A stretch of 28,815 nucleotides of DNA from a virus (IMGVR_UViG_3300033148_001611:1-28815); one strand, 5' to 3'. Shown: positions 1 through 28,815, numbered from the stretch's first letter. The notes: generated by a model not told the origin, from the letters alone. Program-made: numbers and translations.

Positions 1-617
1 GTATTAAGTCTATTGCTCCATTCGAAAAATTCATCTAGTCTAAGCGTTCCTTTTGCTCTATTGCAATTCCAACAACATGGAACTGCATTAGCTACCGTAT
101 ATCCAAGGGTATTATTTAATCTGTCTATACCTGAATAAACAAACTCACCATTGACGCCTTTGCCTGCTTTTCTTATACTGTTAGGAGGTGATCCGCAATA
201 AAGACAAGGAGACGATACAAGCTCAAAAAACAAATCCCTGTCTAATTTCCATTGAATCTTACGCTTTATTGCCGATTTTTTGTAGGATGCAAAAAGTTCG
301 TTGCGTGAAGCGTGCCCGTAAGCCATCTTGTTATGCGCCCCCCTAGTTGTCCGAGCCTCTGCCTGCAAGCACCCACAGCTCTTAGTGTGTCCGCGGTCTA
401 ATTCTCTTGATCTAACTGCAATCTTTCTTCCGCAATCGCATACACAACCCCACCATCTGTAACTAACATTTGCAATCCCGAGACATTCCAGAACAAGTAA
501 TCTTCCAAATCTTTGTCCAGTTCTGTCAGCTCTGCTTGACATTTTCTTTTTAGGTTCTGTGGGTATGTGTTTGCTTCTGAATATATATCCTTTGTACAGT
601 GGCTCAACTGCGTTCAC
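1..617 (-). CDS. HNH endonuclease with N-terminal zinc/DNA-binding region, truncated at the window edge
   Basis: The reading frame is open from a GTG at 617 to the left window edge (205 codons, no stop), so the C-terminus is missing or nearly so. Residues 33-44 (TGQRFGRLLVLE) followed by CDCG at 60-63 and KSCGC at 79-83 match the N-terminal nucleic-acid-binding module of many phage HNH proteins. Residues 138-141 (CLYC), GIDRLNN at 163-169 and PCCWNCNRAKG at 180-190 form the HNH-type zinc core. The GTG has GGAGG four bases upstream; an ATG at 542 (residue 26) would fit the usual family N-terminus but lacks a Shine-Dalgarno sequence. The likely role, from family knowledge, is a free-standing homing-type endonuclease. 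It is the last gene of the leftward operon and is preceded by a strong hairpin and promoter. Confidence 0.85.
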   Translation of the reverse strand, partial: MNAVEPLYKGYIFRSKHIPTEPKKKMSSRADRTGQRFGRLLVLECLGIANVSYRWWGCVCDCGRKIAVRSRELDRGHTKSCGCLQAEARTTRGAHNKMAYGHASRNELFASYKKSAIKRKIQWKLDRDLFFELVSSPCLYCGSPPNSIRKAGKGVNGEFVYSGIDRLNNTLGYTVANAVPCCWNCNRAKGTLRLDEFFEWSNRLN

Positions 618-747
618 CTCTCCTCCATAAAACAAAAAAGACCCAACTCATTGAGAGGGTAGACGGGACGACGTACTCAAAGGTTGCCACACCTCGAAGC
701 GTCTGCCCTCTCAATAAACCGGGTCTAGTTAGCTGTTGGTTAATCAT
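604..747 (-). CDS. Possible 47-aa ORF overlapping a large hairpin (doubtful)
   Basis: ATG at 747 has AAGGA six bases upstream and the frame runs 47 codons to a TGA that overlaps the start region of the HNH gene. The predicted product begins MINQQLTRPG and ends WRRGERS; a hydrophobic stretch (SWVFFVLW) lies near the end. I do not recognise it. Almost the whole frame sits inside the long inverted repeat at 639-726, so the sequence may be conserved as RNA and not as protein. Spacing and ribosome-binding site are acceptable, composition is uninformative. Confidence 0.3.
   Translation of the reverse strand: MINQQLTRPGLLRGQTLRGVATFEYVVPSTLSMSWVFFVLWRRGERS
639..726 (-). ncRNA. Long leader hairpin, candidate structured RNA or terminator upstream of the HNH gene
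   Basis: A 16-bp stem (650-665 with 700-715, one U-G or A-C position depending on strand) is capped by a 34-nt loop and extended, after a symmetric 5x5 internal loop, by a 6-bp stem (639-644 AGACCC with 721-726 GGGTCT). On the minus strand the structure is followed by six T residues and then, about 15 nt later, the GGAGG of the HNH gene. It could be an intrinsic terminator, an attenuator or a translation-controlling hairpin for the endonuclease. The stem and T run are directly visible; the function is inference. Confidence 0.6.
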
Positions 748-807
748 CGTCTGTCCTTTTCGCACCAGTGTTATTATACGGTTGGCTGCCGTTACTGGTA
801 CACCACC

Positions 808-835
808 ATTATAGCCGATGCTCGTTACTTGTCAA
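808..835 (-). promoter_or_regulatory. Consensus sigma70-type promoter
   Basis: On the minus strand TTGACA (835-830), a 16-nt spacer and TATAAT (813-808) match both consensus hexamers exactly. It would start transcription near 801, ahead of the leader hairpin and the HNH gene. The -35 box lies over the stop codon of the 35-aa membrane protein gene. A second TATAAT at 778-773 has only a weak -35. Confidence 0.7.
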
Positions 836-939
836 GCTGTGAGAAGAAAGTGCCAGCTCCACCACAGGACGCCCAGAGTGCTCAGGTACACCATCGCCGC
901 AATTGCAATTACACAAAGTCTCAGTTGTTCCTTCGTCAT
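832..939 (-). CDS. Small single-pass membrane protein (35 aa), unknown
   Basis: ATG at 939 has AAAGGAG seven bases upstream and the frame ends at TGA 832-834. The product is 35 residues: a short charged N-terminus (MTKEQLRL), a hydrophobic helix from about residue 8 to 28 that includes a tryptophan cluster (WWSW), and a short tail. This is the profile of a single transmembrane segment with the N-terminus inside. No family is recognised. It sits between a 16-aa micro-ORF and the HNH leader in the leftward operon. Confidence 0.65.
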   Translation of the reverse strand: MTKEQLRLCVIAIAAMVYLSTLGVLWWSWHFLLTA

Positions 940-955
940 TTATATCTCCTTTAGT

Positions 956-1006
956 TTATGAATGTTGCATACAATCCCAGTGATTGCCAGTAATAGTATA
1001 TTTCAT
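956..1006 (-). CDS. Micro-ORF of 16 aa (possible leader peptide)
   Basis: ATG at 1006 is preceded by AAAGGGGGG with a 2-nt gap, resembling the GGGGGAAATG context used by plus-strand genes in this window. It encodes a 16-residue peptide starting MKYTITGNHW and ending QHS, and its stop is 16 nt before the next start. It may be a translated micro-gene or a leader coupling translation to the 35-aa gene. Evidence is limited to the ribosome-binding site and spacing. Confidence 0.4.
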   Translation of the reverse strand: MKYTITGNHWDCMQHS

Positions 1007-1039
1007 TTCCCCCCTTTGGTGTCAAGTTTTCGATGCGCG

Positions 1040-1339
1040 TTACTTGTCAAGCTCAATCATAGCGCCGTCAAGTCCGTACCGGCAACCGTCTTCGGCAACA
1101 TAAGCCTTCCACCGATCACTAGGATGCAAAACTTCTTCAACTGCTTTCCAGCCAGTCCAGTATTTGTCATCGTACCAAAGAATCTGCCCGACTGTTATAT
1201 CTTCTGGCGTTGCTTGCCTAAGCCTCTGTGGTAGAGGACATTCTTTGGCAAGTTCGTAACCTGAAGCTATAGTAGTATTACATATATCAATGATGAATTG
1301 TTGTCTTTTGCGTAATTTTAAAAAGAATTTAGGTGTCAT
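1040..1339 (-). CDS. Hypothetical phage protein (99 aa)
   Basis: Start chosen at ATG 1339, eight bases after AAGGAG; a GTG at 1342 is also possible. The N-terminus is basic (KFFLKLRKRQQ), and the C-terminal half is rich in beta-forming and aromatic residues (ILWYDDKYWTGWKAV, then RWKAYVAEDGCRYG), which suggests a small beta-barrel-like fold. I do not recognise a named family. It follows a 58-aa gene in the leftward operon, and its last codons contain the TTGACA-bearing 23-bp repeat described separately. Confidence 0.75.
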   Translation of the reverse strand: MTPKFFLKLRKRQQFIIDICNTTIASGYELAKECPLPQRLRQATPEDITVGQILWYDDKYWTGWKAVEEVLHPSDRWKAYVAEDGCRYGLDGAMIELDK

Positions 1340-1342
1340 CAC

Positions 1343-1519
1343 TCATTCTCCTTTTGTGTCAAGCGTGATGCCTAGCTCCGCCTCAAGCTCTCGCAGCACG
1401 TCCGCCCGCTTCAGCTCCGTCACCCTGGCGATAGCGTGCCACCCGCGTTCATACTCGCGCCCCTGCTGGAACGCAAGCTCTGCCAGGTCGGTGGCAAGCT
1501 GTAGGATCGTGGCGTTCAT
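1343..1519 (-). CDS. Small GC-rich hypothetical protein (58 aa)
   Basis: ATG at 1519 overlaps the TGA of the upstream gene (ATGA type) and the frame ends at TGA 1343-1345, just before the next gene's start. The 58-residue product is almost all helical and charged (starts MNATILQLAT, contains ERGWHAIARV and ADVLRELEAE), compatible with a short coiled coil. No family is recognised. Its base composition is clearly more GC-rich than the flanking genes, consistent with separate origin. The gap would otherwise be unexplained, and both end overlaps fit the operon pattern. Confidence 0.75.
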   Translation of the reverse strand: MNATILQLATDLAELAFQQGREYERGWHAIARVTELKRADVLRELEAELGITLDTKGE

Positions 1520-1938
1520 TCGGTGATACCGAGGGCGGTGAGAAGAGCGTTATGCGCGTCGTCTCTTGTCGTTCGTTCTTTGCAAGCGTGCCACATATCT
1601 GCCTTTGCTAACATATATTGCGTAGATAACAATTCAGTTATCAAGTCGCTTATCTTCTCCGCGTCAAACTGCGGTGCTGGCTCACGGTTCATCTCTGGCA
1701 ATGGAACCAGTGCAATCAACCTTCCACACGCAGGGCAATGTATAGTTTTTCGTTGTACCGGCTTGCGCTTGCGTTCCTTGCGCCTACCGCGACGTTCGGC
1801 TTTGTCGAGGGCTTCGGCAATGTCACGCGTTAAGCACACACCGTTAACCGTTATGCGGCGTCTATTGTCATCCCTCCAACTTGCAATCACTGTGTGATCC
1901 TCCAATATTTCCAGTGCCCGTTCCTCATTCGTCCTCAT
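1516..1938 (-). CDS. Hypothetical protein with a CxxC motif (140 aa)
   Basis: ATG at 1938 overlaps the stop of the ribbon-helix-helix gene (ATGA), with GGAGG upstream. The protein has an N-terminal helix, a strongly basic segment at about residues 48-64 (ERRGRRKERKRKPVQRK), and a single HCPACG at 67-72; only one CxxC pair is visible, so a complete zinc ribbon is not shown. The rest is helical. The basic stretch and position next to a regulator are compatible with nucleic-acid binding, but I do not recognise a family. Confidence 0.7.
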   Translation of the reverse strand: MRTNEERALEILEDHTVIASWRDDNRRRITVNGVCLTRDIAEALDKAERRGRRKERKRKPVQRKTIHCPACGRLIALVPLPEMNREPAPQFDAEKISDLITELLSTQYMLAKADMWHACKERTTRDDAHNALLTALGITE

Positions 1939-2144
1939 TCCACGCCTCCTCTCATTGACGCTTGCCAGCCAGCGATGAACTGGCGGATGGCTTCGTTATG
2001 CTCGAAGTAGTATTCTAGCGCCTCATGGATCACTGCGCTCCTGTTGGGGCGCTTACCAGTTTCTAACGCTCGTGCTTCGGCTATTCTAACCAGTTTCATA
2101 TTTATAGCGGTATCTGTCCTGAACGGAATATAAACCTCTTTCAT
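1935..2144 (-). CDS. Ribbon-helix-helix (CopG/Arc-like) transcriptional regulator
   Basis: Start chosen at ATG 2144, six bases after GGAG; a TTG at 2150 lies in frame upstream but overlaps the spacer. The 69-aa product has the RHH layout: a beta strand at residues 3-8 (EVYIPF), helix A at about 14-28, and helix B beginning NRSAVIHEALEYYFEH at 36-51. Such proteins bind DNA as dimers through the paired strands. It is the first gene of the leftward operon and is transcribed away from the early operon, so it is likely to regulate the shared control region, where three GTAACAC motifs occur. Family assignment is by pattern and not by alignment. Confidence 0.75.
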   Translation of the reverse strand: MKEVYIPFRTDTAINMKLVRIAEARALETGKRPNRSAVIHEALEYYFEHNEAIRQFIAGWQASMRGGVE

Positions 2145-2174
2145 ACCCAACTCCTTTTGTTGCGTTTTATTTTA

Positions 2175-2202
2175 ATAGTAACACAAACCAAGTCATTGTC
2201 AA
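2175..2202 (-). promoter_or_regulatory. Promoter of the leftward regulator operon
   Basis: On the minus strand TTGACA (2202-2197), 16-nt spacer and TACTAT (2180-2175). Its -10 overlaps a GTAACAC motif at 2178-2184, a candidate operator position for autorepression. Confidence 0.6.
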
Positions 2203-2269
2203 TAGAACAAAAATAGAACGCCGTGTTACAGTTTCAGAATTGGTCTATTTGCCTATTGACTTGTAACAC
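2178..2269. promoter_or_regulatory. Candidate operator cluster: three GTAACAC motifs
   Basis: GTAACAC occurs at 2178-2184 and 2263-2269 on the plus strand and inverted (GTGTTAC) at 2223-2229. One overlaps the leftward -10, one lies in the rightward -35/-10 spacer, and the third is between. The extended pair TGTTACA (2224-2230) and TGTAACA (2262-2268) forms an inverted repeat. Binding by the neighbouring ribbon-helix-helix protein is inference. Confidence 0.5.
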
Positions 2270-2284
2270 ATTCTGTTATATAAT
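2256..2284 (+). promoter_or_regulatory. Early rightward promoter
   Basis: TTGACT (2256-2261), exactly 17 nt, TATAAT (2279-2284): a near-consensus sigma70-type promoter directed into the plus-strand operon, with the first start codon at 2318. Confidence 0.75.
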
Positions 2285-2317
2285 AAAGATAAAAACACAA
2301 AACAAAGGGAGATAGAG

Positions 2318-2551
2318 ATGAAAAACAAAAACTGGACAAAAGCACAAAGAGATACATTCAATCGAACACAGTTGATAACAAAAGAAGAACAACGTGGAAT
2401 CTGGAATCGGCTATCAACACAAGACTTCATAAGAAAAGAAAAAGCAAGAATTCAATCGGGAATCACCGGGGAAGCACAAGAGGATATTTTATCAAGACTA
2501 GAGCAGGAATCACGAACCTACAAGACAGACGATACAGGATGCCCATTCTAA
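2318..2551 (+). CDS. Hypothetical early protein (77 aa)
   Basis: First gene after the rightward promoter, with AAAGGGAG seven bases before ATG. The 77-residue product is highly charged and mostly helical (KNKNWTKAQRDTFNR near the start, AQEDILSRLEQESR near the end). It is markedly A-rich on the coding strand. No family is recognised. As the promoter-proximal early gene it may be made first after infection, but no function can be read from the sequence. Confidence 0.7.
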   Translation: MKNKNWTKAQRDTFNRTQLITKEEQRGIWNRLSTQDFIRKEKARIQSGITGEAQEDILSRLEQESRTYKTDDTGCPF

Positions 2552-2566
2552 AACATATAGTCAACC

Positions 2567-2580
2567 CCGCCCCCGGGCGG
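2567..2580. repeat. GC-rich palindrome between early genes
   Basis: CCGCCC-CC-GGGCGG stands out in an otherwise A/T-rich stretch. The centre is too short for a full hairpin loop; a 4-bp stem with 6-nt loop is possible. No T run follows, so it is not called a terminator. Confidence 0.35.
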
Positions 2581-2621
2581 TCTGCCAACGGGCACTGATG
2601 AGACTAGCATAGGAGGCTACG

Positions 2622-2822
2622 ATGGAAAAGAGTTTGGAGACCATTAACATTCAAGTGTTAGCTGGATTTATGGCAGACCTTAATATGTTTTCTTCAAATG
2701 AAGAAGCTGTATTAATAATGCTTTCAAAACACGGCAAAGATGCATATATGCCTACTGATGAAGAATGCGAAAAATACCCAACAGTAGCAGATTTCATGTT
2801 GAGCTTGATAGGTTGTAGATAA
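2622..2822 (+). CDS. Hypothetical protein (66 aa)
   Basis: ATG has AGGAGG with a 6-nt spacer. The product is acidic and helical, with segments such as NIQVLAGFMADLNMF and TDEECEKYPTVADFML. I recognise no family. Its stop overlaps the next start by one base (TAATG), implying translational coupling with the following gene. The gene is A/T-rich, in contrast with its downstream neighbour. Confidence 0.7.
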   Translation: MEKSLETINIQVLAGFMADLNMFSSNEEAVLIMLSKHGKDAYMPTDEECEKYPTVADFMLSLIGCR

Positions 2823-3136
2823 TGACCGCGCAAATAGTCAGCATCCCCGGCGTTGTGACCGTAGGACAGGCGGACGGCTTCGAGCCATTCGCCATAGTCC
2901 ACGAGGTGACAGCAGCGGGCGGCGTGAAGCGCGTAGCGCAATACCTGCGGAGCCTGGACGTTGCAGAGTACCTTGATGCGGGTTACGCGCTGATAGACGA
3001 GCAGTATCTGGTCACGTGCCCGGGTTGCGGTGCGCTGATTGACTACGGCGATATTGAATGTATAGCTTGCGCTGCTGAGTGGCGGGACTGGGCGGATGAG
3101 TGGCGGGACTATCTATCTATGAGTTATGGAATGTAA
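2822..3136 (+). CDS. Small zinc-ribbon protein (104 aa)
   Basis: Starts at the ATG that overlaps the previous stop. The N-terminal two thirds are beta/alpha (QIVSIPGVVTVGQADGFEPF), and the C-terminal part has CPGCG at about 66-70 and CIAC at about 79-82, which together form a four-cysteine zinc ribbon, followed by a repeated WRDWADEWRDY tail. It probably binds nucleic acid or a protein partner; no named family is recognised. Composition is more GC-rich than both neighbours. Confidence 0.7.
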   Translation: MTAQIVSIPGVVTVGQADGFEPFAIVHEVTAAGGVKRVAQYLRSLDVAEYLDAGYALIDEQYLVTCPGCGALIDYGDIECIACAAEWRDWADEWRDYLSMSYGM

Positions 3137-3143
3137 GGGGGAA

Positions 3144-3434
3144 ATGATGAGCGAGGCAAGTGATTTGATTGAACGACTAGAGGCTGAGACTGGACAGCGT
3201 ATTGACGATAATGATGGCGATAACAACGCGATGGCTGGGTTGTTTGGTGCGATATCCCGCATTATGGGGAATTCACCACCATCGTACAGAGAGCGAGATG
3301 ATGTTGTTGCTGGGTTGCTCATTAGACATAGAATGTCACCAGAGGGCAAAGCAGAAGCGGAACGCGAACGAATGTTAGCCGACCTGTTGCTTGGTGGGAT
3401 GTCACCGGAAGAGGCAAAAGAACTGTTGGGTTAA
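3144..3434 (+). CDS. Hypothetical acidic protein (96 aa)
   Basis: Start chosen at ATG 3144 because AAGGGGG sits 2-3 bases upstream; an in-frame ATG at 3126 overlaps the preceding gene and has no ribosome-binding site. The product is helical with two similar C-terminal motifs: MSPEGKAEAERERMLADLLL and then MSPEEAKELLG, the latter resembling a short helix-hairpin. No family is recognised. The same GGGGGAAATGATGA start context is used by the next gene. Confidence 0.7.
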   Translation: MMSEASDLIERLEAETGQRIDDNDGDNNAMAGLFGAISRIMGNSPPSYRERDDVVAGLLIRHRMSPEGKAEAERERMLADLLLGGMSPEEAKELLG

Positions 3435-3445
3435 TAAAGGGGGAA

Positions 3446-4519
3446 ATGATGAACGAATTGGCGATGATACAAGAGCACCCAAGCGCGGCATACTTGGACG
3501 TAGCAACAGCGGCGCACAACCTGGACGCGCTCAAGGCAAAGCGCAATCTTTTAATTGAGGCAATGAAAGACGTACTGCAAAAGGACATTGACTTCGGCGT
3601 GATCCCAGGAACCACAAAGCCAACATTGCTCAAGGCCGGTGCTGAAAATCTTAGCTTCCTATTTGGTCTACGCCCAACCTTTGAAATGATGGATAGCATT
3701 GAAGACTGGGACAAGGGACTATTCTATTATCGTTATCGTTGCACATTAAACGGCGGTGATGGTCGTATAGTTACCAACAGTGAAGGGAGCTGCAACAGTC
3801 GAGAGACAAAGTACCGTTACCGCAACGCAAAGCAGAAATGCCCCGAGTGCGGAGCCGATACCATAAGCAAGAGCAAATACCCGCCGCGCAATTCACCGGG
3901 AGCACCGAAGGGCTGGTGGTGTCGGTCTTGCAAGACTGACTATGCTCATAATGATAAACGCATAACAGAGCAGAAACTTGGACGCGTTGAGAACACCGAA
4001 CCATTTGAGTTGATAAACACACTGCAAAAGATGGCACAGAAACGGGCGTTGGTTGCTGCGGTGTTGATAGGTACAGGCGCATCACAGTTCTTCACGCAGG
4101 ACGTTGAGGATATGAATACCATTGTCATTGATGCCCTGGTGCGCGAAGTTGAAACACCAAAGGTACAAGCGTCCAATGACATCGACTTAGACTTCGACAG
4201 CGTGCCGCCAATTGATCCAGGCGCTACCGCACCACCAGAGCAGGGCGACTTTCTGACCATTGCCATTGTTGGTGCAACCAAGACTAAGGACGGCACGAAA
4301 ACATATCTAGGCTTGTGGGAGGCTGGCAAGGATTACCCATCATTACGCTTGTGGGGTGGGCGTGACAAATTCTTAGAAAATTGCCCTTGGGCAGGTGATT
4401 CGATGACCAAAGACGGACTTGGTGATGTTAACACGCGGTATGAGTTTAACGCTCGTGTGTACTACGAAGAGAACGACAGAGGATACAAAGACGTGAAGCG
4501 CATAGAGCGCATTACTTAA
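3446..4519 (+). CDS. Conserved phage protein with zinc ribbon, putative single-strand annealing/DNA-binding role
   Basis: Starts ATGATG after AAAGGGGG. The 357-aa product has the motif DFGVIPGTTKPTLLKAGAE at about residues 49-67, a four-cysteine zinc ribbon (C132, C135, C159, C162) and a second conserved block NTLQKMAQKRALVAA at 191-205 ending TGASQFFTQDVEDM. A proline-rich linker at about 255-268 precedes a C-terminal beta-rich domain (about 270-357) that could be an OB-like fold. From memory, this architecture recurs in uncharacterised phage and plasmid proteins; position among replication-age genes suggests DNA recombination or repair, but that is inference and no enzyme motif is visible. 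It is the largest gene of the early operon apart from the HNH-containing end. Confidence 0.75.
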   Translation: MMNELAMIQEHPSAAYLDVATAAHNLDALKAKRNLLIEAMKDVLQKDIDFGVIPGTTKPTLLKAGAENLSFLFGLRPTFEMMDSIEDWDKGLFYYRYRCTLNGGDGRIVTNSEGSCNSRETKYRYRNAKQKCPECGADTISKSKYPPRNSPGAPKGWWCRSCKTDYAHNDKRITEQKLGRVENTEPFELINTLQKMAQKRALVAAVLIGTGASQFFTQDVEDMNTIVIDALVREVETPKVQASNDIDLDFDSVPPIDPGATAPPEQGDFLTIAIVGATKTKDGTKTYLGLWEAGKDYPSLRLWGGRDKFLENCPWAGDSMTKDGLGDVNTRYEFNARVYYEENDRGYKDVKRIERIT

Positions 4520-4547
4520 GTCACCGTTTGTGGCAAAAGGAGAAACG

Positions 4548-4895
4548 ATGGAATTGAATGAATTGATCGAATTGGCGGATGCTGTTGAACAGGCGAAATT
4601 AGCAGAACTCCAAGCGCGTCGTGAGCTGATTGACGCAAAAGAGACCGTCATTGCAGTTACAGCTTATACCCTAGTAAGTGCATATGAAGCCGGTGCCATC
4701 GCTGGAAAGAACGCAGAGACACGCAAGCGTCAAGAGTTGGCATATCTCATTGAGCGTGATGACTATATTGAAGCATCTATGAACGAAGGCGACGCACAAC
4801 GAAATGCAGACGTTGCAACCGCCACACTCGCCGGGATTGAAACACGGGCAAGTCTCATAAAGGCGTGGCTGTATAGCCAGACAAAGATTGGTTAG
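4548..4895 (+). CDS. Helical coiled-coil protein (115 aa)
   Basis: Start chosen at ATG 4548, six bases after AAAAGGAG; an upstream in-frame GTG at 4530 precedes that ribosome-binding site. The product is almost entirely alpha-helical with heptad-like leucine/alanine patterns (ELIELADAVEQAKLAELQ at the N-terminus) and ends LIKAWLYSQTKIG. Its position directly after the 357-aa conserved gene suggests a partner role. I do not recognise a family name, and no catalytic motif is visible. Confidence 0.7.
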   Translation: MELNELIELADAVEQAKLAELQARRELIDAKETVIAVTAYTLVSAYEAGAIAGKNAETRKRQELAYLIERDDYIEASMNEGDAQRNADVATATLAGIETRASLIKAWLYSQTKIG

Positions 4896-4899
4896 TTAG

Positions 4900-4958
4900 A
4901 CCACCCTAGGACGGTGGTTCCTCCTATGTAAGGCAGCTCGGCTTATCACTGGGCTGCC
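4900..4958 (+). other. Two small hairpins in the intergenic leader
   Basis: ACCACC (4900-4905) pairs with GGTGGT (4913-4918) across a 7-nt loop, and GGCAGC (4932-4937) with GCTGCC (4953-4958). No T run follows either, so they look more like RNA processing or translational elements than a terminator. They fill the gap before the small membrane protein gene. Confidence 0.4.
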
Positions 4959-4982
4959 GAAGGGGGAGAGGGAGAGTAGATA

Positions 4983-5084
4983 ATGAACTGGTTTACCGCA
5001 GTATTTATTGTGATAACAGGAGCCGTCTTGATTTGGGGCGCGAGCGACTATTACCGTGACGCATACAAGAGGTGGTGGAAATGA
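4983..5084 (+). CDS. Small single-pass membrane protein (33 aa)
   Basis: ATG 4983 lies downstream of a purine-rich GGGGGAGAGGGAGAG tract. The 33-residue product has a hydrophobic helix at about residues 4-20 (FTAVFIVITGAVLIWGA) followed by a charged, tryptophan-containing tail (YRDAYKRWWK). The stop overlaps the next ATG as ATGA, so it is coupled to the following gene. No family is recognised. Being in the early operon and away from any visible endolysin, it is not called a holin. Confidence 0.7.
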   Translation: MNWFTAVFIVITGAVLIWGASDYYRDAYKRWWK

Positions 5085-5425
5085 CTAAGCATAATTATGA
5101 CGGTAACTTCATTGTAATTCACGATGCTAGTGGGCACACCATCGATGATGCACGAATAGTCTGGTGTTATCCAACCGGCGTAAGCGCGTGGGGGAAACAT
5201 GAAATTGGTGGCGAGCCAATAGAATTTGATAGCATTATTCAAACCGCCAGAGAATTAGAGGAAGTCAAAGAACAACGCCGCGAACTGCTTGAGGCGCTGG
5301 AAACTATCGTTCATGAGATTATTATCTATGAATTCTTGAGTGATTTTGAAGACGGTGACAATGACTTTAGAAAAACATTTCGAGATGCAGTACGTGCTAT
5401 TGCCAAAGTGAAAGTGAAACTATGA
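5081..5425 (+). CDS. Hypothetical protein with C-terminal helical region (114 aa)
   Basis: Start chosen at ATG 5081 overlapping the previous stop; an upstream GTG in frame is less likely. The N-terminal half appears beta-rich (GNFIVIHDASGHTIDDARIV), and the rest is helical with EEVKEQRRELLEALE and a final AVRAIAKVKVKL. The C-terminal pattern resembles the family of small phage proteins that end in ALKAIAKA-like helices. The next gene starts within its stop (ATGA). Confidence 0.7.
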   Translation: MTKHNYDGNFIVIHDASGHTIDDARIVWCYPTGVSAWGKHEIGGEPIEFDSIIQTARELEEVKEQRRELLEALETIVHEIIIYEFLSDFEDGDNDFRKTFRDAVRAIAKVKVKL

Positions 5426-5682
5426 CCGTCTACCTAGCACCGACGGTGCCCGGGATCATCAAGCACGAGCTGGGCAACTGGTGGTCGCGTGACACAGTGA
5501 CTATGTTCTGGAACATCATCCGCGACTGGACGGACAGTAGCAACGACAGGTGGGACATCCTGCCGCAAATGAAGCTCGCTATTGCCGGTGAGCCCACGAA
5601 GTACGGCGCTGAGTTTGCAGAGCGCGTAGAGATTGCGAAGAGTTTTACACCGTCGCCGTTTGAGTATGAGGAGAGGATATGA
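5422..5682 (+). CDS. Hypothetical protein (86 aa)
   Basis: Start overlaps the preceding stop (ATGA) and its own stop overlaps the next gene's start. The product is rich in aromatic residues (HELGNWWSRDTVTMFWNIIRDW), and ends SPFEYEERI. The gene is noticeably more GC-rich than both neighbours. No family is recognised; translational coupling on both sides is the best evidence that it is real. Confidence 0.65.
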   Translation: MTVYLAPTVPGIIKHELGNWWSRDTVTMFWNIIRDWTDSSNDRWDILPQMKLAIAGEPTKYGAEFAERVEIAKSFTPSPFEYEERI

Positions 5683-6008
5683 GCAAGCATACAGCATTAC
5701 CGTGGTTAAAAGATATTTGGAGAGACGACAGAGATAATAGTATCAAACGTGTAACTGTCGTACAAAAAGGATTCGCATTTGATGGCTATACTGTTGTATG
5801 TCTACCTTGTGGTGCTGATGATACTCAAATGATTGCCAACGCCGAATTCATCGTCCGCGCTTGTAATAGTCATTACCAACTAGTACATGCATGTGAGAAA
5901 CTCATTAAGTGGCGCGAAAACTGCGAAGATTTACCTACTGATATTGACCTTATAGGCGCGTATCAATCAGCAAAAGCCGTTATCGCCATCGCGAAGGGGG
6001 AACTATGA
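5679..6008 (+). CDS. Phage protein of the HTxxPW family (109 aa)
   Basis: Starts ATG 5679 after GAGGAG. The sequence opens SKHTALPW, has ANAEFIVRACN at about 53-63, a helical LVHACEKLIKW and ends AVIAIAKGEL. This matches, by memory, a widespread small phage family whose members start HTPGPW and contain ANARLIAAAPELLEAL followed by AIAKA; function unknown. It is embedded in the early operon with ATGA-type junctions. Confidence 0.7.
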   Translation: MSKHTALPWLKDIWRDDRDNSIKRVTVVQKGFAFDGYTVVCLPCGADDTQMIANAEFIVRACNSHYQLVHACEKLIKWRENCEDLPTDIDLIGAYQSAKAVIAIAKGEL

Positions 6009-6214
6009 AACACAATCGAATAAGCGTATCGCTTGGAATATCAATATTCGTGTTCGTTTGCTGGCTATGGACGTTCCTTGGAATGGCGTTTACAGATCAA
6101 CCACGATCCACGCGCCTGGGTGTGTCACTGACCGTTGCAGCTTGGGCGCTAGGAATCTCACTGGTGTGGGCGTTGATGTGCTGGCTCGATGATAAACGCA
6201 AGCCTACGAAGTAA
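6005..6214 (+). CDS. Two-helix membrane protein (69 aa)
   Basis: Start overlaps the previous stop, with AAGGGGG seven bases upstream. Two hydrophobic segments are visible, at about residues 8-28 (SLGISIFVFVCWLWTFLGMAF) with the last residue approximate, and 40-61 (VSLTVAAWALGISLVWALMC), followed by a basic tail DDKRKPTK. It is an inner membrane protein by prediction. A holin is conceivable from size and topology, but no lysis partner is adjacent. Confidence 0.7.
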   Translation: MKHNRISVSLGISIFVFVCWLWTFLGMAFTDQPRSTRLGVSLTVAAWALGISLVWALMCWLDDKRKPTK

Positions 6215-6293
6215 CCAGCACGCTGTTAGACGCACAGAACCGCGCGTTTTTGCGATTTAGGGCGAATGTAGACATAATGATAGGGGGCATACA

Positions 6294-6518
6294 ATGGAAC
6301 AAATAGACTGGGCAGCGCAAAAGGAACGGTGGCTGGTTTCGATCCGTAAGCGTGGGTATGATTGGGCGTTCACACTCTCGCTGTTCTTCGATGCCTGCGC
6401 TGAGTTGCAGGGCTTGCAAGTTGGCAACCTGAGCACCGCTGATATGTGGGTGTACGTGATGGATATGCGGCGTGTGTGGAACGAGATATTCGCAATTGTA
6501 CAGGATAAGGGGGAGTGA
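6294..6518 (+). CDS. Hypothetical protein (74 aa)
   Basis: ATG has AGGGGG six bases upstream and follows an 80-nt gap that shows no clear signal. The product is helical and tryptophan-rich (IDWAAQKERWLVSIRK, MWVYVMDMRRVWNEIF). No family is recognised. Its stop overlaps the next start region (GTGATG). Confidence 0.65.
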   Translation: MEQIDWAAQKERWLVSIRKRGYDWAFTLSLFFDACAELQGLQVGNLSTADMWVYVMDMRRVWNEIFAIVQDKGE

Positions 6519-6769
6519 TGACTATAAAAGAAACGATGTATGAAGAGCATACAATAGCGTATAGAAATGTGCTTGATGAATATGAAATACTAGATGGTAT
6601 TTTATATGATTATGGGTCTTCACCAGCGCGTAATTTTCATACTAAAGCAGAGATAAAACAATTGCAAATAGTAGCGTCAAGCATACGGATGGCAATAGAA
6701 ATCGCAGAACAGTTAATGAAGATTTATAAACGCGAAAGTGAGAACGATGACCACGACACGCAACCATAG
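6518..6769 (+). CDS. Hypothetical helical protein (83 aa)
   Basis: Start chosen at ATG 6518 after GGGGGAG; the GTG three bases upstream overlaps the preceding stop equally well. The 83-residue product is helical, with a possible long helix through IKQLQIVASSIRMAIEIAEQ. A/T-rich compared with the gene that follows. No family recognised. Its last 23 bases overlap the next gene. Confidence 0.65.
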   Translation: MTIKETMYEEHTIAYRNVLDEYEILDGILYDYGSSPARNFHTKAEIKQLQIVASSIRMAIEIAEQLMKIYKRESENDDHDTQP

Positions 6770-7082
6770 GCTATACTACCTCCTAGCACTCGCCGTCCTG
6801 TTCGCCGTGGTGCTGCCAGCGATAAACACGCACGCCGTAGCCAGGCACGCAAGCGACGCTATCACCGCGTATAACTTCGTGCGCGACAATGGTGGACCAG
6901 GCAACCGGCACGACTGCGAAGACGGGCGCACGCGCTGGATATGCGAGATGGGCGAAGGTCGTAATGGCAAAGAGTTATGCGCCGTGGTGGTGGTGGCTGG
7001 CGTGAGTTTGGTTACAAGTTTTATCTGTAGAAAACGATATGCAGAAAATATCGTGGAGGGGTGGGATAATGGCACTGACTAA
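6747..7082 (+). CDS. Membrane protein with two hydrophobic segments (111 aa)
   Basis: Start chosen at ATG 6747; an in-frame GTG at 6738 is possible. A hydrophobic helix at about residues 9-28 (LYYLLALAVLFAVVLPAINT) could be a signal anchor, the middle is polar with three cysteines (RHDCEDGRTRWICEMG, then ELC), and a second hydrophobic stretch (CAVVVVAGVSLVTSFIC) lies at about 78-94. The gene is GC-rich relative to its neighbours and overlaps both. No family is recognised. Confidence 0.6.
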   Translation: MTTTRNHRLYYLLALAVLFAVVLPAINTHAVARHASDAITAYNFVRDNGGPGNRHDCEDGRTRWICEMGEGRNGKELCAVVVVAGVSLVTSFICRKRYAENIVEGWDNGTD

Positions 7083-7971
7083 ACAAGAGAGAGTAAAGCG
7101 TGATGCCCTATTTGCACAGGGATTGAAGCAATGTTCTAAGTGTGGTGAGATAAAGCCGTTGGATACGTTTAGCAGGGACAGGAGGAAAAAAGACGGTCTG
7201 CAATCTCGCTGTAATGCCTGCAATCGTAATTACTATGAGATGCACAAAGAACAAATAGCAGCAAGACAATACCAATATGCTGCTATGCACAAAGAGCAAA
7301 TAGCAGCCAGAGGGCTTAAATATCGAATTACGAATAAAGAAAGGATAGACAGGCGAATACGTGAAAGAAGGGCGACGCCAGAGGGAAGAGCAGCACGCAA
7401 AGCCTCAAACGCCAGGTACGCTGCTGCACATAAAAAGGAAAAGTCCGCCTATGACCGTAAGTACCGTGTCGCGAACATAGAAAGGATTACAGCATATCGG
7501 CGAAAGTATAACGACGCAAACAAAGAAAAGTTAGTGGCACGCTCTCGGAAGCACTATGCGGAGCATAAACGAGAGAATGCAATGCAATGTCATGAGTACT
7601 ATGAGCTTAACAAAGAGGGCATAAAAAAGAGAGTAAAAAAATGGGCGATGGATAATCCGGAGAAGGTTAAATCATACTCAAGATTGAGACAACATAGAAT
7701 ACGAGCGGGCGGCTCAATTAGTACTGAAATATTGCAAGAGATCGAAGCCGCAAGCAATGGGATGTGTCCATACTGCGGAGAGCCTATCGTGGGAAGAGGG
7801 CACTATGACCACATCATACCAGTGAGCGCGGGTGTGAGCAATGGCGGGACCAATGACCGTGAAAACCTTGTCTATGTATGTGCTCATTGCAATTTGAGTA
7901 AGAACACTAAATCACTTGACGATTTTATGGCACACACTGGACGCCTGGCGCTCATACCAAAGACACCGTAA
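7069..7971 (+). CDS. HNH endonuclease with N-terminal zinc finger and repeated basic linker
   Basis: Start chosen at ATG 7069 after GGAGGGG, although 30 in-frame bases upstream are also open. The 300-aa product has a zinc finger at residues 22-51 (CSKC ... CNAC), a central lysine/arginine-rich region with degenerate repeats of the type HKEQIAAR, NKERIDRR, NIERITAYRR and NKEKLVARSRK, and a C-terminal HNH nuclease (CPYC at 233-236, HYDHIIP at 245-251, NDRENL at 262-267, CAHCN at 271-275). The DH of residues 247-248 is the expected catalytic core. It is the last plus-strand gene, immediately ahead of the terminator. Likely a homing endonuclease; the strand-specificity and target are unknown. Confidence 0.9.
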   Translation: MALTKQERVKRDALFAQGLKQCSKCGEIKPLDTFSRDRRKKDGLQSRCNACNRNYYEMHKEQIAARQYQYAAMHKEQIAARGLKYRITNKERIDRRIRERRATPEGRAARKASNARYAAAHKKEKSAYDRKYRVANIERITAYRRKYNDANKEKLVARSRKHYAEHKRENAMQCHEYYELNKEGIKKRVKKWAMDNPEKVKSYSRLRQHRIRAGGSISTEILQEIEAASNGMCPYCGEPIVGRGHYDHIIPVSAGVSNGGTNDRENLVYVCAHCNLSKNTKSLDDFMAHTGRLALIPKTP

Positions 7972-7985
7972 TACCACAACACACA

Positions 7986-8007
7986 AGCCCCCTCAAACGA
8001 GGGGGCT
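7986..8007. terminator. Intrinsic terminator between converging operons
   Basis: AGCCCCCTC (7986-7994) pairs perfectly with GAGGGGGCT (7999-8007) across an AAAC loop, followed on the plus strand by GTTCCTTTT. It ends the early operon, and the late operon converges from the right with its last stop at 8025. Confidence 0.85.
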
Positions 8008-8024
8008 GTTCCTTTTCGCCGAAG

Positions 8025-8582
8025 CTAACGCGGCGAATACTGATGTGCGATCCCGTGTAGTTCTGCGACAGCGCCCAAGGTATCAAGAGGATCGTTGCCG
8101 TCACGTTGTACCACGATGTGTATGCACATATCTGTTGCGGCAACATTAGCAGCAAGAATCTTGAATGGTGTATAAGTGATAACGAGACTATCTGCCGTTC
8201 CGTGACTTGTCACAAAGTCCTGCATAGTTGCACCGGCCTGTTCTGTGACCTCACCCACCGCTGATACAAGGTAGATCACTTCCCAATCACAGTTTAGTGA
8301 CTCCGCTGGACTTGACCATCCCAGACATATATAACTATCCTTGTCAGTATTCATATCATCAGGTATTTTTATGTTTGCTTGGATTTGTTCTTCTTGACCA
8401 TCAGCGAAGGACGCCACGACCCAGCCGTGATCATTCGTTGTAATGGTGGCAGCTTTCAACCCCGCAGCCCTCACAGCACTCACACTCATCCAAGCATATT
8501 TGGTCGTCAGTACGTGTTGAATCTCAGGCTTACGCTCGTCCAGCCTGCGTTCTATCCTGTTGACAATATCCATTATGCTCAT
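8025..8582 (-). CDS. Tail-end structural protein (185 aa), possible baseplate/adsorption component
   Basis: ATG overlaps the stop of the gp37-like gene (ATGA). The N-terminal helix (IMDIVNRIERRLDE) is followed by beta-rich sequence with LGWSSPAESLNCDWEV, an apparently compact domain, and ends with IHIVVQRDGNDPLDTLGA and AELHGIAHQYSPR. I recall similar proteins directly downstream of gp37-like genes in other phages, which supports a virion tail-tip role; no enzymatic motif is seen. Last gene of the late operon, stop 18 nt from the terminator stem. Confidence 0.6.
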   Translation of the reverse strand: MSIMDIVNRIERRLDERKPEIQHVLTTKYAWMSVSAVRAAGLKAATITTNDHGWVVASFADGQEEQIQANIKIPDDMNTDKDSYICLGWSSPAESLNCDWEVIYLVSAVGEVTEQAGATMQDFVTSHGTADSLVITYTPFKILAANVAATDMCIHIVVQRDGNDPLDTLGAVAELHGIAHQYSPR

Positions 8583-9718
8583 AGTCTATAATCCGCCTTT
8601 ACACTGAGCGTGTCTTTGCCGTCTTTCATCCCCACCGTGACGCTGTTAATCATTGCATCGAACTGGTCACCCCACGCTTTGACCGTCACCAGGTCACCGT
8701 AATTGTAGTCACGCCCATAGCGTAACTGCTTGGTGTCCACTATCGTGCCCTTGAAGTCAATGAGCCGCTGTGCTTCCATCAGCGCGGCATCCGCTTCATT
8801 CTGCAAACTATCATCATCCACGCTCGGCACGTCCTTAAACCCCTCGGACCGTGCCCACTGACTGCGGTTGTAGTCAGCTTCATTGTAAGCCTGCTCAATT
8901 TTACGGCTTGCTTCCTGTCCCTGCCCGCCGGCATAAATATAATTCATCGACTGAGAATAATCGTATGTGCCCTCAGCGTTTGTAATGCTGCTATTGGCAA
9001 TCGACAGTGTGATACTATCAGTGAGGTCTTGCCCTATCTGTGTGGTGAACGTGTTGAAGATAAAGTTGATGCTGTTCTCTAGTACCTCATTTGGTTGCAC
9101 CTCGAAGAATAGGTCAGTGCCAGCTTCGCGGCTGGCGTTGGCTATCTTCTTAAACGCCCCACCCCCAGCGAAGGTGAGCAGTTTTTGATACTCTAGGTCT
9201 AACGTCACGCTGGGCGCTTTCGTGTTTTTCTCGCCTATGGTCAGATCACCCCACGCCCTTGTCCCTGCTGTAGGCGTCGGATCATTCGCATCACTTAGCG
9301 CGTTAGTGAACAGCGTTTTGAGCATATCATCGGCCTCCTCAGTTAGCCGCGCCTCACTGCTGGCAGCGAATGCTGCAACTATGCGCCGGTACATCAGCAC
9401 ATTCATATCGTAACCGTAGAGATAGAATGCGCCGCGTGGCGTCGGGTTCGCTGTGCGCCTTGCCTTCAGTATCAGATACACGTTGAACAGGCTCATAGTC
9501 CCGCCTGGCGGTTTGCGCCACACCTGGAGCATATACTCACGCGGGTTTGCTACGGTGAAAAGGCGCTTGTCGAAGGTGTACGGTAGCTGTACCTGGACAG
9601 TGCCGATGGTGTTCACCTTACGCAACGCCTTGAAGCCATCACCCACTGGAATGAATGCGTTGGTCAACCGCGACCCGGTATCTGTCGTCAGTATCAGGTT
9701 GTACTTCGTTAACGCCAT
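8579..9718 (-). CDS. ReqiPepy6 gp37-like siphovirus tail protein (tail hub)
   Basis: The 379-aa product matches the pattern of the gp37-like/Tal N-terminal family: an N-terminal beta-rich half (KYNLILTTDTGSRLTNAF), and a diagnostic stretch around residue 266-295 that runs IYAGGQGQEASRKIEQ and YNRSQWARSEGFKD, then a C-terminal barrel ending LRYGRDYNYGDLVTVK. Such proteins form the tail hub downstream of Dit. It lies directly after the Dit-like gene and its stop overlaps the next start. Called with good confidence as a tail protein, with moderate confidence as to exact family name. Confidence 0.8.
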   Translation of the reverse strand: MALTKYNLILTTDTGSRLTNAFIPVGDGFKALRKVNTIGTVQVQLPYTFDKRLFTVANPREYMLQVWRKPPGGTMSLFNVYLILKARRTANPTPRGAFYLYGYDMNVLMYRRIVAAFAASSEARLTEEADDMLKTLFTNALSDANDPTPTAGTRAWGDLTIGEKNTKAPSVTLDLEYQKLLTFAGGGAFKKIANASREAGTDLFFEVQPNEVLENSINFIFNTFTTQIGQDLTDSITLSIANSSITNAEGTYDYSQSMNYIYAGGQGQEASRKIEQAYNEADYNRSQWARSEGFKDVPSVDDDSLQNEADAALMEAQRLIDFKGTIVDTKQLRYGRDYNYGDLVTVKAWGDQFDAMINSVTVGMKDGKDTLSVKADYRL

Positions 9719-12189
9719 TAGTCGTCCATTGCCGTGAATACTGCTTTGTGCAAACAGTTCGCCGTCATAGTCACAGCGCCTGCAATGTCCACAAACGCGG
9801 TGATGATATTATCGCCAGGGATCAGCACGAATTCTGCCGTGTCTGAGTTTGGCAGTATCGCATAGCGTCTTGCGCCCAAGAAGTCGCTGGTCACTGTACT
9901 GCCGGATGCCGTTAGTTCAATGGTAAAAGTATCGCCGTCTGCAAAGCCAGGTTGCATGTGTAATTGCTTGCCCGTCGTTTCGTTTCGGATACTTAACAAC
10001 TTTGCACTCGTTCCACCGCTGCGGCTTATAACAAAGGTCGGATATGCGTCTTTGTTGCCAGGATTGTTGACGGTGGTAGAGCCAGCGAAATAGCCAGCGC
10101 CGGTTGTGCTAAAACCAAGATAGACATCGAAATTATCATTTGATTGTGGGTCAATATTTGTAAATGTTACATCAAAAAGACTCGGAGCACCAGGCAAATT
10201 AAAATCTGGAATCGTCCAAGTTGCGCCATTCCAGATAGCGATTCTGTCCACTGTTGAATATGAGCCAACGGCAGTAAATACACCAACTATCCATACGTCT
10301 CCATTGGGTGCTGTATTTGCACTATACACACTATTATTTGGCGGAGATCCAAGAGCTAAATACTGAGTTCCACTCCATAACGCAATATAATCAGCGTTTG
10401 TAACGCCACCAGCATCTGTGAATTGACCCGTGACAATGATAGTTTTTCCATCGTCCTTTGTCATTAAATAGTTTCCTTCATTATTCAAACCTTCCCCAAC
10501 ATCTTCCCATGCGCTTCCGTTCCACTTTGCTATATTGTCATAAGTCACTCCGCCGATGTTATCGCAATCACCAGTAACATAAATATTATCATCTATATCA
10601 ATTGCAATACCGGCTAAGTTCTCAGGGTCTTCGACAAGCGGCAATCCCTTTGTTGCCCAGTTCGTACCGTCCCAAAAAGCATAACCATCAGCGGCAGCGA
10701 CGCCGGCGAACTCTTCAAAGAATCCGACAACGTGTAAGTATCCATTACTATCCATAGCCATGCGGCGAACATGGGTATTATCAGCACCAGCATCAGGAGT
10801 TCCAACGGCTGCCCACGCGCTACCTGTCCAGCTTGTCACAAAGTCCTGGTTGCCATCACCATTCCATCCAGCGAATGCACCACAAATATATATTGTGCCG
10901 TCTGGACCCTCAACTATATCATATACTCTCCCGGTGCCATCATTAGCTGCTCCCCAAGTAGAGAAGGTATCAGTATACGGGTTGTATTTTACAACATAAT
11001 CTATATCGACATCGCCGTCCCATTCTTCAAAATCACCGCCTATATAAATATATCCGTCAGAAGCGGCAAGTATTGCGTAAACCGTACCGTTAACGCCCGG
11101 ATCAGCCGTCAGCCCCATGTCGTCCCATTGCCCAGTGCTACGTTTGCGCCGTGTGATATAGCGAAGCGTTGCCGTGTCGTTAACGTCCAGTACGTCGTTA
11201 GTGTCATTCACCTGGTATAGGTTGGGATCAGGCGAGTACATCCGAATTGCCAGCTTTGTTTGTATGAGACTCGCACCGTAGTTGCCTTCGAGTCCAGCCT
11301 CGTATTTCGCCATCAGCCACTTTTCACTTGTGCCGCCGGTATAGTGGATACGCACCATATCCTCACCAGTCACGTTGAACACGTCTTGCACCGTTTTCAT
11401 ATTGTCTTGCAGCGTAAGGAACGAGGTGGCGGTAAGGTGTCCACTGAATGTGAATGTGCGACTCCCCACCTTGCGCCCATTGTACAGGTCACCCGCTGTC
11501 ATCGCATAGGGCAGTTTCGTAACTTTAATGGGCGGCGCTCCAAGTCCGGCAACATAGCCTACGTATAGACTCAAGTCGGTCTCGAAATCGTATTCTCTAC
11601 CGCCGTCCTGACTTAACGCGCTCCTGGTGCTGGTCGAGTTGTGCCGCTCCCCGTTCCACACACAGCCCGGTTGGTCGCCGTCCAGATACGTGGTCTTGTA
11701 AGTTGTATTTTCAAGTTGTACGCCATCCGTCAATATAGTTCTAGCTGCACCTGCTGTCAGGTCCCGATATGTTAACTGTATTGCCTCAACATTTTTTCCA
11801 CCGTCGGCGGCAAGCGTTATTGATAAGTTTGTCCATGTCGTTGATAACGTAACTCGTGTAGTGCTGACATCATTAGAAGCATCATCGTAATTAATACGCA
11901 AACGAACATCCATCGACTTGCCGTCATCTAAGATTGTCTTCCCACGATAAACACAAGAGAAAGTATATGTCCCGCCAGTCGATGTCGTGTATGTATAGTT
12001 CCCGTTATCTGTAGATGTTCCGCCCGTCGTAATTTGGATACACGCGATGCCATAATAGCTGTGTGTAGCTATTCGTGTGACGTTTGTGGTACCCACTCCC
12101 GTCCAACCAGTCGTGTCTACTTCGCCTGAAGGATTCCCTACGAGATTCGTCGCCTCAGCCGGTTCAATAATACTAAACACATCACTCAT
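9718..12189 (-). CDS. Dit-like distal tail protein with CBM-like N-terminus and inserted beta-propeller
   Basis: The 823-aa protein is a mosaic. Residues about 14-175 resemble a carbohydrate-binding jelly roll (NPSGEVDTTGWTG, VYRGKTI, then DGVQLENTTYKTTYLDGD). Residues about 195-345 look like the N-terminal half of a Dit protein (RTFTFSGHLTA, EDMVRIHYTGGTSEKWLMAK). Residues about 366-660 contain six similar units with an IYIGGDF/ IYVTGD-like strand, an aspartate/glycine turn, and a WNGSAWEDVG-like end, i.e. propeller blades; a seventh may be at 669-705. Residues 710-823 (NKDAYPTFVI, LHMQPGF, DNIITAFVDIAG) look like the C-terminal Dit half. The ribosome-binding site is weak. It sits between the tape measure and gp37-like genes, the usual Dit place. 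It probably helps bind host-surface glycans. Confidence 0.8.
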   Translation of the reverse strand: MSDVFSIIEPAEATNLVGNPSGEVDTTGWTGVGTTNVTRIATHSYYGIACIQITTGGTSTDNGNYTYTTSTGGTYTFSCVYRGKTILDDGKSMDVRLRINYDDASNDVSTTRVTLSTTWTNLSITLAADGGKNVEAIQLTYRDLTAGAARTILTDGVQLENTTYKTTYLDGDQPGCVWNGERHNSTSTRSALSQDGGREYDFETDLSLYVGYVAGLGAPPIKVTKLPYAMTAGDLYNGRKVGSRTFTFSGHLTATSFLTLQDNMKTVQDVFNVTGEDMVRIHYTGGTSEKWLMAKYEAGLEGNYGASLIQTKLAIRMYSPDPNLYQVNDTNDVLDVNDTATLRYITRRKRSTGQWDDMGLTADPGVNGTVYAILAASDGYIYIGGDFEEWDGDVDIDYVVKYNPYTDTFSTWGAANDGTGRVYDIVEGPDGTIYICGAFAGWNGDGNQDFVTSWTGSAWAAVGTPDAGADNTHVRRMAMDSNGYLHVVGFFEEFAGVAAADGYAFWDGTNWATKGLPLVEDPENLAGIAIDIDDNIYVTGDCDNIGGVTYDNIAKWNGSAWEDVGEGLNNEGNYLMTKDDGKTIIVTGQFTDAGGVTNADYIALWSGTQYLALGSPPNNSVYSANTAPNGDVWIVGVFTAVGSYSTVDRIAIWNGATWTIPDFNLPGAPSLFDVTFTNIDPQSNDNFDVYLGFSTTGAGYFAGSTTVNNPGNKDAYPTFVISRSGGTSAKLLSIRNETTGKQLHMQPGFADGDTFTIELTASGSTVTSDFLGARRYAILPNSDTAEFVLIPGDNIITAFVDIAGAVTMTANCLHKAVFTAMDD

Positions 12190-12235
12190 AGTCTATCACC
12201 ATAAGCTCATTCGCCCCTTTCTGTGTGTATTTTGT

Positions 12236-14305
12236 TCATTGTGCTCTTGCTTGCATTAACATAAAGTCTTGTTCTACCGTACCGCTGTCGGCTTGCGTAG
12301 TCATGTTCAAATTAAAGTTGTTCGCTATGCTGTTGGAAGTCGAGTTATCGTATACCTGTGAGCCTCTTGGCAGGTTGACCAGCTCAGGCCCGCGCTCGCC
12401 CACCCACGATAGCCCTCCGCGCCAGAAGTCAGTACCTGCGGCGTTACCTGGTTGTCCGCTTGTTATCTGTTCCTCGAAGTCAAGTGCAGATTGCTCGTGT
12501 CGTATTGTGCGCTGATGCGTAGTAATGTATAGGTCAATCGTTTTACCAGTCATACTATTGATTACATTTTGCGTAGTTTGCGCCTCGATAGCGAGCAATT
12601 GCATTCGTGATACGTTTTCATCTGTTGCAGATTTCACTTCTTCTAGTGCCGGGACTGCACTCTCTGGTATTTCTATAAATCTCGCTGTAACCTCATCAGT
12701 AACATCAATCATATCACGTGCGGCTTGTATCGGATCGAACCACGCCTCCTCTACATCTACAAGTGTATCTTGTGCCGTAACTAGCATTCCGGCATATGTT
12801 TCGTCCCACATACCCCACTGAATACCCAACGATGCCAAGAACGCGGTTTCGTTCTCAGTAATCTTGCCATCAACCGTTATCATTGAAGTGACCATGCTCA
12901 TAACAAATCCCTGCATCATCTTCTCGGTATCAGATATAACGCCCTGGATAGAGTTTTGTACCTCACCAAGTTCGCCACGTAGTCCGGCAAGCTCTTCTTG
13001 TTGTGCGCTGGTCAGGTAGCGTTTGCCCTCAAGTTCGCCTATCTTGTCCTTTAGTTCGCTGGCAGCACCACGCAATTCACCGAGTTTATCACGTGCATTT
13101 TCAAGGCTGGGTGTAAGGTCTGAGTTGAATATCGCCGTCAGTTTGTTGAAGCGCGTTTGCACAAGCGCATCTGTTTCGATGACCGCTTCTTCAGCCTTGA
13201 CATATTCTTCCATCTGGTGGACGGTCATGCCCAGTGCTATTTGTTGCTGTCGCAATGCAACATCGTTCGCGTTTATTGTTCTTGAGAATGCCCTGGTGTT
13301 TTCTTCTGCTGGTATCAATGCGTCTTTTGCTAACTGATACATCGCACCAGTAAGGGATGGTATCACTTTGTCTGCTACTCTTACCGCTGCTTTTTGATAG
13401 GCATAGAACGCATTTTCATTTGTGCCCATCAATTTATTTACCATTCTAAGTGTTGCTGCAAAACCAATGAGCGACTTGTCAGAATCTATTGTTTCCTGAA
13501 CAAACTCTGCATACTTTGCTATAAGTGGCCCAATGGCTTGACTGGTTTGCACTTTCATTCCATCAGTGATATTCTTGATGTTAGTTTCAAGCTGTGCGTA
13601 GCTATCAGATGCCGACTCGACGCTACCACCAACCTGCTCAATTAAGCGCGTGCCAGCTCTCATTGTTTCATTCAAGAGTGCAATTTGCTTTTCCTCAGCG
13701 GTGAGTTCATCGACGGCTTTGCCTATTTGTTGCGCATATACTTTGTTGGCATCTCCAACTTTGACCATAATACCGAGGTTATCAAGTATTAATGGACTAG
13801 CCCGCTTAACACCTGTGGCAATACTTTGATACATAAAAGCGGTGTCACCAAGCGCGGGATTGAGTTTGTTGGCAGCCTTAGCAATCTCCAGAAGTTGCGG
13901 GGTTGCTTGGAGGAGTTGTTCTTGAAGTTTTTCGCCAGCACCAGCAGTAAGCGTGAGCGTACTACTCATTAGCGTCATATCATCAATGGTATTCAATGAT
14001 GATGCACGCAAATCCTCAATACTCACACCAAGCCGATTAAAACTTTCGGTTGTCTGCGCTATTGCCGCGCCCTGCTTGCCAGCATCGTATACTTGCTTTA
14101 GTGCTACTGCTGCCGCACCAGCAAAGCCAACTATTTTCATTAATGCCTTGCCCGTGTCTACAATGCTTTTATCTGCCTTTTTTAGCCCCTTGCCAGCTTC
14201 TTGACCGGCAGCGCCAATGCCCTCAAGTTCTTTTTTCAAGCCCCTGAGTTCTACGGACGCTTTATCTATTGCCTCGATGACAATTCTTATGCGCTCATCT
14301 GGCAT
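12236..14305 (-). CDS. Tape measure protein
   Basis: The 689-aa product is mainly helical with coiled-coil patterns (VELRGLKKELEGIGAAGQ at the start; SELKDKIGELEGKRYL near 425) and a hydrophobic patch near residues 57-70. The C-terminal motif WRGGLSWVGERGPELVNLPR matches the conserved end of many tape measure proteins. It is the longest tail gene in this module and follows the tail chaperone pair. From the usual relation of about 0.15 nm per residue, a tail of roughly 100 nm is expected. GGGAGGG precedes the ATG. Confidence 0.9.
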   Translation of the reverse strand: MPDERIRIVIEAIDKASVELRGLKKELEGIGAAGQEAGKGLKKADKSIVDTGKALMKIVGFAGAAAVALKQVYDAGKQGAAIAQTTESFNRLGVSIEDLRASSLNTIDDMTLMSSTLTLTAGAGEKLQEQLLQATPQLLEIAKAANKLNPALGDTAFMYQSIATGVKRASPLILDNLGIMVKVGDANKVYAQQIGKAVDELTAEEKQIALLNETMRAGTRLIEQVGGSVESASDSYAQLETNIKNITDGMKVQTSQAIGPLIAKYAEFVQETIDSDKSLIGFAATLRMVNKLMGTNENAFYAYQKAAVRVADKVIPSLTGAMYQLAKDALIPAEENTRAFSRTINANDVALRQQQIALGMTVHQMEEYVKAEEAVIETDALVQTRFNKLTAIFNSDLTPSLENARDKLGELRGAASELKDKIGELEGKRYLTSAQQEELAGLRGELGEVQNSIQGVISDTEKMMQGFVMSMVTSMITVDGKITENETAFLASLGIQWGMWDETYAGMLVTAQDTLVDVEEAWFDPIQAARDMIDVTDEVTARFIEIPESAVPALEEVKSATDENVSRMQLLAIEAQTTQNVINSMTGKTIDLYITTHQRTIRHEQSALDFEEQITSGQPGNAAGTDFWRGGLSWVGERGPELVNLPRGSQVYDNSTSNSIANNFNLNMTTQADSGTVEQDFMLMQARAQ

Positions 14306-14581
14306 TTACCATCCCTCCCGACGCCTCTTTAGCACTTCACCAACGATGCGCCATGCGACTGGGTAGTCACGTTGGAAGTGTACCCAGTTCTTTGACCGCT
14401 GCCACGCTGATATAGCCGAATAGACGTTTGATGCGACTGTCATATCGCGCATCATTATCATAGGTTGGTCACGCAAGCCGCCCGGGTTGGGTAACGCGCC
14501 CCATCGGTCACACTTCCACGATTCTGTCAATGCGGGCGGCGGAATACCCTTCTTGTCTGCTGCGTTAGCCGCCGCCATCAT
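14306..14581 (-). CDS. Tail assembly chaperone T domain (made by frameshift)
   Basis: An open frame from ATG 14581 (which overlaps the stop of the upstream gene) to 14306. The sequence SWKCDRWGALPNPGGLRDQP, then MTVASNVYSAISAWQ, resembles T domains of siphovirus tail chaperones. The frame is exactly -1 relative to the upstream G gene and is reached through a slippery CCCAAAC. It is therefore probably not a separate gene but the C-terminal part of a GT fusion; internal initiation at the ATGATG is an alternative. Directly precedes the tape measure gene, the expected position. Confidence 0.8.
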   Translation of the reverse strand: MMAAANAADKKGIPPPALTESWKCDRWGALPNPGGLRDQPMIMMRDMTVASNVYSAISAWQRSKNWVHFQRDYPVAWRIVGEVLKRRREGW

Positions 14582-14832
14582 CAGTTTGGGTCTGGCGGTG
14601 CTTTCGCTTCAAGGACGTGCGTATTGATTGCAATAGTCCATTCTCTGATTTCGTATGGCTTGCAATCGCCCAGGTCATCAGGTAGACCGCTTATAATTTC
14701 CGCCTCTAACGCTAAATCAATCAATATACGATTATAACGAGTGACAGACATTTTATTTGTTTCAAGGTCTATATCCACCAACCCATCCTCATACTTCTCA
14801 AGCATTCTCTGCGTGATTTCGTGCAATTTCAT
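14306..14832 (-). CDS. Tail assembly chaperone GT fusion via programmed -1 frameshift
   Basis: The predicted product joins the 83-aa G protein to 92 residues from the T frame, 175 aa in total. Decoding would shift from CCA AAC to CCC AAA within CCCAAAC and continue CTG ATG ATG. In siphoviruses, G and GT proteins chaperone tail tube polymerisation round the tape measure protein and are not in the virion. Here the shift occurs at the last sense codon of G, before TGA. The fusion is inferred from the overlap, heptamer and stem; expression has not been observed. Confidence 0.8.
14535..14590 (-). promoter_or_regulatory. -1 ribosomal frameshift signal: slippery heptamer plus stem
   Basis: The heptamer C CCA AAC (14590-14584) is in the correct zero-frame phase and touches the TGA stop. 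Seven nucleotides later (TGATGAT) begins GGCGGCGG (14576-14569), which is the exact complement of CCGCCGCC at 14542-14535, enclosing a 26-nt loop. Heptamer, spacer length and GC-rich stem match the usual requirements for -1 frameshifting. Confidence 0.85.
14581..14832 (-). CDS. Tail assembly chaperone G
   Basis: The 83-aa product is helical and acidic (HEITQRMLEKYEDGL near the start) and ends LEAKAPPDPN. AAAGGAC lies six bases before the ATG. Position between the tail tube and tape measure genes, small size and the overlapping -1 reading frame identify it as the G protein of the chaperone pair. A hairpin (14844-14860) overlaps the upstream stop just before its ribosome-binding site. Confidence 0.8.
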   Translation of the reverse strand: MKLHEITQRMLEKYEDGLVDIDLETNKMSVTRYNRILIDLALEAEIISGLPDDLGDCKPYEIREWTIAINTHVLEAKAPPDPN

Positions 14833-14843
14833 ACTAGTCCTTT

Positions 14844-14860
14844 CGGTTATTGTTTAACCG
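14844..14860 (-). other. Short hairpin at tail-tube stop / chaperone ribosome-binding site
   Basis: CGGTTA (14844-14849) pairs with TAACCG (14855-14860), five-base loop. On the minus strand it is immediately followed by AAAGGAC, the ribosome-binding site of the G gene. A similar arrangement occurs at 20400-20416. It may tune translation after the highly expressed tail tube gene. Confidence 0.45.
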
Positions 14861-15321
14861 TGTGCGGCATAGTCAAAGCCGCTCGTCGCTACGTGAAAAC
14901 TAAACGCCAGTGGTGTGCCGTCTGCTGCGTCAAAGTCGGGCATTGTCAAGCTATCCGGCTTTGCATCCGAGTTGGTTGTGATACAGAAACTAGCTGAGGC
15001 CGTCCCCTGCGGGCAGTATTGCACCATTAACCGACCGCCGCCTGCTGTTACATGCTGATCGTGAACAATTCCAACTAGGTCAGAAGCGTCACCGTCAGAA
15101 TACACGGCGTTGATAGTCATGCCTGTTAGGGTTAGCTTTCCAAACCCGGCGATAACTTCATCACCAACTAGCGTGTTGATCTGTCCAGTGGCCCTATCCC
15201 AACTGTCAAACGTGGCGCTTACTGCCCATCCCGATGCGTCTGTATAGGATGTCCCGGTTGTACCCGTGAAATAACCTATCCTTGCATCTTCACTACTTCC
15301 TGCATTCGCTGATTGTGCCAT
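14854..15321 (-). CDS. Major tail (tube) protein, copy 2
   Basis: The 155-aa product is beta-rich and has the same length as the adjacent upstream gene. About 107 of 155 positions are identical by my manual alignment, the most conserved block being ATFDSWDRATGQINTL and DEVIAGFGKLTLTGMT (residues about 36-69), plus QYCPQGTA and FSFHVATSGF. Such immunoglobulin-like/tube folds directly upstream of the chaperone are typical of siphovirus tail tubes. GAGGTGAT precedes ATG. The duplication suggests two tube-forming proteins or an end-cap variant. Confidence 0.8.
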   Translation of the reverse strand: MAQSANAGSSEDARIGYFTGTTGTSYTDASGWAVSATFDSWDRATGQINTLVGDEVIAGFGKLTLTGMTINAVYSDGDASDLVGIVHDQHVTAGGGRLMVQYCPQGTASASFCITTNSDAKPDSLTMPDFDAADGTPLAFSFHVATSGFDYAAHG

Positions 15322-15330
15322 ATATCACCT

Positions 15331-15798
15331 CTATCCGTGAGCCGCGTAGTTGAATCCAGACGTGGCTACATGGAAGCTGAAGGATAATACATCACCTGAT
15401 CCAGAATCAAAGTCTGGAAAGGTAAAGCTATCCATCTTGGCATCCGTGTTTGTTTCAATACAAAGTTTAGCCGCCGCTGTCCCTTGTGGGCAGTATTGAA
15501 GCATACATTGTGTGCCGCCTACGCCCACATGTGCACCAGCCAGCGCCTCAACTGCATCAGTCGTATCGCCATCCGAATACACTGCCGTCACGGTCATGCC
15601 TGTTAGGGTAAGTTTGCCAAACCCGGCAATGACCTCATCACCATCTAAGGTATTTATTTGTCCAGTTGCTCTGTCCCAACTGTCAAACGTTGCCGTGACA
15701 GCATAACCACTCATATCAACCCAGGTAGTACCTGCGTCTGTTAAGTCATAAGCTAACCTGGCGTCTTCACTACTTCCTGCGTGTGTTGATTGTGCCAT
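15331..15798 (-). CDS. Major tail (tube) protein, copy 1
   Basis: Paralogue of the following gene, 155 aa, starting MAQSTHAGSSEDAR. GGAGAAG precedes ATG. Divergence is concentrated at residues 15-30 and 78-98, probably surface loops, while the central block is nearly unchanged. The start overlaps the end of a glycosyltransferase gene by 29 bases, so the sugar-transfer enzyme and the tube protein are translated from the same message. It could be the modified virion protein; this is an inference from position. Confidence 0.85.
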   Translation of the reverse strand: MAQSTHAGSSEDARLAYDLTDAGTTWVDMSGYAVTATFDSWDRATGQINTLDGDEVIAGFGKLTLTGMTVTAVYSDGDTTDAVEALAGAHVGVGGTQCMLQYCPQGTAAAKLCIETNTDAKMDSFTFPDFDSGSGDVLSFSFHVATSGFNYAAHG

Positions 15799-16549
15799 TT
15801 TTCTTCTCCATCTTAAAGTTATGTCGTACCTTGTTCATATAAACGGTGCTCATCATAAAGTCCATCCCGGCGATGATATGACTACCGTTTAGGTGTCCAC
15901 TAATCACACTCATGTCTACGTATATCGGAAATCCTGCTTCACGTGCTTTGTTGCAGAAATAGTAGTCAGAACCAGTAGCCCCACTATCCGGCGCAGTGGT
16001 ACGCATAAATCTTGGCTCTTCTACAGCTTCCAATACACTTCGATGGATAAGCAGACAATGAGTGCCGCACCTATCCACCTCTATAAGCGACCCTTCCGGC
16101 GTTGAGGGTAGCATATACGCTTTGTCAGTATTCAACTGCCCATACTTACCAATCCATTCATACACCTTATTTACTTCAATCGATTGATACGGGTCAAAGT
16201 TCTCAGCGTCAAATTCTTCTAACTGAAACGCTGGTGTGACTAACTGCCGTCTTTTGAAACATAAAGCTGACACCATTGGAACATTTCGTGATAACAAGCG
16301 TGTTAGTGTCCCTTGCTCCAGCGTCGCATCACTGTCCAAAAATAACAGATAATCAATCCCCTTATCAACCACAGTCTGCGCTATCTCATTTCGTGCCCTT
16401 GAAATAGGCATAAACCGCTCGTGGTTGCCTTTCGGTATAAATATAGGTTCTTGCCTTGCGTTAAACGCATCATTGATTAGTGTGTGTGTTGCGTGTACTG
16501 TTCTCCAATCAAACAACCTCGAAATCGGTATGCCGATCGCTATACTCAA
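15770..16549 (-). CDS. Glycosyltransferase, GT-A fold (259 aa)
   Basis: Starts with TTG at 16549, five bases after AAGGA, overlapping the previous stop. N-terminal Rossmann-like part includes ISRARNEIAQTVVDKGIDYL, then LLFLDSDATL with a D-S-D metal/nucleotide-sugar motif at 72-74. A later segment CGTHCLLIHRSVL and GSDYYFCNKAREAGFPIYVD resembles phage-borne family 2-like transferases. It would transfer a sugar from a nucleotide donor; acceptor and sugar are unknown. It is cotranscribed between tail terminator and tail tube genes, suggesting modification of a tail or head protein. Confidence 0.8.
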   Translation of the reverse strand: MSIAIGIPISRLFDWRTVHATHTLINDAFNARQEPIFIPKGNHERFMPISRARNEIAQTVVDKGIDYLLFLDSDATLEQGTLTRLLSRNVPMVSALCFKRRQLVTPAFQLEEFDAENFDPYQSIEVNKVYEWIGKYGQLNTDKAYMLPSTPEGSLIEVDRCGTHCLLIHRSVLEAVEEPRFMRTTAPDSGATGSDYYFCNKAREAGFPIYVDMSVISGHLNGSHIIAGMDFMMSTVYMNKVRHNFKMEKKNGTINTRRK

Positions 16550-17205
16550 ATCAATCCTTCCTTTCTAAGCCACCAGCCGCAAAAGGTATCACGCTCATAA
16601 TAATGGAGTGGTGCGTGGCATAAGCCAACTCCGAGCTGCGGCATGTGCTTAATTCGCTTTCTTAATGCGGCACTTATCCAGTGTACATGTTCGCCGCGTC
16701 CAATCTCAAGGTTAACGTATATGTCCTCACCGCGTCCAATGTCATTGGCAGGAAAGCGCACCTTTCCAAGTGTCTTGCGGTGTATCGCTAAACATATCGC
16801 CTTGATATAATTCGTCTTGCCGTTTCTTGGTGCGTCGGTGTGCTTGTAGTATGGCGGTTCTTTGTGCACGTTACGACAGAACATACCCGTTATCGCTCTA
16901 GGGCGTTCCATCGCCAGCGTTATCAAGTCCTCTACTAGGTTGTCATCTGTCGGTATAACATCATCATCTTGAATGTATAACCAACCCTCATAGGCATACG
17001 CGACAAGCCAGCGGGCAAACGGCCCAATGTTGAACGGCATTTCCCATACCTCATCCGGTGTATCCTCTGGACAAGTTGGCGTATAACTTGCGCCGTTGTT
17101 AATCAATACAATATGCAAGTCAGCGGTTTGCCGTTTCAGCATCGGAATAATGTGATGTACATTAGGCTCTCGCTGATAGTTGAGCATTATTGCGGTAGCT
17201 TTCAA
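16546..17205 (-). CDS. Glycosyltransferase, GT2-like (219 aa)
   Basis: Start chosen at TTG 17205 (overlapping the previous TGA), five bases after AAGGGG, giving MKATAIMLNYQREPN; the longer open frame upstream lies inside the preceding gene. Residues 75-84 contain LYIQDDDVIP, a D-D-D metal-binding motif, and GRGEDIYVN is a probable acceptor/catalytic region. Together with the next gene it forms a pair of GT-A type enzymes. The protein ends CGWWLRKEGLI. Both have TTG starts coupled to stops, possibly for low-level expression. Confidence 0.8.
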   Translation of the reverse strand: MKATAIMLNYQREPNVHHIIPMLKRQTADLHIVLINNGASYTPTCPEDTPDEVWEMPFNIGPFARWLVAYAYEGWLYIQDDDVIPTDDNLVEDLITLAMERPRAITGMFCRNVHKEPPYYKHTDAPRNGKTNYIKAICLAIHRKTLGKVRFPANDIGRGEDIYVNLEIGRGEHVHWISAALRKRIKHMPQLGVGLCHAPLHYYERDTFCGWWLRKEGLI

Positions 17206-17639
17206 TTTAGCCCCTTTAGCGCAACTGGTATAGGCTCTACCCAATAAGGTTGCCCGCCCCATCCTTCTGGCGTTGCGTCTATGAAGCTGCGTTCTGTTAT
17301 CCGCAGATCGTCCCAGTTGTCGGTTGACCCATTAGCCTCAATGGTATCTGCTATAACTGTATAGCAATTATCCAGCGAGTCCTCAGCGTTAGGATCCGCG
17401 CGGGCAACAAAGACGAATATAGTAAAATAGTGCGTGTAGAACTTCCCGCCCAGCGTCCCGCCTGATACCCCAGATCCGCTTGATGCCAAGCAGACAAACG
17501 GTGATCGACCGTCAAATTCAGCGGCTTTTGGTAGGTGATCCGTGAACGTCTGCGCTGGTTTACCCGATCCCACTAATGCCGCTGCCAGCACAACGCCCAA
17601 GTCTTCGCGGTAGTCCTTTCTATCTGTGCGATTGCTCAT
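17202..17639 (-). CDS. Tail terminator-like protein (145 aa)
   Basis: AAGGA precedes ATG by eight bases. Sequence is alpha/beta with DLGVVLAAALVGSG, HYFTIFVFVARAD and SLDNCYTVIADTIEA, the profile of minor neck proteins that close the tail tube at the head side. No catalytic motif. Order (after HK97 gp10-like, before tail tube genes) supports the tail terminator role. Confidence in exact function is moderate. Confidence 0.6.
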   Translation of the reverse strand: MSNRTDRKDYREDLGVVLAAALVGSGKPAQTFTDHLPKAAEFDGRSPFVCLASSGSGVSGGTLGGKFYTHYFTIFVFVARADPNAEDSLDNCYTVIADTIEANGSTDNWDDLRITERSFIDATPEGWGGQPYWVEPIPVALKGLN

Positions 17640-18098
17640 CTATGGATTCCTTATCTCTCGTTGAATCATATCGGTCATATCTGACAAAATCTGCGGTCCT
17701 TGTTTCTGCATTGTATACGGGAATGACGCAAGTCGCGTGCCTCTATGCCTACCCGGTATAATGCCCCTTGCGTGCAAGTAAACGTCATACTCAGCAGGTC
17801 TAGTGTTAGAGCGTGGATTATAAGCGTTTGCACTGGTAAAAATCTGTGCTCTTGGAATGCCAGCATTAAATGTGATGCGCCTTGATGCTCTCAAAGCACC
17901 AGTATCCCAAGGCGTGTTTTTGGTCAACGCCCTATGAAAACGAGCAGCGCCCATCTGTACGGCTTGCCCTCTCACCCCCTCAGGCTTAAGTTTTGCAATG
18001 CGCCGCAAATTACGGCGCTGTGCGGCTTGAAGCCCCTGGATACTAAGACCTTGACCAGAGTAGTCTCTACCTGGCCCACCAAAGAAGTCAGTTGGCAT
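17640..18098 (-). CDS. HK97 gp10-like neck/tail completion protein (152 aa)
   Basis: AGGAGAG precedes ATG by four to five bases. The product has a basic N-terminal half (QRRNLRRIAKLKPE), then FHRALTKNTPWDTGALRAS, whose NTPWDTGALR matches the signature of HK97 gp10-like minor tail/neck proteins (TPVDTGALR). C-terminal part is beta/alpha with LASFPYTMQKQ. Role: joins head-closure to tail terminator. Its stop is directly followed by the next start. Confidence 0.75.
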   Translation of the reverse strand: MPTDFFGGPGRDYSGQGLSIQGLQAAQRRNLRRIAKLKPEGVRGQAVQMGAARFHRALTKNTPWDTGALRASRRITFNAGIPRAQIFTSANAYNPRSNTRPAEYDVYLHARGIIPGRHRGTRLASFPYTMQKQGPQILSDMTDMIQREIRNP

Positions 18099-18439
18099 TA
18101 CACTCTCCTGTTATCGAGAATGAGTCTAGCATAGTCTGTACCGTCGCTAATGAATGTTTGCAGCGTATCATACGGCGTCGCTGTTGGTATTTGGAACGTC
18201 AATTCAGGCTGCACCCTATCAATTGGTGTACATTTCAAGCCCGTTAGTTTCTCCGCCGGTGCGCCGCGTTTGCTGCTGGATACTGCCGGTGGGCGTTTTG
18301 TGCTGCAACTCACAGATGCTTGAAGCACAAATGACTTACTTATACCAAAGCCGTGCGCGGTCCAGTGTTCGATTGCCCTCACCGGGTATTCGGTGGAGCC
18401 AACCACTAGGAAGTCGCCAGCCAGTATGTCAAGAGCCAT
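18098..18439 (-). CDS. Head-closure-type connector protein (113 aa)
   Basis: Start chosen at ATG 18439 (overlapping the previous stop TAATG), giving MALDILAGDFLVVGSTEYPV; the upstream extension of the same frame overlaps the preceding gene. A small beta-barrel is suggested by the alternating pattern and by ISDGTDYARLILDNRR at the end. Size, composition and position between adaptor and gp10-like genes fit a head-closure protein. No motif is decisive. Confidence 0.6.
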   Translation of the reverse strand: MALDILAGDFLVVGSTEYPVRAIEHWTAHGFGISKSFVLQASVSCSTKRPPAVSSSKRGAPAEKLTGLKCTPIDRVQPELTFQIPTATPYDTLQTFISDGTDYARLILDNRRV

Positions 18440-18822
18440 TACACATCGTCCGCCGCAAGGTCGTCTGAGAAGCCGTCGACTCGTGTAACAAAGCCTATTG
18501 ACGAAAGTGCTGTCTGGTGTATGTTGTATTCCTTGTTCCACGCAGCACGGCGCTTATCCCAGGCATCAGCAATCGCCGCGTACTCCTCTTTGCGTGGTCC
18601 GACGGTGAGATTCGCATAGCTTGACCATTGCGCTGCTACTGCCGCCATTGCCGCGCTTACGGTCTTGTTGACCGTGCCGGTTAGTGTTTGCAATCCGCCA
18701 AGCTCATCATCTGTGAAGTTAAGCCCACTTGGGAGTACCCCAGAGTCTTCCACGGTATCACCAAGATGGAACCGCTCTACATCCAGGTCAGTTGCCAGGT
18801 CGCCATTATAAGTATATGTCAT
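18439..18822 (-). CDS. Head-tail adaptor (gp6/gp15-like connector, 127 aa)
   Basis: GGGGG lies about eight bases upstream of ATG. The product is mostly helical: DVERFHLGDTVEDSG, LNFTDDELGGL, and AAMAAVAAQWSSYA. The combination of a short beta start and DTxxxSGxLPSGxNFTDDEL is familiar from small phage connector proteins. It immediately follows the sulfotransferase gene and is followed by the head-closure gene. Inference of function is positional. Confidence 0.65.
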   Translation of the reverse strand: MTYTYNGDLATDLDVERFHLGDTVEDSGVLPSGLNFTDDELGGLQTLTGTVNKTVSAAMAAVAAQWSSYANLTVGPRKEEYAAIADAWDKRRAAWNKEYNIHQTALSSIGFVTRVDGFSDDLAADDV

Positions 18823-19665
18823 CTATAGCCCCCAGTCATTGTTCTGTTCGTAACCCAGTTTAACCAGCCATCCCGCTTTGTCCGTTTTCTTGAATGCCTT
18901 GACGTGCTTCTTTTTGAACACGTTACGCCAATCGCCAGCTATGCCTTTCCTGAATGTCTGACTCAACTCTGTGCGATAGCTTGTCTTGACCATTTCGCCT
19001 ACTGCGTTCTCAAATGCTTTATGGTCAATGCTCCAATTCAAGTCCAGCGCGTCATTGATGCGGTTGATCCCATAGAGCAGGATGCCGCGTGCTACCGCTT
19101 CTCTGTCTGCTATGGCATCCTCAAACTTGACGCTATGCACCCGCTCACAGTCAAGCCACGGTGCAAACATCTCCCACCGTTCCACGACGCCAGCAAATGC
19201 ACCGATCCCCTTGATAACCGCCATTAGCACATCGTCGAAATCGTCCATCAGCCGGTAGAACGCTTTGCTGATATGTTTCTGGCCAGCATCTTTGCTTATA
19301 ACGTGATAGGCGTGGCTAACAGCCACATCCCGCAAGTCCCGGTATATGAACACGTGTGACACTCCGCATTTGTCTATGAAGTCGTACACATCTTCGCGGT
19401 ATGCCGTATGTGAGCGGAAATACTGCCCTGGCTGCAAGCGGGCCATCCTGTAGAATTGCCCGCGCATTTCCTGCTCATTCTTGAACTCAGTGCACCAGAT
19501 ATTGAACAACGTGCCCCACCAATCTGGACGTGCACACAATGTGTTTACCGGCGAATCTGCCAGCGGTGCGACCATCAACGATATAAGGTGCAACCCCGAC
19601 TTAGGTAAACCGTTAAGCAGCCACTTGGGGCGTGCGTCCCCAGAGCGTACAGGCGCAAGTAGCAT
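18823..19665 (-). CDS. PAPS-dependent sulfotransferase (280 aa)
   Basis: The P-loop-like 5'-phosphosulfate motif is at residues 18-27 (NGLPKSGLHL), the 3'-phosphate motif at 106-118 (FIYRDLRDVAVSH, with R109 and S117 as expected PAPS ligands) and the third motif at 238-250 (FRKGIAGDWRNVF), all in the order and spacing of sulfotransferases. H86 in FRSHTAY is in the place of the catalytic base. It would move sulfate from PAPS to a hydroxyl or amine of an acceptor. The start ATG overlaps the preceding stop. It lies between capsid-associated and head-tail connector genes, so the acceptor is likely a virion glycan or protein; the acceptor is not known. Confidence 0.9.
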   Translation of the reverse strand: MLLAPVRSGDARPKWLLNGLPKSGLHLISLMVAPLADSPVNTLCARPDWWGTLFNIWCTEFKNEQEMRGQFYRMARLQPGQYFRSHTAYREDVYDFIDKCGVSHVFIYRDLRDVAVSHAYHVISKDAGQKHISKAFYRLMDDFDDVLMAVIKGIGAFAGVVERWEMFAPWLDCERVHSVKFEDAIADREAVARGILLYGINRINDALDLNWSIDHKAFENAVGEMVKTSYRTELSQTFRKGIAGDWRNVFKKKHVKAFKKTDKAGWLVKLGYEQNNDWGL

Positions 19666-20036
19666 TAGTTCACAATATAAACTGTGATTATACCATCGCC
19701 ACCGCTTCCGGCGCCACTGACTTCCAGCGTGAGTTTGGTATCATATGCGCTTCCCAGCCCATCCGCCGCCAATTGTAGATATTCCGTGACAGTTGCACTC
19801 CTATCCTCACCCGCACTATTCAGGAGGTCGTAATCGTCCTCATCCTGTATATCAAAGTCCCATAACGTTGTTGGTGCGGTGTCGCCAGGGTCAGAGATAA
19901 CGTAGTAGATAAGCCCCGTGTATGCGCTTACCGTTTCCCCTGTTGCTGTACCGTCTGTGTGGGCAGTAAACGCAAACTTTATTTTGGTAATACCCTTTTG
20001 CTCAGAATATGGGGTGATCGTTACAAGCTCAGTCAT
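19665..20036 (-). CDS. Virion-associated protein, beta-rich (123 aa)
   Basis: AGGAGGG precedes ATG. The product is beta-rich and acidic: VSAYTGLIYYVISDPGD, TTLWDFDIQDEDDYDLLN, DRSATVTEYLQLA, and GGDGIITVYIVN. I recall a similar pattern in small phage structural proteins of unknown role found near capsid genes. The stop overlaps the sulfotransferase start. No enzymatic motif. Confidence 0.6.
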   Translation of the reverse strand: MTELVTITPYSEQKGITKIKFAFTAHTDGTATGETVSAYTGLIYYVISDPGDTAPTTLWDFDIQDEDDYDLLNSAGEDRSATVTEYLQLAADGLGSAYDTKLTLEVSGAGSGGDGIITVYIVN

Positions 20037-20045
20037 TCATCCCTC

Positions 20046-20384
20046 CTAGTCCTCGCCAATTCCAAACTTTTCACAAAGCGTGAAGTGGCGCGGCTGAATT
20101 TTCTTACCCGTGTCTAATGCTTCAAGCAAGAGAACGATTGCCGCTTGAGCTTTTACTCCCATTTTCACATCTATTGGAGGGAATTCGTTTTCCTTCTCCC
20201 ATAGATACGACGCTCTGTCTGGCATCCCAGGGATTGGCTCTAGTCGTAAGTTAACCAAGGTTACCTCATCATCAGTAGGCGCTAAGTCCATTCTGAGATT
20301 GTGCATAATTTTCATCATCACCAGACTATCTTCGTTTGGTAACATATCCATCACTGTCAATCGTTCTGCTAAATCTAGTAACAT
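20046..20384 (-). CDS. Hypothetical protein in structural operon (112 aa)
   Basis: AAAGGAC precedes ATG by about ten bases. The product is helical at its ends (LLDLAERLTVMDML; AQAAIVLLLEALDTG) with a central acidic stretch. No family is recognised. It is one of three small genes between the repetitive virion protein and the sulfotransferase. Confidence 0.6.
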   Translation of the reverse strand: MLLDLAERLTVMDMLPNEDSLVMMKIMHNLRMDLAPTDDEVTLVNLRLEPIPGMPDRASYLWEKENEFPPIDVKMGVKAQAAIVLLLEALDTGKKIQPRHFTLCEKFGIGED

Positions 20385-20399
20385 TTGTTGCTGTCCTTT

Positions 20400-20416
20400 C
20401 GTCGGTTATACCGACG
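20400..20416 (-). other. Short hairpin at stop codon/ribosome-binding site junction
   Basis: CGTCGGT (20400-20406) pairs with ACCGACG (20410-20416) over a 3-nt loop. It overlaps the TAA of the upstream 63-aa gene and abuts AAAGGAC of the downstream gene, as at 14844-14860. Confidence 0.45.
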
Positions 20417-20597
20417 TTTCGATTATATGAATTACAATCTCCGCTTCCCATCTTTTTCCTGCTGGCACTTCTTCGTCTAACAATTCAACTATCGGCAAGC
20501 CTGTTCTGACTTGCAGCCGTTTCCCAGCTTCCAAAACAATTCTTTCCCCACCTTCCAACACTGTTCGTGCTTCGTGGTCGGTTTCGTTTAGTTTCAT
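20406..20597 (-). CDS. Hypothetical small protein (63 aa)
   Basis: GGAGGG precedes ATG. The product is beta-rich and charged: EARTVLEGGERIVLEAGKRL, then RWEAEIVIHIIETSV. No family is recognised. It lies between two hairpins (20614-20636 upstream and 20400-20416 at its stop). Confidence 0.6.
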   Translation of the reverse strand: MKLNETDHEARTVLEGGERIVLEAGKRLQVRTGLPIVELLDEEVPAGKRWEAEIVIHIIETSV

Positions 20598-20613
20598 TTA
20601 TCCCTCCATAAGT

Positions 20614-20636
20614 GGGGGTGTTTAAGGCACACCCCC
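20614..20636 (-). terminator. Hairpin after the 808-aa gene
   Basis: GGGGGTGT (20614-20621) pairs perfectly with ACACCCCC (20629-20636) over TTAAGGC. No T run follows on either strand. It is a strong stem that may partially terminate or stabilise the 3' end of the upstream capsid-region transcript. Confidence 0.45.
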
Positions 20637-20653
20637 TGAAGCCTTAGTTATGA

Positions 20654-23080
20654 TTATGCTAGAGAGTACAGCTTGATCTTGCGGATTTGCCCGCCCACTT
20701 TACACAACAAGTGTCCAGCTTCTCCGCCCGCATCAGTCCCGGCACCGGATTCCCATTGGGAGCCGCCGCCTGCACCGTCTGCGATTAAGAAGTATTCTCC
20801 AGTACCCCACAGATTGATGTAGGCTCCTACCTCAGTGTCACCGTTGTTGGTTGCTCTGTACATTGAGTAATCACCAAGAGACACAGCTTGATCCAGTTGT
20901 GTATCAGCCCAGAAGGAAGATAGGTGACTCACCTCTGTGTAAACGCCACCATCCACGATACATCCGCGCACGCCTGCGATTTGCAGACTGTCACCATTGC
21001 AAGTTCCTTCGTTTGTGAAGTAACCGGCTGCACCTTCCATAATTGGAGAGCCGCCCGTTGAAGTCGTGCCAGTCAGAATCCGCAGATAACCACGGATACC
21101 AGTAGCCTGCAAGGTCGTTGAACCTTGATAGCCGACTGCGTGATCGAAGTGCAACCCGGCGCTTCCGCCAGAGGTCGCCATGTTCTTAGACCAAACTACC
21201 CACAAACTACCAGACGACGCCATCGAAAGCCGCGTGCCTGCACTAGTTCCTACTGAGATAGCTTGACCATCAGCATAGGACATATTGAGTGGCCCACCGA
21301 AGTGCACACCACCAGCCGCCACATTCAACGCATAAGCTGCCGTGAGTGTCGCTGGTCCACTGCCTGCCCCGGTTGGAGCATCAGCGATGTAGACTGTCGA
21401 TGCCAAAGCAACTGTAACCGCGTCTTCATCTGTGATGGTTGGTTGCGCGATTGTCAACGCAACACCGTCCATAGCCGTCACGCCTGTTGAGCCCGTTAGG
21501 GTTGTAGTACCTGGGGTGATGCTTACTGTGTTTTTGGTCACACCACCAGCCGCTGTGATTGTCGCCGGTGCGCCAATAAAAGCCGCATTCGTGACAGCGG
21601 TAACAGTGTTCCTGGTATCGAATGCCAAGAGTTTTGTCGTTGAGTCATACACTTCCAACGCAGCCGCAGTGTTTGCGATAACGATGATGTCTGAGGCGTT
21701 AGTATTCAAGCCCAAGTCACCACCGATAAAAGCGTCAGCCGCTACACCCAACCCGCCAGCGGTTCGTAGTGAACCGGTGACATTTGTGGTTGATGCGGTT
21801 GTGCCCGCAACAGCGAGTTGTGTTGCAGTTCCCACCAGGAGTAAGTCATCAACCGACCCGTCCCAGTGCAGGTAGGTGGTTGCCGTAGTACCATAGACTC
21901 GAAAGTCTACAGAGTCCGTGCTTGCACCTAAAGTCAACGATCCATTTGTGTCGCCAGCTTCAGCCCACACAAAGTTTGAATTGGCATTGTCGCCATAGAA
22001 CGTGACGGTTTCACCTACACCGCTAGTACCTACGTTCAAAGTACCAGTTGTAAAGATTGCTCCCGCCACACCTAAACCACCTGCGGTATGGATTGAGCCA
22101 GTTGCCGCGGTAGTGGATACCGTAGTTCCTGCAACCCCTAACTGCGTGGCTGTTCCCACGAGTAGAAGGTCATCCGCTGACCCATCCCAGTGTAAGTACG
22201 TGGTAGCGGTCGCACCGAAAACTCGAAAGTCTACGCTGTCTGTAGTAGCTCCTAGTGTCAGCGAGCCGTTAGTATCACCAGCTTCAGCCCATACGAAGTT
22301 GGAGAGTGCGTTGTCACCGTAGAACGTGACGGTTTCACCTACGCCACTCGTACCAATGGAGAGCGGTTTTGTGAAGGTGAAGGATGCCGTCGCGGTTGAA
22401 AGCGGTATATAGCGTTTGGTTCCCCCAAGCGCCCCGGTTCCGATACGGATGGTGCTTGTATCTGTACCGAGTACCTTACCAGACGCGGCGGTGAATCCAG
22501 TGCCAAGAATCATGAAATCGCCATAGGTGTCAAACGTTCCCTTTGCTGTGCCGTTAGTGTTCGCATAGATGAAGCACGGTTTCGGTAAAGAACCGCTTGT
22601 TGCACCATAGGTCATTTCCAATTCAAGGGCTGCATACGTACCGCTGATGCTGGTCGTAGCCATCGTTAGTTCTGCACATATTGCAGAAAGCAGTCCAGTT
22701 ACGCCACCTGTCGTACCAAGATCGGCTGACGCTTTGAAGGCATTCGCCCAAGAGCCTAGTGTGACTTCTGTTGCCATATTGACTCTGAAGCGTCCGCCCA
22801 CTTGCCCCGCACCTGTTAGAACGTTGTTGAAGATTTGCGGTTCAAGACTTGTGCTGCCGTCTGTGGATGCACTTGTGGTGTAAACTGACATCACTTTCGT
22901 GCCGTTATAAGTAACGGCAGTAGGTGAGCCAGAAGTCCCACAAATGTATCCTTCTTCTGTGGTGATTGTTCCGCTTACGATCCAGTCTCCAGTAATGTCA
23001 ACCGTACCCGTTAAGTAAAAATCACCAACTACGATAAGATTGCCAGATAGTGTGAGAGCATCTAAATTAGTTACAGCCAT
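20654..23080 (-). CDS. Large repetitive virion protein, candidate capsid fibre/decoration
   Basis: AGGAG precedes ATG. The 808-aa product is glycine/threonine/alanine-rich, beta-rich and with no cysteine-rich or enzymatic motif. Residues about 243-350 are repeated at 351-458 with high identity (GTSGVGETVTFYGDN, NFVWAEAGDTNGSLTLGA, TTYLHWDGS, DDLLLVGTATQL, TAGGLGVA). The C-terminal domain (about 600-808) includes GLHFDHAVGYQGSTTL and EYFLIADGAGGG. It follows the major capsid gene, a position often used by decoration proteins or head fibres; it might be surface-exposed and be a substrate of the glycosyl/sulfotransferases. Function is not proven. Confidence 0.7.
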   Translation of the reverse strand: MAVTNLDALTLSGNLIVVGDFYLTGTVDITGDWIVSGTITTEEGYICGTSGSPTAVTYNGTKVMSVYTTSASTDGSTSLEPQIFNNVLTGAGQVGGRFRVNMATEVTLGSWANAFKASADLGTTGGVTGLLSAICAELTMATTSISGTYAALELEMTYGATSGSLPKPCFIYANTNGTAKGTFDTYGDFMILGTGFTAASGKVLGTDTSTIRIGTGALGGTKRYIPLSTATASFTFTKPLSIGTSGVGETVTFYGDNALSNFVWAEAGDTNGSLTLGATTDSVDFRVFGATATTYLHWDGSADDLLLVGTATQLGVAGTTVSTTAATGSIHTAGGLGVAGAIFTTGTLNVGTSGVGETVTFYGDNANSNFVWAEAGDTNGSLTLGASTDSVDFRVYGTTATTYLHWDGSVDDLLLVGTATQLAVAGTTASTTNVTGSLRTAGGLGVAADAFIGGDLGLNTNASDIIVIANTAAALEVYDSTTKLLAFDTRNTVTAVTNAAFIGAPATITAAGGVTKNTVSITPGTTTLTGSTGVTAMDGVALTIAQPTITDEDAVTVALASTVYIADAPTGAGSGPATLTAAYALNVAAGGVHFGGPLNMSYADGQAISVGTSAGTRLSMASSGSLWVVWSKNMATSGGSAGLHFDHAVGYQGSTTLQATGIRGYLRILTGTTSTGGSPIMEGAAGYFTNEGTCNGDSLQIAGVRGCIVDGGVYTEVSHLSSFWADTQLDQAVSLGDYSMYRATNNGDTEVGAYINLWGTGEYFLIADGAGGGSQWESGAGTDAGGEAGHLLCKVGGQIRKIKLYSLA
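21707..22354 (-). repeat. Tandem 324-bp internal duplication in the 808-aa gene
   Basis: Two in-frame copies, 22354-22031 and 22030-21707 (108 codons each), encode nearly the same sequence with scattered substitutions, including synonymous changes. Recombination between the copies could vary the length of the protein. Confidence 0.8.
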
Positions 23081-23142
23081 TTTTATATTCTCCTGTTGTG
23101 TTTGAGTGCAAGCATTTTACAACCCACACTCGTCACAACTCA

Positions 23143-24066
23143 CTAATCGCCGCCAGTGCTACCGATTACCCACCGATAGTCACTCCAGCCGTATGAGTAG
23201 CGCATATAACCGCGCCAGCGTGCTTCCAGTTGGAATCCGCCGGTGGGGTCAATTGCAACTTCTTCCACAACACGGTCAAACCAGTTGAGGTATAGTTTCG
23301 CCAAATCCAAGTCGATTAGGAACCAGTTGGTTGAATCTGTGAGGTAGTCCCAAACGACGTAGTTCATACCCCTGTCCTGCAAGAGGTTCGCTTCATAGTT
23401 TGCAGTCCCGGGTTGCTGGCTGTTTGCACCGCGCATAGTTTTGATGATTTCATTTGCGGTGTTTTCCAGTTCTGGGGGAACGAGCAAGAGTCGTGGGCTA
23501 ACTTGGACAATTTCGCCCCTGTCATCCACGAATGCCCGCATTGCCTGCCGTGCAGCTACGATGTTATCGTAACTGAGCGCGGTTGCCAATGTGTTGGTCT
23601 GATGTGTGCCATTGACGGGTGAGTAGTCGTGGGTAGCACTGCATAATGCAACAGCATCATAGCCCGCCGTAGCCCCTGCGGTGAATGCGTTGTTGAACAC
23701 GCCTGCAGCGTGCTTTTCACGAGTCCGTGCTGCCGCCAGTGCAAAACCAAGAGGTCGTTTATTGATGATATTATACAGGTCATCATCATATAGTTTTCGT
23801 TCAACCTTGAAGCCGTCGATGTACTCTTTGTGTACGTATTCAACACGCCAGAGCATATCGGGGTCATCGAAATTGATAGTCCCTTTATACTCTTTCCAGT
23901 CCGCCATTCCACCGATGCCCAAGTCATATTCAACAGCCTTTGAGCTTGAGTTAACGGAGAATAACAGCGGGATCAAAGACGAAGCCGCCAGAGCGGTTCG
24001 TTGTACTTCATAAATGCGCCGTAGCCCTGGATCTAAAAGATAGGGCCAATTTTCCGATATAGCCAT
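23143..24066 (-). CDS. Major capsid protein, Mu gpT-like
   Basis: The 307-aa product fits the Mu-like major head subunit (gpT) family: NSSSKAVEYDLGIGGMADWK early, an E-loop-like region with NFDDPDMLWRVEYVHKEYID, a helix-containing middle (PLGFALAAARTREKHAAG) and a C-terminal domain with WRGYMRYSYGWSDYRW. This is an HK97-fold capsid protein. AAAGGGGGG lies seven bases before ATG. It follows decoration and scaffold genes as expected. No N-terminal propeptide cleavage site is obvious from sequence. Confidence 0.9.
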   Translation of the reverse strand: MAISENWPYLLDPGLRRIYEVQRTALAASSLIPLLFSVNSSSKAVEYDLGIGGMADWKEYKGTINFDDPDMLWRVEYVHKEYIDGFKVERKLYDDDLYNIINKRPLGFALAAARTREKHAAGVFNNAFTAGATAGYDAVALCSATHDYSPVNGTHQTNTLATALSYDNIVAARQAMRAFVDDRGEIVQVSPRLLLVPPELENTANEIIKTMRGANSQQPGTANYEANLLQDRGMNYVVWDYLTDSTNWFLIDLDLAKLYLNWFDRVVEEVAIDPTGGFQLEARWRGYMRYSYGWSDYRWVIGSTGGD

Positions 24067-24078
24067 TTTAGCCCCCCT

Positions 24079-24558
24079 TTACGTGGTATCCGTATCAACG
24101 GTGCCGCGTACAAATGTGACATCGTGAAAGGTTACGTATGCAAGAATGTTACCCTCGTCATCTGTCTCGCTTTTATCGAGCAGAATCAAAGAGCCATTCG
24201 TAATATCATCCGCGTCAATCTGATGCGCGTTGTTGGTATCCAGTGTCTTGATATAACCAACGATTGCTGTAGTAGCAGTGCTCGCATCCATCGAACATTT
24301 CCACACCTGCGAGGGTGTAGCAATTGCAACTTTCATCAGCGTTACGCTGGAAGATGCTTCGGCTGCAGTAAGAGCTTCCTGTACAACACCGGTGATTTCA
24401 CCGATGCTTGTGGTCAGCTTATCAACAAAGCCATCCGATTGTAGGGTAACTAAATCACCCTTTAAATAAGCGGTGGTTTCACCGACAGTGAAATCTCGAA
24501 TCACTGGTGTCCCCCCCTTATTCAAATCGAAGGCAAACTCAAATCCCCGACTTGCCAT
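24079..24558 (-). CDS. Capsid decoration-type protein (159 aa)
   Basis: AGGAG precedes ATG. Beta-rich product with a repetitive hydrophilic/hydrophobic pattern (RDFTVGETTAYLKGDLVTLQ, then IGEITGVVQEAL, ILAYVTFHDVTFV). Position between scaffold and major capsid genes is the usual place of head decoration proteins of the beta-tulip type. Assignment is positional. Confidence 0.65.
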   Translation of the reverse strand: MASRGFEFAFDLNKGGTPVIRDFTVGETTAYLKGDLVTLQSDGFVDKLTTSIGEITGVVQEALTAAEASSSVTLMKVAIATPSQVWKCSMDASTATTAIVGYIKTLDTNNAHQIDADDITNGSLILLDKSETDDEGNILAYVTFHDVTFVRGTVDTDTT

Positions 24559-24572
24559 TATAACTCCTGTGC

Positions 24573-25175
24573 CTACGTTTTAGGCACATATTTCATATAT
24601 TCATCTATAGGAATACGCATATTTCTTGCGGCTTCAATCTGTTGTGGCGTTGCGCTCACGGTATCACCGCGATCACCACCGCCCGCCCCTCCGTTGAGGT
24701 TTGGCGGCTTCGGTCGCCCGCTCATCACCAGTCGTCCAGTCTCTACCAGTGCTGCGACTCGCTCAGTAACGCCGGTTACCTTGCCGTCCTCAGCTATGTA
24801 GTTCACTGTGCTATCTGCTAATGCGTAAGCATCTTCTGGATGCTGTGCGCCTGCGTTTGCCGCCTGCGCTATGAACTCAGCACGCACCAGACGTGTATTG
24901 GCGATTGCAATGGCGGCTTTACCCGCTCTCTGTGCAGTCTCCAACGCCTCTTGTGCCTTTTGCAGCTCACTCTTTTGGGCATCCTCGATCCCTTGCAACT
25001 TTACCGCTTTCGCTTTCAGGTCGTCGTAGTCGGTGTATTTCGCCCGTTCACGTGCAACCCTGTCACCCATCAACTGATTAACTTCCGCTTGCGTAAATGT
25101 TTTCTCATCACCTGGACCCTGATTGTCCGACTGTTCGCCGCCGTCATTCGCGTTGTTTGGGTCTTTCTCTGCCAT
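24573..25175 (-). CDS. Capsid scaffolding protein
   Basis: GGGGGAG precedes ATG by about eight bases. The 200-aa product has an acidic N-terminus (DPNNANDGGEQSDNQGPGDE), a long charged coiled coil from about 28 to 85 (QAEVNQLMGDRVARERAKY and LQKAQEALETAQRAG), and a basic C-terminal helix near the end (QIEAARNMRIPIDEYMK). This acidic-to-coiled coil-to-basic layout, placed just before the capsid genes, is characteristic of phage scaffolds. A 32-base overlap with the upstream gene suggests coupling. Confidence 0.85.
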   Translation of the reverse strand: MAEKDPNNANDGGEQSDNQGPGDEKTFTQAEVNQLMGDRVARERAKYTDYDDLKAKAVKLQGIEDAQKSELQKAQEALETAQRAGKAAIAIANTRLVRAEFIAQAANAGAQHPEDAYALADSTVNYIAEDGKVTGVTERVAALVETGRLVMSGRPKPPNLNGGAGGGDRGDTVSATPQQIEAARNMRIPIDEYMKYVPKT

Positions 25176-25416
25176 CTGTTCTATCTCCCCCGGTGTTTAC
25201 CGTCACCGTCACGTCTGTATCTGGTTCAATACTTTCAATCAATTTATCCAGCTCATCATTTAGCCTTTTTGTGTGCTCGATGAAATGAGCTTTCAGTCGT
25301 GGTTTTTCATTTGGTATTTCATGGATTATACGAGAGTCGTAAATTCTCCATAAAGAATACACCATGTCTGCTATGCTCGTTACGTATTGCATTTTAGTTT
25401 TAGTAATATCCGCCAT
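25144..25416 (-). CDS. Hypothetical protein (90 aa)
   Basis: AAAGGAC precedes ATG. The product is helical for residues 1-65 (TKMQYVTSIADMVYSLWRIYD, last residue approximate; RLNDELDKLIESIE) and ends with a basic, disordered tail GDRTDGRERPKQRE that overlaps the scaffold start. No family recognised. The 5' leader is a near-copy of the leader of the gene at 28554-28724. Confidence 0.6.
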   Translation of the reverse strand: MADITKTKMQYVTSIADMVYSLWRIYDSRIIHEIPNEKPRLKAHFIEHTKRLNDELDKLIESIEPDTDVTVTVNTGGDRTDGRERPKQRE

Positions 25417-25454
25417 CCCACCGTCCTTTAGCGTTACTCGCCACAGCTAATACA

Positions 25455-25754
25455 TTACTCGTACCATACAGGTATTGATCGTAATATACGTGCTGAATTT
25501 CTCAGATGTAAAACATTCAGCAAGAAATCAGCTATAACTTTATCTGCATTTACATGCGCTCTTGGTTCATCATAGCCCTTCATGTGTTCTAATTCCTCAC
25601 GCACTTCATCATCCGTCATAAATGCAACATCTAGTTTTGGTGCATTGATGGCTTTTAGTAATGCAGCTTCTAATTCTTTATCCTTTTCAAAGAAGTATGT
25701 TTGTTTTTCTCGTGGTAACTTGCTAAAGATTTTACCCTCTATTAGTTTCGCCAT
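25455..25754 (-). CDS. Hypothetical protein (99 aa)
   Basis: Start chosen at ATG 25754, four bases after AAAGGAG; the ATG at 25757 is one codon longer, and the longer open frame overlaps the zinc-ribbon gene. The product is charged and helical (SKLPREKQTYFFEKDKELE, TDDEVREELEHMKGYDEP, VIADFLLNVLHLRNSAR). No family recognised. A/T-rich compared with the scaffold gene downstream. Confidence 0.65.
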   Translation of the reverse strand: MAKLIEGKIFSKLPREKQTYFFEKDKELEAALLKAINAPKLDVAFMTDDEVREELEHMKGYDEPRAHVNADKVIADFLLNVLHLRNSARILRSIPVWYE

Positions 25755-25764
25755 CATGCTCCTT

Positions 25765-25914
25765 TCAATCCGGCTGCCCGCTCGTTTCGTCCTCAATCCA
25801 GATGTACTCCTCTGGTGCTTTGCAGAATGGGCACGCTAGTTTATCGGATGGGGCGTTGATGACCCACTGAATTTCGCAGCGATCACAGTGCCCGACTTCC
25901 CTGATTTCCGTCAT
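25765..25914 (-). CDS. Small zinc-ribbon protein (49 aa)
   Basis: ATG 25914 follows AGGAG by five bases, and the stop TGA is at 25765-25767. The 49-residue product has CDRC at 10-13 and CPFC at 28-31, a rubredoxin/zinc-ribbon-like four-cysteine knuckle, followed by an acidic tail (APEEYIWIEDE). It is the first gene after the internal promoter and terminator-like hairpin. Probable small nucleic-acid or protein-binding module; no family name is supported. Confidence 0.75.
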   Translation of the reverse strand: MTEIREVGHCDRCEIQWVINAPSDKLACPFCKAPEEYIWIEDETSGQPD

Positions 25915-25936
25915 TCCATCTCCTATAACGCAAAAC

Positions 25937-25959
25937 GCCCGCATCGTGGAGGTGCGGGC
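25937..25959 (-). terminator. Terminator-like hairpin before the zinc-ribbon gene
   Basis: GCCCGCA (25937-25943) pairs with TGCGGGC (25953-25959) over a 9-nt loop. On the minus strand it is followed by GTTTTGCG. It lies about 60 nt after the predicted start site of the promoter at 26029-26056. Confidence 0.65.
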
Positions 25960-25984
25960 ATCGCTGCCGTGACCTTCATTCTGC

Positions 25985-26010
25985 GAGCGTGACTATTGCT
26001 AGTGAGGCTC
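25985..26010 (-). ncRNA. Leader hairpin with GCAA tetraloop
   Basis: On the minus strand the stem GAGC(C)T(C)ACTA / TAGT(C)A(C)GCTC closes a GCAA (GNRA-type) tetraloop, with two symmetric C-C mismatches. It would be the first structure in the RNA made from the internal promoter, ahead of the terminator-like stem. Confidence 0.5.
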
Positions 26011-26028
26011 TTATTCGCTTGTTAACCC

Positions 26029-26056
26029 ATTATAGCACAGGTTTTGCGTTAGTCTA
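26029..26056 (-). promoter_or_regulatory. Internal late promoter with extended -10
   Basis: On the minus strand TAGACT (26056-26051), a 16-nt spacer and TATAAT (26034-26029) with TGC immediately before it (extended -10). The -35 box overlaps the stop of the 44-aa gene. It directs transcription into the structural genes after 25914. Confidence 0.6.
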
Positions 26057-26183
26057 TCCCCTTCAATGTTACCACGAATATATCGATGCCGCTTACAACT
26101 GTAAGCAGTCCACGCTTTGTGGCGATTGCCAGTGCCGTCAATGCCTTTAGTAGCAACATAAGTTGTTCGGTGCTTATGGTCAT
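26049..26183 (-). CDS. Small hydrophobic protein (44 aa)
   Basis: ATG 26183 has AAAGGAG with a 5-6 nt spacer; stop TAA 26049-26051. The product is largely hydrophobic with two short non-polar segments (QLMLLLKALTALAIA, GLLTVVSGIDIFVVTL), separated by TKRG, so it may form a membrane hairpin or amphipathic helices. No family recognised. The leader GAAAGGAGACTGA is shared with the next two upstream genes. Confidence 0.65.
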   Translation of the reverse strand: MTISTEQLMLLLKALTALAIATKRGLLTVVSGIDIFVVTLKGID

Positions 26184-26443
26184 TCAGTCTCCTTTCCCAC
26201 TGGAGCCTGACAACCGCAACATTTCAACGTATCAGACTCATTCAGTGTGCCACAATATCCACAAGACCACGGTAATGGAGCAATTTCAATATCTTGACGC
26301 CACGGGTTCAAGCAAGCAAACGAAAAATCAGCGCCAAACACAACAGGTATATACGCACCTGTTCCCTCCGCATTATCATCATCTCGTATTATAAAATGCT
26401 TACCATTGTCCTCTTCTGGTGAATTGTACAAATATCCGCTCAT
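26180..26443 (-). CDS. Zinc-finger protein (87 aa)
   Basis: Start chosen at ATG 26443 (MSGYLYNSPEED), directly after AAAGGAGACTG; the longer open frame upstream runs through the preceding gene. The C-terminus has WSCGYC, GTLNESDTL and KCCGCQAP, i.e. a CxxC-x(11)-CxxC-type zinc finger of the form often seen in small phage proteins. The N-terminal part is beta/alpha (HFIIRDDD, TGAYIPVVFGADFSF). It shares its leader and operon with the other small cysteine-rich genes downstream of the MuF gene. Confidence 0.7.
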   Translation of the reverse strand: MSGYLYNSPEEDNGKHFIIRDDDNAEGTGAYIPVVFGADFSFACLNPWRQDIEIAPLPWSCGYCGTLNESDTLKCCGCQAPVGKETE

Positions 26444-26486
26444 CAGTCTCCTTTCTTGAAATACCGCGCAGGTTGCAGCCGTGCCA

Positions 26487-26681
26487 TTAAACGATAGCCC
26501 AAACACTTTCTCTGGCTTGTGCATCATTTAATGCAATGCCAATATAATTAATGGATTCGAGGTTGTCCCAAGAAAAATCTTTGTTCCAATCAAAATGCCG
26601 CGCATAACCAAATCCATTTAGAGCAAGATGTTGTCCTTTTTTAATCTCTTTCCATGCTACATATTCCTCTACGTTTCCCAT
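26487..26681 (-). CDS. Hypothetical protein (64 aa)
   Basis: ATG 26681 follows GAAAGGAGACTG. The product is aromatic and polar (MGNVEEYVAWKEIKKG, HFDWNKDFSWDNLESI) with no motif that I recognise. The start overlaps the preceding stop (TGATGG). A/T-rich, like its neighbours. Confidence 0.6.
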   Translation of the reverse strand: MGNVEEYVAWKEIKKGQHLALNGFGYARHFDWNKDFSWDNLESINYIGIALNDAQARESVWAIV

Positions 26682-26851
26682 CAGTCTCCTTTCTTGGTTA
26701 TCGGCTCAAACTGGATGCCGTGGTCGCCTTCGTATGGTTTGGTATGGTTGAAGTCGCCGCGCAATATTTCATCAGGTATTTGTTCTTCAAATGCGCTACA
26801 TTTGCCCACGCCCCAATAATGCTTGCAACTAATACATTGTAGTGAAATCAC
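26681..26851 (-). CDS. Small cysteine-containing phage protein (56 aa)
   Basis: Starts with GTG at 26851, which overlaps the TGA of the MuF gene, with AAGAAGG upstream. The product has CISCKHYWGVGKCSAF at residues 6-21, IPDEILRGDFNHTKPY and GDHGIQFEPI. The pattern C-x2-C-x8-C, IPxEIxxGxxxHxxPYxGDxGIxF is one I recall in small phage proteins placed just after MuF genes; function unknown. It is missed by simple length cut-offs. Confidence 0.7.
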   Translation of the reverse strand: MISLQCISCKHYWGVGKCSAFEEQIPDEILRGDFNHTKPYEGDHGIQFEPITKKGD

Positions 26852-28554
26852 GGAAACACCTTCTTTAATAGCGTTAACATTTCAGGCGATATTGCTTGTG
26901 TATCGCCATTTATATATGCAGAAAAACATTCTGCGAATATTTCATCACGTGTAAAGCCTAAACTAGACATGCTGTATGGATATTCTGATAACCCATATTT
27001 ATATTCATCATGTAACATAGTTGATATTGCTTCTGTTGATTTCCTGCCCCACTCTGCTCTATTCCAACCTGTCAATGCGCCACCTTGAGTATCAATACTA
27101 TGCCCTGTTTCGTGCGTCAAAACGCCCTCATAAGAATAATCAACCTGCCAGCGACTAAATTTGAAGTGTTCCTCCATTACGTTTAGTCGTCTTATATCAT
27201 CTGGACTCATCCATTCCTTTGACCTCACTAATTCATTATACATAAAGTTTGCTTTTTTATCATATTGCGCTTCTGATATACTTATAAAATCAGCGTAGGT
27301 CGCTCTTGACTTACTAAACCTTGTATTTATTTCAAGATTCCCGCTACCGATTCTCGCTTGCCAAGCTGCTTTGGTGTTTGTTGCCCTAATGCTCCATAAT
27401 TTCGGTGCGCCTCTTTGTTGTAGCATATACAGTCTTTGATTGGTCGCATTAGACATTTCAATGTCCATTCCACGATATGAAACTACCGGCTTTTGCTTAT
27501 ATCCTTTTTCAACACCAAAGGCATAAGAATCTCTGGAATCTTGACTTATTAAGTTATCAGTCGCCCAGTTCTCAGTCTCTACCTTCTTGGTAAATACAGG
27601 CGCATCCTTAACTTTGGAAATAGGTACAACTTGTATTGGTTCTGGTTGTGGTTGCACTTCGCGTGCCCTTACAACCTTCCGCGCCTCTTTCGCCGTCAAT
27701 CCAGCTTCACGCTCTTTGAGTTCCTGCGCCCGCTTCTCACGCTCAACCTTCACGTCATCACGCAACGCCTCGGTGATCCCGTCATCATACTGCGGCAGGT
27801 ACAGCACAACGCTCGTGCGGCAGTACCAGTGGAACGGAACCCAGTCCATATCATCGGCGAATCTAGGCGTGCCAGTAAGGTGAAACTTATCGTCCACCTT
27901 CTGCGTCTGCCCAGCTACGTTTAGACAAGTCTCGGTAGTCCTGTCGTCTATCGCCGATATAGCCTGCTTCCACCATCCGAACTCTTGCGCTGGCTCGCGT
28001 CCAACTGTACTCGAGAATGATACACCTAATGCCCTAGTCGTAGAATCCGCTGCTGTTGTTATAAACTGCGCTGGGCTCAGAATGCCAACGCGCCCAGCAT
28101 CACCCACTATTGCGGTCGTCACATCGCCGCCGCCTGCTATCATCCCTAGCACCTGCATCGCCTGTCGGTCAAACGTCATCATTGGCGCTTGCTGTATGTC
28201 CGACACTAATGCCGGTAGCATCTGCGGCGTGTATAGTATGCCGTCATCAACGTATGCTGTAAGCTGCGTTATCGCGCTCTGCTGGCCGTGTGTCACCGCG
28301 TCTCGTACCATCGCAGTTGTTACCGTGTCCAGTTTGATACGCGCATCGGCAAGCACCTCTTGCGCCTCAGCCCGCATTGTGCGCCGCTTGGCTTTGAGCA
28401 CGCCGCTCATATCACGCCGCGCCTTGCGGTAGATGCCTAGCACCTGCCCGCGTGGGTGCTGGACACTACCGAGATAATGCCCGGTTGCCCAAGCTATCCA
28501 GTTCGACAGTTTCAGTGCGTCTCTGTGCGCTACACGGAGCGGGTTAGTCGGCAT
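26848..28554 (-). CDS. MuF-like minor head protein fused to a HExxH metallopeptidase domain
   Basis: Residues about 90-255 carry a MuF-type region with FGWWKQAISAIDDRTTETC and a zinc/His-containing HLTGTPRFADDMDWVPFHWY ending CRTSVV. A charged linker (256-310) leads to a C-terminal domain (320-568) with THETGHSID (H481, E482, H485 of the HExxH core) and IFAECFSAYIN (E542 or E538 as third ligand candidate). Known MuF proteins can be injected with DNA and sometimes bear C-terminal toxin or protease domains; here the C-terminal part is likely a zinc metalloprotease-like effector. The gene lies between the portal-side small gene and the cysteine-rich small genes. A prohead protease role is less likely but possible. 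Confidence 0.85.
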   Translation of the reverse strand: MPTNPLRVAHRDALKLSNWIAWATGHYLGSVQHPRGQVLGIYRKARRDMSGVLKAKRRTMRAEAQEVLADARIKLDTVTTAMVRDAVTHGQQSAITQLTAYVDDGILYTPQMLPALVSDIQQAPMMTFDRQAMQVLGMIAGGGDVTTAIVGDAGRVGILSPAQFITTAADSTTRALGVSFSSTVGREPAQEFGWWKQAISAIDDRTTETCLNVAGQTQKVDDKFHLTGTPRFADDMDWVPFHWYCRTSVVLYLPQYDDGITEALRDDVKVEREKRAQELKEREAGLTAKEARKVVRAREVQPQPEPIQVVPISKVKDAPVFTKKVETENWATDNLISQDSRDSYAFGVEKGYKQKPVVSYRGMDIEMSNATNQRLYMLQQRGAPKLWSIRATNTKAAWQARIGSGNLEINTRFSKSRATYADFISISEAQYDKKANFMYNELVRSKEWMSPDDIRRLNVMEEHFKFSRWQVDYSYEGVLTHETGHSIDTQGGALTGWNRAEWGRKSTEAISTMLHDEYKYGLSEYPYSMSSLGFTRDEIFAECFSAYINGDTQAISPEMLTLLKKVFP

Positions 28555-28724
28555 TAGTCCTCTAGTTCAACCTCAACCACATTTGCGCCGTCGCCTTCAT
28601 AATCTCTATGTTTGTAATTATAAGTTTCAGCTATTGCCCAAGCCTTATTTTTGTTTGTAGTTGCTATTAAATTATCGGTAGTAGAATGATAATCGCAGTA
28701 CTTCACCACAAGATATATTGTCAT
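28554..28724 (-). CDS. Hypothetical protein (56 aa)
   Basis: ATG 28724 follows AAAGGAC by about nine bases. The stop overlaps the MuF start (TAATG). The product is beta/alpha (MTIYLVVKYCDYHS, NKNKAWAIAETYNY, NVVEVELED) without a recognised family. It occupies the gap between the portal end and the MuF gene, and is A/T-rich. Confidence 0.65.
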   Translation of the reverse strand: MTIYLVVKYCDYHSTTDNLIATTNKNKAWAIAETYNYKHRDYEGDGANVVEVELED

Positions 28725-28742
28725 CACTCAGTCCTTTCAGCG

Positions 28743-28815
28743 TTACCCGCCACGGTTATCCTCGTTCAACAGCATCGCCGTGTCCTGCATAGCACGCCGC
28801 GCTTGATATTGCGGG
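28743..28815 (-). CDS. C-terminal end of a probable portal protein (partial)
   Basis: One minus-strand frame is open from the right edge to TAA at 28743, encoding 23 residues that end AMLLNEDNRGG. Its identity rests on position only: the portal gene normally precedes MuF-type genes. Too short for a family match. Confidence 0.4.
   Translation of the reverse strand, partial: PQYQARRAMQDTAMLLNEDNRGG

Follow-up and report, generated by a model that had tools for sequence, protein, structure and literature searches.

A predicted sulfotransferase and two predicted glycosyltransferases encoded among the structural genes of an uncultivated phage: candidate enzymes for decoration of the particle

The window, i.e., the whole stretch of DNA analysed here, is a virus record from IMG/VR comprising 28,815 bases, which may represent an incomplete genome. 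Between about 28.5 and 8 kb, its minus strand harbours a single run of structural genes (all features below are on this strand). The head part encodes, in this order, a Mu-F-like protein, a scaffold protein, a decoration-like protein, the major capsid protein (MCP, 23143..24066; Pfam Phage_capsid_4, 1.2e-12, and Mu-like_gpT, 3.5e-12), an 808-aa beta-repeat protein, small proteins and a predicted sulfotransferase (ST). The latter is followed by neck genes, two predicted glycosyltransferase (GT) genes, two paralogous 155-aa genes as well as genes for the tape measure and tail proteins. The open reading frames of ST, GT1 and GT2 are all intact within this one block, with ST positioned by the head genes and the two GTs by the tail genes.

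Two proteins encoded between MCP and ST are candidate acceptors of a modification: (i) the Gly/Thr/Ser-rich 808-aa protein (20654..23080), the beta-repeats of which are apparent in its translation and which has no PHROG match, and (ii) a small beta protein (19665..20036) that is a distant member of c5, the family preceding ST in other records (c5 profile, E 0.0027; hhalign, 73 % probability, E 3.1e-5, 108 columns), and may be located on the capsid surface. The neck region comprises a protein encoded directly 3' of ST (18439..18822; 46 % identity to L002 13771-14151; phrog_1732, 0.0024), an HK97-gp10-like neck/tail-completion protein (17640..18098; Pfam 0.0017, just under the cut-off; phrog_5, 0.00098) and a tail-terminator-like protein (17202..17639), assigned by position alone and having no family match in Pfam or PHROG. 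Labels such as L002 denote related viral records or loci compared with the window. The paralogous 155-aa genes (15331..15798 and 14854..15321), which cluster together, are presumed tail-tube genes, the first by position and duplication and the second by position. The former has no Pfam or PHROG match and neither matches tail-tube profiles, such that tail-tube homology is not demonstrable for them.

The ST gene (18823..19665) encodes an intact-looking protein of 280 aa, which by family, predicted fold and residues is a PAPS-type sulfotransferase with predicted catalytic activity. It matches Pfam Sulfotransfer_1 over the family cut-off (E 6.5e-12), and a structure model built with 24 phage relatives is confident (pLDDT 90.5) and displays the SULT fold. 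Among the PDB matches listed by Foldseek, SULT7A1 is the best (E 7e-9), and the best 50 are all sulfotransferases or SULT-fold enzymes (TM about 0.5-0.57). In an alignment of 25 sequences, the 5'-phosphosulfate (PAPS) loop PKSGxH, present in ST as LPKSGLHL, has invariant P21, K22 and G24, while the catalytic H86, the 3'-phosphate-binding R109/S117 and the RKGxxGxW motif (R239/G241/G244/W246) are invariant or nearly so. These active-site residues line up with their equivalents in human phenol sulfotransferase 1cjm.

Profile matches together with a DSD motif mark GT1 (15770..16549; 259 aa, TTG start) as a predicted GT-A type glycosyltransferase. The matches comprise phrog_1574 (4.7e-10), two PHROG glycosyltransferase families (1-2e-4), Pfam Anp1 (2.1e-4) and the Pfam GT2 family (0.05; not to be confused with the gene GT2), and across 8 aligned rows (GT1 and 7 relatives) the motif column stays acidic (DxD or EDD) with D74 being invariant. 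Relatives of GT1 in Microcystis phage Mel-JY34 and in MW202496 are encoded next to the MCP gene or one gene away. GT2 (16546..17262; 238 aa, or 219 aa if starting at TTG 17205) is probably likewise of the GT-A type, with weaker support than GT1: its DDD motif is suitably placed, a match to Pfam Glycos_transf_2 extends over 121 residues, albeit under the cut-off (0.006), and when about 1000 proteins were screened with a profile built from phage YxQDDDV proteins, GT2 alone scored significantly (E 5.8e-5). Considering these three observations, it is unlikely that GT2 is no glycosyltransferase and that the window encodes one GT only, even though its family matches are weak, neither a PHROG match nor a relative by tblastn was found, and its single-sequence structure model is poor (pLDDT 31.9). 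Of the two GT-A enzymes with DSD and DDD motifs in the initial annotation, the former is corroborated and the latter is probable.

Several of these genes are coupled by overlapping starts and stops, as had been proposed. The ATG of ST overlaps the stop codon of the upstream c5-like gene (TAATG at 19665), the TTG start of GT1 lies in a TTGA across the stop of GT2, and the first presumed tail-tube gene starts 29 nt inside the end of GT1. GT2 itself possibly starts at TTG 17205 (TTGA over the upstream stop) rather than at ATG 17262. The predicted placement of a sulfotransferase and glycosyltransferases in a structural operon holds, based on the single minus-strand block, the Pfam/PHROG matches and recurrence in divergent phages, and ST is indeed separated from GT2 by four genes upstream. 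The interval originally delimited as a cassette (16546-19665) includes ST and GT2, whereas GT1 lies outside. Likewise, the adjacency of the GTs to the two following genes is evident from the 29-nt overlap, whereas the tail-tube identity assigned to the latter is a matter of position and duplication.

Scanning IMG/VR with a degenerate DNA pattern of the active site yielded 50 stretches, most of them with clear ST homologues. At a threshold of at least 60 bits, the resulting set contains 43 sequences including that of the window, 37 of which remain after dereplication at 90 %. ST is one member of an extensive protein family of uncultivated phages. Searching viral contigs with exact peptide seeds from the single ST sequence, a strict procedure, retrieved only L001, and the same strict search with GT1 and GT2 retrieved nothing. 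ST was found neither in 50,697 phage records by tblastn nor in genome contigs by peptide seeds. Distant relatives of ST are located on Priestia plasmids.

A recognised structural gene is present at most three genes from ST in 25 of the 36 dereplicated clusters other than that of the window; no such neighbour was recognised in 11 of all 37 clusters, several of these being short or located at the end of a contig. Typically, portal and capsid, frequently followed by a beta-helix-like protein, precede c5 or c8, ST, head-tail adaptor (phrog_442, 2.3e-22), tail tube (phrog_9522) and tape measure, in this order. Contact or overlap of ST with the preceding gene is frequent; in L041, the nearest tree neighbour of the window ST (support 93/91), ST overlaps by one base the gene of a 758-aa protein whose linker is rich in Thr/Pro/Ser. 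Gly/Ala/Thr-rich beta-repeat proteins of 590-842 aa, comparable to the 808-aa protein of the window, adjoin ST in L015, L048, L058 and L038. A more distant ST group is located beside a radical-SAM protein and a GT (L034, L049, L061) or, in L033, beside a 1087-aa protein reading as fused GTs, which fits other roles. Identity correlations across loci are mixed (ST-MCP 0.49, ST-portal 0.70, ST-c5 0.09, ST-adaptor -0.02) and are not taken as proof.

Direct linkage of ST with GTs is observed in L018 and L040, where ST is immediately followed by two overlapping GT1-family genes; in L040, every junction overlaps from c5 through ST-GT-GT to the gene of a 181-aa beta-repeat protein. In L016/L025, a GT1-family gene overlaps c14, the gene in tail-tube position, as in the window. 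Overall, a GT1-family gene was detected in 4 of 47 records with ST as compared to 0 of 24 ST-less controls, which is not significant (Fisher p=0.29), many records being fragmentary. In a comparison of L018 with L040, the GTs share 91-95 % and the portal 90 % identity, as opposed to 58 % for MCP, 51 % for ST and 43 % for c5, suggesting that ST varies with the head block and not with the GTs. Since most ST records contain no detectable GT of this family and ST varies apart from the GTs, a fixed three-gene cassette is unsupported, and the initial annotation is not sustained in treating the three genes as one cassette. From these comparisons, ST looks matched to the head and the GTs appear separable from it; that ST and GTs make a common sulfated glycan is plausible.

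As controls, 24 further contigs were recovered by a tail-tube motif scan; the same tail-tube family recurs in 23 of them, and in many so do the capsid and adaptor genes. ST and the GT1 family are both absent from all 24, some of which may be fragments. In L068, L081, L084 and L074, no gene separates c5 from the adaptor downstream of it, representing an empty site and marking ST as an accessory gene. The same slot is occupied in L064 and L067 by an MptE-like protein (215-237 aa), and in L027 ST is followed by such a protein; these putative transferases match PF01973 under the curated cut-off. This Pfam family also takes in flagellin-modifying Maf proteins. In L065, the capsid-adaptor interval contains a protein of the Pfam GT2 family (7e-12). 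The c26 proteins have no demonstrable relation to the MptE-like proteins and no informative family match, and are not claimed to be transferases. Tentatively, the capsid-to-adaptor interval could be regarded as a slot where ST, GT-A, MptE-like and GT2-family enzymes are gained or exchanged, thereby varying the chemistry of the particle surface, and might reflect a widespread, unrecognised phage system that adds sulfated glycans to capsid and tail.

The location of the transferases within a structural module and its recurrence support a role in virion modification, and we propose with moderate confidence that they are accessory late enzymes for the post-translational decoration of the phage particle. 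ST would transfer sulfate from host PAPS to an acceptor on the capsid surface, with MCP, the c5-like protein and the 808-aa beta-repeat protein, or a glycan attached to any of these, as candidates; an acceptor site is not identifiable from sequence. GT1 and GT2, chained to the presumed tail-tube genes, would add sugars to a protein of the tail or of another part of the virion, and the glycan sulfated by ST may derive from them. Late expression, a virion acceptor and a shared product are inferred, as is the benefit, which would be masking, adhesion or stability.

Position, gene coupling and accessory exchange fit enzymes acting on virion components during assembly. Decoration of the particle is favoured because of (i) fold and residues of ST, its proximity to structural genes (25/36) and its overlap with the upstream gene, (ii) empty sites in ST-less relatives and the presence of further putative transferases in the capsid-adaptor interval, (iii) the ST-GT-GT runs (L018, L040), the overlap of a GT gene with the gene in tail-tube position (L016/L025) and GT1 kin near MCP, and (iv) the precedent of mycobacteriophages, as far as described in PMC12619734 and PMC11256854. 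Counted against it are the frequent occurrence of ST without GTs, its variation with capsid genes, the 11/37 clusters devoid of a structural neighbour, and the distant ST group beside radical-SAM/GT or fused GTs.

Several of the latter observations would also agree with ST and the GTs being independent accessory genes, ST sulfating either a glycan of host origin or, directly, a virion protein (e.g., at tyrosine), with glycosylation of the tail tube being a separate task of the GTs. This is a possible, if doubtful, explanation: detectable GTs are missing from most ST records, the window has ST by the head and the GTs by the tail genes, and ST varies apart from the GTs in L018/L040, but the direct adjacency and overlap of ST-GT-GT in these same two records as well as the recurrence of putative glycan enzymes in one capsid-adaptor interval argue against it.

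Alternatively, the enzymes could be directed at the host, altering its surface polysaccharide or a small metabolite (e.g., to block superinfection), with the structural operon merely providing a convenient late promoter. Phage sulfotransferases are usually classed as auxiliary metabolic genes in the available text of PMC8290583 and PMC10829341, the closest fold matches of ST among those listed are cytosolic small-molecule SULTs, and GT fusions are encoded next to distant ST groups. Such a function is nevertheless improbable given that many divergent phages keep ST at a set place between the capsid and adaptor genes and that ST overlaps small capsid-region genes; very late expression would also be of little help to exclusion. 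Modification of phage DNA by glycosylated or sulfated bases has precedents in phage GTs acting on DNA (as described in PMC12619734) and in the nucleotide sulfation suggested in PMC10829341. It is very improbable here, given the placement in the head/tail block and that no base-modification gene was recognised among the genes scanned in the window, a possibly incomplete genome. Host-directed use and DNA modification are possible functions that fit the gene position less well than a role in the virion.

If decoration of the particle proves true, sulfated virion glycans would represent a surface chemistry new to phages, which could affect adsorption as well as the stability and recognition of the particle. 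With an ST family fixed at the capsid/neck junction, and at times in one overlapping run with two GTs, the function of phage sulfotransferases becomes directly testable on purified particles.

Compared to known enzymes, ST shares the fold, PAPS loop, catalytic His and 3'-phosphate site with cytosolic sulfotransferases (SULT1/SULT7, sulfotransferase S4), but is only 11-18 % identical to them in the fold search and encoded in a phage structural block. A phrase search of the literature retrieved no treatment of phage or viral sulfotransferases beyond PMC8290583 and PMC10829341, which in their available text treat them as auxiliary metabolic genes, and PMC10580990. The accessible part of the latter reports sulfotransferases of cyanophages and OM43 phages, stating their function in phage genomes to be unclear; they are phage-encoded like ST but belong to Sulfotransfer_3 instead of Sulfotransfer_1, and a capsid-junction position is not described there. 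The phrog_1574 glycosyltransferase-like proteins of MW202496 and Mel-JY34, the above relatives of GT1 with genes near that of MCP, have no ST annotated nearby. The closest parallel to the proposed decoration is provided by mycobacteriophages, for which phage-encoded GTs, glycans on capsid and tail tube and a proposed shielding role are reported (Freeman et al. 2023, as described in PMC12619734 and PMC11256854). Phage-encoded GTs are common to both systems, while capsid or tail-tube acceptors are described there and proposed here. The available text of these two sources mentions no sulfotransferase and places the GTs of phage Maravista close to the genome's 3' end, in contrast to the window with its ST and with GTs inside the structural block. 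By position, the window displays a phage-encoded GT among structural genes, as in virion glycosylation systems, and its ST and GTs are regarded as a variation on virion-modification genes, not as a category in their own right.

In other virus contigs compared with the window, the interval between the capsid and head-tail adaptor genes, elsewhere occupied by the PAPS-type sulfotransferase (ST), contains or lies close to genes for MptE-like proteins (PF01973): L047:4006-4683 (2.9e-7), L076:8883-9617 (1.4e-4) and, with matches weaker than 1.4e-4 and below the curated Pfam cut-off, L064:2147-2806, L067:3293-4006 and L027:1865-2512. A role as glycan enzymes is possible. The same interval harbours proteins of family c26 (L065:5317-6231 and 7591-8766, L069:9664-10719, L083:8115-9230, L028:1610-2365), which immediately precede ST in L028 and L044 and carry a 'KLAIVGSGP'-like stretch at the N-terminus; Pfam gave no informative match for c26.

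Downstream of a distant ST subfamily (L034:12643-14607, L049:1788-4103, L061:9245-11557, L029:3-1446) comes a radical-SAM protein (L034: 2e-8) and then, if the contig extends so far, a GT2_4 glycosyltransferase (L049: 2.2e-14); the arrangement looks like a separate kind of modification cluster. In L033:5186-9165, L059:5130-9109 and L050:1-1699, ST adjoins a large protein (1087 aa in L033 and L059) which reads as a fusion of several glycosyltransferase domains; no structural genes were recognised beside this protein.

By sequence identity, L018 and L040 are a mosaic pair (portal 90 %, glycosyltransferases 91–95 %, capsid 58 %, ST 51 %, the small beta protein c5 preceding ST 43 %).

In the window, the block of plus-strand genes that faces the structural genes ends with a gene for an HNH endonuclease/endonuclease VII-like protein (7039-7971, plus strand; Pfam HNH 1.2e-12, phrog_1035 4.3e-29).

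Beta-repeat or fibre-like proteins with signal-peptide or lipobox-like starts are encoded in virion modules at L048:3217-5670, L002:11008-12267, L041:1590-3866 and L124:1791-3248. A 780-aa beta-repeat protein lies between two ST genes in L058:2704-7066. The L041 and L124 proteins additionally possess Thr/Pro-rich linkers, of a type which we take to be associated with Chloroflexota.
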